Shown: positions 1 through 64,000 of the stretch, piece by piece
Layout of the letters: every line of letters begins with the position of its first letter
How positions within the stretch are numbered: position 1 is the first letter of the stretch
From: Akkermansiaceae bacterium
Lineage (GTDB): Bacteria > Verrucomicrobiota > Verrucomicrobiia > Verrucomicrobiales > Akkermansiaceae
Direction of reading: 5' to 3'
Assembly (NCBI GenBank): GCA_021733795.1
Contig: JAIPKB010000001.1
Location: 1 to 64,000 of the forward strand
DNA: 64,000 bases
The notes under the pieces: generated by a model
What the model was told of the DNA's origin: nothing
The model's input: only the letters and a program-made list of their open reading frames with translations
Database searches by the model: none
Position numbers and translations under genes: made by a program

Positions 1-15
1 GGGGGGGGGGGGGGG
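1..15. other. Poly-G run at window start, possible contig-end or sequencing artefact
   Basis: 15 consecutive G at positions 1-15. Confidence 0.6.
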
Positions 16-71
16 AAGATTGAAATTGGAAAGCTGAAAGGTGGGGTTCGCTGGCGGTTCGTTGGCGACGT

Positions 72-85
72 GGACAATAAGGTCC
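72..85. repeat. Short palindrome GGAC-AATAAG-GTCC, copy of the REP-like core at 18582-18593
   Basis: GGACAATAAGGTCC at 72-85; same core plus CTCCTTA recurs near 18581-18603. Confidence 0.5.
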
Positions 86-528
86 GCGCTCCTTATGAGA
101 AGTTGTCATGAGAAAGTGTCGGGGTGCCTATAAATTCCCTCTTGCCTGTGCTCGTGACCGTGGCGAACGGACGCGATGTCGAGGGCGATCCATTGGCTGG
201 CGCGTTGTGACCAACGCGGCCACTGTGCTCCCGGTGGCGGACGGCGGACAACAGGCTGGAATCTGATCCTCCGTCCTCCTTCGCATGGCTACGGCGGACA
301 GGTTGCCCTGGCCCCCAGGATTTTTCGGGCATGGACGGAGGCTCGGCCTTGGAGCATGAAGGCTGGAAATCCGCAGGGGGAGCGACGCTTGCGGCCACTC
401 CCCCTGCTTTGTTGTGCGACAACTCCAAGTGGTGCGCCTCCGTTCCGGCTATCTTGAGCAGCCTGGCGATGGGCGTATCCTGTCAGATAGAAGGCCCAGC
501 GAAGGGAAAATGCTCAGGGTTACTGAGT

Positions 529-1410
529 TCAGGGCTTGGTTCCGGCCGGGTCCCCGGCGGCGATCAAGTCGTCGAGGTGGCCGCCGCGGGCGGTGACCCA
601 TTTGCCTTTGCGCACCACCTGGCTGAACCCCAGCCCGCTCCCCGCCGCCGCCGTAAAAACCTCCCATGCCTGCGAGGCCAGGATCCCGGACACGATCAAA
701 TCGCCGCCCGCTGCCAGCGCGCGGGCGATCACCGGCCAGGCCTCGATCAGCACGGTCGAGAACAAATTGGCCACCACCACCGTGTAGCCGCTGCCGCGCG
801 GTTTCCATTTCAGCACATCCTGCCGCTTGACCGAAACGCCATCCACCCCGTTGCGGCGCAGGTTGTTGCCCGCCACCTCCACCGCAAACGGATCGAAATC
901 ACACGCAAATGCCGGCCCCGAGCCGAGCTTCCTCGCGGCGAGCGCCAGCAATCCCGTGCCGGTTCCCAAATCCGCCACCGACCAGACCGATCCCCGCCGT
1001 TCCCGGGCGACATCGGCCAGCAGGCGCAGGCAGGTGGCGGTGGTCGCATGATCGCCGGTGCCAAATGCCATCTCGGGTGGGATGCTGATGAGCTGGCGGC
1101 GCGGATTGGCCGCCTGCAGGGTGGCCAGCTCCTTGGCGGCGGTGACGGCGGTCACCAGCAGGGAATCGCGCACCTTGAGCGGGCGGGGGGGCGGCACCGG
1201 CTTGCTCCACTCGCTCCTGGTCACCTCGCGCACCGTGCCGCCGAAGCGCGCGACCACCGCTTCCGCCTCCCGGCGTTTGTCGCAATAGAGTTGCACGCGG
1301 AGCGATTTGCCGCCCTTGAGCAATTCGATGACCAGATTGGGGTTTCCGGAAAAGCGCTCCTCCCACGCATCCATCCACTGGGAGCCGGAGAGTTTGGACC
1401 AAACGAACAT
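529..1410 (-). CDS. prmA: Ribosomal protein L11 methyltransferase (PrmA family)
   Basis: SAM methyltransferase motifs (PEMAFGTGDHATT, VADLGTGTGLLALAA, VVVANLFSTVLIE); start taken at MFVWSK rather than the longer ORF start. Confidence 0.88.
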   Translation of the reverse strand: MFVWSKLSGSQWMDAWEERFSGNPNLVIELLKGGKSLRVQLYCDKRREAEAVVARFGGTVREVTRSEWSKPVPPPRPLKVRDSLLVTAVTAAKELATLQAANPRRQLISIPPEMAFGTGDHATTATCLRLLADVARERRGSVWSVADLGTGTGLLALAARKLGSGPAFACDFDPFAVEVAGNNLRRNGVDGVSVKRQDVLKWKPRGSGYTVVVANLFSTVLIEAWPVIARALAAGGDLIVSGILASQAWEVFTAAAGSGLGFSQVVRKGKWVTARGGHLDDLIAAGDPAGTKP

Positions 1411-1569
1411 AGGGATAAGTAAATCAGCAGGGGTTGAACTAAAAGCGGGCCGACCCGGACCAATACCCGGGCCGGGGGCGGCTGACAAGGGATTATCGCC
1501 CGTTGCCTGGAATCCGCTGTTGCCTGGAATCCGCTTGCCACCGCCGGCCAGCCTGACATCCTCAGCCGC

Positions 1570-2682
1570 GTGAGCCCGATCTCGATTGCCGCACTCAAGG
1601 AACAGGCCGGTGAGAAACCCATCGCCGCCGCCGTGCTGGCGCAACTGCAGCACCGCCAGCTCCGCACCACTAAAACCAATAAACCCTACCTCGAACTCGG
1701 CCTCGCCGACGCCACCGGGAGTTTTTCGATCAAAATCTGGTCGGATTCCCCGGCGTATGCGGCAGCCGAGAGCCTGCCCGACGGCGGGGTCACCCGGTTG
1801 CAGGGGCGGTGGACCGCAGGCCAATACGGGCTTGAAGCCAAGGAACTGGAATTATCCCTGCCCGACGATGCCGCCCGCGACGCCTTCTTCGCCGGCGACC
1901 CCGGCATCCGGGAAAAACAGGGCCGTGACTACGCGCTCATCGAGCAACTCTGCGATTCGATCGGGGACCCCCGGCTGCACGCACTCTGCGCGCATTTCCT
2001 CACCTCCCACGGCGAACGGTTCCGGCGCACCGCCGCCGCCAAGCGCAACCACCATGCCCGGCGCGGCGGCCTGGTGGAACACGTGGCGCAGATGATGCGC
2101 GCCGCCGCCGCCCTCTGCCCGGTCTATCCGGAACTCAACCGCGACCTCCTGCTCACCGCCGTGCTCTTCCATGATTGCGGCAAACTGTGGGAAAATAGCT
2201 ATCCCGAACGCGGATTCAACCAGCTTCACAGCCTTCACGGCGAAATGCTCGGGCATATCCCCTTGGGCATCGAGCTGGTCAACAAGCTCTGGCGCGAGGT
2301 GCAGGAGTCCGCCGCGGCCGGAGCTTGGGAAACCCTCATGCCGCCCACCGAGGAAGCCCGCCTGCATCTGCTCCATCTCATCGGCAGCCACCATGGCGAG
2401 TATCAATTCGGCTCACCCGTACTCCCCCGGACCCCGGAGGCCTTCGCGCTTCATCACCTCGACAACCTCGATGCCAAACTCGAAATGGTCCGCGATGCCT
2501 ACGCCCTGGGCAGGGAACTCGCACCGGGCATCTACGACCGGATGTTCCCCCTCCAGAACAACCTGGTGAGGCCGCTGGCGGGTTATTCTCCCCCGGAAAA
2601 AACGGAAAATCAAACGGCCGACGGTCCAGACCCGGCTGCCGCAGGCAAGGCGGAGGCCGCCGAAAGCCGGCCCCCGGATTGA
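1570..2682 (+). CDS. OB-fold + HD-domain protein, YhaM-like 3'-5' exoribonuclease
   Basis: N-terminal OB-like segment and HD motifs (GGLVEHV, LFHDCGKLWE, GSHHGEYQFGSP); GTG start. Confidence 0.82.
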   Translation: MSPISIAALKEQAGEKPIAAAVLAQLQHRQLRTTKTNKPYLELGLADATGSFSIKIWSDSPAYAAAESLPDGGVTRLQGRWTAGQYGLEAKELELSLPDDAARDAFFAGDPGIREKQGRDYALIEQLCDSIGDPRLHALCAHFLTSHGERFRRTAAAKRNHHARRGGLVEHVAQMMRAAAALCPVYPELNRDLLLTAVLFHDCGKLWENSYPERGFNQLHSLHGEMLGHIPLGIELVNKLWREVQESAAAGAWETLMPPTEEARLHLLHLIGSHHGEYQFGSPVLPRTPEAFALHHLDNLDAKLEMVRDAYALGRELAPGIYDRMFPLQNNLVRPLAGYSPPEKTENQTADGPDPAAAGKAEAAESRPPD

Positions 2683-2884
2683 GTCCGCGCCGCTCCCGAG
2701 AGCCCCCATTCCGGTCATCCAGAGCCCGCCGATCCAAACGGTCGCCGCCGTCGGCGGGAATGGTAGGCATATCCTGCCACAGCAAATCCCAGTAATTGAA
2801 TAGCTTGAGCTAAAAGCTTCGCAAATATGCTGAACAGTTAATCAAATTCTTCTAAAATATTTTGATTTTCTTCTTGACGCGGAG

Positions 2885-2920
2885 GGGTGTTTTGACAATC
2901 CTGAGGATTGTAATACACCC
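2885..2920. promoter_or_regulatory. 36-bp two-step palindrome upstream of the Cys-heptad gene (candidate operator)
   Basis: GGGTGT-TTTG-ACAATCC-TGA-GGATTGT-AAT-ACACCC; both the inner 7-3-7 and outer 6-bp arms are exact inverted repeats; contains TTGACA at 2892-2897. Confidence 0.65.
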
Positions 2921-3004
2921 GCGCTGGATTTTCCATCGCTGCTGTTCGTTCAGCGACCCTCGTTTTTCGCTTCTGCAAACCCCAACCAAGAAAGACTCCC
3001 AACC

Positions 3005-6000
3005 ATGTCATTTCAACAAACCCTAAGGTGCCTCAGGCCCTTGCTTGCCCGCGTCCTGCTGATTGCGGGATTGTGTGTCGGCGGCTTGTTCTGGATCCAG
3101 TCAAATGCGGAACCAGAATTCAGTGCCGCTCTCGATGACGCCTCCCCGCCGACCGTCCAGCTCAGTTTTGAGGCGGGAGAAGACGGAAATTATTATCCAG
3201 AATACTTTGAACCCCCCATCAATGGGGGCCCCGGGCGATGGGTTCCCATCCCCAACGCCGAGCAATTTTTCCACGCAGGCAAACACGTGGTCTTTGTCGA
3301 GGTTCCGGGCGAACCCACCCCGAAGAGCCGCATCCTGCGCATGGTCGCGGCCGACCAGATCATCAGGCCCACTATCTTTCCGGCCTCGGTCACCGTATGT
3401 CGGGTGGAACCGACCAAGTGTCCGCGCAAGGCCACCATTTGTGTCGCTGACGTTGCCACCGTATGTCCCACCGTGGCATTAGCCACCAGTTGTCCGGTCC
3501 AACTCACCCGATGCACCCAGGTCCGCACCCAATGCCCCAGCCGTGCGACCTCCTGCCCGGTCCAGGCGACGACCTGTACGGCCAAACCCCTGCCGACGTT
3601 CTGCGGCGGCGTGGCGACCCAGTGCCCGAAACAAGCCACCCAGTGCGCGTCGGTGATCACGGTTTGCCCAAACCAGCCGACGGCCTGCCCGAAAAGCCGC
3701 ACCCAGTGCCCGACCGTGGCGACCCAATGCCCGGCCAACGTGGCGACCATCTGCCCGCAGCCGCCGCAACTCACCACCTGTCCTGCCAGCTCGACCGCCT
3801 GCCCGCAGATTCAAACCAGGTGCCCGATGCAGGTAACCGCCTGTGTCACCGAACTGACCACCTGTCCGCAAGGCGTCACCTATTGTCCGGAGCAGCCCAC
3901 CCGCTGCCCCACCAAGCTCACCGCCTGCCCGCAGCAGGCCACCCGCTGCCCGGCCGAGGTAACGACCTGCTCGACGAAGGCGACCGTCTGCACGGCGGCT
4001 CCGACCAGTTGCCCGACCGTGATCGACCCCACCCAATGCCCCAGGCTGCAAACCCAGTGCCCGCGTGCCCTGACCGTCTGCCCCAGTGACATCGGAGCGG
4101 CCACGATCTGTGCGGCCGATGTCGAGCCCACCAAGTGCTCGTCGCTTTACACGGCTTGTCCCACCACCGCGACCCTCTGCCCCAGGCAGCGGACCGAGTG
4201 CCCGGCACAGCCGACGCTCTGCCCGATGAACCAAACCAAGTGCCCGATCACGGCGACGGTTTGCCCGCAGGCGACAGCGGCCACAGAGTGCCCCAGAATC
4301 GACACGGTTTGTCCGCAAACCATGGCCACCGAATGCCCGATCATCCAGACCCGCTGCCCGCAAGCACCCACCCGCTGCCCGCTGGGACCTGACTGCCTGC
4401 AACCGACGACGACCCCCGGGATCCCCACGGAATGCTCGGGCCAAGCGACCGAATGCGTGCAGATTTCGACCATTTGCCCGAGACTGCCGTCCGAATGCGG
4501 CGGCGAAGTCACCGTGTGTCCCGCGTCAAGCACCACTTGTCCCAAGCAGGCCACCCGATGCCCGGTGGAACGCACCAATTGCCCGGCGGCCGCCACCAAT
4601 TGCCCGGCTCAGGCGACCGCCTGCCCGCAGGTGCGGACCCAATGCCCGCAGTTTGACACGATCTGTCCCACGGCCGACACGGTCACCATCTGCCCGCCTT
4701 CACTGACCGAGTGCCCCAGGCAGTCCACTCAGTGTCCGCTGGAGCCGACCATTTGTACCACGACGCTGACCACCTGCGCCGGCCAGCAGACGCTTTGTCC
4801 GGATCCCACCGGTGCCACCACCTGCCCGCAGGTGCGGACCGAGTGCCCCTCAAGACCCACCTTCTGCCCGCAGGCCGCCACCCGCTGCCCGGCTTACGAG
4901 ACCATCTGCCCGCAGAACGGCACCATCACCCAGTGCCCGGACAAGGCCACCGCCTGCCCGGCGGTCCCCACCCACTGTCCGCAAGCGGATACCCAGTGCC
5001 CTGAAAAACCGACGTTCTGCCCGGTCCGCTTGACCCAGTGCACCAACGAGCCGACCAACTGCCCGATCGACACCACCAAGTGTCCGCAAGGAGTTACCTA
5101 TTGCCCGGTTGCGGCCACCGCGTGTCCGAGGGTAGCCACCGAGTGTCCGCAGGATCAGTTGACCGCCTGCCCGGTGAAGGAAACCCAGTGCCCGAGCGAG
5201 CAAACCCGCTGCCCGGCCACTGCGACCCGCTGCCCGGCTGAGCCGACGATTTGTGCGCCGGATGCCGTGATGACCCAGTGCCCGGCGACCGACACCGAAT
5301 GCCCGCGGATCACCACCGTCTGCCCGCGGATCGCCACCGCCTGCCCGGTCGAGCAGACCTTCTGCCCGCAGGGTGAGACTTACTGTCCGACCAAACCGAC
5401 GGCCTGTCCGCGCGTTCCCACCGAGTGCCCGGCGGGTGCCACCCAGTGCCCGCGGCAGGCCACGGTCTGCCCCACTCAGCGGACGGCCTGTCCGTCCCTC
5501 CGCACCGAGTGCCCGGCTAGCCAGACCACCTGCCCGGTGATTCCCACCCAGTGCCCCAGCGGCGAGCCGACCATCTGCCCCATTGAGGACACCCAATGCC
5601 CGGTCCAGCAAACGCTTTGTCCGGTGACCACCGGGGCGGCCACCACTTGTCCCTACCTGCCCACCGTGTGTCCGTCCGCCGACGGCACCACCACCCAGTG
5701 TCCGCAGGAAACCACCGTCTGCCCGCAAGCCCAGACCCGGTGCCCGGTCAAACAGACCGAGTGCCCGCAACACGCGACCGGCTGCCCGGTGATTGCCACC
5801 ATCTGCCCATCGGACCCGGTGGATACCCAGTGCCCGATGAAGGAAACCGAATGCCCTGGTAACGGTGCCACCTTCTGTCCCTCAGTGCCCACCGAGTGCC
5901 CCGCCAGCCCCACCAAGTGCCCGGCGGAACCCACCCGCTGTCCGCTGGATCCCGCGCCCACCACCTGCCCGGTTGAACGGACCGTGTGCCCGGTCGGCAC

Positions 6001-7516
6001 CGCCACCGCCTGCCCGACCACGTTCACCGAGTGCCCAGTGACCAGCATGGTGACCCAGTGCCCGGTGGCGACGACCTCCTGCCCGGTGAGGCAAACCGCG
6101 TGCCCGAGAAGTGTCACGGAGTGCCCCGCCGCGGAAACCCAGTGCCCGGAAAGGGAAACGGTGTGCCCGGCGACCGTGACCACTTGCGTGAATGAACCCA
6201 CTCTGTGCCCCACCACCGCCGCTACCATGTGTCCGGTGACCGCCACCGCCTGCCCGCGGGAAATGACCGCCTGCCCGCGGATCACCACCGAGTGCCCGCA
6301 ATCGCCCACCATTTGCCCGCAGTTGACCACCCGCTGCCCGCAACAGGCGACCCAGTGCCCCCAGGCGCAGACCAACTGCCCCACCAAGCAGACCGCCTGC
6401 CCACAGCTGGAAACCGAATGCCCGGTCGCCCAAACCTCCTGCCCGAAGGTTGAGACCGAGTGCCCCCGCAGCCCAACGCAGTGCCCCCTCCTGATCACCG
6501 AGTGCGTTCAGTCAGCCACCCAGTGCGCTACGCAACCCACCCAGTGTGCCACCGGTGCGGTGACCTACTGCCCTGAGGAACCCACCCGGTGCCCGGCGTC
6601 GGCCACCAAGTGTCCGGCCACGGCCACCCAATGTCCCATCGAGCAAACCACCTGTCCGGCGGTCCAGACGGTCTGCCCGGCCAAGGCCACCGAGTGCCCG
6701 GCCGAACCCACCCGTTGCCCGGCCAAGCAAACCGAGTGTCCGGCGGTCCAAACCGAATGCCCGGTTGTCCAAACCGAGTGCCCGGCCCGGGTGACCACCT
6801 GCGTCGGCAGTCCCACCGAGTGTCCGCAGGCGGATACCCAATGCCCGGCTGTGGCCACCGTCTGCCCGACTGTGGCTACCGAATGCCCGGTGGGGACCAC
6901 CGAGTGCCCGGACCCCACCGGCACTTGCGGTCCGACGTTCTTCCCGCGACACGCCACCGAGTGCCCGCCTGACGTGCCCACCCAGTGCCCGGTCAACATC
7001 ACCACCTGCCCGGTCAAGGACACGGAATGTCCGGTGGATGTGGTGAATGTCACTAGTTGCCCGCGCATTGCCACCCAATGCACCGGCACCGCAGCCACCG
7101 AGTGCTCCACCAATTCCACCCAATGCCCAAGTGCCGATCATCCGACGGAATGCCCGAGCGGAGCGGGAGACACCACCACCTGTCCGATCGCGCCGACCCA
7201 GTGCCCGCGGCAGACCACCCACTGCCCGGCGGTGGCGACCGAGTGCCCGCAGATCGTGACCGAGTGCCCGTTTGACCCGACCGTTTGTGGCGAGCCGACG
7301 ATTCTGCCGCAAATTCCAACTGAGTGTCCGCGGATCACCACGGAATGCCCGGTGGGGACCACCGAGTGTCCGGATCCTACCGGTACTTGCGGACCGACCA
7401 TTTTCCCGGACAAGCCCACCGAGTGTCCGCAGCAGGTGACCGTTTGCCCGCGCGTTCAGACCGAATGCCCGACATTCTCGACCGAGTGTCCGGACGCCAC
7501 CGGTGCCTGCCTGTAA
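3005..7516 (+). CDS. Giant secreted Cys-Pro heptad repeat protein (consensus T-x-C-P-x-x-x)
   Basis: N-terminal signal/TM segment (LLARVLLIAGLCVGGLFWIQSNA); about 1370 residues of near-continuous heptads with Cys every 7 residues. Confidence 0.9.
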   Translation: MSFQQTLRCLRPLLARVLLIAGLCVGGLFWIQSNAEPEFSAALDDASPPTVQLSFEAGEDGNYYPEYFEPPINGGPGRWVPIPNAEQFFHAGKHVVFVEVPGEPTPKSRILRMVAADQIIRPTIFPASVTVCRVEPTKCPRKATICVADVATVCPTVALATSCPVQLTRCTQVRTQCPSRATSCPVQATTCTAKPLPTFCGGVATQCPKQATQCASVITVCPNQPTACPKSRTQCPTVATQCPANVATICPQPPQLTTCPASSTACPQIQTRCPMQVTACVTELTTCPQGVTYCPEQPTRCPTKLTACPQQATRCPAEVTTCSTKATVCTAAPTSCPTVIDPTQCPRLQTQCPRALTVCPSDIGAATICAADVEPTKCSSLYTACPTTATLCPRQRTECPAQPTLCPMNQTKCPITATVCPQATAATECPRIDTVCPQTMATECPIIQTRCPQAPTRCPLGPDCLQPTTTPGIPTECSGQATECVQISTICPRLPSECGGEVTVCPASSTTCPKQATRCPVERTNCPAAATNCPAQATACPQVRTQCPQFDTICPTADTVTICPPSLTECPRQSTQCPLEPTICTTTLTTCAGQQTLCPDPTGATTCPQVRTECPSRPTFCPQAATRCPAYETICPQNGTITQCPDKATACPAVPTHCPQADTQCPEKPTFCPVRLTQCTNEPTNCPIDTTKCPQGVTYCPVAATACPRVATECPQDQLTACPVKETQCPSEQTRCPATATRCPAEPTICAPDAVMTQCPATDTECPRITTVCPRIATACPVEQTFCPQGETYCPTKPTACPRVPTECPAGATQCPRQATVCPTQRTACPSLRTECPASQTTCPVIPTQCPSGEPTICPIEDTQCPVQQTLCPVTTGAATTCPYLPTVCPSADGTTTQCPQETTVCPQAQTRCPVKQTECPQHATGCPVIATICPSDPVDTQCPMKETECPGNGATFCPSVPTECPASPTKCPAEPTRCPLDPAPTTCPVERTVCPVGTATACPTTFTECPVTSMVTQCPVATTSCPVRQTACPRSVTECPAAETQCPERETVCPATVTTCVNEPTLCPTTAATMCPVTATACPREMTACPRITTECPQSPTICPQLTTRCPQQATQCPQAQTNCPTKQTACPQLETECPVAQTSCPKVETECPRSPTQCPLLITECVQSATQCATQPTQCATGAVTYCPEEPTRCPASATKCPATATQCPIEQTTCPAVQTVCPAKATECPAEPTRCPAKQTECPAVQTECPVVQTECPARVTTCVGSPTECPQADTQCPAVATVCPTVATECPVGTTECPDPTGTCGPTFFPRHATECPPDVPTQCPVNITTCPVKDTECPVDVVNVTSCPRIATQCTGTAATECSTNSTQCPSADHPTECPSGAGDTTTCPIAPTQCPRQTTHCPAVATECPQIVTECPFDPTVCGEPTILPQIPTECPRITTECPVGTTECPDPTGTCGPTIFPDKPTECPQQVTVCPRVQTECPTFSTECPDATGACL

Positions 7517-7537
7517 ATCCCCACTGACCCCAACCCC

Positions 7538-7590
7538 GTGCGGTCAAGACGGACGTGACTTCGGTCACCACGTCTTGGCCGCACGTTTTT
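7538..7590 (+). terminator. Strong intrinsic terminator downstream of the Cys-heptad gene
   Basis: GTGCGGTCAAGACG / CGTCTTGGCCGCAC 14-bp stem (one G-T wobble) with inner GTGACTTCGGTCAC hairpin, then GTTTTT. Confidence 0.85.
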
Positions 7591-7693
7591 GTGGTTGAAA
7601 GAAACGCCGCTACCAGGGCGTTTCCAGACCCGGCAGCAGCCTGCGCTCCGCCCGCCCGCGGGTGGCTGGTCGATCAGGAGCCCTCTCCATCCG

Positions 7694-9154
7694 ATGAACG
7701 ACTTACCCCAACCCCCGATGATTTCCCGGCGACGCCTGTTGAAGCTGTGCGGGATGGCCGCATTGGCAACCCAAGGATCCACCCGAGCCGGCGGCAGCGC
7801 CAACAATACCGTCAGGGTCGGCGTCATCGGCTGCGGTGGCCGGGCGCAGGGGTTAGCCGCCCAATTCGCAAGAATCAAGGACGTGTCCATCGTCGCCCTC
7901 TGCGATGCCGACTCCGCCCGCATCGATTCCACCGCGAAGCGGCTTGCAACCCGGATCGCCGACCCGGGCGGGCTGGCAAAATTCCAGGACTACCGCCATT
8001 TGTTGGACCGCAAGGACATCGATGCCGTGGTGATCGCCAGCCCCAACCACTGGCACACCCTGCATGCGATCCACGCGATGCAGGCCGGTAAGGATGTCTA
8101 TCTGGAAAAACCGGTGAGTCACGAGTTGTTTGAGGGCCGCCAGTTGGTCGCTGCCGAGCAGAAATACGGACGGATGATCGCCGCCGGCTTCCAAAGCCGT
8201 TCCTGCCCCGGGCCGCGCGACGGGTTTCAGTTCGTGCGCGAGGGAAAGCTGGGGAAAATCCTCAGGGTTCACATCTGCTGCTTCAAAGACCGCACCGGAA
8301 TCGGCAAGCGGCCGGATCCCCTCACCCCGCCGGCCAGCGTCGATTACAACCTGTGGCTCGGACCCGCCGCCGACCTCCCGCTCTACCGCAACCAGTTCCA
8401 CTACGACTGGCATTGGGCCTGGAACACCGGCAACGGCGAAATCGGCAACCAGGCACCCCATGAGATCGATCTCGCCAACTGGTTGTTAGGTGACGCTGGC
8501 CTGCCAACGGAAATCCGCAGCATCGGCGGACGCTTCGGCTGGAACGACGCCGGCGAAACGCCCAATATGCAACTCGCCTGGTATCAGCTCGCCGGGGTGC
8601 CCGTCACCATCGAGGTGGATGATCTCCAATTGACCCCGACCCGCAAGGTGACCGGAGTCCGCGACGGAATCCGCGTCGGACTGGTGGTGCATTGCGAGGG
8701 TGGACAACTCCGCGGCGGCCTCGGCGGGATGTATGCCGTGGGCGTGGATGGCAAAATGCCGATCCAGAAATTTCCGGGCGATGGTGGAGCCCGGCATCAG
8801 GCGAATTTCATCGACGCCGTGCGCTCACGCCGCAGTGATGATATCGCATCGCGGATCGTGCTCGCCGAGCGCGCCGCCGCGATCGCCCATCTCGCCAATC
8901 TTTCCTATCGGGCCGGAAGCCCGGCCGGGGCCGCTGCGCTCGAGTCATGCATCGGCGGCAACCCCGCTGTGGCAAGCCTGCTGGCCGACCACACCAAACA
9001 CCTGGCCGATTGGGGCATCACCCAGCCCGCCTATACCGTGGGCAAGCCCATCAGCATGGATCCGGCCACCACCAGAGTGCTCACTCCGGGGCTCGACGAA
9101 GCGCTCGTCCACCGCCCCTGCCGTCCCGAGTTCACGGTGCCCGACCTGGGTTGA
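7694..9154 (+). CDS. Gfo/Idh/MocA family oxidoreductase with Tat-type signal
   Basis: SRRRLLK twin-arginine motif; VRVGVIGCGGRAQG Rossmann motif; DVYLEKPVSHE. Confidence 0.88.
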   Translation: MNDLPQPPMISRRRLLKLCGMAALATQGSTRAGGSANNTVRVGVIGCGGRAQGLAAQFARIKDVSIVALCDADSARIDSTAKRLATRIADPGGLAKFQDYRHLLDRKDIDAVVIASPNHWHTLHAIHAMQAGKDVYLEKPVSHELFEGRQLVAAEQKYGRMIAAGFQSRSCPGPRDGFQFVREGKLGKILRVHICCFKDRTGIGKRPDPLTPPASVDYNLWLGPAADLPLYRNQFHYDWHWAWNTGNGEIGNQAPHEIDLANWLLGDAGLPTEIRSIGGRFGWNDAGETPNMQLAWYQLAGVPVTIEVDDLQLTPTRKVTGVRDGIRVGLVVHCEGGQLRGGLGGMYAVGVDGKMPIQKFPGDGGARHQANFIDAVRSRRSDDIASRIVLAERAAAIAHLANLSYRAGSPAGAAALESCIGGNPAVASLLADHTKHLADWGITQPAYTVGKPISMDPATTRVLTPGLDEALVHRPCRPEFTVPDLG

Positions 9155-9164
9155 CCGCTCCGGG

Positions 9165-9462
9165 GCGCGTTCATTCTGAACGCTGAGTCAGGCGGACATG
9201 CTGTCCGCTGCGGTGGCGGTGAGTCCGCCGCGCGTCCGCCGCGCCCGACAGCATGTCGGTCCCACATAGCCGACAGGATGTCGGCGCCCCGCGCGTTCAT
9301 TCTGAACGCTGAGTCAGGCGGACATGCTGTCCGCTGCGGTGGCGGTGAGTCCACCGCGCGTCCGCCGCGCCCGACAGCATGTCGGTCCCACATAGCCGAC
9401 AGGATGTCGGCGCCCCGCGCGTTCATTCTGAACGCTGAGTCAGGCGGACATGCTGTCCGCCG
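9165..9462. repeat. 126-bp tandem repeat, two full copies plus partial third, built from short palindromes
   Basis: GCGCGTTCATTCTGAACGC at 9165, 9291 and 9417 (period 126); each unit contains GCGTTCA-TTC-TGAACGC, GCGGACA-TGC-TGTCCGC, CCGACA-GCA-TGTCGG, CCGACA-GGA-TGTCGG. Confidence 0.92.
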
Positions 9463-9504
9463 GGCATTCCCGATAGAGGGTGCTCGATCTCCACCCCCCC
9501 ATCT

Positions 9505-12078
9505 TCAACCTTCCCCTTCACCCAGCGCTTCCAACCTAAGCACCGGGGTGCGGGTGCGGTTGGATTTCGCCAAATCCAGGGTGAGCCACAGCGCCCAATC
9601 GTTCGCTTCGTCCGGATCCACCAGCGTCTGGGTGATCGGTAGCACGCCGCGAAGATCATTGGGCCCGGGCAACTCGGGAATGTGGGTGTGGCGCTGGTTG
9701 CGCGCCTCGGGATCCAGGCGGATCCGGTCGTAGGCCGCATGATAGGCGTCCAACCGGGATTGCAGGCGCTCCACCGACCACGGCCGCCCGGCCGAGTCCT
9801 CCGGCTCCAACAAACCAAGGGCGGTTTCCGGCTGGTTGCGGGAAAGCGCGGTGACCAGCGTGAGCAGGTGGTTTCGAACATGCCTGACCAACCCGGGCCG
9901 GTGCTGGCAGAACGGCACCAGCGGCGCAGGCGGAGGGGAGGCGGATGGCGTCGCCGCCGGCGGGGCCGGCCGGCCGAGCCGCTGCCATTCCTGCAACAGA
10001 CTCGAGTCGGTGTGCCGCACGATGTTTTCCAGAAACGCCTCGGCGTCCTCCACTGTCTCGGTTTTCGCCGCTTCCGGGATGGTTTGGGAAAGCACCTTGT
10101 ACACCTCGTTGAGGTGCCGCAGCAGGACCGCCTCGGCGCGCTCCAGCTTGTAGGTCTTGATGTAGTCCTCAAAGGACTGGTAATTCTCCAACATCTCGCG
10201 GGCGATCGACTTGGGCCGGACGTTCTCCTGCTTCAGATAGGGATGGCGGAGCAGAAACGCATTGAACGCGGTGTAGATGAAATCCCGGCCCGGCATCGGC
10301 CACTCCACCTCATCCAGCCGCGCGATCCGTTCCTCGTATTCCACCCCTTCGTCCTTCAGCCGGGCCATCAACTCGGATTTCAGCAGATCCACCTGCTTGC
10401 GCAGGATGATGTCCGGATTCTCCAGCACCGCCTCGATCAGCGACACCAGGTTGAGCGCGTAGTCGGGTGCCTCGGGGTCGAGCTGTGGCAGGGTGTCGAT
10501 CAACCACAGGCTGAGCGCGTGGTTGATCGAGAAATCCTCCGGCAGCGAAACATCCACCACCACCTTGTTAGGACCGGTCCGTTCGGCGGGCAGCACGATG
10601 TGGAGGATGCGCGCGCCGAGCAGGCCGCGGAACAGCTCGAACGCCCGCCGGCCCAGCGCCTTGCGCCGGCGGGGTGCCTCATGGCAGGTGCGGAGCAGGT
10701 CGCGCATCGCCGCGCAACCGTCCTCGCCGGTCCGTGAGAGGATGTTGAGCAGCGTGTGGTGGGCCACGGAGAAGCTGGAAACCAGCGGCTCCGGTGGTGC
10801 GGCGCGGAGCCGCTCGAAGGTGGCCTCGTCCCAATGGACATATCCGCGCTCGGGTGGCTTGCGTTTGACGAAGGTCCGCTTTTTGTTCGGGTTGGCGGCC
10901 GCCTTGCCGGCCAGCCTGAGGTTTTCGACGACGTGCTCGGGGGCCTGGGCCACCACGTAGCCGATCGTATCGAACCCGCGCCGGCCCGCCCGCCCGCAGA
11001 CCTGGCGGAACTCGCGGGCGCTGAGGATTCGGCTACTACGTCCATCGTATTTGCACAGCCCGGTGAGCATCACGGTGCGGATCGGCACATTGACACCGAC
11101 GCCGAGGGTGTCTGTGCCACAGACCACCTTGAGCAGTCCCCGGCCGGTGAGTTTCTCCACCAGCAAGCGGTATTTGGGCAACAGTCCGGCGTGGTGGATG
11201 CCGATTCCGTGGCGCAGGGTCTTGGCCAGTTCGCGACCGTAGGGACTGCGGAAATCCGCGTCCTCCAGCGCGCGGGCGATGGCGGCCTTTTCCTCCTTGC
11301 TGCAGACATTGGTGGAGAGCAGGTTGCCGGCGGTATCCGCACAGGCCTTCTGGGTGAAATGTACCAGATAGATCGGCGCACGCCCGTCCTCCACCAGTCG
11401 CGCCACCCGCTCTTGCAGCAAAATCGTCGAGTAGGAAAACTCCAGCGGCACCGGCCGGTGGTCCGACTTCACCAGCACCGTGGAGGCCCCGGTTAGCTGG
11501 GTCAGCGCCTTGGAAAACACGGTGGAATCCCCGAGGGTGGCGGACATCAACAAAAACCGCGCCCGGGACAAGATCAGCAACGGGATCTGCCACGCCGCAC
11601 CACGTTCAGGATCGGCGTAGTAGTGGAACTCATCCATGATCACATCGTCCACCGGAGTTGCGGCCCCCTCGCGCAGGGCCTGGTTGGCCAGGATTTCCGC
11701 CGTGCAGCATATCACCGGAGCCTCTGGATTGACCGTGGCATCGCCGGTGATCATGCCCACGTGCGCCGGCCCGAAAATCCGGCACAAGGCGAGGAATTTT
11801 TCATTGGCCAGCGCCTTGATCGGCACCGTGTAATACGAACGCCGCCCCTGGCAGAGCGATTTGAACTGCAGCGCCAGCGCCACCAGGGTCTTGCCGGAGC
11901 CGGTGGGTGTGTCCAAGATCACGTTGTTGCCCTGAAACAACTCCAGCACCGCCTCTTCCTGATGGGGATAGGGCTCAATCTCAGCGGCAACAAGGTATTC
12001 GAGAAACGCATTGAGGATGTCATCCGCAGAGGCGGATGGCGGCAGCCTGCCTGGATCGAGCGGGGCGGTTCCGGTCAT
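9505..12078 (-). CDS. Ski2-like DEAD/DEAH-box helicase with DUF3516-type C-terminus
   Basis: [34 protein letters not shown] motifs; long conserved C-terminal region. Confidence 0.88.
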
Positions 12079-12083
12079 CGGGT

Positions 12084-12842
12084 TCACCCCTTCAGGACCT
12101 CCACGCCCATGCCTTCCAACTCCATGACAAATTCCGGATCCGCCGCCGCGTCGGTGATCAGGCAACTCAGGGAGGTGGTTTTCCCAAAGAAAAACGCCGA
12201 TTTCTGACCAAGTTTGGTGTGGTCCGCCAACAGCACCACATCCTGCGCGCAGGCAATCACCCGCTCCTTGAATGCCGCCTGCCGCGAGTTGCGCTCGCTC
12301 ACCCCGCGCTCCAGGTGCAATCCGTTGCCAGAGAAAAACAGCCGGTTGATATTGTAGCGGTGCAGCGACTTATCGGCGATCACACCGATGAACGACCGCG
12401 ACCTCGCCTCATAAACCCCACCCGTGCAGATCAGGTCGATCTGCGACCGATCCGCCAGTGCGGCCACCACATTCATCGCGTTGGTCAGCACCGTCAGCGG
12501 CACCTCCGGCAGATAGCGGGTCAGCGTCAGCGCGGTGGAACTGGCATCCAGAAAAATCGTCTCATTCGGCTGGATCCGTTTGGCCGCCAGCTTGGCAATC
12601 GCCTGCTTTTCGCTGCGTCGCACCGCCTGCCGCTCGGTGAACGGCTGGTCTTCACGGATTCGCTCCGGCTTGCTCGCCCCGCCGTGGATCCGCAGCAACA
12701 TCCCGCGTCTCTCCAACACCTCGAAGTCCTTGCGCACCGTCTCATCGGTCACATCCAACAACCCGGCCGTCTCGGCGGTTCGCAGGGAACCCGAGGTTCG
12801 AAGTAGTTCAAGAATCAGCTTCTGTCGGTCGATCGCCAGCAT
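12084..12842 (-). CDS. DeoR/GlpR family transcriptional regulator
   Basis: N-terminal HTH ([34 protein letters not shown]) and DeoR sugar-sensor domain. Confidence 0.88.
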
Positions 12843-13048
12843 GGTGTTGGGGTTGGTGCTTCCCGCAGCATCCCGGCCAATGCCCGGTCCGGTCAAGGAA
12901 AATCTGCTGGGGCGCTTCCCCTGAGCGTCAGGTTGAGGGAACGAGAAAGAATCCGCCAAGCGGGCACTTCAACAATCATCAGTTATCAATCGAATGCTGA
13001 GTCGCAAGAAGTTCATGCAAGGGGTGGAAGTAGGATTGGCGGGTGGGA

Positions 13049-13747
13049 TCAGGGAGCGGTGTAGATCATCCAGATACCACCCAACACGACGAGCGCGCCA
13101 CACCCGCCCTTGAGTCGGGTAACGGCCTTGGAATTTTCGTTCCAATTGAGGAATTTCTGCACCCCCTCGGTGGAGGTGCCGGCCAGCACGATCACCGAGC
13201 AGTGGCCGATGCCGTAAGCCAGCAGCAATGACGCACCATACCACGGGGCGGTTTGTGCCAGCTTGAAGGTTACCCCCAGCATCGGAGCCATGTAGGCAAA
13301 GGTGCAAGGCCCAAGCGCCACCCCGAACACCAACCCGAGAATGAATGCCGCCAGCGCCCCCTTGCGCTGCATACCGATCCGACCCGGTCCGGAGAAGGGC
13401 AGCGGAATCGCTCCTAGCAAATGCAAGCCGACCACGAAGAAGATCAGTGCGACAAAGTAATTTCCGTAGCGGCCGACGTCGCCCAGCATCCGGCCGGCAC
13501 CCGCGGTGATTCCGCCAATCGCGGCGATGGTGACCAGAATGCCGATCGCAAACAAGGTCGAGGTCCAGAACGCCCGCCGGGTGCTCACTGGCCCCTGCTC
13601 GCTGATAAACCCGACAATGAGGGGAATGCTCGCCAGGTGGCACGGGCTGAGCACGATACTGAGGATACCCCACGCCACGGCGGCACCCAGCGCAATCAGT
13701 GGTGCGCCTTCGACGGCATGGCTGAGATTGGTGAAAAGCTCTTGCAT
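13049..13747 (-). CDS. CcdA/DsbD-type cytochrome c biogenesis/thiol-disulfide transmembrane protein
   Basis: Multiple TM segments with LSPCHLASIPL and LGPCTFAYMAP Cys motifs. Confidence 0.85.
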   Translation of the reverse strand: MQELFTNLSHAVEGAPLIALGAAVAWGILSIVLSPCHLASIPLIVGFISEQGPVSTRRAFWTSTLFAIGILVTIAAIGGITAGAGRMLGDVGRYGNYFVALIFFVVGLHLLGAIPLPFSGPGRIGMQRKGALAAFILGLVFGVALGPCTFAYMAPMLGVTFKLAQTAPWYGASLLLAYGIGHCSVIVLAGTSTEGVQKFLNWNENSKAVTRLKGGCGALVVLGGIWMIYTAP

Positions 13748-13792
13748 TGGTGGGTTTGGGGGAATTCGGTCGTGCTTTGTGGCAGCAGTTGG

Positions 13793-14629
13793 CTACCTGA
13801 GGTCGCGGTTGATGATGTCTCCGCGTCCGCCGTAAAGATCATTGAATTGAAACCGGTAGCCAGGTCGCGGCGCAAGCACGAGCAAGACATCGGGCGGGGT
13901 GTTGAGAAGATGGCGGATCAAATCATTTGCCATCGCCTCGAAGCGGTCCACATCAGCAGGATCCACCGGCTGGCCATTGGCCCGCAGGTCACGAATCCGC
14001 TTCTCCAGTGCCGCCAATGCCTCCGGAAACACACCCGGTTTGAGCCGCACCTCCCAGGCTTCGTTGGTGGAGATCTTCTGGACGATAAAGCCATCGCCCA
14101 CCGCGGAATCCACGCGCAGCGTCTGGAAGTTGATCCGGGCACCGGTCAGCCAGGCGGCGGCATCCATCCAACAAGGGCCATTCTTCGAGACGATCCGCAG
14201 GTCTGTCCGATCCACCACTCCGTCGGGAAAGAGTCGCAGCAACGCGGCTTTGAGTTCCACGAAGCTGATGACCAGGCCGTCGCAAAGGTGGCCGTGCATC
14301 CGGGCAAGATCCTTGAGGCTGATTTCCTTCGGGCTGGCGGAGAGCCGGCCCAAGGCGCTTTGGGTATCGCGCACAAGGACCGGTTGGTTGAATTCGGCGC
14401 TGTTCGCCCACTCCGGAAAGAAATCATCCGCGGGCCTCACGAGGTTCTCATCACCGCCGCCATCCTTTGGCGGCTCCGTTCCGGGCGGCAGAGTGGCGGC
14501 ACTGGCAAACGGGGCACAGCAGGGCGCTCCACCCGCAGATATCTTTTGCGGCCCCAGCCGGTCATGGAGAATGGCCAGGGCGGCAAACACCACCACTCCA
14601 ATCAGGATGTTGCCACGGTTTGGTTTCAT
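13793..14629 (-). CDS. FmdE-family-like membrane-anchored protein
   Basis: N-terminal TM, CC pair, ARMHGHLCDGLVISFVELKAA motif; 4-bp overlap with upstream thioredoxin gene. Confidence 0.65.
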   Translation of the reverse strand: MKPNRGNILIGVVVFAALAILHDRLGPQKISAGGAPCCAPFASAATLPPGTEPPKDGGGDENLVRPADDFFPEWANSAEFNQPVLVRDTQSALGRLSASPKEISLKDLARMHGHLCDGLVISFVELKAALLRLFPDGVVDRTDLRIVSKNGPCWMDAAAWLTGARINFQTLRVDSAVGDGFIVQKISTNEAWEVRLKPGVFPEALAALEKRIRDLRANGQPVDPADVDRFEAMANDLIRHLLNTPPDVLLVLAPRPGYRFQFNDLYGGRGDIINRDLR

Positions 14630-15225
14630 GTTGAAGTAGCTGTGGGGCAGGCAAAGGCATGCTGCTCGGCGTGGTCTTTCCCCAACGGCATCTTGGGATC
14701 AATGGTTCGGTCGCCCATGAAACAGACGCTGTCAGGCGGGCGGGTATCAGCGGCCACCGGGGTCTCGCGCACGATGCCTGCGGAGGGCTTGCCGCCGCTG
14801 AGGTCCACGCCCAGTTCCTTCCACTTGGCGAGGATGTCCTCCTTGCCGAAAAAACCGGTGTGCCGGAATAACTCCTTGCCCTCGGCATCAAAGAAGATCT
14901 GGGTGGGAATCATCTCCACTCCATATTCCTTGCCGGCGTCTTCATTCTGCCAGACGTCAATGAACTCAACCGTCATTTTGCCGGCATATTCCTTCTTCAG
15001 CTCCTCCAGGATCGGAACCATCATTTTGCAGGGAATGCACTTGCCCGCCCCGAGATCCAAGAGCTTTGGCAGCTTGGCGTCGGCGGCGGGTGGCGTTGAA
15101 TCCGTGGCGACCACCGGAGTGGTGGGATTCGAGCTGTTGTGCGATTTGCTGTTTTTAAGGACCACGGCAGCCGCAGCAGCGGCCACGACGGCTAGTACGA
15201 CAGCGATTTTGGCAGGTGCTTTCAT
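14626..15225 (-). CDS. Membrane-anchored thioredoxin-family protein
   Basis: N-terminal TM, GAGKCIPCKMMVPILEEL active site. Confidence 0.85.
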   Translation of the reverse strand: MKAPAKIAVVLAVVAAAAAAVVLKNSKSHNSSNPTTPVVATDSTPPAADAKLPKLLDLGAGKCIPCKMMVPILEELKKEYAGKMTVEFIDVWQNEDAGKEYGVEMIPTQIFFDAEGKELFRHTGFFGKEDILAKWKELGVDLSGGKPSAGIVRETPVAADTRPPDSVCFMGDRTIDPKMPLGKDHAEQHAFACPTATST

Positions 15226-15248
15226 AGGAAGTCAGGAAAAGGATTGGT

Positions 15249-16025
15249 TCACGGTTTGATTTTTTGATAGATCGCGGGCAGGGTGGTGCGATACGCCTCG
15301 GCCACCTGCGGTTCCATCGCGGCGAGCGGCTTGACGGGAATAAGGTCCATCACTTCGGCGGGACTCAGGCCGGACTCCAACAGGGTTTGTGTCGCCCCGC
15401 TGACCATGCTTGCGAGTGCGGAGGTGGTTTCCAAGTCGTCGAGCCCGAACCCGGCGGCCAGTTCCCGCAGGAGTTGCAATTGAAACCAAAAGTAGGTGGG
15501 GCCCATGGCGGTGACCACCGCGTAGGCTTCGAGTTTCTCCTCCGCCACTTCCGGGAACTTCCCGAGCGAAGCGAACAGGTTGGTGAGTTGGGCCTTCTCC
15601 GGGCCTCCAAGCGCACTACCGAAGGCCACCGGATTGAAGCCCGCGCCGAGAATCGATGGGGCATTGGGAATGAACCGGGCCAACCGCGCAAAGCCACCGA
15701 GCAACTCGGTGAGCCTGGCGATCGTGAACTTGGGTGCCAGCGACACCATGATCGTTTCCGGCATCAGGTGGTTGCGAAGGCCTGCCGTCACCTCCGCGAT
15801 CAGTGGTGGATGCACTGCCAGAAACACGAGATCCTGCCGTGCGGCGACGGCATTGTCCGGCGTGGTGAGAACCTCCGGGAAGTGCGACTTCAGGACGTCG
15901 AGAACATTCGCGTCGGGATCGCTGACGATGACGTCGGGCGGCATCTGCCCCGCCCGCGACCAGCCTTCCAGAAAAATGCGGGTGATGCGTCCGCCGCCGA
16001 TGAATCCGATGGTTGGTGAGATCAT
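15249..16025 (-). CDS. Pyrroline-5-carboxylate reductase-like NAD(P)-binding protein
   Basis: IGFIGGGRITRIFLEGW Rossmann start and P5CR-like arrangement (RFIPNAPSILGAG, SGATQTLLESGLSPAEV). Confidence 0.75.
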   Translation of the reverse strand: MISPTIGFIGGGRITRIFLEGWSRAGQMPPDVIVSDPDANVLDVLKSHFPEVLTTPDNAVAARQDLVFLAVHPPLIAEVTAGLRNHLMPETIMVSLAPKFTIARLTELLGGFARLARFIPNAPSILGAGFNPVAFGSALGGPEKAQLTNLFASLGKFPEVAEEKLEAYAVVTAMGPTYFWFQLQLLRELAAGFGLDDLETTSALASMVSGATQTLLESGLSPAEVMDLIPVKPLAAMEPQVAEAYRTTLPAIYQKIKP

Positions 16026-16046
16026 GGGATGGGATTGGGTTCGTGG

Positions 16047-16277
16047 CTATTGCAGCAGGGCCTTCACTTCGGCCAGGGTCGGCAGCTTGCCAGATAATTT
16101 GATGGTGCCGTCCACGGCGAGTGCGGGCGTCATCATTACGCCCAGGGCCATGATTTGTTTGAGGTCGCTGACCTTGGTGATTTCGGCGGTGATGCCGAGT
16201 TCTGCAACCGCCTGGGCGGTGAGTTGCGCGAGGGTGTTGCATTTGTGGCAGCCTGGGCCAATGACTTGGATCTTCAT
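16047..16277 (-). CDS. Small redox-active disulfide protein (thioredoxin-like, 76 aa)
   Basis: MKIQVIGPGCHKCNTLAQLTAQAV with CxxC and MMTPALAVDG cis-Pro segment. Confidence 0.85.
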   Translation of the reverse strand: MKIQVIGPGCHKCNTLAQLTAQAVAELGITAEITKVSDLKQIMALGVMMTPALAVDGTIKLSGKLPTLAEVKALLQ

Positions 16278-16303
16278 GTGCTTATTGTTTTGTGGGTTGG
16301 TAT

Positions 16304-17641
16304 TTAGTTTGGAAACAGCGCTCCGTAGAGCATTCCGGTGAAAGTTGCCATGACGACGACCAGCGCCACATAGACGGCGGTCTTTTTGGTTCCCATGATG
16401 CTGCGGAGCACCAGCATGCTCGGCAGCGACAGCGCGGGACCAGCGAGCAGCAGGGACAGCGCCGGGCCTTTCCCCATCCCGGAACCGAGCAGCCCTTGCA
16501 GGATCGGCACCTCGGTCAGGGTGGCGAAATACATGAATGCGCCCACCACCGAGGCAAACAAGTTTGACGAAAACGAATTGCCGCCCACCGCCTGGCTGAC
16601 CCACTCGGAGGGAATCACCCCCTCCTGTCCCGGACGGCCCAACAGGATGCCGGAGACAAACACCCCGGCAATCAACAACGGAAAAATCTGTTTCGTCAGC
16701 GTCCAGGTCGCGTCGAGCCACTCGTGGCCCTCACCGGGGGTCCGCACACAGATGATTGTCAGACCCGTGCAACCAACGACGAAGGCCGCCAACGGCGCGG
16801 CCGGCCACAGGATGGCGGCGGCGGTAACCGCAACGGTCGTCCAGGCCAGGCCGCCCCAGCGGAACCCAAACCAGAGGCCGAGGGACGCCCCCAAGCCAAG
16901 CGCAAACCCGCTGCTGATCGGCCATTTCCAAACAAAAATCGTGGCCCAGAGACCGGTGGCTTCCACCGGTTTGCTCCAATTGGCGAACACCAGCACGCCA
17001 ACCATGCTGGCGAAGAACGCGACGGTCTGCCACAGCGGTCGCCCGCGCTCTGCCTCCGGCATCTCGATGGCGGCGTCGGCGCGCTCTTGTTCCTCGCGGC
17101 GGAACACCCAATGCATCGCCAGCCCAATCACGCTGCTGAACACCACCGCCCCAAGAGCACGGCCGAATCCCAATTCGAAGCCGAGAATACGGGCGGTCAT
17201 CACGATCGCCAGCACATTGATGGCCGGGCCGGAATACAGGAACGCCGTCGCCGGACCGAGCCCCGCGCCGCGCTTCCAAATGCCGCCGAACAGCGGCAGC
17301 ACCGTGCAGGAACAGACCGCCAGAATGGTGCCGGAGACCGAGGCCACCCCATAGGCCATTGGCTTCGACGCCTTGGGACCTAAATAGCGCATCACCGCCG
17401 CCTGGTTGACAAACACACTGATGCCGCCCGCGATGAACAGCGCTGGAATGAGGCACAGCAAAACATGTTCCTGAGCATACCATTTGGCCAATTCCAGCCC
17501 CTCCTTGAGCGCGTTGTCAAAGCGCGGCACTCCCACCGGTAGGTAGAAAAGCCCCAAAAACAGCGCCACAAACCCCGCCAGGATCGCAAGTTCCCTGCGC
17601 CAGGTTCCCGTCCCGTCATTCGTTTCACAGGTGCCGTTCAT
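16304..17641 (-). CDS. Permease, ArsP/DUF318-type
   Basis: Multi-TM permease with CSCTVLPLFGGIWKRGAGLGPATAFLYSGPAIN motif; start taken at MNGTCETND. Confidence 0.82.
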   Translation of the reverse strand: MNGTCETNDGTGTWRRELAILAGFVALFLGLFYLPVGVPRFDNALKEGLELAKWYAQEHVLLCLIPALFIAGGISVFVNQAAVMRYLGPKASKPMAYGVASVSGTILAVCSCTVLPLFGGIWKRGAGLGPATAFLYSGPAINVLAIVMTARILGFELGFGRALGAVVFSSVIGLAMHWVFRREEQERADAAIEMPEAERGRPLWQTVAFFASMVGVLVFANWSKPVEATGLWATIFVWKWPISSGFALGLGASLGLWFGFRWGGLAWTTVAVTAAAILWPAAPLAAFVVGCTGLTIICVRTPGEGHEWLDATWTLTKQIFPLLIAGVFVSGILLGRPGQEGVIPSEWVSQAVGGNSFSSNLFASVVGAFMYFATLTEVPILQGLLGSGMGKGPALSLLLAGPALSLPSMLVLRSIMGTKKTAVYVALVVVMATFTGMLYGALFPN

Positions 17642-17669
17642 AGTTGGCCGATCTTGATTTGTTGGTTTC

Positions 17670-17679
17670 GCGAATTCGC
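17670..17679. promoter_or_regulatory. Candidate ArsR operator upstream of the permease
   Basis: GCGAATTCGC within TTCGCGAATTCGCTGAA, near match to the palindrome at 18104-18119. Confidence 0.5.
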
Positions 17680-17724
17680 TGAAGATTTGGATGACGCTTG
17701 GTTGGAGGTGATTACAGAGGGGGT

Positions 17725-18093
17725 TCAGGCACAACAGGCGATCCGGAGTGTTTGCACCGCTTCCCCGGCATCCACCCGGTTGATGCATTCGGCAAACGAG
17801 AGCACGCAGGGGAAGGTGAGGTGATAGAAGATCTGCTGGCCGCGCCGCTCGTCGCGAATCAGGCCGGCATGCCGGAGCACCGTCAGGTGGCGCGAGGCGG
17901 TCGAAGCCGCGCACCCGGCCACCGTGGCCAATTCGCAGGCGCACACCTCGCCATGACCCAAGGCATGGACAATCGCCATCCGTCCCGGATGCCCGAGCGC
18001 CTTGAAAATCTCGGCCTGGCGCTTGAGGACCACCTTGGCCGTCTTCGTCGATTTCCCCGCCAAACCTGGAATCTTCTTCGCGCCGCGCTGCAT
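17725..18093 (-). CDS. ArsR-family winged-helix metalloregulator
   Basis: RQAEIFKALGHPGRMAIVHALGHGEVCACELA...STASRHLTVLRHAGLI with CxC. Confidence 0.88.
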   Translation of the reverse strand: MQRGAKKIPGLAGKSTKTAKVVLKRQAEIFKALGHPGRMAIVHALGHGEVCACELATVAGCAASTASRHLTVLRHAGLIRDERRGQQIFYHLTFPCVLSFAECINRVDAGEAVQTLRIACCA

Positions 18094-18103
18094 GGCACAA
18101 GTA

Positions 18104-18119
18104 TTCGCGATTTCGCGAA
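18104..18119. promoter_or_regulatory. Palindromic operator candidate directly upstream of the ArsR gene
   Basis: TTCGCGA-TT-TCGCGAA perfect inverted repeat, 11 bp from the start codon. Confidence 0.65.
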
Positions 18120-18224
18120 ATACGCAAGGATTATGTTTGGAAATTTCCAGAGAGTCCCCGGAGGCGGCGTGGAAGGCGCTGTGACCGAGTGGGTGACGGG
18201 TTGCCAAACGAGGGTTTGGCGGTG

Positions 18225-18452
18225 TTATTCGTAATGATAGAACCAAAGCAGCACGCACAGGCCGATGCCGACCAGCCAGTTGACCCAGGCATTGGGGACG
18301 ATATACGAATAGGCCATCATCGCCACGCCGATGGCGGAGGGTTGCCACAAGCCGAGTTTGCGGCCGTAGGCGAGGGCTCCGAAGCCCAGCGTGGAGAAGA
18401 TGATGGTGGCAAGCAACGAGTAGGGTTCGAAATAGCTGGAAAATTCGGGCAT
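18225..18452 (-). CDS. Small membrane protein (75 aa), unknown function
   Basis: Two or more hydrophobic helices in MPEFSSYFEPYSLLATIIFSTLGFGALAYG... Confidence 0.6.
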   Translation of the reverse strand: MPEFSSYFEPYSLLATIIFSTLGFGALAYGRKLGLWQPSAIGVAMMAYSYIVPNAWVNWLVGIGLCVLLWFYHYE

Positions 18453-18530
18453 GATGGTAGTCGGGGCTGAAACGGACGATAGGTTGGTTTTTCAGAAAGA
18501 CCAGCGGCGTGTCGGAGAAATCCGCGAGCC

Positions 18531-18620
18531 GCGACCTTATTGTCGCGTCTTTGTGCATGATAAAGTCAAGAGGAAGAGGGGGACAATAAGGTCCCCTCTC
18601 CTTAACTTGACGCGCATGCC
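18531..18620. repeat. REP-like palindromic element with two hairpins carrying complementary loops
   Basis: GCGAC-CTTATT-GTCGC hairpin (18531-18546) followed by GTCAAG...GGGGAC-AATAAG-GTCCCC...CTTGAC nested hairpin (18565-18611). Confidence 0.65.
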
Positions 18621-18883
18621 CGTAGGGGGACCGCCGGCGGGCGGGATCAAACGCTGAGTACCGCTGAAATAGCTGTAAATCTCGAGAAATTCAGTGTCAT
18701 CGGTTCTCAGCGGTCCAGCGGCCATCCTACTGCAAGTTGCCAGGCAAGCTGACCATGGCTGCAATTGACAAAATCCCGCGAGCCGCCGGGTGGCGGGTGC
18801 TGGGGAGGCGGCGGCGGGCGATCCGGAAAAATCCGCATCCCGGGCTTGGCAGAGCCGCCTGGCCGGGTGATGGTCCGCGCGGG

Positions 18884-21268
18884 ATGGCCAAATGCGAACA
18901 TTGCGGAACGGAATACGCGCCGAAGGGGGCGGACGACCGCTATTGTTGCCAAGGCTGCGAGTTTGTGGCGGCGCTGATCGAGGAAAACGGGTTTGAGCGG
19001 TTCTACGATCTCAAGCAGGATCTGATCGTGGCCCCGGCGCGGAGCCGGCCGTTTGAGGAGCACGATTTTTCCTGGCTGGGACCCAAGCAGGTGGCGGCGG
19101 AACAACGGGCGCTCGAGCGCCACGAGGCGGCCCGGTTGGAGTTGGCGCTGGAGGGGGTTTCCTGCGTGGGTTGCGTGTGGCTGGTGGAGCGGTTGTTTGC
19201 CCGGCACGCGGGATCGGTCCGGGCGATCTCGAACCCGAACAACGGACGCTTGTATCTGGAGTGGATGCCGGGAAAATGCGCGCTGGAGCCGTTCTTGCGG
19301 GAGTTGTGCCGGTTTGGTTATGTGGCCGCGCCGGCGGGGTCGGTGAGCGGGGATCACGAACGGAGGCGGCTGGCCGCGCGGCTCGGGTTGTGCGGGGCAT
19401 TTGCGCTCAACACGATGGGTTTCATGCTGCCGTTCTATCTGAACATGCCGGAGGACTTCGAGTTTGCCGGGTTGTTCCGGTTGATTGCGTTCGTTTCCGC
19501 CACGCTCTCGATGTTGGTGGGTGGCGGGTATTTCATCGATCGCGCGTGGCGGGCGCTGCGGGTGGGCAGCCTGCACCTTGATTTGCCGATCGCGCTGGGT
19601 TTGTTGGCGGCGTATGGCGGGTCGGTCACCGGCTGGGTGATGCGGCGGGATGAGCTGATGTATTTTGATTTTGTTTCGACGTTCGTGTTCCTGATGTTGT
19701 GCGGGCGGTATTTGCAAACGGCGGCGGTGGACCGCAACCGGCGGCGGTTGGTGCGCCAGCAACCGGTGCCGGAGGTGGTGCCGCGCGCGGCGGAGAACGG
19801 GGAGCCGGTGCCACGGGAGGAAATCGCGCCGGGTTTGAGGTTCTTACTGGATCCCGGGCAGGCGACGCCGGTGAGCGGGGTGCTGGTGGCGGGCGAGGCC
19901 GAGTTTTCGTTGGAGTGGATCCATGGCGAGGCGGAGGCGGTCCGGTTTGTGGCCGGGGCGTGGCTGCCGGCCGGGGCGGTGCTGCTGAGCCGCGCGCGGG
20001 TGACGTTGGAAGCAGGCGAGCGGTGGGAGGACTCGCTGCTGGCGAAGCTGACAGCCACCGGTCAGTTGGAGCGGGGGTCTCCCGGATTGGACCGGTTGTT
20101 GCGGTATTATCTGGCCTCGGTGTTGGGGCTGGGCGGGTTGGCGTTGGGCGGGTGGTGGTGGCTGGGCGATCCGTGGACGGGGTTGCAGGCGATGATCTCG
20201 GTGCTCATCGTGTCTTGTCCCTGTGCGCTGGGGGTGGCCATCCCGCTGGCGGATGATCTGGCGGCGGCGGCGATGGAGCGGCTGGGATTGTATGTGCGCA
20301 CGGGCTCCGTGTGGGCCCGGCTGCGGCGGGTGCGCAAGGTGGTGTTTGATAAAACCGGCACGCTGACCTTGGAGCGGCCGGTGTTGGAGCAACCGGAGGA
20401 GGTCGCCCGCCTCGGCGACGAAGCCGCCCTGGCGCTGGCCCAGTTGACCCGCAGTTCGCTCCACCCGGTTTCCCGGGCCTTACTGGAAACCTTGGGAACC
20501 CGCGGCCAGAAACTGTTGGCCGGGGCCGCACCCGTCATTCCCACCGAATATCCCGGCCGGGGGGTTGTCATGGCCACCCCGGGCGGGCGTTGGTCGTTGG
20601 GCAAGGCCGGCTGGAGCGGGGAAGGCGGGGGGAAGGCCGCCACCGCCGCCGCCGGGGCTGGGAGCGAGCTGCGCCACGACGGCCGCACGGTGGCGGCCTT
20701 CCAGTTTCACGAAGCGCTCCGGCCCGGGGCCATCGCCACCTTGCGCCATCTGGAGCGGGTCGGGTTTTCCCTTCACATCCTGTCCGGCGATCACCCGGAC
20801 AAGGTGGCCCGCATGGCCGTCGCGCTCGGGCTGCCGCTGGAACAGGCCCATGGCGGGCTCTCGCCGGAGGAAAAATTCCACCGCGTGCAGGGGCTCAACG
20901 ACCGTGACCTGCTCTACCTCGGCGACGGGGCCAACGACTCGCTGGCGTTTGATGCCGCCTGGGTGACCGGCACTCCGGTGGTGGACCGCAGCCTGCTGGA
21001 AACCAAGGCGGATTTTTTCACCCTCGGGGCGGGACTTGGTTTTCTGCCCCAGTTGCTCGGAGCGGCCTTCGGCAGGGCGGTGGCGGTGCGCTCCGCTTTT
21101 GCCTTCGCGCTCGTTTACAACGCCACCGCCGTGGGGGTTTCCATCGCCGGCAAAATGAGCCCGGTGGTGGCCTCGATCATCATGCCCTTGAGCTCGATCG
21201 TCTCAATTTCCATCGTCGCAACCATCTTTGGCGCAATTAATGCGAAGAAAATCATAAATTCTGGTTGA
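18884..21268 (+). CDS. Heavy-metal translocating P-type ATPase (CcoI/FixI-like, copper type)
   Basis: N-terminal Cys-rich segment (CEHCGTEY...CCQGCEF), CxxC, SCPCAL, DKTGTLT, GDGANDSLAF. Confidence 0.88.
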   Translation: MAKCEHCGTEYAPKGADDRYCCQGCEFVAALIEENGFERFYDLKQDLIVAPARSRPFEEHDFSWLGPKQVAAEQRALERHEAARLELALEGVSCVGCVWLVERLFARHAGSVRAISNPNNGRLYLEWMPGKCALEPFLRELCRFGYVAAPAGSVSGDHERRRLAARLGLCGAFALNTMGFMLPFYLNMPEDFEFAGLFRLIAFVSATLSMLVGGGYFIDRAWRALRVGSLHLDLPIALGLLAAYGGSVTGWVMRRDELMYFDFVSTFVFLMLCGRYLQTAAVDRNRRRLVRQQPVPEVVPRAAENGEPVPREEIAPGLRFLLDPGQATPVSGVLVAGEAEFSLEWIHGEAEAVRFVAGAWLPAGAVLLSRARVTLEAGERWEDSLLAKLTATGQLERGSPGLDRLLRYYLASVLGLGGLALGGWWWLGDPWTGLQAMISVLIVSCPCALGVAIPLADDLAAAAMERLGLYVRTGSVWARLRRVRKVVFDKTGTLTLERPVLEQPEEVARLGDEAALALAQLTRSSLHPVSRALLETLGTRGQKLLAGAAPVIPTEYPGRGVVMATPGGRWSLGKAGWSGEGGGKAATAAAGAGSELRHDGRTVAAFQFHEALRPGAIATLRHLERVGFSLHILSGDHPDKVARMAVALGLPLEQAHGGLSPEEKFHRVQGLNDRDLLYLGDGANDSLAFDAAWVTGTPVVDRSLLETKADFFTLGAGLGFLPQLLGAAFGRAVAVRSAFAFALVYNATAVGVSIAGKMSPVVASIIMPLSSIVSISIVATIFGAINAKKIINSG

Positions 21269-21319
21269 AATCCATGCGTATTCTGCCATAGTTCTCCCCG
21301 GAGCCCCCAAGAACAGTCC

Positions 21320-22246
21320 ATGACCAACAATCAAACATACGCCAACAAAGCCTTCGAAAACACGCTGCTCGAGCGCTTGATCCAATCCGATCGGTTTAGA
21401 ATCTATCAAGATGCTTTCCGCATCACCACCGGCCTGCCCTTGCGGATGGTATCGGCTGATCCGGACCATTGGAGCCTTGACGACCAAGCGATCAACCGCA
21501 GTCCATTTTGCGAGGCGATCAATCTTTGTGACGACGCCTGCAGCGCCTGCCAGGATACCAACCGCCGGCTGATGCGGGAAGCCGAAGTCAAAGGTCCCTC
21601 GAGTTGCAGTTGTTTTGCCGGCCTGCGGGCGACTGCGGTGCCCGTTAAAATGGGGGCCTCGGTGATCGGGTTTCTCAAGACCGGCCAGGTATTCACCAAG
21701 CCCCCCGATGAAGCCCAGTTCGAGCAGATTATGGGAACGCTCGGGCGCAGGACCTTGTCCGAAACCTTCGTTGCCCAGCTCAAGGAAGCCTACCTCGCGA
21801 CCCGTGCGGTGGATCCGCAGCGCTATGAGAGCATGATGGTGCTCCTGGGTACCTTCTCTGAGCAGCTTGGCCAGTATGTGGAATCGCTCGCCATCATCGA
21901 GGAGGGCACCGAGCCGTCAGCGATTGCCCGCGCCCGGCGGTTCATTCACTCCAATGTGGACCAGGCGCTGCCGCTCGGCCAAGTGTCCCGCGAGGCCGGG
22001 CTCAGCGAATCGCATTTCTGCCGGTTGTTCAAGGAATCCACCGGCCTGACCCTTACGGATTACGTGAACCGTTGCCGGATCGACTGGGCCAAGCGCGAGT
22101 TGTTGCGGCCTGAGGTGCGGATTTCCGAGATTGCCTTCCATGTGGGCTATCAGTCGCTCTCGCAGTTCAACCGGAGCTTTGCCCGGATTGCCGGGGTGTC
22201 TCCGTCGAAATTCCGCCGCAGCCGGATCAAGCAAGCGGCCTCCTAG
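21320..22246 (+). CDS. AraC-family regulator with N-terminal PocR-type sensory domain
   Basis: Cys-containing PocR-like N-terminus (CDDACSACQDTNRRL) and AraC HTH (ISEIAFHVGYQSLSQFNRSFARIAGVSPSKFR). Confidence 0.87.
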   Translation: MTNNQTYANKAFENTLLERLIQSDRFRIYQDAFRITTGLPLRMVSADPDHWSLDDQAINRSPFCEAINLCDDACSACQDTNRRLMREAEVKGPSSCSCFAGLRATAVPVKMGASVIGFLKTGQVFTKPPDEAQFEQIMGTLGRRTLSETFVAQLKEAYLATRAVDPQRYESMMVLLGTFSEQLGQYVESLAIIEEGTEPSAIARARRFIHSNVDQALPLGQVSREAGLSESHFCRLFKESTGLTLTDYVNRCRIDWAKRELLRPEVRISEIAFHVGYQSLSQFNRSFARIAGVSPSKFRRSRIKQAAS

Positions 22247-22321
22247 GTTGGATATTTCTGGCGTTGGATGCATTTCGCGGTTGCCAGAGTCCCCGGCACC
22301 CGCTAGACCCGGTGCTTGCCA

Positions 22322-25000
22322 ATGGAAGATCGCTACGAAATCCGCGAGAAAATCGGTCAGGGTGGCATGGGCTCGGTTTACCGGGCGTTTGACGCCCGCA
22401 TGAACCGAGAGGTGGCGATTAAGCGCATCCGGCCGGAAGGTGGTGATGCCGGCCTTGGGGAGTCCGCCGCCCAGATTGTGCAGGAGGCGGGCGCGCTGGC
22501 CTCGTTGCAGCACCCTAACATTGTCACGGTTTACGACGTGGGAACCGATGAGGAAGGGCCCTACGTGGTCATGGAATTCATCAACGGCCACACCGTGGAC
22601 GAACTCATCGAGCGGGCTCCGCTCACGTGGCCGGATTTCCGGCAACTGGCGATCCAGACCCAGGAAGCGCTGATTGCCGCCCAGGAGCGCAACCTCATCC
22701 ACCGCGATTTGAAGCCGAGCAATCTCATGCTCACCTGGCTGCCCTCCGGCAAGTTTCAGATCAAAGTGGTGGATTTCGGCCTCGCCAAACTGGTGGAGAG
22801 CACCACCTTGGGTAACCTGGAGCAGGCGGATTCGGTCTTCGGTTCGATCTTTTTCATGAGTCCGGAGCAGTTTGAACGGGCCACCCTGGATGCCCGTGCG
22901 GACATGTATTCGATCGGTTGCGTATACTACCACGCCCTTACCCAGACCTATCCATTCAATGGCGGGACCGGAATGGAGGTGATGACCGCCCATCTCCAGC
23001 ATCAGGTCACTCATTTGCAGGAATCGCGGCCGGATCTCCCGGGCTGGGTTTGCGACTGGGTCATGTGGCACATCAACCGCCAGCCGGCGGACCGCCCCGC
23101 AGGTGCCCGCGAGGCCCTGAGAATCTTCTTCAGCAACGATAGCCAACCTCAGCAACCCCAATCCAATTCGCCACCTGCGACCCAAGCCATGAGCACCGGA
23201 CCCGCCACTCCCGCCACTGACCCACCCAAACGTCCGCGCCTGATCATTCCCGGCGCCGCGCCTCCGCCGGCCGCTCCAGCGCCGGAACCCGTTCCGGCTC
23301 CGCCTCCGGCCGCTCCGCCCACCGGGATTCCGGAGCCTCCCCGCACCCAAACCGCGCCCCAGCCTCTCTTGCCGCCCGAAGGCTCGCTGCCCAGTGTGCA
23401 TGCATCACCGGAGCCAACGCCCGCTCCCGCCCCACCTCCACCAGCTCCCCCCGTGGCCGCTCCCGTGGTGCCCGCGCCCCCGCCTCCGCCCGCGCCGCCC
23501 GCGCCGCCCGCGCCGCCCGCGCCGGCAGCCGCCTTGTTGCAACCGAGACCCACGCAAGCGCCCGCCTCCCCGCTGGCGCTTGGGCCCAGACCGGTTGGCA
23601 CGCCAGCAGCCGCTCCCATTGGCGGAGCTCCGCATTCGGCACTCAGGCAAACTCCGGGCGCCCAACCGGGCGGCTACCAGGCCCAGGGGGGCATGCCGAT
23701 CACCATGCCCAAACCCGGTCTCAGCAACGGGGCCAAGGTGGCCATGGCGGTGGTGCTCGGTCTGCTGGTGGTGCTCGCCCTCATCTTCGTACTCGGCAAG
23801 AGTGGCTCCAACAAGCAAAACGAGATGTATAACAAACTCGTCGCCCTCGCCGCCAAGGACGATGCCAAGGAGGTCCCCGTCAGCAAGGCCGAGCTGGAGG
23901 TGCTGCTCAATGCCGCCGTGGATGTGGGCTCCAACAAACAACGCGGGACCGTTTACAAGGCGCTGTGGCTCGCCAAGTCCAGCGACGGCACCAATGTCGA
24001 TGCCACCATCGCCGAATTCGCCACCAAGCGGCCGATGGCCGACGACATCCGCGAGGTGCTCATCCGCGACGTGCTCCGCAAGCGCAAGAATCCCAGTGTG
24101 GTGCCTGTGCTGATGGAGTTCTGCAAGTCCACCGGCGACACCCGCGCTGCGATCGCCGCGATCCAGGCCTGCCGGTTCATGGCCACCGACAAGGAATTCC
24201 CCCAATACGTCGATATCATCCAATACAACTCCAACGCCAGCATCCGCCAGGCCGCCGAGGAAAATATCGGGGAAATCCTCAAGAAAGCGCCCAACCACGA
24301 GGAACTCGGCGGGAAAATCATCTCCGCCCAGACCAACGCCGTCAGCGATGAGGTGAGGTACTCCCTGACCCGCCTGTTAGGTCCCACCGGCGGAGCCAAG
24401 GCGGCTGAGGTGGTCAAGAAATCCCTCGCCTCCGAGGACAAGAAGGAACAACTCGCCGCGGCCGTGGGCCTCAGCCTCTGGGCCGACGACTCGATGTTCG
24501 AAACCCTCATGGATCATCTGAAAAGCTTGGAGGATGAACAACTCCGCGCCCGCACCTTCGACGCCGCCTATCGTTTCCTCACCCTGCCAGACCGCAAACG
24601 CGATGCCGATACCAGCGAGGATTTCTGGAAAATGCTCGCCCGCAGTGCCAGGAACAAGGAAGAGCAAATGAAGATCATCCGCGGCCTCGCCATCAACGAA
24701 ACCGATGATTGGGCGGTCGTCGTCGTCGAGTATTTCGTGGATGAGGGGAAAAACGACGACGTGATCGACCTTGCCGAAAAAGCGCTCGACCGGATGCGTT
24801 CCCGCGCCGAGGAAATGAACGGCGACGACGAAAAAGACGCGGATACGGATGAAGAAAAAGACGCGGACGCGGGTAAGGATACCGACGCCGACGCCGATGC
24901 CGATGCCGCTGCCGATGCCGACAAGGACACCGACGCGGATGCCGACGCGGATGCCGACGCCGAAGCGGACGCCGAAGCGGACGCCACCGAGGAGGAGTAG
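22322..25000 (+). CDS. Serine/threonine protein kinase with Pro-rich linker, TM segment and acidic Asp/Ala tail
   Basis: IGQGGMGSVYRA, VAIKRI, HRDLKPSN, DFGLA motifs; TM VAMAVVLGLLVVLALIFVLG; C-terminal (DADADA)n; upstream ATG at 22316 also possible. Confidence 0.9.
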   Translation: MEDRYEIREKIGQGGMGSVYRAFDARMNREVAIKRIRPEGGDAGLGESAAQIVQEAGALASLQHPNIVTVYDVGTDEEGPYVVMEFINGHTVDELIERAPLTWPDFRQLAIQTQEALIAAQERNLIHRDLKPSNLMLTWLPSGKFQIKVVDFGLAKLVESTTLGNLEQADSVFGSIFFMSPEQFERATLDARADMYSIGCVYYHALTQTYPFNGGTGMEVMTAHLQHQVTHLQESRPDLPGWVCDWVMWHINRQPADRPAGAREALRIFFSNDSQPQQPQSNSPPATQAMSTGPATPATDPPKRPRLIIPGAAPPPAAPAPEPVPAPPPAAPPTGIPEPPRTQTAPQPLLPPEGSLPSVHASPEPTPAPAPPPPAPPVAAPVVPAPPPPPAPPAPPAPPAPAAALLQPRPTQAPASPLALGPRPVGTPAAAPIGGAPHSALRQTPGAQPGGYQAQGGMPITMPKPGLSNGAKVAMAVVLGLLVVLALIFVLGKSGSNKQNEMYNKLVALAAKDDAKEVPVSKAELEVLLNAAVDVGSNKQRGTVYKALWLAKSSDGTNVDATIAEFATKRPMADDIREVLIRDVLRKRKNPSVVPVLMEFCKSTGDTRAAIAAIQACRFMATDKEFPQYVDIIQYNSNASIRQAAEENIGEILKKAPNHEELGGKIISAQTNAVSDEVRYSLTRLLGPTGGAKAAEVVKKSLASEDKKEQLAAAVGLSLWADDSMFETLMDHLKSLEDEQLRARTFDAAYRFLTLPDRKRDADTSEDFWKMLARSARNKEEQMKIIRGLAINETDDWAVVVVEYFVDEGKNDDVIDLAEKALDRMRSRAEEMNGDDEKDADTDEEKDADAGKDTDADADADAAADADKDTDADADADADAEADAEADATEEE

Positions 25001-25224
25001 GCTGGGCGACGTGGCGACAGGTCCGGCGGACAACGGGCGCGGATTTCCAACTGTGGCTGGCGCGGCTCGCGCCATGCCGTCTTGGGGGTGTCTCGCCCCC
25101 AAAAGCTTGGTGAAACTGCCTATGCATGTTCGATCATTCGATCCAGTGGCACGCTGGAGTCCTTGAAACCGGAAGGTCTTTGCGAATGAGTCAAGTTTTG
25201 AGCGCCCAATTGATTGCCGATTGA

Positions 25225-25319
25225 CGATTGATGATTTTTGATTTGGAGCTTGCCTGGCGCGAACGCTCGTTTCCAAGCTCACTTCAAAAATCAACAATCA
25301 ACAATCAAAAATCAACAAT
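25225..25319. repeat. AT-rich long imperfect inverted repeat with AATCAACAATC-type direct repeats
   Basis: GATTGATGATTTTTGATT (25225-25242) pairs with AATCAAAAATCAACAATC (25302-25319), 17/18; inner GAGCTTG/CAAGCTC. Confidence 0.65.
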
Positions 25320-25594
25320 CGTTAATCATCAATCCTCTTCGTATTCTGCTTGGTCTGAGGCCTGCCTCGCTAGACATCAATGCCCCCTCTTTCACCAAAC
25401 AGGCTGGAACCCCGTTTTCCAAGACAGGCTGCAAGCCTATCCTGCTCCGCGATTCCCTCTGCGATCTCCGCATCTTTGCGTTTCGCTACGATCCAAACCT
25501 GCTGAAACACCGGTTGCCCTACCGTTCCGGGAATCGCTTTTCCCGTGGTTTGCGCTTGCCGGGGTGGGCTGGTGGCGGCAGGGTGGCGGGCGTC

Positions 25595-25702
25595 ATGACC
25601 CGCCAAAGCATCGAACTGGCCATCTACGTTTTCCTCGTTTCCCTGGTTTGCACCTTCACCTGGGCATTCTACCAGCTCATGGTGCTGGTGGGATGGTGGT
25701 GA
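25595..25702 (+). CDS. Possible 35-aa single-TM protein
   Basis: MTRQSIELAIYVFLVSLVCTFTWAFYQLMVLVGWW. Confidence 0.35.
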   Translation: MTRQSIELAIYVFLVSLVCTFTWAFYQLMVLVGWW

Positions 25703-25714
25703 TGCGCGCCGGGC

Positions 25715-26281
25715 TCAGGTCCAGTCCACATCCACCTGGACAACGCGCTGGTTGCGGTCCATGTATTTCAAGTGCCCGTGTTGCAGGGCGTATTCGTGCA
25801 CGCATTTGGTGACCTTCACATCGTAGGAACAGTATTCGGCGATCCGCCGGAGGGGGGCGAACTCCCCGGTTTTCCTGTGCTCCTGCCACCACCGCAGCGC
25901 ATCCAGACCGTCGGCGGTCTTGCCGGTGCCGAGGGTGGCGGAGGCCACCGAGTCGAGCTTGAGCCGGAAGCCGATCCGTTGTTCGAGGTCCGCCATCATG
26001 TCGAGATTGCGGGTTTGTTCCTCGAGGGTGGCGATCAGGTAGGACTGGAGGACCGGGTAGTCGAATTGGAGGTGATTCCAGCCGATCACCAGATCCGCCC
26101 GCATCAGTTCCTCGCCGAGCAGGTGCATCTCGGACTCCGGATAAATTTCGTAGCTGCCGCGGGCGGTGCTGTAGGTCACGGCCACCGAGACCCCCATCTT
26201 GTGTTTATTGGCGGCACCCCCCACTGCGCTGAAACTGCGTTGGGTTTCGAGATCGAAATAGACGATGTTTTTGTCGGCCAC
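25715..26281 (-). CDS. Ribonuclease H-like 3'-5' exonuclease-type protein
   Basis: IVYFDLETQRS, DLVIGWNHLQFDYPVLQ, YCSYDVKVTK (DEDD-like spacing). Confidence 0.72.
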   Translation of the reverse strand: MADKNIVYFDLETQRSFSAVGGAANKHKMGVSVAVTYSTARGSYEIYPESEMHLLGEELMRADLVIGWNHLQFDYPVLQSYLIATLEEQTRNLDMMADLEQRIGFRLKLDSVASATLGTGKTADGLDALRWWQEHRKTGEFAPLRRIAEYCSYDVKVTKCVHEYALQHGHLKYMDRNQRVVQVDVDWT

Positions 26282-26514
26282 GGACCGAGCCTAGGGGGTC
26301 CGGGTTCCGGCGTCAACCGCAGGGAACTTCACCGCAGGGAGTTTCAGCAATCCGGATGGGGTCGGTCGGGTGTCGCCGGGGCTTGAGCGCCCAATCCCGT
26401 CGGTTCAACCCGAATAACAATCACTTAGGGTTGATCGGGTATCAGCAACCACGGTTGCCCTGACAACCCGATTTTCTGTGAAGTTCAGAGCATTGGGCTT
26501 GAACGCCCTCCCTG

Positions 26515-26862
26515 CTAGCGGGTGGCGCGGATAATCCGGTTCTGCTCGTCCAACAGGATTTTTCTGGCAAGCACCGGGGTTTGGGACAGGGCGAAGGCCA
26601 TGATTGCCACGCGTTCACCCTTTTTGATCCGGTGGGCGGCACCGCCGTTGATGACGATTTGGCCGCCGCCGGATGCGCCGGGTTGGACGTAGGTTTCCAG
26701 CCGGTTGCCGGAGGTGATGGAGGCCACCAGCACCTTCTCGCCCTCCCACAATCCGGCCGCCTCCATCAGATCGACGGGGATTTCAATGCTGCCTTCATAT
26801 TCCACATCGGCGTTGGTGATCATCGCCCGGTGGATTTTTGATTTGAGAACTTGGTGGAACAT
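26515..26862 (-). CDS. panD: Aspartate 1-decarboxylase
   Basis: MFHQVLKSKIHRAMITNADVEYEGSIEIP with Gly-Ser self-cleavage site; INGGAAH. Confidence 0.93.
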   Translation of the reverse strand: MFHQVLKSKIHRAMITNADVEYEGSIEIPVDLMEAAGLWEGEKVLVASITSGNRLETYVQPGASGGGQIVINGGAAHRIKKGERVAIMAFALSQTPVLARKILLDEQNRIIRATR

Positions 26863-26986
26863 GCCGGGGCAAGGAAATCCGGGAAGCGAGTTCCGTCAAG
26901 CCCCGAAATCATGAGAAAGTGCTTCCGGTGGCAAACCCGCCAGCATCAATCACCACTCGAAGCAGGATGTTGGATTGCGGAACGAG

Positions 26987-27006
26987 CGCGTTCATTCTGA
27001 ACGCTG
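26987..27006. repeat. Isolated copy of the palindromic GCGCGTTCATTCTGAACGCTG core from the 126-bp repeat
   Basis: Same roughly 20-bp core as at 9165/9291/9417. Confidence 0.75.
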
Positions 27007-27018
27007 GTGTCGCCGGTG

Positions 27019-28180
27019 TCACTGCAACCCGGGTCTGGCGACCTCGCCGCGCAACTGGGCCTCGCCGCGGTCCTTCTCGTAAACGCCGTAGAAGTTCGAC
27101 GCGGAGTCGAGCCAGACCGTGATGCGGTGCAACTCCTCCGGGCTCAGTTTCACATCATAATGGCCATTTTCAAGGATTTGATAGAGTGTGGCCGCCCTGG
27201 CTCTCGGGGAATCCGACTTCCGGCGTAACCCGCTTCACCGGGGCCATGGCATCATCGTCAGGGATCCGGGGATCAAACATGATGATTGAGCCATACGCCT
27301 GGCCATGATGAGGCGCCGCCGTTTCGATGATCTTCTGGGATCCCGGGACCGCACGCAGATCCATCTCCATGTCGGCGCGTTTCCCTTTCACTGAAAAATT
27401 GCCATGCATCGCACGGGAATCCCGCCCGTTGGGCAATGGGCAGGGATCGAAGTCGTTGAAGGTCCCGTCGGTCAGTTGGCGCAGATGCACACCCTTGGTC
27501 GTGGCCGGGTCGAGCGCAACCTAGAAGTTGTGGTAACAACGCCCCCGCTCCCAGTGCCCGTTGTGGGCATGATCGAGGTGGTCGATATGCCCGCCGTTGC
27601 CGGTGCACTCGACCCACGCGAAGAAAACCGATTTTCCGTCCCACGATAACTCCGGCGACAGGAAGCTACCGCCCATCAGTGGCTTGCACGCGAGTCTCCC
27701 GCTCTCGACCACCGCATGCTCCAGCAGGTCGGAAAGCTGCGGACTCTCGCCAAACGGGTCGCTCAGCACGAACAACCCGCCACCCGGAACCGCGTTGGTT
27801 CCGTAGAATTGGTCACACATGTGGTTGAACGTCGAGCGGTGACGCTTGATGAACAGGATCTTGTCGTAATCCAGCAGCGGGTTGGAAAACGCAATCCGCC
27901 GGCGCAACTCGCAGACTTGGGAAAACAATCCGCACCGCGCCTCCTGGTCAGCGACCTCCGTCGCCGAGGCGCGGTTTTCGAACTCCACCAACTGCTTGGC
28001 CAAATCCCCCATCGCCGGCGCACCCGGCAGGGTCTCGATGTCCTTGAGCAGTGCGCCGGTTCGGCGCAGGACGATGTCGAGCGGATCGCGGTCCGACTTC
28101 GCGATCAACGATGCCGGATGGAAAGTCTCGTCCGGAAACTGGTTGACCTTGGCGGCGCTCTTGAGGTCTTCCGCAAGGGT
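27019..28180 (-). pseudogene. Decayed PD40/hydrazine-synthase-alpha-like (HzsA_mid-type) gene with deletions and frameshift
   Basis: Segments DETFHPASLIAKSDRDPLDIVLRRTGALLKDI, YDKILFIKRHRSTFNHMCDQFYGTNAVPGGGLFVLSDPF, LRQLTDGTFNDFDPCPLPNGR, VTPEVGFPESQGG, then out-of-frame YQILENGHYDVKLSPEELHRITVWLDSASNFYG. Confidence 0.75.
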
Positions 28181-28229
28181 GTTGTTAGTGCGATGCCGCC
28201 CGGTACGATTGTGTCCCGGTTCGAAGTCG

Positions 28230-28967
28230 CGCCATTGCCGCGGGTCACCCGATAGGTGCCGGATTTCCACACTAACACCTCACGCCTGGTCTTGACCTCA
28301 CAGTCGGGCAATTGCTGAGGCCAGGGTTCCACCAACACCAGTGCGTCACCCTCCCATGCCTCGAGGCGTTTCGCCCCGCCGTCCGGCAACCGCATCTCCA
28401 CCAGCAGCTTCTTCCGCGTTTTCGGCGCCGGATCGGTTTCCGCCGATTCGTTGTTCCCCCGGATCACGGCCAGGCCGCGCGACAGTTCGCCGCGGACCAA
28501 CGCGGTGACATCCATTCGCCGGGCCGCATCGCCGGGATCACCGTAGGCGGCGGAGACCACCTGCGGAATCGGTCTCACCGTCGCCACAGTCCGCGCATCC
28601 GCCACCGGGATGCCTTTGAGCAGACCGCCGTCAACCGGGTCGCCAGCCGACGCCAGCCGGCCAATATATCCGGCGAAATGGGTGTCGGCCCCGGTCGGCG
28701 AAAGCTTGTCGCACTCCCACCCGGTTCCCTCAGGTGCGGCCGGACCATTGCGTCGGCCGGTATTCACATGGCCCCACCGTCCAGTTGCCCGCCGATGAAA
28801 TGAAACCAGGTCTCGGGATGAACCTCCCGGGCCGGATCGGAAAATGCCGCAGCGTCCGCCGCGCCGAACGCCGGAGGAGCCGCGCCAGCCGCAGGTAGCG
28901 CGAAGACGAGAGCGAATGACAGCCGTGCGAAGGAGTTGCGGCGTGAGCGGGTGATCCGTGGGATCAT
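28230..28967 (-). pseudogene. Decayed GH106-like (alpha-L-rhamnosidase type) glycoside hydrolase remnant
   Basis: N-terminal AREVHPETWFHFIGGQ and internal TGWECDKLSPTGADTHFAGYIGRL / VVSAAYGDPGDAARRMDVTALV on separate short ORFs with most of the catalytic region missing. Confidence 0.6.
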
Positions 28968-29914
28968 GGATCCGATACGGAACCGATTGGCGGGTTCTCT
29001 CGGCCAGAAGCCATTATGTTAGAAGAGGATTGCGGGACCGCGCCCGGTTGGGAGCACACGAATGCCGCGGTTTGGCAGGCGTGCCGCGCGATGTCTGCCA
29101 GCGGTTTCCCGGCCAGCAAACCGGTGACGAGTGCGGCGGTGAAGGAGTCACCGGCTCCGACCGTATCGCACACCTTGGTTGGGATGCCGGGTTGGTCGAT
29201 CATTTCATGGCGAGACAACAGCAGTGTGCCATTCGCGCCACGGGTCAGGGCGATCACGGCGAGGTCGTAGCGCTCCAGAAGGGCACGCAGCGAAGCCTCC
29301 ACGCCAGCCATGGTTTGGATTTCACAAGCGGCGGTGACGGTGGGTAGCTCGTCGTCGCTGAGTTTGAGGATGCTGCACAGGTTAACCGACTCGCGGATCA
29401 TCGTGTGATCGAAAAACGGTGGGCGCAGATTAACATCGAGCACCCGCGGCACGCCGGCCTCGACCGCCACGGCCAGGGCTCGGCGGATGGTGCCGCGGGT
29501 CACGGCCTCGCGCTGGGCAAGGGTTCCGAAGTACAGCATGTTCGCCGTGGGAATGCTCGCGGCGAGTGAGTCCGACCATGCGATGTTGTCCCAGGCGGCA
29601 CCCTTTGTGATGGCGAAGACCGGCTTGCCGGCGGAATCAAGGCTCACCGCCACCGCCCCGGTCGGCAGGTTGGCAACATCCTGAAGCAAGGCGGTATCCA
29701 CACCCAGTGAGGTTAGGATTTCCCGCGCTTGGCGGCCATAAGCATCCTGCCCGACCGCGCTGACGATGGAGACCCGCGCCCCCAGGGAGACCGCGTGGCA
29801 GGCGAAATTCGCCGGGGCACCGCCGAAACTCGGTCCAGCTGGGAATAGGTCCCACAGCACCTCGCCCAAACTGATCACCAGAGGTTGCGGATTGCTTGAG
29901 GGTTTCATGTTCAT
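28964..29914 (-). CDS. PfkB-family carbohydrate kinase, probable fructokinase
   Basis: GEVLWDLFPAGPSFGGAPANFACHAVSLGARVSIVSAVGQDAYG; DTVGAGDSFTAALVTGLL. Confidence 0.9.
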   Translation of the reverse strand: MNMKPSSNPQPLVISLGEVLWDLFPAGPSFGGAPANFACHAVSLGARVSIVSAVGQDAYGRQAREILTSLGVDTALLQDVANLPTGAVAVSLDSAGKPVFAITKGAAWDNIAWSDSLAASIPTANMLYFGTLAQREAVTRGTIRRALAVAVEAGVPRVLDVNLRPPFFDHTMIRESVNLCSILKLSDDELPTVTAACEIQTMAGVEASLRALLERYDLAVIALTRGANGTLLLSRHEMIDQPGIPTKVCDTVGAGDSFTAALVTGLLAGKPLADIARHACQTAAFVCSQPGAVPQSSSNIMASGRENPPIGSVSDP

Positions 29915-30390
29915 GGTTTCTCTAACATCACACAGTCGGGGCCTGAGAAATACCTCGCGCCGGTTGAGGCGGCATTGGCGCCGGCGACCTCGGCGCACAG
30001 CTTGAACCTGCCGTCGAGTGGCGCGAACACCCCCAGCACGAATGGCTTGGCCGGCTGCACGGCGTCCGCGTGGCAGTCCAGCATGGCCATGAGCGGCCGG
30101 TCGTTGACCCGAAAACGCAGGATGCCGTCGAGGTTGCGCGTGCGGATGAACTGGTTCTGGTCGCTGTTGGCGAACCAACCCGGTTGGTCCGGTGCAACCG
30201 TGCCGCGGTCGTAGCTGCTGGCCTGCCTGCAGGTGAATTCCGGCTGCGGCCAGCGCGCGACTGCGCCAAAATCCATCATCTCGACAAGCAGTGAATTCAG
30301 GGTGACGTCAGCGTGCAAATGCACGGTTGCGACGACTGCCGCTGAAAATGCGGCGGTCCCGACTCCTGGCATCGAAAACACGCCTGTCAT
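29911..30390 (-). pseudogene. Internally deleted DUF2961-like gene
   Basis: N-terminal LNSLLVEMMDFGAVARWPQPEFTCRQASSYDRG...PGWFANSDQNQFIR joins directly to a C-terminal-like segment; 159 aa against the several hundred expected for this family. Confidence 0.6.
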
Positions 30391-30415
30391 CTTTGAAGGA
30401 ATTGGGAGATTCCGG

Positions 30416-32560
30416 TCAGCGGGGCTTCCACGCCGAGCGCAGTTCGTGAACTTCCAGCGAGTTCATTTTCACCGTGCCGCCCTTGGCTTGGAGTCCGAGG
30501 GTTAGATCCGCCGCCGGTGGATGGAACGACACCGGCACATAAGTCAGGCCGTCGCTGGCGAAGACCTCCAGTCCGGTGCGGTCACAGAAGATGGTGAGGC
30601 GTTGTCTGCCGTCGCGGAGGGGAGCGGGTGCCCGCAGGCCGTTCACGTTCAACTCCTGTTTCCTGGCGTCATAGGAAACCGTCGCGCCGCGGACGGTGAA
30701 TACCACTTCTTCGGCATCCCCCGGATCGAACTCGGCACGCAGTTCGATCAATTCGGCATTCACCTTGGAGAGTGGATTGGTGCCACCGGCCTCCAAGGTG
30801 AACGGGCCGGATTTGTGCGACTTCGCGCGCAGCACCGCCAGTTCCTTCACCGGCGTCCACGTCTGGCGCGGGCCATCAGGAGTGGAAATCAGTTTCAGTT
30901 CCTGCGGGATGGACATGGACTGGTTGAACGGCATGCCAGGTGTTTCCGTCCTCAGCCAGCCTATCTGGATGCGACGGCCGTCGGTTTTGGGGAGGTCGCT
31001 GAATGTTTGTGCCGCATAGCAGCAGTTGCCGGAAGGCCCGGGAAGCTTCGCCGTCTCCGGGGTGAAGCTGGTGCCGTCAAACGACCCGACCATGTATTCG
31101 CCACTGGCGGCGGTGAGCACCCATTTCCGGTTCGCGGCATCGCCGTCGACCGGGAGTTCGTAGAATTCCGGGCATTCAAACAAGCCATCCGTCTTGCTCA
31201 TGTAGGTCCATGCTTTCAAGTCCGGCGAACTGAGAAAATGGATGGTGTGGACGCCGTTCAATTCCACGTAGAGGCACATCACCCATTTCTTCGTCGGTTC
31301 ATGCCAGATCACTTTCGGGTCGCGGTTGCCGCCGGTGATTTGTTTCACGATCGGATTGCCCGCGAACTTGGTGTAGTTGCGGCCATCGGTGCTGTAGGCG
31401 AGGCACTGCACCGTGGGATTTCCCGCCGCCGTATAGAACAACACCTGGGCCGGATGCCCCGGCTTGCCGAAGCCACTGGTGTTGGCCCAATCCACCACGG
31501 CACCTCCGCTGAACATCGGCCCGAAGGCGTCGGGTGCGAGTGCGTCGGGCAGTTCCTGCCAGTGGACCAGGTCACGGCTGACCGCGTGCCCCCAGTGCAT
31601 GTTGCCCCAGTCCCAGCCATATGGATTGTGTTGGAAAAACAGATGATACTCGCCATTGAAAAAGACCAACCCGTTCGGGTCGTTGTTCCAACCGCGGCGG
31701 GGCGAGAAATGGAACTGCCCGCGGAGGGGTTCACGGTAAAGCTTCTCTGCCCCCTTGAGCGTGTCGCTTTGCTCAATCATCGCCAGCACCGGGGAGTTCT
31801 CCAACAGCTTGTCCACCCGCAACGTCAGGGTCTTCCCCCGCCAGGCGCTGACGTCCATAAACGCCCACCAGTCCGGCTCCGCACCCGCCAGTTCGATGAC
31901 GTTTTTGACCTCGACGCGACCATCCACCAGCACGGTGACCTCATGTTTGCCCGCGCCCTTTTTGATCGGGATGTTGAGATACCGTTGGGTGATCTTGAAT
32001 TGGCGTTCCGCGTTCGCGACCAGGCCGGGCTGTTTGCGATCAGTCTGCACGATTTGGTCCACATTGAGATGGCCCCAGCCACCGGTGGCCTCATCAACGA
32101 TCTGGAGAACCGCCATTTTGCCGCTGAATTCGCCCACCTCCCATTGGCCCGGCTGCAGGCTCTCGCTGCCGCCGGGTTGGGTGTTGGGACCGGTGGCGGT
32201 GCGGACGGGGCTGCCGTCCACCAGCAGGTTGATGCAGGTTTTTCCGGGCCAGCCGCCGCCGCCGATCAGGAAACCGAGGAATTTCCGGGTGATCTTGAAC
32301 TCGGGCGAGGTGAGCGTGCCAGTGGAGCCATCCCCCTGATGAAAGGAGTTGACCAGGCCCTTGCCCTGGAATTCCGCCACTGACATCTGACCTGGCAACG
32401 TGCCCTGGGCCGGACCGGAGCCGAAGGCCTCACCGGTGGTTTTCCATGCTCCGTAGTCCGCCCCTTCGAAATCGGCGATGAGGATGTCATCCGCGGCCCG
32501 CAGGCCGGGTGTGGTCAGTGCCGCAAGGCACAGCAAGGTGGTCGATAGTGTGTTTTTCAT
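30416..32560 (-). CDS. GH32 family glycoside hydrolase (levanase/fructan hydrolase type)
   Basis: WNNDPNGLVFFNGEYHLFFQHNP, NRDPKVIW, ECPEFYELP; signal peptide. Confidence 0.9.
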   Translation of the reverse strand: MKNTLSTTLLCLAALTTPGLRAADDILIADFEGADYGAWKTTGEAFGSGPAQGTLPGQMSVAEFQGKGLVNSFHQGDGSTGTLTSPEFKITRKFLGFLIGGGGWPGKTCINLLVDGSPVRTATGPNTQPGGSESLQPGQWEVGEFSGKMAVLQIVDEATGGWGHLNVDQIVQTDRKQPGLVANAERQFKITQRYLNIPIKKGAGKHEVTVLVDGRVEVKNVIELAGAEPDWWAFMDVSAWRGKTLTLRVDKLLENSPVLAMIEQSDTLKGAEKLYREPLRGQFHFSPRRGWNNDPNGLVFFNGEYHLFFQHNPYGWDWGNMHWGHAVSRDLVHWQELPDALAPDAFGPMFSGGAVVDWANTSGFGKPGHPAQVLFYTAAGNPTVQCLAYSTDGRNYTKFAGNPIVKQITGGNRDPKVIWHEPTKKWVMCLYVELNGVHTIHFLSSPDLKAWTYMSKTDGLFECPEFYELPVDGDAANRKWVLTAASGEYMVGSFDGTSFTPETAKLPGPSGNCCYAAQTFSDLPKTDGRRIQIGWLRTETPGMPFNQSMSIPQELKLISTPDGPRQTWTPVKELAVLRAKSHKSGPFTLEAGGTNPLSKVNAELIELRAEFDPGDAEEVVFTVRGATVSYDARKQELNVNGLRAPAPLRDGRQRLTIFCDRTGLEVFASDGLTYVPVSFHPPAADLTLGLQAKGGTVKMNSLEVHELRSAWKPR

Positions 32561-32708
32561 GAGGAAGTGGAATTGCCGACGGCAGCACCGCCAGGATACA
32601 CGGAGCATTCCGGCGGGCCAGTAAAATGATCCTGAGAGAGGAAGACACCCCGGCGATTCATCCCTCCGCCAACCGGCATCCCGATCGACGGAGGGTGGAG
32701 CGCGCCGC

Positions 32709-35700
32709 TCAGGGCAGGATCGCCCGGAGACGCGCGAACAAGCTGCCGCCGGGGGCGAGGGTGGCGGGGATGTGGACGGTTACCGCGTCGGGGGCGGGAC
32801 CTTCATCCACTAGGACAGAGACTCCATTGGGATCCACCACGCTGGATTGTTCAACTGTGACCTCGCTCCAAGGGTCCTCGAGTGTGTCGCTCCATTCGAC
32901 CGCCAGGGTGGCGATCCCAAGCGAGGTCTCTTCGCGGGTGAAGGTCAGGGTGAGGCCATCCTGAGCGCTTCCCGCAACCCTGACGAGCGGTTCAGCTTCC
33001 GCCGCGAGAGGGTTGCCGCCGAGAATCCATTCCAAACCGTTGTCAATGCCGTCCAGATCCGGGTCCGCGTCAAACGCCGGATCCTTGCCGGAGGAACCGT
33101 CGAGACCTTTTCCGGTGGCCCAGTCGTCATAGGGATCGACAGTGGTGGAGGTCAGCGTGACACAGGAAAAGTCGGCATAACTCAGGGTGAAGGTATTCGC
33201 GCCCACCGTGACCGATGATCCTTCGGGATAGCCGACAAAGGTCCCGGTCAGGATCGCGCCAGAATAATCCAGGATGATCAGCGGAGGGCTGCCTGCCGGA
33301 ATGATGCCGACACCCACTTCAGAGAACGAGACGTGGGCACCGCGGATGTCGACGTTACCGTAGGCGGACAATTCGTCGGCATTATCGAAGGTGCTGTCGA
33401 TCTCCAGGACAAGGGTGGAGCCACTCTCGAAGGTGACCGCCCCGGAATAGAAGACGCCGATCCCGCCGATCCCCGGGGCGATGGCCGCGTCGGCAGCCAC
33501 GGTGATGGTGGAGGTCTCAAGATTGCCGGTGCCGCCGAGTGCCCCTTCGCTGACCGTGGTGGGCCCGCTGTAGCTGTTAAAGCCGGTGAGGACCAAGGTC
33601 CCGGTGCCGGTCTTGTGAAGTCCGCCGGTGCCGCCGAGGCCACCCCCGAGGGAAATCGTGTGATCGGCGGTATCGAAGGTCATCGCCTCACCCGAAGCGG
33701 TTAGATCCATCGCCATCGAGGAGTTCCAATCGGCCGCCGCCGCGATCGTGCCGCCAGCCAGATTGATTTCGTAAAGTCCGCTGTTGGAAGTGATGCCGCC
33801 GGCACCGATGGTCATCACGCCGCCCGTGAGGGTGTAGGTCCCGGTACCAGTCGTTGTATTGGCCCCCAAATCCAACTGGCGGGTGTTGATCGTGCCGCCG
33901 GTCTGGGTAAGATGGGTGGTGATCGGGCCGAGGGCGAGGGCGAGCCGCATGTTGCTCATTTCCAGGGTTCCGCCATTGATGTCGTAAGTGGCGGTGGTCG
34001 CGGACGACCCGGCGCTGGCACCAATGAACGCGACATCCCGGTTTGGCGGGTTGTAGGTCACGGTGCCGCCGTTCTGGATCACCGCGCCGCTGCCGCCATC
34101 CCGCCCGATCACCCAGGCATCGGCCAATGCGCTGATCATGTTCAACGACCCGCCGGGTTCGATCGTCAGGCTTGAATCCGCAAACGGGAAATTGCCAATC
34201 CAGACGAACGCGCCGGATCCGCCGATCGTGGTGGGACCGGTAATGGTGACGTTGCCGTTGGTGGTCACCATGCCGACAAACGAATTATCGCCACCCAAGG
34301 TTGCGGAGCCGGCGTTGACATTGAGCCCACCACCGGCCGCGATGGTGCCGTTCAGAGCCAGCGCTCCATCATCGACCACAACGGCGGAACCGAAGGCCGC
34401 CGTTCCGTTCAGGGTGAGGGATCCGCTGCCGGACTTGAGCAATCCGCCGGAGCGTTCAATGGCGCCGACGCCACCGAGGGTGTAGTTCTTCGTGCTGTTG
34501 GTGGCGGTGAGTGATGCGGTGGCCACGGTGGCGGGGATGTTCAGCGCCGGCGAGTCGGAACCGGTGTCGTCGAAGGTCACTGGATCGCCACCAACGAACG
34601 CGGTGCCCCCTGCCCCGGCATCCCAGTTGGCGGAGGCGAAATCCCAGTTGTTGTCAATCGCATCGCCGAGCCAGACCAATTCCCGCCGACTGGTGCCAAA
34701 CACCACGTCCGACCATGACTGGCCGATGCGGATCTCGTCGTGGGTCACCGTGCGCCCGTTCACCCACGCCGCAAGGGAAAGGCCGTTGAACGACATATCC
34801 GAGGCGGCCAGTTGGGTTAACGTGGCGGTGGCCGGTTCGGTGGCGGAAAGCGGGTTCTGATAGACATATACGTCGTCATTGCCGGGTTTGAAGTCGATAC
34901 GAACGACATAGAGATTCACGCCGGTACTGCCGGGGCCGATGAGGGTTTGGAAGCCTCCGGTACGCAGGTTGACGATGGGGTTCCCGGTGTCGTTGCCGAT
35001 CCCGCCAATCCGGCCGGGGTCACCTAGCTGGCCGCGGTGGAACTCGAACTCGTAAAAGTAGCTCGTTCCGTTGGGTTGCTGGAGAAAGCTGACATACAGC
35101 GTTTTGCCGTCCGCTCCGATGTTGCCGCTCTCATCGACGTATCCCGCCGCCCCGATGCGGCCACCGATGGTGGTATCCAACAAGCGTCCGTCCCGTTGTT
35201 CGGTGGGGGTGAAGGCGGAGTTGCCGAGGGATTCCGCGTCGAAGCCATTGGGAGCGTTCGTTCCCGCCTCGAGGTTTCCTGGCTGCACATTGACCCCGCC
35301 CGCGTTGATGTTCGTCCATGGCGCGCCCCAGCCGAGGCCTCCGGATTTCCCTGGCAGGTTGCCGGCTCCGGCATCATAATCAAACCCCTCGTAGACCAGC
35401 AAACCCGGCGGCGTTGCCAGCACCACCACATGAGCCGCACCGCTCGTCGCCGTGTCTTCCGAATTGGTGGCGGTCAGGTGGTAATCGGCGGCGTCCGACA
35501 GGTTCACGTTGGTCAGGGTGAGTGTGGCATGGGTTTCCCCATCCATGAGGGTGTCCCCCTTGAACCACTGGTAGGTCGGCAGCGGTTGGCCGCTGGCAGC
35601 GGCGGTCAGCACGATGGTGCTGCTCTCGTAGCTGGTTACGGAGGACCGCGGCTGGCTGGTGATGACGGGCGCAGCGATTGGCGGCACGGTGACATCCGCC

Positions 35701-36479
35701 CACGACTCACCGAGGCGGAGTTCGTCATGCGCCACGGTGCGGCCGTTGTTGAAGGCACCGAACGAGATGCCGTTGAACGACATGTCCGCAGCCGCCAGCT
35801 TGGTCAGCGTGGGAACCCCCGGTTCGGTGGTTGAGGTGGGGTTCATATAGACATAAACATCATCATTGCCCGCCTTGAAATCGATTCGCACCACATAAAA
35901 ATTGACCTCCGTGCTGCCGGCACCGATGACCGTATGGGTGCCGTTGGGAGCACGCAGGTTCACATTGTCGCCCCCCTGGTCGTTGCCAATGCCGCCGATG
36001 CGGCCGCCATCACCCAGGTCATCGCGATGGAACTCGAATTCGTAGTAATTACTCGTCCCGTTGGGCTGTTGCATGAAACTGAGATAGAGCGTGGTGCCAT
36101 CGGCGCCAATCCGGCCGGCTCCATCGCGGTAACCGCGTGAACCGAACGGACCGCTGGCGGAGGTGTCCAGTTTCCGTCCGATCCGTCGTTGGTTTGGCAG
36201 GTTGCAACTGTTGCCGAGCGAGCGGAGGTCGTAACCTGCGGGTGCGCTGGTGCCTGCGGCAAGGCTGGTGGTCACCAGCTCGGCACTGCCGTTGTTGACC
36301 GTCTGCCAAACACCGCCCCAACCTGACCCGCCGTTCTGGCCGGATAGAGTTGCGGTGCCGGTGGGGTAATCGAACCCTTCGTAGGCCATCTGCGCGGCCT
36401 GCGAACCGGCGGGGAACAGCAGCAAGCCGACCAGCAGGGCGGCGAATTCTGCATTGATTCTTGGAGTGGTTTGTTTCAT
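32709..36479 (-). CDS. Large secreted beta-strand-repeat protein with Ig-like segment (autotransporter-associated repeat type)
   Basis: Signal peptide, two LamG-like units (AYEGFDYPTG.../VYEGFDYDAG...), Ig-like PVITSQPRSSVTSYESSTIVLTAAASGQPLPTYQWFKG, GGTGGLHKTGTGTLVLTGFNSYSGPTTVSEGALGG. Confidence 0.85.
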   Translation of the reverse strand: MKQTTPRINAEFAALLVGLLLFPAGSQAAQMAYEGFDYPTGTATLSGQNGGSGWGGVWQTVNNGSAELVTTSLAAGTSAPAGYDLRSLGNSCNLPNQRRIGRKLDTSASGPFGSRGYRDGAGRIGADGTTLYLSFMQQPNGTSNYYEFEFHRDDLGDGGRIGGIGNDQGGDNVNLRAPNGTHTVIGAGSTEVNFYVVRIDFKAGNDDVYVYMNPTSTTEPGVPTLTKLAAADMSFNGISFGAFNNGRTVAHDELRLGESWADVTVPPIAAPVITSQPRSSVTSYESSTIVLTAAASGQPLPTYQWFKGDTLMDGETHATLTLTNVNLSDAADYHLTATNSEDTATSGAAHVVVLATPPGLLVYEGFDYDAGAGNLPGKSGGLGWGAPWTNINAGGVNVQPGNLEAGTNAPNGFDAESLGNSAFTPTEQRDGRLLDTTIGGRIGAAGYVDESGNIGADGKTLYVSFLQQPNGTSYFYEFEFHRGQLGDPGRIGGIGNDTGNPIVNLRTGGFQTLIGPGSTGVNLYVVRIDFKPGNDDVYVYQNPLSATEPATATLTQLAASDMSFNGLSLAAWVNGRTVTHDEIRIGQSWSDVVFGTSRRELVWLGDAIDNNWDFASANWDAGAGGTAFVGGDPVTFDDTGSDSPALNIPATVATASLTATNSTKNYTLGGVGAIERSGGLLKSGSGSLTLNGTAAFGSAVVVDDGALALNGTIAAGGGLNVNAGSATLGGDNSFVGMVTTNGNVTITGPTTIGGSGAFVWIGNFPFADSSLTIEPGGSLNMISALADAWVIGRDGGSGAVIQNGGTVTYNPPNRDVAFIGASAGSSATTATYDINGGTLEMSNMRLALALGPITTHLTQTGGTINTRQLDLGANTTTGTGTYTLTGGVMTIGAGGITSNSGLYEINLAGGTIAAAADWNSSMAMDLTASGEAMTFDTADHTISLGGGLGGTGGLHKTGTGTLVLTGFNSYSGPTTVSEGALGGTGNLETSTITVAADAAIAPGIGGIGVFYSGAVTFESGSTLVLEIDSTFDNADELSAYGNVDIRGAHVSFSEVGVGIIPAGSPPLIILDYSGAILTGTFVGYPEGSSVTVGANTFTLSYADFSCVTLTSTTVDPYDDWATGKGLDGSSGKDPAFDADPDLDGIDNGLEWILGGNPLAAEAEPLVRVAGSAQDGLTLTFTREETSLGIATLAVEWSDTLEDPWSEVTVEQSSVVDPNGVSVLVDEGPAPDAVTVHIPATLAPGGSLFARLRAILP

Positions 36480-36710
36480 GGTTGGTGGTGGAGGGTCGAG
36501 ATTGGAGTCGCGGCGAGGGAGCGGATACGGAAACCCGGATCGCGCCCCTCGATTGAAGAAGCGGCCCCCAGAAGTCGATAATGCCCCGACCGGAACAACG
36601 AAATAATGGCAGTGCCTGCTGTTTTCTGTCATGTCAGGTTAGTTGGTGGTCATTACAGATTCGCACGGCGACGGGCGCTCTGGCTCGATGCAGCAGGTTC
36701 AAAACCCAGT

Positions 36711-38075
36711 TCACGGCAGGGTTGCCCGGAGGCGTGCGAACAGCCTGCCGGCAGCGCCGTTTGTGGCCGGAATGTGGACGGTGACGGCATCCGGAGTGGC
36801 ACTCTCATCCACCGTGACCACGACTCCATCCGGATGGGTGCCGCCGTTTTGATCGATCGGCACCTCGGTCCAGGTCCTGTCGAGTCCGGTATTCCATTGC
36901 ACGGTCAGGGTGCTATTGGAGACCTCGCTGCGGGTGAAGCGCAGGGTGAGCCCATCGGCCTCAGCGGCAGTGACGAGTGCGGCTCCATCCGGAAACAACG
37001 GATCACCTCCGAGGATCCATTCAATTCCGTTGGGAATCGCATCCTGATCGGGATCGGCATCGAACGCGGGGTCCTTGCCAGGCGATCCGTCCAAACCTTG
37101 GGCGATGGCCCAGACGGCATATGGAGCCACCCCGACAACCTCCGCCCACGAACTGCCGAGGCGAATCTCATCATGCGCCACGGTGCGGCCGTTGAGAAAC
37201 GCGCCGAAGGAGATGCCATTGAACGACATGTCTGCGGCGGCCAACCGGGTCAGCGTGGGCACACTCGGCTCGGTCGCAGAGGTGGCGTCGTGATAAACAT
37301 AAACATCATCGTTGCCCGCCTTGAAATCGATTCGCACAATATAGAAATTCACCGCTGTGCTGCCGGCGCCGATCATCTGCCAAGCCCCGGTTCAGCCAGA
37401 GCCTCCGTTTTGACCCGCAAGGTTTCCGGAGCCGGCGGGATAATCGAATCCTTCATAGGCCAGCGGGCCAGCGGACACCGGCGGAACGTCGGCTTTGAGC
37501 GTCACGTTGTCCGCGAGGTAGTGCTTTTCGTCATCGCCGATGGCTGCGCTGACGGACAAATTGTGCAGGTCGATCACCGCGAACACCTCGGTGCCGACGT
37601 CTTCGAGACCGGGCGTGAAGACGGCGAATGCTCTAACCGGGTTTACGTTCGAAAGCGACGGCAAGTCGGCATCGTCGGCGGTGACCACGCGTGTGCCCGG
37701 CATTCCCAACAGCGTGCCCTTGTCACCCGGGACGCCGCCGCTGGCACCTTTTCTGAACGACAACGTCAACTCGCCGGTATAGGTTTGGTTTCCAGGTCCA
37801 TCAATGATTCGAGCTCCGAGATCAGCCCCCAAAGTATAGGTTTTTCCGAGGTCGGTCATGGCGACCCGGCCGATCGATTGGAATACTCCGGCGTTGTTTT
37901 CGGTGCTGGTGTTACGGGCCTTCAGTGAGGCTGCGCCGAGGCCGGTGCTCATTTCGTACTCGAAGCCTTCGCAGAGCAGCTTGACGCCGGTTTGGCCGGG
38001 CAGGTTCCCTCCGCCGACGCGGAACGTGAGGTAGCGCCTGGTGATCGCGAATTCCCGCGAGACTCATCTCGCAAT
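36711..38075 (-). pseudogene. Remnant of a LamG-type secreted gene fused to a GH32 N-terminal remnant
   Basis: C-terminus parallels the 32709-36479 protein; in-frame TGA where the paralogue has Trp (GGSG-*-TGAWQ) and a direct join to IGAGST; 5' part reads EFAITRRYLTFRVGGGNLPGQTGVKLL, like a GH32 N-terminal domain. Confidence 0.72.
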
Positions 38076-38139
38076 CAATTGACAGCCCGCGGGTGTCTGT
38101 GCACGATTGCGTCCGTCATCCAGCCATGACAGCTTTCCC

Positions 38140-39261
38140 ATGACCGCGCCAGTACCCACCAAACACGCCGAGCTTGCCGCCGAGTTGCGCAAAGAGATAT
38201 CGGCCGGGCGGTACGGCGAAAATGGCCGCCTGCCCAGCGAAATCAAACTGGTCGAACGCTTCGGAGTGTCGCGTCCGACGGTTGCCCAGGCGCTGCGTAC
38301 GCTGCGCGAGGAGGGGTTGGTCACGCGCCGGGCGGGCTCCGGCACCTACACCTGTTCTCCGCAGTCACCGGACCTCGCGATTGCCACCCGGATGCTGGCC
38401 TTGCTGATCCCGGATTTCGGCCATACCGAAGTCTTCCAACTCATTGCCGGGCATCTGGCCAGCTTGGCCCGGCACCACGAATATGGCCTCGTTTGGGGTG
38501 GTTCGACCCTGCCAAAGCTGGATGCCGACACCCGGCTGGAACATGGCGAGGAATTATGCCAACAGTTTGTCGAAAAGCGGATCGATGGCGTGTTTTTCGC
38601 ACCCTATGAACTGGTGGAAGGCGGCTATGAGGCTAACCGGAGGATGGTCAAGCGATTGCGCGATGCCGGGATTCCGGTGGTGCTCGTGGATCATGACCTC
38701 ACGCCCTTTCCGGAACGCAGCGAGTTTGATCTCGTCGGCGTCGACAACACCGGCGGCGGCTTCTTGCTGGGGCGCCACCTGATCAAGCTCGGCTGCGCGA
38801 AAATCACCTTCGTGGTGCGGCCCTGGTCGGCCTCCACAGTCGATGCCCGGCACTCGGGCGTGGGGCAGGCGATCCACCGCTATGGCGACGCCTCCTGCTC
38901 GCTGGCTTTCGAACGGGGCGACGTCGCCAACCCGGTGTTCGCCAACAAGCTCATGGCCGCACGGCCGGACGCCATCGCGTGCGGCAACGATCATACGGCC
39001 GCAGTGCTCATCCAGAGCCTGGGCAAACTCGGGATCGCGGTGCCGCGAGACGTGCGGGTGGTTGGATTCGATGACGCCGGCTTTGCCAACCTGGTGACGC
39101 CACCGCTGACCACCGTCCGCCAACCCTGCCAGGAGATTGCGATTTCCGCTTTCCGCGCCATGTTGGACCGCTTGGTCGATCCGTCGCTTCCCGCACGGAG
39201 CATCAGTCTGACGCCGAGGTTGGTCGTCCGGGAATCCTGTGGCGCCTATGCGAGGGGGTGA
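38140..39261 (+). CDS. GntR-HTH/LacI-sensor transcriptional regulator
   Basis: GntR HTH (LAAELRKEISAGRYGENGRLPSEIKLVERFGVSRPTVAQALRTLREEGLV) plus periplasmic-binding-type sensor (DAIACGNDHTAAVLIQSL). Confidence 0.88.
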   Translation: MTAPVPTKHAELAAELRKEISAGRYGENGRLPSEIKLVERFGVSRPTVAQALRTLREEGLVTRRAGSGTYTCSPQSPDLAIATRMLALLIPDFGHTEVFQLIAGHLASLARHHEYGLVWGGSTLPKLDADTRLEHGEELCQQFVEKRIDGVFFAPYELVEGGYEANRRMVKRLRDAGIPVVLVDHDLTPFPERSEFDLVGVDNTGGGFLLGRHLIKLGCAKITFVVRPWSASTVDARHSGVGQAIHRYGDASCSLAFERGDVANPVFANKLMAARPDAIACGNDHTAAVLIQSLGKLGIAVPRDVRVVGFDDAGFANLVTPPLTTVRQPCQEIAISAFRAMLDRLVDPSLPARSISLTPRLVVRESCGAYARG

Positions 39262-39371
39262 ATCCGCACTTCGGTGGCAGGCTCGTGGGAGAGTGCGGGG
39301 TGCTTGGTTGAATCGCCAAAGGGGGTGAAGCTGTCAGGTCTGATTGTGAGGCGGATATAACGGGTTCTTTC

Positions 39372-40390
39372 ATGGCGGTCAAATCGAGCGTTGTCAAAAC
39401 GAAAGGGCCCGCAAAGCTTCCGGCACGCATGAATGTGTCAAACCCAACCGCACCTGTTCACCCGCTGGAAGAATTGCCACCGGCGAAAATCACCGCCGCC
39501 TTGCTAGGGGCGACGCTGGTAGGTGCGTTGGGTGGGCTATTGTTCGGGTTCGACACTGCGGTCATCTCCGGTTGCCAGGACCAGTTGAAGCTCTTGTTCC
39601 AACTCACCGCCAACGAGCAGGGATTCATGACCGCTTCGGCGCTGATCGGAGCCGCCATCGGTTCGCTGGCGGCGGCCAAGCCGGGTGACCTCTATGGCCG
39701 CCGCGATTGCCTGAAAATCGCTGCCGCGTTCTCTTTGCTCTGTGCCATCGGCTGCGCCGCTGCGGCGGGGCTCTGGATGATGATTGCTGCGCGAATTCTC
39801 GGCGGCATCGCGGTGGGTGCCACCTCGGCGCTGGGGCCGATGTATCTTGCGGAAATGGCCCCTGCCGCCTGGCGCGGCCGGTTGGTGGCGTGCTTCCAGG
39901 TCAACATCGTGTTGGGCGTGTTGGTGGCGAATTTTTCCAACGATCTGATCGGCTCGATGGACCTTGGCGCGGCCGAGTGGCGGTGGATGTTGGGGATCCT
40001 AGGCACTGCCTGCGCTGGCGTTTCTGGCGCTCTTGTTCTTCACCCCCCGCAGCCCGCGCTGGCTGGTGATGAAGGGGGAACACCAGCAGGCCGGGGAGGT
40101 GTTGCGCAAGATCGGGCTGAGCCAAGCCGAGGAACACCTCGCGGCCATCCGCAACTCGGTGCACCTGGAAATTGGCCAGACCTCGGCTCCGCTATTTGTC
40201 AGATCCCTCTCCAAACCGATTTCCCTCGCGGTGGCGGTCGCCATGTTCAACCAACTCGGCGGGATCAACGCGCTCTGGTACTATGCGAACACCATTTTCG
40301 CGATGGCGGGGTTCAGCAAGGATTCCAGCGCGTTGCAGTCGGTCATGCTCGGGGTGGCCAACCTCATTGCAACCCTGGTGGGCATGGAAA
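39372..40390 (+). pseudogene. Frameshifted and 3'-truncated MFS sugar porter
   Basis: LVGALGGLLFGFDTAVISG; frame change near 40003, then FFTPRSPRWLVMKGEHQQAGEVLRKIG and FNQLGGINALWYYANTIF in another frame; sequence stops matching after NLIATLVGM. Confidence 0.8.
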
Positions 40391-40677
40391 GGAACATTTT
40401 CAGCAGCCGGATGTGCTGGAATTGCTGCTGCCGTTCGTGCCGGGCTTGGAATACGGCGCTGAGTTGATTCTTGAAATCCCAGCGGAACAGATGGTGATCG
40501 AATCGGATCTCCAAGGTCGAGATCCAGAACCAACATGACAATGTCAATCCCACGACTCCCGCTGAGGCGGATGACTATATCAGTCTTGCGTTCTGGTATC
40601 AGGAGGGGCCGGTGCAAGTCGTTGCATTGCCAACCTTCAAACAGCGCACGGCACCCGCCTTTTCCACCGACAAATAA
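40391..40677 (+). pseudogene. C-terminal fragment of a DUF2961-like protein joined to the truncated MFS gene
   Basis: QPDVLELLLPFVPGLEYGAELILEIPAEQ... and NQHDNVNPTTPAEADDYISLAFWYQEGPVQVVALP. Confidence 0.5.
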
Positions 40678-40692
40678 GCACCCATCACCACG

Positions 40693-42534
40693 ATGATCAA
40701 AACATCCATCTTTCTGGGATTACTAACGGCCTTGCCAATTTGCCCCGCCGGTGAAACCGCGGTCGGACGCATCGGCGTGGCGGACTATGGCAATTGGAAG
40801 GCCACCGGGACCGCGTTTCAAAAGGGCCCTGCCTCCGGCGATTTGCTCGCCAAACTGGAGATCGAGAACTCCGCCGCCGCCGCCGTCATCAGCAGCGAAA
40901 TCGACGGCGACAGCCCGGTGGGCACCCTGACCTCCCCCTCTTTCAGCCTCTCGCGTCCCTATCTTTCATTCCGCATCGCTGGTGGCGACTACGAACGCCA
41001 CGCCTGCATCAACCTGGTCATCCATGACAGGATTGTGAAAAGCGCCACCGGCCGCAACAGCGACCGCCTGACGCCCGTCTCATGGGACGTGAGAGAGTTC
41101 ATGGGCACGACCGCGACCATTCAGATTATTGATGAAGCCGGCGGACAGTGGGGACACGTCAACGTCGAGGGGATCGTCCAGACAGATGCGCCCGAGGTCA
41201 TGCCGTTGGCGAAAGGGATACTCTATCAGGAGGCACTGCGGCCGCAGTTCCATTTCACCGCCCGCCAGTGGACGATGGACCGGCTGAACCCGGGCATGCG
41301 GCAGGAGGGGTGGCTCAACGACCTCAACGGGCTGATCTATTACGACGGGGAATACCACCTTTTCGCGCAGCGCTGGAACAAGTGCTGGATCCATGCCGTG
41401 AGCCGGGATCTGATCCATTGGCAGGAACTGGAGCCCGCGTTCTGGGAGGAGAAGCTCGACAGTGCCGTGCAATCCGGCACCTGTGTGATCGACTATCATA
41501 ACACCTCCGGCCTCTCGCCGGACAACAAGACCCCGCCGATGGTCGCGTTCTGGTCCCGCAACGAACCCAGCCACTGCCTTTCCTACAGCCTCGACCACGG
41601 GCGCACTTGGCAGCATTACCCCAAGAACCCGGTGTTGATATTCCCGGAACGGGACCCGAAGGTGTTCTGGTATGAGCCGGGAAAACATTGGGTCATGATG
41701 ATGTACGGCAGCGGCAAATACCATCTCTTCACCTCGCCAAACCTGCTGGACTGGACCAACGTGAACCACCCGATCAACGACGCCTTCGAGTGTCCTGACT
41801 TTTTCGAACTGCCCGTGGTCGGGAATCCAGCCGTCCGGAAATGGGTGCTGATTCATGCGGATGGCAAATACTCCCTCGGCACCTTCGACGGCACCGAGTT
41901 CAAGGAGCAAACCCCCCGCTATCCAAGCGACCTCGGCGGCAATAACTTCTACGCGACCCAGGCTTTCAACAACACCGACAAGGCCGATGGCCGTCGGATC
42001 CAACTCGCCTGGATGCGCGGGTCCGATTTCAAAGACATGCCGTTCAGCCAGCAGGTATCGTTTCCGTGCGAACTGACGCTTCACCAAACCCCGGCCGGAC
42101 TCCGGTTGTTCCGCCAGCCGATCCGCGAACTCGAAATGCTCCATCAGACGGAGAAGCAGTTGAACCACCGCGAGCTGGATGACGGTGAGGAATTGTCACT
42201 CGCGCCAGCAGGCGAGTTGTTCCGCATCCAGGCGGAAGTGAGCATCCCGGAAGGAGCACGGCTGAGCTTCAACCTGCGTGGCTATCCGGTGGTCCTCACG
42301 TCCAACACCGCCGAATCGGGCACCGGAGCCCACACCGTTCAGGAGGCGGTCAGAACGGTGGAAATCCTGATCGACCGCGCCTCGGTGGAAGTCTTCGTCA
42401 ACCACGGCGAATTATCGATCACCCGCAATTTCCGGGCGCGTCAGGATGGGTTGTCGGTGACCGCAGAGGGTAGCGGGGTCCTTATCCGGTCCATGGCCAT
42501 TCATCCACTCATGTCGATCTGGCCGACCCATTGA
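40693..42534 (+). CDS. GH32 family glycoside hydrolase, variant nucleophile loop
   Basis: WLNDLNGLIYYDGEYHLFAQ, ERDPKVFW, ECPDFFELP. Confidence 0.87.
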   Translation: MIKTSIFLGLLTALPICPAGETAVGRIGVADYGNWKATGTAFQKGPASGDLLAKLEIENSAAAAVISSEIDGDSPVGTLTSPSFSLSRPYLSFRIAGGDYERHACINLVIHDRIVKSATGRNSDRLTPVSWDVREFMGTTATIQIIDEAGGQWGHVNVEGIVQTDAPEVMPLAKGILYQEALRPQFHFTARQWTMDRLNPGMRQEGWLNDLNGLIYYDGEYHLFAQRWNKCWIHAVSRDLIHWQELEPAFWEEKLDSAVQSGTCVIDYHNTSGLSPDNKTPPMVAFWSRNEPSHCLSYSLDHGRTWQHYPKNPVLIFPERDPKVFWYEPGKHWVMMMYGSGKYHLFTSPNLLDWTNVNHPINDAFECPDFFELPVVGNPAVRKWVLIHADGKYSLGTFDGTEFKEQTPRYPSDLGGNNFYATQAFNNTDKADGRRIQLAWMRGSDFKDMPFSQQVSFPCELTLHQTPAGLRLFRQPIRELEMLHQTEKQLNHRELDDGEELSLAPAGELFRIQAEVSIPEGARLSFNLRGYPVVLTSNTAESGTGAHTVQEAVRTVEILIDRASVEVFVNHGELSITRNFRARQDGLSVTAEGSGVLIRSMAIHPLMSIWPTH

Positions 42535-42657
42535 AACCGGGACGACGGAGCTCGCAATTTCCGCGTTGAGGAAATGAATGCTTTCCGGATTCATCCCAAA
42601 ACACCGTAAAATCCGTCGTAATCTTCGCGCCCATCCCCCCGTTCCTATCACCCTGCC

Positions 42658-43371
42658 ATGAAAATCTGCTTCCTGATCCCGCTTCTCGTTCTCGCCAATC
42701 TCACCGCCACTGCCCAAGGAATCGTCAATCTCGAGAAATACCGCGCCGATTCCACCAACCGCTGGGAAAAGGACATCGCGAAGCTCGAAGCCCTCGACCA
42801 GTCCGAATCCCACCCCGGCAACGCCATCCTCTTCGTCGGCAGCTCCAGCATCCGCCGCTGGGACACGATCGTCGACGACATGGCACCCTACCACCCGATC
42901 CAGCGCGGCTTCGGCGGCTGCACATGGTCCGACGTCGCGATCTTCGCCGACCGGCTCATCACCCCCCACCCGTTCCGCGCCATTGTCTTCTTCGTCGCCA
43001 ACGACATCACCGGAGGGAGCGATGACAAGACGCCCGACGAAGTCGCCGCCCTTTTCGCCTACGTCTGGCAGCGCGTCCGCGCCCATAATCCCGACGCCCC
43101 CGTCTTCTTCATCCCCGTCACCCCCACCCCCTCCCGCTGGTCCGTCTGGCCCACCGCCAAGAAGGCCAACTCCGCGATCCGGCAATTCTGTGCCGACAAC
43201 GACAGCACCTGGTTCATCGGCACCGAAAGCATCTACCTCGATCCGCACGGCCAACCACGCCCCGGCCTCTTCGTCGACGACATGCTCCACCTCAACCCCG
43301 ACGGCTACAGCCGCTGGGCCGCCGCCATCAAGTCCCACCTCGACACCATCCTCAACGGCGCAGGGAGGTAA
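42658..43371 (+). CDS. Secreted SGNH/GDSL-type hydrolase
   Basis: Signal peptide; ILFVGSSSIRRWD, GFGGCTWSD, HLNPDGYSRWA. Confidence 0.87.
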   Translation: MKICFLIPLLVLANLTATAQGIVNLEKYRADSTNRWEKDIAKLEALDQSESHPGNAILFVGSSSIRRWDTIVDDMAPYHPIQRGFGGCTWSDVAIFADRLITPHPFRAIVFFVANDITGGSDDKTPDEVAALFAYVWQRVRAHNPDAPVFFIPVTPTPSRWSVWPTAKKANSAIRQFCADNDSTWFIGTESIYLDPHGQPRPGLFVDDMLHLNPDGYSRWAAAIKSHLDTILNGAGR

Positions 43372-43517
43372 TCCCACGGTGCGCGGAACGCCAGTCCCGC
43401 GCCGTTGTCAGCGGTCCAGGGTTTGCTCGCCGGAACCGGAGTGGGATCCAAGTTGGCGGCCTCAGGCTTCCGGTGGCCGATCATTGGGTTGATGCGCCCG
43501 GCAGCCCGGGTGGGTTT

Positions 43518-44276
43518 TTACCGGACCTTGCCGGTGGCCGCCCACTCGGTCCCGCGCTGGATGAGTTTCGTGACGTTGGGGGTCCGGATTGCGTTGCCGT
43601 CGTGGCCGAAGGTTTCGTGAAACACCCGGCCTTGCCCGTATTCCAGGGTGAAGGCGAGCGGTTCGGTTGCATTGCTCCAGTCCGAGGCCGCGGTCACCAG
43701 TACGTGGATCGATGCGTCGCCCTGCAACTTGGCATAAAGTTCGTCGTCGGTCTGGAAGTCTTCCAGCCCTTGGGTGATCGGGTGGTTCCGGTCGGCGATT
43801 TGGGCTTTGAAGACGCTGCGCGGGCCGTGGCCGGACTGGCCCATGACCCAGTAGCGGCCGCAAAGTTTCTGGAATTCACCCCACTCCTTGAACGACGCAC
43901 TCGATAGATGGGAGATGCAGAGGCCCTTGCCGCCCTTCACATAGGCCAACAGGTTCTGTTTGGCCGCCTCAGAGAGCGTAGCGAGCTTGGCGTTGTAGAA
44001 GTGAAGGAACACCGCATCGTAGGCCTTGAGCGAACTGGCGGATTCGAAAATGCCCGGATCCTCGCTAACGTTCACCTCAAACCGGTTCGTTGCCAGCAAG
44101 GCCTCGCGGATCGCCTGGGAGACCTCGTGCCACGGGTGGGCGGCGACGTCGTCGCCGGTGACGATCAGCACCTTGAGCTTGGGCGAGGCATCGGCCGCAG
44201 GGCACGGTGCGATGGAAATGAGGGAGCAGCCAATCAGGGCGGCGAATGACGCGCGCAGGGTGTTTCGACGGTTCAT
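43518..44276 (-). CDS. ThuA-domain protein
   Basis: LKVLIVTGDDVAAHPWHEVSQAIREAL, YDAVFLHFYN, HPITQGLEDFQTDDELY, GRVFHETFGHD; signal peptide. Confidence 0.87.
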   Translation of the reverse strand: MNRRNTLRASFAALIGCSLISIAPCPAADASPKLKVLIVTGDDVAAHPWHEVSQAIREALLATNRFEVNVSEDPGIFESASSLKAYDAVFLHFYNAKLATLSEAAKQNLLAYVKGGKGLCISHLSSASFKEWGEFQKLCGRYWVMGQSGHGPRSVFKAQIADRNHPITQGLEDFQTDDELYAKLQGDASIHVLVTAASDWSNATEPLAFTLEYGQGRVFHETFGHDGNAIRTPNVTKLIQRGTEWAATGKVR

Positions 44277-44294
44277 GGGATGGGATGGGATGGG
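44274..44294. repeat. (GGGAT)n short tandem repeat running into the ThuA start codon
   Basis: catgggatgggatgggatgggatgg. Confidence 0.7.
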
Positions 44295-44660
44295 ATGGTT
44301 GGGGGTTGGGATGGTTGGAGGTGGCTGTGCGGTGGGTTGACTAGGTGCTTGGACGAAACTGCGCCAGCTGCCGGGAAAACCGCACGATGACACAGCCGGC
44401 AAGACTACGTCTCGAACCAGCGTTGATCTTTCATCATTGATGCCAGGGGCATCAACGTGCCGCGCGCAGCCGGGGCGAGATTTCCGCGGCACTCGAGCGG
44501 AATAGCCAGCAGCGGCTTGGGGGTCTTACTCCTGGCTTTATGCTCGCTCGGGAGTTCGGTGCGGGCCATCCGGTGATTTCCGAGATTGGCGGTGATGATC
44601 GGATAGTTGCTACCAAACAACAGGTAACTCGACGGTTCTCGCGCGGGGGCGTCGTCGCCA

Positions 44661-45725
44661 GTGGTGAGGATCATGCTCTGCGCCACTGACCACCCGCCGG
44701 ATGATTCGGTCCCGGATTCCTGGAAGGCCTTCTTCGGCATCTCCGCGCAAACCGGCGACGACGATCTGGATGAGGGAACGGGCGATGGACTCTACAACGC
44801 GGAAGAGTTCGCCTACCAAACGAATCCGACCCTCATCGACACCCTTCGCAACAACGGCAGCTTCGAGCTCCTTGGCGGCGCTGCGTCAGCCGCTGGTGCC
44901 ACTCATTGGGATACTGATCCGGATGGAGACGTTGACAACTGGGCGGTTTGGAATGCCGCCGTTGGTGGTCCTTCGACCGCGGATAACGACAGTGGAACTT
45001 ACGAGGGCGCCTTGGCCACCGCGGGCACTCGACTCGCCTTCCTCCAAGGGAACAACGCCGCCTACAACATGACCACTCACGTGGTGGCCGCAGGGGACGT
45101 CTTCACCTTCACCTGGGACCATTTGAACCGCAACAGCTCCCACACCGTCAGCCTGGTATATGACGACGGTGGCATGATCACCACGATCGCCGCATCGGCA
45201 GTCACCAGCACGGCGGTCGGAAACGGCAAGGGGGCCACCTACACGGTTCTTGCGGGCGACCCGGCGATTGGCAAGACCATCGGACTGGGGATCGCGAACA
45301 ACAACTCGAACTACCCGGAAGTGGACAACTTCGTCCTGAGCGTGGTTCCGGGCACCGGTGGAAATGACACTGACAGCGACAACATGGACGACACCTGGGA
45401 AACCACCTACGGCCTGAACGTGGGAGTCGATGACTCCGCCGGTGACCTCGACGGCGACGGCACCAGCAACCTGACGGAGTTCCGGCTGGGCCTGATCCCG
45501 AACAATGGCAGCTCCAGCTTCGCCGCCACCCGCAGCGCCGCAGGACTCCTGAGCTGGCCGAGTGTGGAAGGCGTGACATTCACGATCGAACGCAGCCCCA
45601 CCCTCGCCACGGGAGATTGGACCGTGCTGGAAGCCGCCTACCCTGGCACGGCTGGCAGCGCCAGCTACACCGATCCCGAGCCCCCCGCCGGCAAGGCATT
45701 CTACCGGATCGGATTGAACCCGTAA
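44661..45725 (+). pseudogene. 5'-truncated secreted repeat-type protein with Ca-binding-like DxDxD motifs
   Basis: DDSVPDSWKAFFGISAQTGDDDLDEGTGDGLYNAEEFAYQTNP ... DSDNMDDTWETTYGL ... DLDGDGTSNLTEF; no signal peptide; unrelated fragment antisense at 44405-44740. Confidence 0.5.
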
Positions 45726-45771
45726 TCGGCGCGGCCCAGTCCCACCTATTGGGAAACGGAGGAAAGACCGG

Positions 45772-45954
45772 AGGCTTGTCTGAAAATCCCTCCGGGCAGG
45801 GACCGTCTTCGCCGCTCGCAGTCTTTGGCAGGGACGCGTTTCCGACGCGTCCGCGCGAATGAACTGAGAATGGAAAAGCCGGATCGGCCGTCCATTCGTC
45901 ACCCATTCTCCCGGACCGTTCGGAAAACGGTCCCTGCCCTTTTCAGACAGGCTT
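45772..45954. mobile_element. MITE-like nested palindromic element
   Basis: Outer arms AGGCTTGTCTGAAAA / TTTTCAGACAGGCTT; inner arms GGGCAGGGACCGT (45794-45806) / ACGGTCCCTGCCC (45927-45939); internal hairpins GGACGCGT-TTCCG-ACGCGTCC and GGACCGTT-CGGAA-AACGGTCC. Confidence 0.65.
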
Positions 45955-46035
45955 TGAGCCTCTGGTTCGATCCGTGAATTTGGCCTCGAAGTCGGTCGGA
46001 TTTCCGCTTTACTCGAGTTCGCCGCCAGCACCACC

Positions 46036-49030
46036 ATGCCAATCTCCATCCGCCATCGCAGCCCGGCGCTCCTCGTGAGTGCGGTGGCGATCCTGTTGTG
46101 GACAGTCATGTCCACACCGCTCCAGGCCGATGAGTCACAGGGGTATCTCAACCGCTTCTGGCAAACCAGCGATGGCATGCCGAGCAACTCGGTCAACGAC
46201 ATCGGCAAGGACCGGGATGGCTTTCTCTGGATTGCCACCGGCGCGGGGGTGGCGCGCTTCGACGGGCTGCGATTCGAGGTCTTCTACACCCGCGACGGCC
46301 TGCCGGACACGCAGCTCCGGTGTCTCCACGTGGACCGCAGAAACCGCGTCTGGGTCGGCACGCGGCGCGGCGTCGCCTACCGCGAAAACGGAGCCTGGGT
46401 GATCCCCTCCGGGTTTCCGAACGAACCGGTGTTTTCCCTCGGGGAAGGGACCGACGGCTCGATCTGGGTGGGCACCTTCATCGGGTGCTGGAAGTGGGAC
46501 GACGGCGGGTTCACCAAGATCAACCTGGGCGACATCACCCCGGACGTGCGCTCGTTTCTCGGCGAGGGTGGGAGTGGCATGTGGATTCTGACGCGGGACA
46601 ACCTCTGCCTTTGGCATCCGGAAACGCCCGGCACGGTGGAGCCGGTCCCCGGGCCTTGGGAAAACAAGGACCTGCGTGACCTCGCACGCGATCATGCCGG
46701 ACGCGTCATCGTGTGCGGGACCGGAGTCCTGCTGCGCCGCGAGGGTGATCATTGGGAAGACCTCAACCCCATGATCCCAAACGGCGACCAAAACGCGAAC
46801 CTCGCCTGCGCAGTCGCTGCCGATGACACGATCTGGCTGGCAACCCGGAACCACGGACTGACTTTCCTCCATGACGCGGCAACCGGCGTCATCGATTCCA
46901 CCGGGGACCTCTCGCTCAATGACGTCCGCAGCGTCATGACCGACGCCAACGGGATGATCATGGCAGGCACCAATGGCGGCGGCATCAACATCCTCCGCCG
47001 CCGCCCGTTCGACACCTACTCAACGAACGAAGGGCTCGGCGGCACCGTGACCTCAGCGCTCGCCATCGACCGCCAGGGCGAAATCCTTGCTGGCACCGAC
47101 GGCGGCGGCATCTTCCGCAAGGAGAATGGCAGGTTCCGGCCCTGCTATCGGAACTCGGGACTCCCCGGAGACGGGCTGATTTGGTCCCTGTGCGTCGGCG
47201 TGGACGACAGCATCTGGGTGGGTACCTATCAGGACGGACTGTTCCGCATCCGGGGCGACCAGGTGGAGAAGATCACCCCAGCCACCGGATTTTCGGGTAA
47301 CCCGATTCCCGCGCTTGGTGGGACGCGTGACGGAGGGGTGCTGGTCGGAACCAGTTCCGAGGGCGTGCGGAAGTGGAAGGGCGGCCAACTTGATCCCGAC
47401 TTGAGTGGGCCTCCCGGGGAAGGGTTCGTGGTTTATGACGTGCTGGAGGATCATCTCGGCCGGATCTGGGTCGCCACCGGCGAGCAGGGCCTCTGGGTGT
47501 TTGAAAATGGCGGGTGGCGGGAAACGACGCGGTCGGTTGGAATGCCCGAACTCCTTCCCGCAGTCATCCACGAAGGCGGCGATGGAGACCTGTGGGTCGG
47601 CTCGCTCGGCCAGGGATTGGCCCGCTACCATGAGAACCAGTGGACCGCATGGGATGTCCGGGACGGCATGGTCAGCGATACCATTTGCCAGATTCTGGAG
47701 GATGATTCCGGCAACCTCTGGCTCGGATCCGACCGGGGGCTGCAGCGGGTTTCCATCGCGGTTCTAGGCGCATATCACCGGGACGAAAGCGGGTTGCCCA
47801 TGGAAAGCATGCTTTTCGGACGGACGGACGGACGGATTGCCCACCCCGCAGTTCAGCGCGGAACACGGCAACCTGGCGGTCCGCGGCGACGATGGTTGCC
47901 TCTGGTTTTCGCTGGCCTCGGGTGCGATCCGGGTGGATCCAACAAGGTTTCCCAAATCCACCCACCTGCCATTCGTCCGAATTGAAAGCGCCACCGCAGA
48001 CGACGGCCCCATCTGGAACTTCGAAGGGCCGGAAACACGCAACGAGATTGTCCTGCCCCCAGGTGGCGGCACGCTGCGAATCCGCTACACGTCGCCCCAA
48101 TTCATCGCGCCCGAGCGGGGCCGGTTCCGCTACCGGATGACCGGAGTCGAAAGGGAATGGCAGGAGGTCGAAGGCGCCCGGGTCGCCAGCTACGCCTCCC
48201 TGCGTCCGGGAACCTATCAGTTCGAGGTCTTCGGAGCCACCTCCGACGGAACCTGGAATCCGACGCCCGCCCGGATCCGCGTGGTGGTGGAGCCATTCAT
48301 CTGGCAGACGTTGACCTTCCAATTGAGTGCCACCCTGATCATGCTGGCGGCCTTGGGCTGGGTGATTCGCACCGGATCCCTCCGCCGGATCCGTCGCCGG
48401 ATGGAACTCGTCATGCAGGAACACCGGATCGAAAAAGAACGCACCCGCATCGCCCGCGATCTCCACGACGACCTCGGCGCAAGTCTCACGGAAATCAATT
48501 TCCTCGGCACCCTCACCGCCGGCGCGGTTTCCGACAACGCGGTCCGCCAGCGGATCGAGGGCATGGTGGACCGCGCCCAGCGCATGACCAAATCGCTCGA
48601 TGAGATCGTCTGGACCGTCAACCCGGCAAATGACTCGCTCTCGTCCACCGCAAATTACCTCAGCTCCAGGACCCAGGAAAGTCTCGTCGCCGCCGGCATC
48701 CGGTGTCGCATGGAGGTGGACGACCCACTCCCGCATACTCCGGTGGATTCGGACCTCCGCCACCATCTGCTGATGGCGGTCAATGAGGCGGTCAACAATG
48801 TGATGAAGCATTCCAAAGCCACCGAATGCACCCTTTCGATCCGATTCAATGACCGGATCCTGCTCGTCTCCATCGCGGACAACGGGACCGGCTTCGCCCC
48901 CGTCACCTCGCCTGACAGCCGCAACGGCCTTGTGAATCTGCAAAGCCGCATGAAAGCTTCGGGCGGCAGCGTCGATATCTCCAGCACCCCACACGGCACC
49001 ACGGTCACCCTGCGCACGCCATTGCCATGA
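46036..49030 (+). CDS. Hybrid sensor: two-component propeller (Reg_prop) + Y_Y_Y + NarX-type histidine kinase, interrupted by a +4 frameshift
   Basis: ORF 46036-47985 (propeller) continues in another frame as ORF 47837-49030 (Y_Y_Y, ERTRIARDLHDDLGASLTEINFLG, HATPase); change occurs at (GGAC)4 47818-47836. Confidence 0.85.
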
Positions 49031-49109
49031 AACCGCCCGGAACCGCTATTCTACCCAAACGGGGGGCTGGTAAGCACCCTCACCCTCTGCCATTGTCAAA
49101 CCAATCGTC

Positions 49110-49751
49110 ATGCCGTCATCAATAGTCATCGTGGAGGACAACAACGTGGTCCGCGAATGTTTGGAGGAAATCGTAAATGCCATTCCCGGATGCGATTGTC
49201 TGGCGGCATTCGCCTGTGCGGAAGATGCGATCCGGTTGGCACCACGACTCACGCCCGATCTGGTGATGATGGATATCCAGCTCCCCAACCTCTCGGGGAT
49301 CGAATGCGCCGCCAAACTCAAGGAGATGCTCCCGGAGGTGCTGATCCTGATGCTCACTGTTTACGAGGACGAGGAGCGCATCTTTGAGGCGTTTAAAGCT
49401 GGTGCCAGCGGCTACATCCTCAAGCGGGCAAGCCCCCGCGAGGTGATCCAGGCGATCAAGGACATGCTTGAAGGAGGCGTTCCGATGACCCCCACCATTG
49501 CCCGGAAAGTGGTGGCGTCCTTCCGCCAGGCTCCTGCCGCAAGCGAGCAGGGCCCCTCCCTCACCCGCCGGGAAACCGAGGTCCTGCAAAGCCTTTCCAA
49601 GGGCTTGAGCAACAAGGAAATCGCCGACCTGCTGAGCGTCACCCTCGAAACGGTGCGCTGGCACCTCAAACAAATCTACGAAAAACTGCATGTCCACGGG
49701 CGCACCCAGGCCGCCCTCAAGTTCATGAACATGCAGAACTCCAAACGCTGA
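49110..49751 (+). CDS. NarL/LuxR-family response regulator
   Basis: SIVIVEDNNVVRECLEEI, DLVMMDIQLPNLSG; HTH LTRRETEVLQSLSKGLSNKEIADLLSVTLETVRWHLKQIYEKLHV. Confidence 0.93.
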   Translation: MPSSIVIVEDNNVVRECLEEIVNAIPGCDCLAAFACAEDAIRLAPRLTPDLVMMDIQLPNLSGIECAAKLKEMLPEVLILMLTVYEDEERIFEAFKAGASGYILKRASPREVIQAIKDMLEGGVPMTPTIARKVVASFRQAPAASEQGPSLTRRETEVLQSLSKGLSNKEIADLLSVTLETVRWHLKQIYEKLHVHGRTQAALKFMNMQNSKR

Positions 49752-49771
49752 GACAGCCTCCCCCGATCCTG

Positions 49772-50641
49772 ATGAACCCCACCTTTTCCCTAACTTGCTG
49801 GCTGGCTGCCATGACCGCGGCTTCGTGTTTCGCCCAAGCCCCACCCCACGCGGTCCCCGCCAAGGATGATCGACAACCACCACGCGATCCTTCGTGGAAG
49901 CTGGTCTGGGCTGAGGAATTCAGCAAGGACGGGACTCCGGATGGAGCTCGTTGGGATTTCGAACAGGGCTTCCAACGCAACTCCGAACTCCAGTGGTATC
50001 GCCCCGAAAACGCCGTGTGCAGGAACGGGGTGCTGGTGATTGAAGCCCGCAGGGAAAAGCTCCCCAACCCGGGATTCCGGCAGGATTCCAGAGACTGGAA
50101 GCGCTCCCGCAAGTTCGCGGAATACACCTCCGCCTCGCTCATCACCAAACCCGCACTTGCCTGGACCTACGGACGCTTCGAAATCCGGGCCCGCTTTCCA
50201 GCCGAGCCCGGCCTGTGGCCAGCCATCTGGACCACCGGCCACGGGCGCTGGCCCGAGGGTGGGGAGATCGACATCATGGAGTTCTACCGCGGCCAGATTC
50301 TCGCCAATTTTGTCCAGGCTAACAAATCCGGTCGCGACGAGTGGAACTCGTCCCATCACGACATCGAGAAATTCGGCAAGGACGACTGGGCCGGGAAGTT
50401 CCACCTGTGGGTGATGGAATGGGATCAGGATAAGATCACGATCCATCTCGACGGCCAACTGCTCAACACCCATGACCTCACCCGTTCCTTCAATGGCAAC
50501 AACCCGCAGGTGAATCCCTTCCGCGCCCCCCACCGCCTCCGCCTCAACCTGGCGATCGGCGCGAATGGCGGAGATCCCTCGCACACCGTCTTTCCCAAAC
50601 GCTACGAAATCGATTACGTCCGGATCTACCAAAAACCATGA
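49772..50641 (+). CDS. GH16 family glycoside hydrolase
   Basis: Signal peptide; ARFPAEPGLWPAIWTTG, GGEIDIMEF catalytic ExDxxE. Confidence 0.9.
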   Translation: MNPTFSLTCWLAAMTAASCFAQAPPHAVPAKDDRQPPRDPSWKLVWAEEFSKDGTPDGARWDFEQGFQRNSELQWYRPENAVCRNGVLVIEARREKLPNPGFRQDSRDWKRSRKFAEYTSASLITKPALAWTYGRFEIRARFPAEPGLWPAIWTTGHGRWPEGGEIDIMEFYRGQILANFVQANKSGRDEWNSSHHDIEKFGKDDWAGKFHLWVMEWDQDKITIHLDGQLLNTHDLTRSFNGNNPQVNPFRAPHRLRLNLAIGANGGDPSHTVFPKRYEIDYVRIYQKP

Positions 50642-52860
50642 ACACCAACAGATCTCTCCTCATCGCGGCGGCGCTGGGCATCTGCCTGGCGGAGTCGGTC
50701 TTGGCACAGGGTGCCAGGGTCCGCAACAACGCCCCCCCGCCCCCACCCGCCGGTGGCAGCGGCATGTATTTCCAGCTCTGGGCAGACGTGATGACCACCC
50801 TGCATCCGGAGCGCGTGGTGGCGGTCTGGATGCGATCGGGCTCGGCGGAAATGTTCCGCCCGCGGTCCGAGTTCCCGCAGCCGCAAGTCCCTGATGGCGC
50901 CTATCATGTTCCAACGATGGGCAACCCGGGCGCGAAGGAGGGGGGCCCTTACACTGGCACGCTGGCTACGTTTAAGCAGTATCGACTGAAGGGGGCGCCG
51001 GTCGGATTCGCGCCCGACCCGCGGACCGGCCACGAGTGCGGCGACAGCCGCTACCTGGCCATCCCGTATCTGGATGCTTGCATGGCCATGCGTCTGCCTG
51101 ACAAGGGGAGCACGGACCAGACGCTCAAGCCGGTGGACATGAGTCATGCCTGGCTGGCTGCTCTCGTCGAAAAGGATCCTCAGAACGCGGCTGCCGTGCC
51201 AGCGCCTGAGTATCAGGGCAACCCCCTCGAAGCGGTGTGGTTGCCTAATGAAGCGGTCGCCAAGGCGTGGGTCGAGTACGTCAAAACCGGTGCGGTCAGC
51301 GACCCGACCCCACCGCCCGCTCCATTTGACGTGAAAGCGTCGCAGGGCGAAACGGGCGTGGTGATCACGTGGAACGCAGCAGCCGACTTTGAGAGCGGCA
51401 TCCGCAACTTCAAAGTGCTCCGTGACGGCCAGGAGCTGGCCAGTGTGCCGGAGCAGCCCGTCGGCCGCTTCGGACGTCCGCTGTTCCAGTCCATGACCTA
51501 TCACGATACGCCCGGTCAACCCCTGCCAGCGATGCGCTACGTGGATCCCTCGGCCAAGCCGGGCGAAACGCACACGTATGCCGTCGTCAGTGTCAACAGC
51601 GTCGGCCTCAAATCCGCGCCGTCTGCGGAGGCATCGCAACCCAAAGAGCCATCTCCGCCAACGCCGCCTGCGGCGGCAACCTCGCAGGTGCGCGATTATC
51701 GTTTCGACGGAAGCATCTCGCGCCAGGTGCTGGAGAACTACTTGGATCGTTCCATCTCCTACACCGAGTTGCTCCATGACGATCTGAGCCAGCCGCTCAA
51801 CAGGAGGGGAGTCGATCCGCGCGACAACCTGCGTTTTATTCGCAACACCGGCGCCAAGTTCGTCGGCCGGGCCCTGATGTGCTGGGGACGGGAACGCGAA
51901 CTGGACACGTTGCTCCGCAACGCCAAGACCTTCGCGGCCGAGTTGCATAGGGCCGACCCGGACATTGTCCTCCAGGGAGCAGCGTTTGAAATCGTGACCC
52001 GGGGCGTGGAGTCGGTCGCGATTCCGGAGTACGTGTTCAAGGAGTTCGGTCTGCCGGTGGTCCAGCGTAACTTCGTCTTTGCCGACATCGGCTATCCCAC
52101 CGGAACCCACCGCATGGGCAACGGCAACATCCCGGATATGAATCAGTTGGAAGCCCGCATGTGGTTCTTCTACCTGTGCAGCCAGTATCTCGATGCGGGA
52201 ATCGAGGCCATCCACTTTGGCCAGATCGGCCTCATGGACCAGAATGACCGACAACACGTCGGCTGGGTGGATATGCTCGACCGGGTTCGCGCCTACGCCC
52301 ACGCGCATGCCCGCCGGCATTTTGTGATTTGCGACGCCCACACGGCCAACGGCGGTTTCTTAAAAGATGGCAAGCTGCTGTTTGATGTCCACGCCTTCCC
52401 GCTGCGCATTGCCCAAGACGGCGAGCAGCCGCTGAAGGGCAAGCTGCAGGTCGGCTATACGGACGCGCTCTTCCTCAAGAGCAAGGGCGGGATCACTCCC
52501 AGCGGCTGGTCCTGCGAACACCTCCCTTACCTGGTCGAGTTCGACAACTTCGGCGGCCGCAACCAGGGCCAATCGAGCGCGGGTACGATCTTCGTCTGGG
52601 GTTATGACGAGATTACCTGGTTCTCGGTCCTACCCGAGGCAGCACGCAACCAATGGCTGCACTATGCCTGGAAGTGGGTCCAGGAGACCGATCCCAATGG
52701 CCACCTGGAGATGCCAGGCAGCCGCGTGATCACTCCGGCGCGGAATAGCGGCGGGCCGCGCTGGTATTGGGCCAACACCCGCAGCGACGCCTGCCCCAAT
52801 GGGTCCAATACCGAGCAAACCATCAGGGAGATCTGGGCGGCGGACTCGGCAAGGAAGTAG
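50638..52860 (+). CDS. Chimeric secreted protein: esterase-like N-terminus, Fn3-like linker, C-terminal domain of unknown type
   Basis: LWADVMTTLHPERVVAVWMRSGSAEMF; Fn3-like PAPFDVKASQGETGVVITWNAA; C-terminal VENYLDRSISYTELLHDDL...GWVDMLDRVRAYAHAHARRHFVICDAH; 4-bp overlap with GH16 gene. Confidence 0.7.
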   Translation: MNTNRSLLIAAALGICLAESVLAQGARVRNNAPPPPPAGGSGMYFQLWADVMTTLHPERVVAVWMRSGSAEMFRPRSEFPQPQVPDGAYHVPTMGNPGAKEGGPYTGTLATFKQYRLKGAPVGFAPDPRTGHECGDSRYLAIPYLDACMAMRLPDKGSTDQTLKPVDMSHAWLAALVEKDPQNAAAVPAPEYQGNPLEAVWLPNEAVAKAWVEYVKTGAVSDPTPPPAPFDVKASQGETGVVITWNAAADFESGIRNFKVLRDGQELASVPEQPVGRFGRPLFQSMTYHDTPGQPLPAMRYVDPSAKPGETHTYAVVSVNSVGLKSAPSAEASQPKEPSPPTPPAAATSQVRDYRFDGSISRQVLENYLDRSISYTELLHDDLSQPLNRRGVDPRDNLRFIRNTGAKFVGRALMCWGRERELDTLLRNAKTFAAELHRADPDIVLQGAAFEIVTRGVESVAIPEYVFKEFGLPVVQRNFVFADIGYPTGTHRMGNGNIPDMNQLEARMWFFYLCSQYLDAGIEAIHFGQIGLMDQNDRQHVGWVDMLDRVRAYAHAHARRHFVICDAHTANGGFLKDGKLLFDVHAFPLRIAQDGEQPLKGKLQVGYTDALFLKSKGGITPSGWSCEHLPYLVEFDNFGGRNQGQSSAGTIFVWGYDEITWFSVLPEAARNQWLHYAWKWVQETDPNGHLEMPGSRVITPARNSGGPRWYWANTRSDACPNGSNTEQTIREIWAADSARK

Positions 52861-52929
52861 CCAGAGACGCGCCGACGATGGCGCGGGCACTAAGGAGGAT
52901 TGCCGCTTCAGAAGTCCCGGAAAGATGTC

Positions 52930-54261
52930 CTAGCAATTGTAGCAACCCAACAGCCATTGCCAGACCGGCACGATTTCGATCCCCTGCGGGGTGCGGCTGC
53001 CGTGCGGCGCTTCGGTCTCGGTCACCAGCAAGGCCGCCGCATCCGGAAATTCCCGGCCCGCTTCGGTTAGGGACCGGACTTCCCGCTCGAAGGTCGCCGG
53101 AGACGAAATGTCCGCGGCGACCTGGATCAATTGGCGGCGACCCTCGAAATCCGTGGCGAGGAAGTCCACCTCAAATCCCGCCGCGGTCTTGGCATAGGCC
53201 AGATCGCGGCTGACTCGTGACAGTTCGCAGGCGACGAGGTTCTCGATGAGGCGGCCCCGGTCAAGGCCGGTGACCGGGCTGAATGCCTGGGCCAGGCCGT
53301 GGTCGGCCAGATAGAGTTTGCGCGGGTTCACTTGCCGCCGCCGCTCCGACCGATCGGCCAAGGGCACCGTGAAAACGAGGAAGGCGTCCTCCAGATGGGC
53401 CAGGAAAGCCAGCAGGGATTCCTTGGAGACCGCGATGCCCCGCGAGCCGAAATCCGCATGGGTTTTACTCACACTCAGCAGGGTTGCCGGATTGCGCAGG
53501 AGCTGGCGGACGAACGCACGCAGGGCTGGCAGGTTCGAAACCTGGTGCCGCTCGGCCACATCGCGAAACAGCACCGTGTCGACGTAGCCTTGCAGCAGCC
53601 CGACCCGGTCGCGTGCGTCCGCATAAGCCCCCGCCTCGGGAAAGCCTCCCACCTCGAGGAAGGCGTCAAAATGAGCCCGCAAGGCCGAGCGCTCCGCACC
53701 CGAAGGCAACTGCTGCGGCACACCCTCGGGCCATTTCCGGCCGCGAAGGAATTCACGGAAACTGAACGGCGTGATGACCGTCTCCATCGCCCTCCCGCGC
53801 ATGCTGGTGGCCACTTCCCGGCTCAACATGCGGGCGGAAGACCCGCTCAGGAAAATCTCGACCTTCTCGCTGTCCAGCACTCTTCGAACAAAGCGTTCCC
53901 AGCCGGGAACGAGCTGGATTTCGTCCAGGCACCAGGTCACCTCGGCTTGGTGACGGAAGTGTGGGAATTGACGGTAATACTCCTCAATCAATGTGCCAAG
54001 TTCTTCAGCCCGTAACCCGCCGAGCCGCTCGTCCTCGAAGTTGAAATAGACCAGCCGTTCACGTTCGATTCCGCGCGCCAACCGGTCGGCGAGGCATTGC
54101 AGGAGGAAATACGTCTTGCCTGCCCGCCTCATTCCGATGACCGCCTGAGCCTTGCCCCGCAGTGGGGTCGGCGCGGCGTCGCGACGCACCATCTCCGGAA
54201 AGGGCGTCTTGATGGCATCGCCCAGTTTTTGCCGGATCGTTTGCAACAATTGGTTGTCCAT
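52930..54261 (-). CDS. AAA ATPase with DUF4143-type C-terminus
   Basis: AVIGMRRAGKTYFLLQCL Walker A, TWCLDEIQLVPGWERFVRRV, FLSGSSARMLSRE, RGLIENLVACELSR. Confidence 0.88.
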   Translation of the reverse strand: MDNQLLQTIRQKLGDAIKTPFPEMVRRDAAPTPLRGKAQAVIGMRRAGKTYFLLQCLADRLARGIERERLVYFNFEDERLGGLRAEELGTLIEEYYRQFPHFRHQAEVTWCLDEIQLVPGWERFVRRVLDSEKVEIFLSGSSARMLSREVATSMRGRAMETVITPFSFREFLRGRKWPEGVPQQLPSGAERSALRAHFDAFLEVGGFPEAGAYADARDRVGLLQGYVDTVLFRDVAERHQVSNLPALRAFVRQLLRNPATLLSVSKTHADFGSRGIAVSKESLLAFLAHLEDAFLVFTVPLADRSERRRQVNPRKLYLADHGLAQAFSPVTGLDRGRLIENLVACELSRVSRDLAYAKTAAGFEVDFLATDFEGRRQLIQVAADISSPATFEREVRSLTEAGREFPDAAALLVTETEAPHGSRTPQGIEIVPVWQWLLGCYNC

Positions 54262-54387
54262 GCGGACTGCAATCGCACAAAACCGGTCTTCGCGCAAGAC
54301 CGAATTCCTCTGTCGGGGCGAATTCTTATTGTCGAGTCGGGCTGAAACGCTACGTTGGGCTGCAGCCAACTCCACTTTCGCATTCTT

Positions 54388-55245
54388 ATGCCCGCCACGT
54401 CCAAGTGCAATTGTCTAGCAGCCGCCGGTGGCAAGAAAGCCGCCTGGATGCTCCCGCCGATGCTCGTGCTATTGATAGTGGCTGATTTCATCGGTCTTCC
54501 GGCCCGCGATGATCTGGCGGCGGCGCTGGCCTGGCATGAACCGTTTCAGAACCAGGTAACCGCCTATTTTGAAGCCCATCCGGAATTGCCCGAAATTGAG
54601 AAGATTGCTGTGCTCTCGAAGGCGTTCGACTTCATCAGCATTGCCGCGCTGGACCAAGGCGCGGAGGCGGCAATCAGGGCGTGTGAAGGGCTCGGCCGAT
54701 TGAGTTGCGGGTCCCTTCCCGAGAATTTCGACCACGCGCGATTGATGGCCGCGTTGGGGCCGGAAAGGCTCCGGGCTACCGGCGATGCCGCCGGGTTTCT
54801 CAACTCGTGGGCCTGTCACGACCGGGATGCCGCCCTTGCATTCGCCCGGACGATGAAACCGCATGGTCCCGAGGTCGGGGTTGGTCTCGTTTCCGCCGTA
54901 TTCAGTGGGGTGTGCCGGTTGGAAGGAGAAGCCGCCGCCGCCCAATGGCTGTCCGCCACCGTCGCCAGCGAAGCGCCGGAACAACGCGGCGAACTCATCG
55001 CCAGTCTTTATGCGGGCTCTTTCCTTCCTCCCTCCCCCACCACCTTTCGCCAGATCTACGATGCCCTCGGCGACGAGGATGAGCGGATGGCCTTCGGATC
55101 TGGCCTCATCGATCCGCAGCGCGACTGCGATCTGGCACGCACCTATCTGGACCAACTCCCGACCATGGACCAGCGGGTGGCGGTGATCGAGGCGGCGGCC
55201 CGGCGCTGGGTCGAAGACGCTCCGTCGCCGAGCCATGGCGTCTAA
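54388..55245 (+). CDS. Hypothetical protein with N-terminal TM segment
   Basis: Long ORF with hydrophobic AAWMLPPMLVLLIVADFIGL; upstream ATG at 54355 also possible. Confidence 0.55.
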   Translation: MPATSKCNCLAAAGGKKAAWMLPPMLVLLIVADFIGLPARDDLAAALAWHEPFQNQVTAYFEAHPELPEIEKIAVLSKAFDFISIAALDQGAEAAIRACEGLGRLSCGSLPENFDHARLMAALGPERLRATGDAAGFLNSWACHDRDAALAFARTMKPHGPEVGVGLVSAVFSGVCRLEGEAAAAQWLSATVASEAPEQRGELIASLYAGSFLPPSPTTFRQIYDALGDEDERMAFGSGLIDPQRDCDLARTYLDQLPTMDQRVAVIEAAARRWVEDAPSPSHGV

Positions 55246-55343
55246 AATGCAGCACTCTGCCGTTTGGTGAAGTGAAGACCGATGCACGCGCCATTAGCCA
55301 GAACCCCGTGCGGTTGGGTGGCCAAGAGCAATTCCCTGGCAAT

Positions 55344-56555
55344 TCAGCCTAACTGGCTAAGCAACGGCGTGAAGTCATTCCATGGGAGAACGGTGGCCTT
55401 TGCGCGGTCCTGGCGGGCGATGCCGCCGTGAATGAGCCAGGGGGTAATGGTCTGGCGGGAGAGCTTGGCACGCCAGTAATCGAGACCGGTGAAGAAGTCG
55501 GAGGCGATGGTTTCACCGGACTTGATTTCAACGGCTTGGAAGGTGTCCGGCGCGGTCTCAATCAGGGCGTCGATCTCGTGCCCCTCCTTGTCGCGGAGAA
55601 AATGGAGGGATGGCTTGAGGCCGAGGTTGGTCTGGGCCTTCAGCAGCTCGGTCATGACCCAGTTTTCAAACAAGGCTCCGCGTTGCGGGTGGGCGCTGAG
55701 GTGGGCGGCGGCACGCACGCCGAGGAGCCAGGCGGCGAGGCCGGGGTCGCAGAAGTAGAGCTTGGGGGTCTTGATCAGGCGTTTGTTGAGATTGCTGAAC
55801 CAGGGGCGCACGAGGAACACCAGGTGGCTGGCCTGGAGGACGGACAGCCAGGACTCGGCCGTGACGCGGGTGATGCCGGTGTCCGCTGCGAGTGAGGTGA
55901 TGTTGAGAAGCTGCCCGACGCGACCGGCACAAAGCTGGACGAAACGCTGGAAGGTGGCGAGGTCCTGAATGTTGAGGATCTGCCGCACATCCCGCTCCAG
56001 ATAGGTGCTGATGTAGTCCTGGAGCCAGAGGGTGGGTTCGACCGGGCGGTCGTGGATCGGCGGAAAGAGGCCGGCGTGGAGGAGTGCGTCCACGGTGGCA
56101 GGGGCGCGTCCGACGGCTTGGAGCTCCGCCAGGGAGAATGGCAGCAGGGTGAGCATGGAGGACCGGCCGGCGAGGCTCTGAGTGATCGACTCGATGAGTT
56201 CGAACTGGCTGGAGCCGGTGAGAATGAAGCGCCCCATCCGGCGGTCGGAATCGACAACGCCCTGGAGGTAGGAAAAAAGTTCCGGAGCACGTTGGATCTC
56301 ATCGAGGATGGCCCCATCGGATGCTTGGCGGAGGAAGGCCCGGGGATCCTCGGTGGCGAGAGCGCGGGTGTCGGGATCTTCCAGGGAGAAATACGGAAGG
56401 TCCGGGGCGAGCAGGCGTGAAAGCGTGGTTTTGCCGGATTGGCGGGGTCCGGTGATGGTCAGAATCGGGAATCCGGCAAGCCGCTTGCGGGCCGCAACTG
56501 CGGCATTCCGGGGAATCGGCTGGTTGGGAAACGATCGGCTCGAAGCACTGGACAT
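55344..56555 (-). CDS. AAA ATPase with DUF4143-type C-terminus
   Basis: ILTITGPRQSGKTTLSRLL, GAILDEIQRAPELFSYLQ, GRFILTGSSQFEL, GALFENWVMTELLKA, EIDALIE. Confidence 0.92.
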   Translation of the reverse strand: MSSASSRSFPNQPIPRNAAVAARKRLAGFPILTITGPRQSGKTTLSRLLAPDLPYFSLEDPDTRALATEDPRAFLRQASDGAILDEIQRAPELFSYLQGVVDSDRRMGRFILTGSSQFELIESITQSLAGRSSMLTLLPFSLAELQAVGRAPATVDALLHAGLFPPIHDRPVEPTLWLQDYISTYLERDVRQILNIQDLATFQRFVQLCAGRVGQLLNITSLAADTGITRVTAESWLSVLQASHLVFLVRPWFSNLNKRLIKTPKLYFCDPGLAAWLLGVRAAAHLSAHPQRGALFENWVMTELLKAQTNLGLKPSLHFLRDKEGHEIDALIETAPDTFQAVEIKSGETIASDFFTGLDYWRAKLSRQTITPWLIHGGIARQDRAKATVLPWNDFTPLLSQLG

Positions 56556-56560
56556 GACCA

Positions 56561-56589
56561 ATTGTATAGCCGGGAGATCGTTTGGTCAA
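56561..56589 (-). promoter_or_regulatory. Sigma70-type promoter placed for leaderless transcription of the DUF4143 gene
   Basis: Minus-strand TTGACC (56589-56584), 17-bp spacer, TACAAT (56566-56561), then ATG at 56555; flanked by TGACCAA/TTGGTCA inverted repeat (56555-56561 / 56582-56588). Confidence 0.6.
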
Positions 56590-56907
56590 CTATTTCTGGT
56601 GGCGGAATTCTTCCAGCACCTCTGGGGGCTTTGATAGGGGGCATCAACATTTCCCCGCCACCGTGCCCCTGGTACGACACTATCGATTCCGGGCCGCGTC
56701 TCCGGCCCTTCCTTTCCTCGCAACGCCTTTTCTCCCGGTCTCCGAACCGCACTTTCGCCCCTCATAGTTGGGAAGCGGAATAGTGGAGCGCCCTCCTGAT
56801 GGGTTCGCCGGGCCGGCATTGGGGAGCTACTGCCGCCACCGGCTCCTCCCGCTCGCAAGCGCAAGAAGCCGGACCCTGCCATTCCGGAGATTACAGAGCA
56901 ACCAGGC

Positions 56908-57357
56908 GTGCACATCCTGTGCACGAAGGACTCCGAGATTTCCGCTCAGACGAAAGCGTTCGGTGAATGGCTGCCGTTCTTCCGGAAGGGTGGTGTGAAT
57001 CTCTACGGCTACATCTTCGACCCCGAAGGACCGGGGGACTTGTCCGATGCCGATCTCAAGCAAATGGGCCACACGCGCGAGGAGATCAAATGCATCCGGC
57101 TGTCTGCCACCGACGACTGGCACGATCCCGCCGCCCTCGCCGCCGACCTGCGCCGCTGCGAGGCGCTGGTTCCGGAAAAACCCCGGAACTCCCGCTCCCG
57201 CAAATGGATCCTCCGCGAATTGGAGGACCTCATAGGACTCTGTGACAACGCCGCGGTTTCCGAACTCAAGGTGCAACTGCTCGCCCCGCCCGCCGATTGC
57301 GAGGACGAAGACAATTGGTTCGACGAGGGAGAGGAAGACGACGACGAGGATGAGTGA
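56908..57357 (+). CDS. Hypothetical protein with acidic C-terminal tail
   Basis: 149-aa ORF ending CEDEDNWFDEGEEDDDEDE; no strong competing ORF. Confidence 0.5.
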   Translation: MHILCTKDSEISAQTKAFGEWLPFFRKGGVNLYGYIFDPEGPGDLSDADLKQMGHTREEIKCIRLSATDDWHDPAALAADLRRCEALVPEKPRNSRSRKWILRELEDLIGLCDNAAVSELKVQLLAPPADCEDEDNWFDEGEEDDDEDE

Positions 57358-57611
57358 ACTCAACCATAACCGGATAGAGGAAGCCCCCGGGGAATGAGTG
57401 CGCGTGGCGATGGCGGGCATTGGCGACGGCACCGTGGATGCCTGCGCTTGCCGCCCTCGCTTGCTGGTGGCTGGGCGGCCTCATGATAAGACGACAGACA
57501 AATTATTTCACTCATCAACAAGCTCCTCTCATTCGCACCGCCATCCGGCGGACAACTGGGCGCGCCCGGCGGTCACGCCCTACCTTTGAGGGGATGGGTC
57601 TTGCTCGGCTC

Positions 57612-59111
57612 CTATTGCTTGGGCTGCCCGGCCCGCAGGGCGGCATCCTTCGGGCAGATCAGGAAGCTGAAACCGGTCGCCGCGCCGCCGTTGTTGTCGA
57701 TCCGGACGACGATGCGGTTCCAACCCTGCCGGAAATTGAAGGCCTCGATGTGTTCATCGATGTGATACCAGCTCCAGCCCTCGTCGTGCCAGATCTCCCG
57801 GTCGTTGATCCACAGCTTGCCGCTGTCGTCGGTGCCGATCGCGACGATCATCGTGGCCGGCTCGTCAAAGTATAACTCGGTGTAGGCATAACAAGTGGAG
57901 CTGTCGGTGGTGACCGGCACCGTGTTGTGCATCGACTCGCTCTGCATGAACTTCCAGCTCAGGGTGCCGTCGAGGAGGGCCTTCTTGCCATGGACGCGCA
58001 GGGGACTCGATTCGTTCTCCGCGATGCCGCGGCCGGTCTTGCCGTCGTGATAGACGGCGTCGAGGTCGATCCCCTGCTCCGGCGGGTGGGTGATGGAGAA
58101 ATCGTTGCGACCGTATGATTCCCACGGACCGATCATGTACCAGGTGTTCACGTAGAGCCAGCCGCGGCGCATCGTCTCGCGGGAGAAACGACGGCCGGGC
58201 AGGGCCTGCGCGGCCACCATTTCCTCGCTCTCGAACTTGGCCTCGTGCGGGACATAGGGCTGCCCGGTCAGGCCTGGCGCGCCGTAGCCAGCCTCACCAC
58301 CATTGCCGGGCCGCTGCGGGCCGTCACCGGCCATCCCCGCGCCCGGCGGCGGTTTGCGGCCGGCATTGCCCACCATCCCGAGCAGGCGCGACTCGGCGAG
58401 GCCGGACTGGCGGCCCGCCTGACCTAACAAATCTCGGTAGCGGTTGATATCGTCGATCGAGGCGACCTCCATCGAGTTGCCCTCGATGCCATGCTGGGCA
58501 TTCACCGTTGCGATCAGCTCGCCATACCCGGGCATTTGAGTGGCGGCGAGTTGCATGGCGCGCAGGGTGTCGGGAAACGAGAGGCCCTCCTTGAGCGCCT
58601 TGTTGGCGGCGGCGGTGGCCAGGTGGTCCTGCTGGATGTCCGCCTCGTGCACCGCGATGCGTTCGTACAGATCCTTCACCGAGGGCTCGTCTCCCAACGA
58701 CGGATAGTCGGCGGGGGCCTTGCCGCGGGCCATGGAGGTGTCGTTGATCTCGCTCGACAAGCCCTCGGGCACCGGCCGCTGGTCGACCTGGTCGAGCAGC
58801 ACGTCCTCCTTATCGAACGCCTCCTGGGCCATCGCCTCGAAACGTTTGAGCCGCTCCTTCAATTCCCTTTTCACCAGCACCTCGGACGATTTCATCATCA
58901 GCTTCGCATACTCCGCTGGCAGCGGCCGGGTTTTCTTGCGCTCGTCCTTTTTTTCCCGCTCGCCCGCGGTTTTCTCCGGGGCCTTGAGCTGCCCCTGCAC
59001 CGGATGCGGCAGCTGCCAAAGCGTGAGCGCCCCGCCCGCGAAAAGCAGGCCGGCGGCGAGCCATGAGATCACCCGGGCGCGGCGGTCAGTTTCGATTGTA
59101 GCTCTCGTCAT
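57612..59111 (-). CDS. Membrane-anchored protein with C-terminal carbohydrate-binding-like (PA14-like) domain, in exb operon
   Basis: N-terminal TM, charged segment, C-terminal YTELYFDEPATMIVAIGTDDSGKLWINDREIWHDEGWSWYHIDEH; overlaps exbD. Confidence 0.65.
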   Translation of the reverse strand: MTRATIETDRRARVISWLAAGLLFAGGALTLWQLPHPVQGQLKAPEKTAGEREKKDERKKTRPLPAEYAKLMMKSSEVLVKRELKERLKRFEAMAQEAFDKEDVLLDQVDQRPVPEGLSSEINDTSMARGKAPADYPSLGDEPSVKDLYERIAVHEADIQQDHLATAAANKALKEGLSFPDTLRAMQLAATQMPGYGELIATVNAQHGIEGNSMEVASIDDINRYRDLLGQAGRQSGLAESRLLGMVGNAGRKPPPGAGMAGDGPQRPGNGGEAGYGAPGLTGQPYVPHEAKFESEEMVAAQALPGRRFSRETMRRGWLYVNTWYMIGPWESYGRNDFSITHPPEQGIDLDAVYHDGKTGRGIAENESSPLRVHGKKALLDGTLSWKFMQSESMHNTVPVTTDSSTCYAYTELYFDEPATMIVAIGTDDSGKLWINDREIWHDEGWSWYHIDEHIEAFNFRQGWNRIVVRIDNNGGAATGFSFLICPKDAALRAGQPKQ

Positions 59112-59508
59112 AGGTCCGTATTCCGACATTGCTCAGGTTGTAGAATTGACAGGCATCCATCACCTCGACGAAGCGTCCGAACGGGACGTCCTTGTCCATA
59201 TCGATGCGGATCCGGCGGTCCGGGGCGGTGATACAAAGGTCACGCAACTCCTCGAGGAGGAAGTTGGTCGAGCAGGGCGCGCCCTCCCAATACAACTGTC
59301 CGTCCGGATCAATGCCGACCACCACCTGTTTGTCATCCGGGCGCATCTTCACGGCGGCCTCGGATTGCGGCAGGTCGATCGGAATGTCCTTGTTCCTCAC
59401 CTTGGCCATGCTGGAGACCAGGAAAAAGATCAGCAGCAGGAACACGCAGTCGATGAGCGGAGCCATCGACACCTCCGGCTCCTCGTCACTTTGTAAGCGG
59501 ATCTTCAT
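59086..59508 (-). CDS. exbD: ExbD/TolR family biopolymer transport protein
   Basis: VSMAPLIDCVFLLLIFFLVSSMA and C-terminal RIRIDMDKDVPFGRFVEVMDAC. Confidence 0.9.
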   Translation of the reverse strand: MKIRLQSDEEPEVSMAPLIDCVFLLLIFFLVSSMAKVRNKDIPIDLPQSEAAVKMRPDDKQVVVGIDPDGQLYWEGAPCSTNFLLEELRDLCITAPDRRIRIDMDKDVPFGRFVEVMDACQFYNLSNVGIRTYDESYNRN

Positions 59509-59950
59509 TTGGCTTTCCTCCCAGTCGGACGCGGGTTTGCATGAACCCGCGGAGTTGGCACAGGTCGAACACCTCGATCACCCGGCTGACCGGCACGGTC
59601 CGGTCCGCGGCGATCTCCAGCGGCAGCTCGACGCCACGGGTCTCGCGCAGGTTCGCCAGGTAATCCGGCAAATCACCGATCGGTTGATAGATCGTCTCGC
59701 CCGAATACGTGTTGCGGCTGACCACCTGATAGACCGATTCATCCGCGCCGAGGGCGATGATGGCAAGGTCCTCGGCGGATTTCTTCGGCGACAGGCTGGA
59801 AGTCATCTCCGGCACGGTGAGCGGAATCTGGGTCTCCCATTTCTTCATCATCGTGGTGACGAGGAAAAAGATCAGCAGGAGGAAGACGCAGTCGATCAAC
59901 GGCGCCATGTCCACCCCGACTTCGCAGTCCTCGTCAACGTCAATCCGCAT
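59486..59950 (-). CDS. exbD: ExbD/TolR family biopolymer transport protein
   Basis: VDMAPLIDCVFLLLIFFLVTTMM; overlaps neighbours. Confidence 0.9.
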   Translation of the reverse strand: MRIDVDEDCEVGVDMAPLIDCVFLLLIFFLVTTMMKKWETQIPLTVPEMTSSLSPKKSAEDLAIIALGADESVYQVVSRNTYSGETIYQPIGDLPDYLANLRETRGVELPLEIAADRTVPVSRVIEVFDLCQLRGFMQTRVRLGGKPNEDPLTK

Positions 59951-61472
59951 CGGCCGGTTCCTCCTTGCGTGACGGCGGGTGACTCTCCGCCTCCGGTTGG
60001 GGTTCCTTCAGATAGATCAGGGTCACGAGTTCCTCGACCTCCACCTCGATCACCGCAGCGAAACCCATGATCCGGTTTTTCAGGACGTAAAACACCGCGA
60101 TGCAGGGCACCGCGATGATCAGGCCGGCGGCGGTGGTGATCAGCGCCTTGGAGATCGAATCGGAGAGAATGGCGGCACCGCCCTCGTCACCATAGAGCGC
60201 CACCAACCCGAAGGCCTCGACCATGCCGATGATGGTGCCCAGCAGCCCCAACAATGGCGACAGCGAGGCGATCACCGAGAGCGGATAGATCCGGCTCAGG
60301 TGGCCGCGGATATCCCGTCCTGCGATATCGCCCGCCGACTGGGTGACGATCTGCATGCCCGCGTGGCGGTGTTTCAGGATGAACTTCAGCGCCTCGCCGA
60401 GCGTGGACGGATACTCATCGCACTTGCGGATCGCCTCCTCGAACCCGCCGCGGGCCGAGAGTTCCCGGACCGCCCGGCGCAACGGCACCGGCGCCATGCG
60501 GTCGGCGCGCACCGTCAGCAGGCGTTGGATCGCGATCACCATGGCGGCAAGCCCGGCGAAATACAATGGATACATCATCCATCCGCCGGCTTTGATCTGC
60601 GCGCCCCAGTCGATATCCACCGAGGGTTTCGCGGTCTTGTCGGACACCACCACACCGCCGCCCGCATTGGGCGGGGCAGGATTCGCCACCTCAACGGCAT
60701 CCGTCACCTTTGCCTGCAGAACGGGTGCGGCGGGCTTGAATCCTGCCAGGTCCTTGGCAAAGGCGATCGCATCGATTCCCGCATCGCGGCTGCCCACAGT
60801 CAGCGTGATGCCGGTGATGGTGAAATCCCCGAAATCCTTCCACAGGTCGCTGGTCACCGTTTGCCAACCGCCGCCGAGCGCATCCGAAACCCGCAGCGCG
60901 GGTCCGCCGGCCGGGTCGGGCTCGCCGCCCTCGAAGCGGTAATTGTAGCGTTTGCCCTGTTGATGTTCGCCGTCCTGCGCGGGATCGCGGTCAAGCTGCA
61001 GCGAGATCGGCCCGCTCCCCCACTTGCGCCACGCGAAGGAAATATATCGATATTCATTCTCACCGGGATGCTCGCGAATCGGGATGGACAGCCCGGTGAT
61101 CGCAAGCGGAGTGTCTTTGGACTGCAAATAGAGCCAGGTCGAGCTATGATAACCATCGTCGCTGCGAATCGACCTCTCCGAAGGGGTGGATGGCTGCCAA
61201 TTCAGCCCTTGCGCGAGCTGTTCGTCGTAGACATCGAGCCTGCCGGGTTCATTGTTAGTCGCCTGGGCGCCGGTGGGTGGTGCCAAGCTGATCGCGATCA
61301 AAGCCAGTCCCAGCCCACTCCAAACGCGGCTTGTGACTCGATGGCCCAACAAATGGGACAACGAATGCCCCAGAGGATAATCTTGGCGCGCACGGCGATT
61401 TCGGTTCCCGTCACCTGGGCGCCGGATGATGATGTTTGCAATGGGGTGGATTCTGTTCATGGCGTGGATCAC
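59940..61472 (-). CDS. exbB: MotA/TolQ/ExbB proton channel protein with large N-terminal extracytoplasmic domain
   Basis: C-terminal ExbB core (LSPLLGLLGTIIGMVEAFGLVALYGDEGGAAILSDSISKALITTAAGLIIAVPCIAVFYVL) preceded by about 250 residues of secreted beta-rich sequence. Confidence 0.88.
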   Translation of the reverse strand: MIHAMNRIHPIANIIIRRPGDGNRNRRARQDYPLGHSLSHLLGHRVTSRVWSGLGLALIAISLAPPTGAQATNNEPGRLDVYDEQLAQGLNWQPSTPSERSIRSDDGYHSSTWLYLQSKDTPLAITGLSIPIREHPGENEYRYISFAWRKWGSGPISLQLDRDPAQDGEHQQGKRYNYRFEGGEPDPAGGPALRVSDALGGGWQTVTSDLWKDFGDFTITGITLTVGSRDAGIDAIAFAKDLAGFKPAAPVLQAKVTDAVEVANPAPPNAGGGVVVSDKTAKPSVDIDWGAQIKAGGWMMYPLYFAGLAAMVIAIQRLLTVRADRMAPVPLRRAVRELSARGGFEEAIRKCDEYPSTLGEALKFILKHRHAGMQIVTQSAGDIAGRDIRGHLSRIYPLSVIASLSPLLGLLGTIIGMVEAFGLVALYGDEGGAAILSDSISKALITTAAGLIIAVPCIAVFYVLKNRIMGFAAVIEVEVEELVTLIYLKEPQPEAESHPPSRKEEPADAD

Positions 61473-62102
61473 TTGGGAGCGTGATAGTGAATATTCCGTC
61501 GGGGTCCGCTGCCCTGCACCTGAGCAAACTCGTTCGAGAGGCCACGACTACACTGAGGATGAATCATTGCAAGAAATAACTTCATGAAATCACAACCTGT
61601 TTATTGTGAACTGATTGCAGCTCCGCCAGGAATTCCATCATCCCCCACGTTTGAGGGGGATGGTGGGGCGGAACAGGGTGGATGCCTTGGGTTCCATAGG
61701 ATTTCCCGGCCTCGACACCCTCCTCAACGGCGCAGGGCTCCATGCGGGATGATGAGGCTGGCAACCGGCATGCGGCTTTGGGCGACCGCCCAGGTATCGT
61801 AGCCGGAATCATCGATGCCGACGATCAAGCCGTCTTGGGTTTCCCAATCGGTGAACCTATCTGCTTCTGTAGTATTTCACAACTTATTGAAATCCAATAA
61901 TTTAAAACGGCCACTTCAGCGGTTCCGAGGCCGTTTTGGCCCCGTGCCCCTTTTCACCATTGATTTCTAGCGTTTTGCGAACGGGAAAGCATCAGGCTCC
62001 GGCTGGCGATTCCGCTCCATGGCTTTCCGGTTTTTGTCCGGGCCCTGCCGCTGCGGGGGTGGGGCTCGGGGTTCCCGGGAGCTTGCGGCAAGCCTCCGTT
62101 GG

Positions 62103-62822
62103 TTAGAGTGGCCTGACCTTGATATTGCGGAACGAGATGGAGCCGTGGTCGCCTTGGAGGGCGATCGCGCCGGAGCCGGATTTGGCGAATTCAGGCATGC
62201 TGGCGAACTTGCTGGCCGCGACCCGTTTCTTGAAGTCTTCGCTGCCGAGGACGTATTCGAAGTAGCGGACGCCGTTGATTTCATGGAAGCACTTGTCCGG
62301 GCCGATGACCAGGCGGACGTGGTTCCATTGGCCGGCGGGTTTGGTGGCATCGAGGATCTTGCCGGTGGCGGGGTCGACCGGCGGTTGATAGAGGCCGTAG
62401 AGCCATCCGCAGCGTTGCGGGTCGGCGGCTTTCGCGTTGTCCTCGAGTTGGAATTCCGGGCCGCTGGCCCAGACGGCGCCGCCCTTTTCGGTGACGTGGA
62501 AGATGATGCCGCTGTTGCCGCCCTCGGTGATGTTGTAGTCGAGTTGGAGTTCGAACCAACCGAATTTGGCGGCGTTGACCAGATCGCCGGCGTTTTTCGG
62601 GTCGACGCAGACGAGCTGGCCGTCCTTGACCTGCCAGCCGGGACGGATGGTGGTGGTTTTGAAATTCGACCAGCCTTTGAGGTCGGTGCCGTTGAACAGG
62701 AGCTGCCAGCCTGCGGATTTTTCAGCAGCGGTCAGGGTGTTGGGGGCCGCGGGTTCCGCCGCACCAGCGGTGGCGAGGACGGCGGCGAAGAGGACGGTGG
62801 CGATGAGGTTGGTTGGTTTCAT
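62103..62822 (-). CDS. DUF1080 (3-keto-disaccharide hydrolase type) secreted protein
   Basis: Signal peptide; WQLLFNGTDLKGWSNFKTTTIRPGWQVKDGQLVCVDPKNAGDLV; GSISFRNIKVRPL end. Confidence 0.88.
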   Translation of the reverse strand: MKPTNLIATVLFAAVLATAGAAEPAAPNTLTAAEKSAGWQLLFNGTDLKGWSNFKTTTIRPGWQVKDGQLVCVDPKNAGDLVNAAKFGWFELQLDYNITEGGNSGIIFHVTEKGGAVWASGPEFQLEDNAKAADPQRCGWLYGLYQPPVDPATGKILDATKPAGQWNHVRLVIGPDKCFHEINGVRYFEYVLGSEDFKKRVAASKFASMPEFAKSGSGAIALQGDHGSISFRNIKVRPL

Positions 62823-63132
62823 GATGTTGTTTGGATGGTTGTTGGATGGAGATGGTGGTCTGGCTGGAGATCGGAGGGGGTCAATCAACCGGGAAGCAGG
62901 GAGTGGGACATGGCTGGATGAGATTACTGGATGCCGCAACCATTCATTTCAACCTTTGCTCAATCCGGGTGGCTCGATGATCCTGATTGCCGCAACGGGT
63001 TCGTCCGAACTCACCCGAATAGGAGTGGAGCATTTTCCAGTGCGGGTGCTGCGGAAGTCGGCTTCCCGCGTTTCAAACGCCAACTGCCGCCCCGCTCGCA
63101 GGATGCGAACGAGGCGGCTTTCAAATCACAGC

Positions 63133-64000
63133 TTACTTCAGCGCTTCGAGGCGACCGAAGAGCTCGGTGTTGGCACCCTTCGGAATCGTGACGGTGATGT
63201 CGTCCGGGGCGGCATCGTTTTCGACGATGTCCACTTCGGGGCCACTGCCGGCGTTGTCCACTCCGATCACCACGTCCGTCCAACCGGCCAGATCCGTGCC
63301 GTATTGGAAGAGCAGGCTGATTTCGGCTTCCGATTCATCCGCACGGGTGAAGCTGAAGACGAGGTTGGCACCGCTGGCATCCAGGGTCGGCAGGATGCCC
63401 GGGTCCGAGGCCAGCGGATCGCCACCCAGCACGAACTCAAGCGCATTTGCAATGCCATCGTTTTCCGGATCCTGGGTCGGACCGTCGTTGACGCCTGCGG
63501 TGAGAAGCTTGGCGGACGCCCAGAGCTGGTATGGGGTGGCGCTGCCGACGAGGGCGATTTGATTGCCTCCCAGATAATTGTAATCGATCGAGTAGCCGGC
63601 TGGCATCCCCGAGGTCGAGGCGAACTCAGCCGGGGTGGCTCCCGTATAGCTGGCGATGATGACCGTGAGTCCACTGGCGGGGGACAATTCGGTGATGTCC
63701 AGTGAGGCGGCGCTCACGTCGAGCGTTCCGTTGGCCACCAGCATATCAGCGGAGGAACCATCAATCTCGCAGGCATAGGATCCGGAAATCGTGGTGGCTC
63801 CCGCAGTGAAGGTGCCGACTGCGGCTGCTCCAGGAGCGATCGCTGCGGAGGCTTCTACGATCAAGGGGCCTGCGACCGATCCGGTGCCGCCGAGGGCTCC
63901 GGCGGAAACCAGAGTCGTTCCGGTGTAGGTGTTGGTGCCCATCAGGCCGAGGCCGCCGAGGCCGGTCTTGGTGAGACCGCCGCCAAGGGCATCACCGTCG
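63133..64000 (-). CDS. C-terminal part of a beta-strand-repeat secreted protein, truncated by window edge
   Basis: KTGLGGLGLMGTNTYTGTTLVSAGALGGTGSVAGPLIVEASAAIAPG plus a C-terminal tail like the 32709 protein. Confidence 0.8.
   Translation of the reverse strand, partial: DGDALGGGLTKTGLGGLGLMGTNTYTGTTLVSAGALGGTGSVAGPLIVEASAAIAPGAAAVGTFTAGATTISGSYACEIDGSSADMLVANGTLDVSAASLDITELSPASGLTVIIASYTGATPAEFASTSGMPAGYSIDYNYLGGNQIALVGSATPYQLWASAKLLTAGVNDGPTQDPENDGIANALEFVLGGDPLASDPGILPTLDASGANLVFSFTRADESEAEISLLFQYGTDLAGWTDVVIGVDNAGSGPEVDIVENDAAPDDITVTIPKGANTELFGRLEALK

Follow-up and report, generated by a model that had tools for sequence, protein, structure and literature searches.

Exported proteins that are rich in Cys and built of repeats are known from the insect antifreeze beta-solenoids, in which Thr and Cys stand at fixed spacing, and high Cys content is also a property of the metallothioneins. 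Both serve here as leads only. Genes with a repressor-bound palindrome over the −10 element are likewise a known arrangement. Our analysis of a gene for a Cys-heptad protein showed that its product shares the fixed Thr and Cys spacing and the high Cys content of the antifreeze beta-solenoids, and the high Cys content of the metallothioneins. However, it differs from both in its seven-residue T-x-C-P unit, in having no CxC or CxxC, in its ~1400 residues of repeats, and in matching no Pfam or NCBIfam profile at E ≤ 0.1 (nor did two relatives at E ≤ 1). The locus resembles repressor-operator genes in the position of a palindrome relative to the predicted promoter, but here we found no conservation, no further sites and no known regulator. 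With an ordinary monocistronic unit (sigma-70-like promoter, gene, intrinsic terminator) it shares an AT tract with a −35-like hexamer, one gene, and a GC-rich hairpin with a T run. It departs from such a unit in its weak −10 element, a trait of this genome, and in the hairpins of six homologues, which have no T run. Our favoured reading, with a probability of roughly 0.7, is a transcription unit standing on its own, which encodes an exported Cys-repeat protein restricted to this lineage and whose palindrome is peculiar to this genome.

The window, that is, the whole 64,000-nt stretch analysed, covers the opening 64 kb of an 86-kb contig in a lake Verrucomicrobia MAG (6.07 Mb, 318 contigs, 86% complete). 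Window positions 1–15 are all G, which probably reflects an artefact of sequencing or assembly. The closest named relatives are Akkermansiaceae/Verrucomicrobia genomes assembled from metagenomes, and several of these carry lake isolate names. A scan of the named genomes with the single Cys-heptad protein as query gave no match, while the family alignment found six loci; a plasmid search gave no match. Eight homologous copies of the gene were identified in five further genomes of the same genus: one in G018, two in tandem in each of G035 and G054, two in G057, and one, a fragment at a contig end, in G066. A ninth homologue was found in another genus (G279), which brings the homologue genomes to six. 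The closest homologue is that of G018, with 74% identity over the N-terminal 147 aa and 65% over 1457 aligned residues.

Table 1. Features of the Cys-heptad locus (positions in the window).
Feature	Position	Strand	Basis or remark
Conserved promoter-upstream block: AT-rich tract with TTCTTGACGCG at its end (also given as TTCTTGAC)	2840..2881	+	G018 alignment
Predicted −35 element TTGACG	2874..2879	+	Aligns with CTTG(A/C) of all genus-level homologues; predicted
Nested imperfect palindrome, perfect core 2895–2911	2885..2920	.	Candidate operator, in this genome only
Predicted −10 element AATCCT, weak, 3 of 6	2897..2902	+	17 nt from −35; low confidence
Cys-heptad gene, 1503 aa, 188 Cys	3005..7516	+	ORF; homologues in six other genomes
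Predicted signal peptide, residues 1–35, possible cleavage after S-N-A	3005..3109	+	Suggested by alignment
Small N-terminal beta domain, residues 50–115	3152..3349	+	AlphaFold2 block, pLDDT ~57–85, residues 51–120
Cys-heptad region, T-x-C-P-x-x-x repeats	3392..7513	+	150/187 Cys-Cys spacings exactly 7
Intrinsic-terminator-like hairpin (7537–7585) and TTTTT (7586–7590)	7537..7590	+	20 nt after stop

The first-pass annotation had described the gene as a self-contained regulated unit with an AT-rich upstream region, a perfect nested palindrome as repressor operator, and a terminator. The leader is indeed AT-rich, with a GC content of ~0.30–0.37 in 60-nt bins against 0.6–0.8 upstream. When it was compared with the upstream region of the G018 gene, the promoter-upstream block gave the best local alignment, whose score of 36 was reached by 0 of 2000 shuffles. 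In contrast, the stretch from 2881 to 3004, up to the ATG, was not conserved, since 1095 of 2000 shuffles did as well. The AT tract with CTTG(A/C) was present in all nine genus-level copies, the window copy included, at −109 to −149 nt from the ATG; in G279, from the other genus, the CTTG(A/C) element was not clearly present. A start from a sigma-70-like promoter is the most likely one, and the AT tract and −35 element at 2840–2881 would be its conserved part. The homologues have better, TA-containing −10 hexamers at 15–19 nt from their −35 elements, and the −10 elements were less clear overall. In the window the weak −10 coincides with the position of the palindrome, and thus promoter strength or control may differ in this copy.

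The palindrome had also been said to cover a TTGACA. This is literally so (2892–2897), but that hexamer was rejected as a −35 element, because no −10 hexamer lies 16–18 nt downstream of it, and the −35 supported by the homologues is the one given in Table 1. A MerR-type geometry, with the palindrome between −35 and −10 elements 19–20 nt apart, was rejected as well: the dyad occupies the place of the −10, and none was found at that spacing. Nearer the start codon, at ~20 nt from the ATG, several homologues (L044–L049) share a conserved (A/C)A(A/C)TGATAGAAAG-like element, which the window copy has not kept. The element AATTGATAGAAAG in front of the ATG in several homologues was rejected as a candidate; it is conserved in the family, yet it also occurs elsewhere in those genomes and is missing from the window copy.

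The palindrome itself consists of inner arms ACAATCCT-G-AGGATTGT, which form a 17-nt perfect palindrome at 2895–2911, and outer 6-bp arms, GGGTGT at 2885–2890 and ACACCC at 2915–2920. Both pairs of arms are as previously described, but outer and inner arms are separated by 4 nt on one side and 3 nt on the other, and the nesting is therefore not perfect. The 17-nt core alone is not more than chance: inverted repeats with an arm length of 8 bp and a loop of 1–11 number 19 in the window and 12–29 in Markov sequence. The nested form is rare but could still arise by chance, as it was observed once in the 64 kb, against 0–3 (mean ~0.6) in eight Markov replicas.

We therefore weighed the proposal that a dedicated repressor acts on this palindrome over the promoter and puts the Cys-heptad gene under metal- or redox-responsive control. 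The predicted −10 element and start both fall within the palindrome core, where a repressor would usually be expected to bind, and the nested form would be unlikely in the 354-bp leader alone (P ~0.001, by a post hoc definition made after the site was seen). However, the palindrome was absent upstream of all nine homologues examined, the eight genus-level copies and G279, and the region around it is the part of the leader that was not conserved with G018. The first-pass annotation had itself named lack of conservation in relatives as evidence against the idea. The search for the site elsewhere in the genome, which it had suggested, revealed no second site with both arms perfect in the 6.07-Mb assembly. 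With up to three mismatches there were 18 other matches on the two strands, about as many as the ~14 that a simple four-letter count predicts for a random 17-mer, and several of these belong to one interspersed repeat. The best other site, with two mismatches, sits within an ORF. No gene for a regulator lies next to the Cys-heptad gene, and the CxC or CxxC spacing of metal motifs is missing from the repeats, so the dedicated metal- or redox-responsive regulator did not find support either. We consider this repressor proposal unlikely. The palindrome would then be an inverted repeat that is due to chance or arose recently or, at most, an operator local to this one gene. The operator keeps a small probability, since a site at this place would cover the predicted −10 and start and might be a recent operator of one gene, even the only site of its regulator. 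Regulation here would be ordinary, and no case for metal or redox control should be built on the palindrome.

A regulon of palindrome sites was rejected, as the search showed no enrichment. The recurrent AGAATCCGGCGGATTGT among the three-mismatch sites was also rejected as an operator, being part of a 30-bp interspersed repeat. This repeat, GTGGTCGTAGAATCCGGCGGATTGTTCCAC, has six near-identical copies in the genome of the window (contigs C20, C33, C120, C137, C201 and C233 of G000) and weaker copies on C48 and C308. A two-mismatch variant of the palindrome site is common to two relatives.

The nested inverted repeat might instead work as RNA, forming a hairpin in the 5′-UTR of a transcript that starts upstream of 2885. 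The fold has −18.6 kcal/mol (z −3.5), and a 9-of-12 promoter match at 2831–2858 lies upstream of the palindrome. However, a transcript from the conserved −35 at 2874 would start at ~2909, inside the palindrome, and the hairpin would then not be transcribed whole. It is also unconserved and has no Rfam match, which makes this RNA reading quite improbable.

At the other end of the unit, the hairpin with TTTTT claimed as a terminator behind the gene was found within a base or two of where it had been placed, with a 15-bp outer stem, a 5-bp inner stem and −37 kcal/mol (z −5.9). Hairpins were located 20–74 nt past the stop codon in 8 of 8 complete copies. Those of G035, G054 and G057 share a common 30-mer, which in a search with up to three mismatches occurred only behind Cys-heptad genes; it shows two compensatory pairs, a count reached by 13 of 500 shuffles, a modest control. 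In six homologues the hairpin lacks a T run. There it may be a 3′ element that is weak or of another kind, and it may stabilise or process the 3′ end rather than terminate transcription.

The neighbouring genes are an HD-domain gene upstream (1570–2682, 322 bp gap) and a GFO/IDH/MocA-type gene downstream (from ~7694, 177 bp gap), both on the + strand. None of the four flanking genes (prmA-like, HD-domain, GFO/IDH/MocA, helicase) was found beside any homologue in flanks of ~0.4–8 kb per side; a lone weak GFO/IDH-type match (25% identity) near the G018 gene was differently arranged. These unshared neighbours favour a stand-alone unit and lend indirect support to the earlier statement that the gene has no operon partners. 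In both genomes with tandem copies, each copy has its own AT tract, CTTG element and hairpin. That the three same-strand genes of the window form one larger operon is very improbable, given the two gaps, the conserved promoter block in the first and the strong hairpin in the second, and the neighbours' lack of conservation beside homologues.

The view of the gene as a self-contained unit, with its own predicted promoter region, a single gene and a terminator, was thus supported by the sequence and by the same layout in eight further copies. Transcription would run through a 5′ leader of ~95 nt and the one gene, and would end at the hairpin 7537–7590. The layout was probably inherited along with the Cys-heptad gene family, and the palindrome over a weak −10 would be a feature of this genome alone. 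We would also put forward, at less than even odds, that gene, promoter block and closing hairpin are an inherited cassette, tandem-duplicated in some lake Akkermansiaceae, for an undescribed exported fibre or solenoid with a ladder of some 180 almost invariant Cys seven residues apart.

The protein family is the part of the locus worth following. Its members are uncharacterised, strongly constrained Cys-repeat proteins of uncultured lake bacteria, encoded by several paralogues in a genome and flanked by conserved control elements. A search of the literature found no description of it. In the alignment the conserved N-terminus begins Arg-rich and continues with a hydrophobic core and, near residue 35, S-x-(A/G), and the models place a helix at residues 3–33; these features suggest a Sec signal peptide. 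Apart from this helix and the small beta domain, to which no solved fold was matched at E ≤ 0.001, AlphaFold2 gave no confident model, and the repeats had pLDDT under 35. Across the family, Thr stands at −2 of Cys in 96% and Pro at +1 in 80%. Within the repeats the Cys-Cys spacing is never below 6 and has its mode at 7, which leaves no CxC or CxxC; the protein thus lacks the clusters of these motifs that a metallothionein-like metal-binding protein would have. In the comparison with G018, 184 of 185 aligned Cys were kept, as against 81% of Thr, 87% of Pro and 46% of the residues other than C, T and P, with dN 0.28, dS 1.05 and dN/dS ~0.27. This near-total retention supports a structural role of the cysteines. 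Since the protein is predicted to be exported and has no CxC or CxxC, its cysteines would more probably form disulfides than store metal. The product would thus be a Sec-exported structural protein with its cysteines paired in disulfide bonds.

Two further ORFs show variation around the repeats. The G054 paralogue at L047:7398–12779 ends in a non-Cys segment, fibronectin type III-like by eye and without a Pfam match. In G137, from another family of the order, a 524-aa ORF (L048:4288–5859) has TxCP heptads behind a different N-terminus, and the repeat is therefore wider than the N-terminal domain family.

Follow-up and report, generated by a model that had tools for sequence, protein, structure and literature searches.

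Chlamydial OmcA and OmcB, which come from another PVC phylum, are Cys-rich envelope proteins that are cross-linked by disulfides. Keratin-associated proteins are Cys-, Pro- and Thr-rich cross-linkers, and the protein described here resembles them. The walls of planctomycetes have long been described as protein-rich (PMC4334474, PMC8567305). YTV proteins (PF07639) were found in wall preparations of Planctomycetia, and their high cysteine content was suggested to regulate wall rigidity (PMC8567305, PMC10632474). In animals, the CREMP proteins of the avian and reptilian eggshell membrane carry tandem Cys modules and form a disulfide-rich extracellular fabric (PMC3068167), while cnidarian minicollagens polymerize via disulfide reshuffling of their Cys-rich domains (PMC4863159). 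Here, we describe a gene for a long protein built from TxCPxxx heptads, located in a 64,000-nucleotide stretch of DNA from an Akkermansiaceae bacterium (contig JAIPKB010000001.1, positions 1 to 64,000; hereafter, "the window").

A near-continuous array of Cys-Pro heptads

The heptad gene and its associated features are listed in Table 1. Of the 188 Cys residues of the encoded protein, 186 are in residues 132 to 1502, and two are in the signal segment. Neighboring array Cys are exactly 7 residues apart in 150 of 185 intervals, and 8, 9 and 10 residues apart in 11, 14 and 5 intervals, respectively; the remaining spacings range from 6 to 15 (mode, 7; minimum, 6). Thr is found at position −2 of 181 of the 186 array Cys and Pro at position +1 of 156. 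These counts bear out an earlier note on this DNA, which had described about 1,370 residues of near-continuous heptads with one Cys each. The insertions of 1 to 3 residues that it reported are present, but others reach 8 residues (a spacing of 15). It described Cys, and usually Pro and Thr, as invariant; Pro follows only ~84% of the array Cys.

Table 1. Coordinates of the heptad gene and associated features in the window
Feature	Position	Strand	Description
T-tract and TTG(A/C)C box, possible −35 element	2866..2878	+	TTTTCTTCTTGAC
Cys-Pro heptad protein gene	3005..7516	+	ATG start, 1503 aa, stop codon included
Signal segment, residues 1-35, probable signal peptidase I site SNA|EP	3005..3109	+	read from sequence
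N-terminal beta domain, residues 41-120	3125..3364	+	aligned in 8 proteins
PTIFP array start motif, residues 122-126	3368..3382	+	invariant in 8 proteins
Array of 186 TxCPxxx units	3392..7513	+	residues 130-1503
Internal punctuation PTFFP, residue 1310	6932..6946	+	after CPDPTGTC
Internal punctuation PTIFP, residue 1464	7394..7408	+	after CPDPTGTC
C-terminal cap CPDATGAC, residues 1495-1502	7487..7510	+	CPxDAxGxC-type motif
Intrinsic terminator, 15-bp stem then T5	7537..7590	+	RNA fold and terminator scan

When five consecutive TxCPxxx units are written as a DNA pattern, the window contains 42 matches, all on the plus strand and inside the heptad gene, and 100 dinucleotide shuffles contain none. 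All 185 full array units differ at the DNA level (they encode 182 distinct peptide heptads), and, therefore, the regularity of the heptad does not come from recent tandem copying. After residue 40, the protein consists of 18% Thr, 16% Pro and 13% Cys (12.7%), and is almost devoid of aromatic residues. This composition argues against a globular core. His is scarce, and the variable positions of the heptad (A, Q, V, R, T, E) have no clear hydrophobic pattern.

In agreement with the earlier note, which had recognized no family, the array has no match in Pfam, NCBIfam or the PDB sequences, and no description of a TxCPxxx repeat was found in the literature. Three known architectures do not fit the array: the coiled-coil heptad, because Pro follows Cys in most units and the variable positions are not clearly hydrophobic as a/d positions would be; the CREMP-type module, because the predominant spacing of 7 is not C-X4-C-X5-C-X8-C-X6; and metallothionein, because there are no CxC, CxxC or CC clusters. 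With a smallest array spacing of 6, a metallothionein-like cluster, one form of the metal array previously suggested for this protein, is unlikely. A weak MSG match in L070, one of the array proteins from other genomes (1.4e−05, with no stretch passing alone), was read as composition.

Relatives within the genus and selection on Cys, Thr and Pro

Counting the genome from which the window comes, 5 of approximately 60 genomes of the genus carry heptad genes. The four other genomes hold seven long relatives (1,388 to 1,794 amino acids from an MSF start): one in G018, two in tandem in each of G035 and G054, and two in G057. The signal segment, the N-terminal domain and the array are kept in all eight proteins. 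In comparison with the G018 relative, Cys is retained at 184 of 186 positions, Thr at 178 of 180 and Pro at 153 of 155, versus 42% at other positions; the alignment is anchored on Cys, which inflates these figures somewhat. No residue is more strongly conserved than Cys, with Thr almost equal. Cys codons carry 64 synonymous changes and 1 nonsynonymous change, and Thr codons carry 77 and 2, whereas the other positions carry 157 and 472. The synonymous excess at Cys codons is hard to explain other than by selection, in line with the proposal of the earlier note that selection acts on the Cys spacing. Because nearly all between-species variation at Cys, Thr and Pro codons is synonymous, while other positions drift, we regard the gene product as a real, selected protein.

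The longer-spacing sites are also retained in G018 (23 of 32, against a background rate of 0.15). Across relatives and paralogues, the array varies in length and in its number of Cys (163 to 207), which is odd in 5 of 9 proteins.

N-terminal region, export and flanking elements

The signal segment was called by eye from the charged N-terminus, the hydrophobic stretch and the A at the cleavage site. The seven relatives have the same layout, which, again as read by eye, agrees with the signal segment that had been placed ahead of the array before. AlphaFold2 predicts beta strands in the N-terminal domain (mean pLDDT of 62 to 82 per ten-residue block, residues 51 to 120). A PDB fold search with this model returned no significant match (best E of 0.25), and no profile similarity was found to the N-terminal domains of array proteins L053, L070, L092 and L135. 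No sorting motif was recognized at the C-terminus of the window's protein.

Upstream of the gene, the T-tract and a CTTG are conserved in an alignment of eight genes from five genomes, and may represent a promoter element. Downstream, the RNA fold of positions 7517 to 7600 has an energy of −42.5 kcal/mol (z of −6.0). An inverted repeat (CAGCCGGTGG...CCACCGGCTGA and near variants) is conserved 3′ of four heptad genes (L171, L174, L175), and is likely a terminator that these genes share. No conserved neighbor genes were found around the heptad genes: the comparison yielded just two weak Gfo/Idh/MocA-like matches in other genomes, and one match farther along the window's own contig. Given the strong terminator, the upstream box and the lack of conserved neighbors, the heptad gene appears to be monocistronic.

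Two other observations concern the surroundings of heptad genes. On the minus strand of the window (9031 to 9426), a repeat of ~42 codons (MNARGADILSAMWDRHAVGRGGRA.DSPPPQRTACPPDSAFR) is present in two near-identical copies beside a Gfo/Idh/MocA gene. A neighbor of a G057 heptad gene (L175:6651-10142) matches the hydrazine synthase alpha middle domain (PF18582, 6.5e−20) as well as PD40.

Distribution across phyla, domain contexts and shared motifs

A scan of genome contigs derived from the full protein detected no relative, but the degenerate five-unit DNA pattern recovered them, with at least 119 stretches in total. No fewer than a few dozen metagenome-assembled genomes (MAGs) carry the TxCPxxx unit. 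Among the matches listed, long arrays are found in Verrucomicrobiota, Kiritimatiellae, Lentisphaerae/Victivallales, Phycisphaerae, Sedimentisphaerales, other Planctomycetota and one Deltaproteobacteria MAG, and no cultured organism was recognized among their carriers. Taxon labels are MAG titles, and some MAGs may be misbinned; L136, titled Alphaproteobacteria, may be such a case, because its ORF length and layout equal those of L085 (Phycisphaerales). Other taxa contribute many single matches that are short and probably arose by chance. Nine stretches in viral contigs were also read as chance, since the surrounding ORFs are only 38 to 107 amino acids long. The distribution is patchy: 2 of 390 genomes in a draw of the window's phylum and 3 of 395 in a phylum draw around G485 are carriers.

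In L051 and L138, the array is on its own behind a signal peptide, whereas it follows DUF7901 and GEVED domains in L104 and GEVED alone in L095. The TxCPxxx repeat is a multi-phylum module that occurs with or without other extracellular-type domains. In a Planctomycetota MAG (L149:1-2628), a Cys-Pro array is followed by a PstS-like phosphate-binding domain.

Across 62 array proteins, PTxFPxxxTxC occurs 46 times in 14 proteins (shuffled mean of 0.02), and a CPxDAxGxC-type motif occurs 12 times in 10 proteins (0.16 in shuffles). The PTxFP and CPxDAxGC motifs occur in more than one phylum and link some of the arrays to each other. Several Phycisphaerae and Sedimentisphaerales arrays close with CPxxEVxCPT-like tails. 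A similar tail, such as CPAIEVKCPTI or CPVVEAKCPTVAEYV, is seen in L057, L076, L083, L084, L140, L144, L159, L162 and L163 (Phycisphaerae, Sedimentisphaerales and other Planctomycetota).

Possible roles of the heptad protein

We propose, giving it an even chance, that the heptad protein is a single-gene exported structural polymer, whose non-globular chain is cross-linked into a surface fabric. After export, the chain would be extended rather than globular, and its regularly spaced thiols would join neighboring chains, mainly through inter-chain disulfides formed by ambient oxidation or by reshuffling. The product would be a tough coat that lies on the cell or surrounds it, and the small beta domain could anchor or nucleate the polymer. 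Arrays differ freely in length and Cys number, which would be expected if the protein is a polymer and not an enzyme.

The weak point of the cross-linked fabric is its oxidation route. DsbB was found in none of 26 carrier genomes, in a search whose control was positive in 6 of 14 well-known genomes. VKOR is present in 6 of 19 carriers, is not enriched as a co-occurring gene, and was not found in the window's genome or in G035. Thioredoxin_4 is present in 8 of 26 carriers and was not found in the window's genome, which is only 86% complete; other oxidants may also act. The missing Dsb and VKOR oxidases, along with the odd Cys numbers, weaken the earlier suggestion that the array is disulfide-locked. 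With these oxidases missing, the thiols may be oxidized by ambient conditions or by other oxidants, or the array may stay reduced and bind metal or heme. How a cell deals with exported thiols when its genome yields no DsbB or VKOR is a puzzle.

A reduced thiol array, whose Cys remain as free thiols or coordinate metal, heme or sulfur and which would serve as a dense ligand store or a redox polymer, is unlikely. It would account for the missing disulfide oxidases in most carriers, and the prevalent Cys-Pro dipeptide is similar to the CP motif of heme regulation. However, the window's array has few His and neither clustered Cys nor any spacing below 6, conserved neighbor genes of any kind were not found, and exported thiols tend toward oxidation in air. 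With similarly low probability, periodic thiol polymers, with a Cys-Pro at every seventh residue, may be a widespread unnamed bacterial class that does without Dsb/VKOR closure, either as a regular ligand, heme or redox array or as a fabric formed via another oxidation route.

In a reading along the lines of the earlier note, the chain would form a compact solenoid or a helical rod held by a ladder of intrachain disulfides. This would fit the fixed spacing and the conserved longer-spacing positions, but we consider it improbable. AlphaFold2, the check which that note had suggested, yielded no secondary structure for 16 heptads with 70 aligned rows (pLDDT of 52, pTM of 0.13), and likewise no confident structure for the array when the N-terminal domain was included; as to a rod or solenoid, these array models are uninformative. 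The variable positions lack a clear hydrophobic pattern, and, given the odd Cys numbers, the chain need not form a closed ladder within itself. A quasi-period of 2.67 to 2.86 heptads in several groups other than the window's speaks for a higher-order structure of this kind. After a block-duplication filter, it persists in weaker form in three of five groups and is gone in the GEVED group; the group of the window's protein did not show it with or without the filter, and we treat it as a lead only. A beta-solenoid of the left-handed beta-helix or antifreeze type would have strands and coils of 12 to 20 residues, and a possible quasi-period of 18.7 to 19.3 residues is seen in relatives only. At the level of individual proteins, a variable-position quasi-period of ~2.7 heptads (lags 3, 5 or 6, 8 and 11) is seen in L067, L070, L096, L101, L117, L135 and L138.

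The near-equal conservation of Thr, the Pro-rich chain and the position of Phycisphaerae arrays after GEVED and DUF7901 domains would suit a mucin-like linker with O-glycosylated Thr, in which Cys forms only occasional links and the role is adhesion or hydration. We find such a linker distinctly improbable, because a spacer has no need for Cys to be the most conserved residue and many proteins are array-only (such as L051 and L138). Finally, an artefact, in which assembly noise or a chance open frame in a GC-rich repeat would mimic a gene, is highly implausible: other reading frames across the gene are also open over long stretches, but Cys, Thr and Pro codons change almost only synonymously in the frame of the gene, and long relatives exist in four other genomes.

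Comparison with known Cys-rich systems

A cross-linked surface fabric would place the heptad protein beside several described systems. YTV proteins are a candidate for protein-rich walls in Planctomycetia only. Like them, the window's protein is Cys-rich, repetitive, exported as judged by sequence inspection, and from the same superphylum. In contrast, the YTV repeat is longer and unlike the heptad, and hmmscan against Pfam-A detected no PF07639 in the window's protein and seven other array proteins. YTV is found in none of 26 heptad carriers but in 11 of 40 genomes sampled in the Planctomycetota draw; phylogeny confounds this contrast. The Cys/Pro/Thr module scattered among Verrucomicrobiota, Kiritimatiellae, Lentisphaerae and Phycisphaerae may be a second, testable candidate for protein exoskeletons in the superphylum.

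CREMP shares with the heptad protein long tandem Cys modules of fixed spacing, but it is an animal protein with a different spacing and strongly conserved inter-Cys residues. Minicollagens and keratin-associated proteins are also animal proteins, with other spacings and no shared sequence family. OmcA and OmcB have no seven-residue repeat. The heptad array is a very regular natural cysteine polymer and, as such, of biomaterials interest. By analogy, we suggest that the heptad protein most likely works like YTV, CREMP or keratin-associated proteins without being a member of any of these families. Precedents for the unnamed TxCPxxx module are the Cys-rich wall proteins of a related phylum (YTV) and the fabrics made of repeated Cys modules (CREMP, minicollagen).
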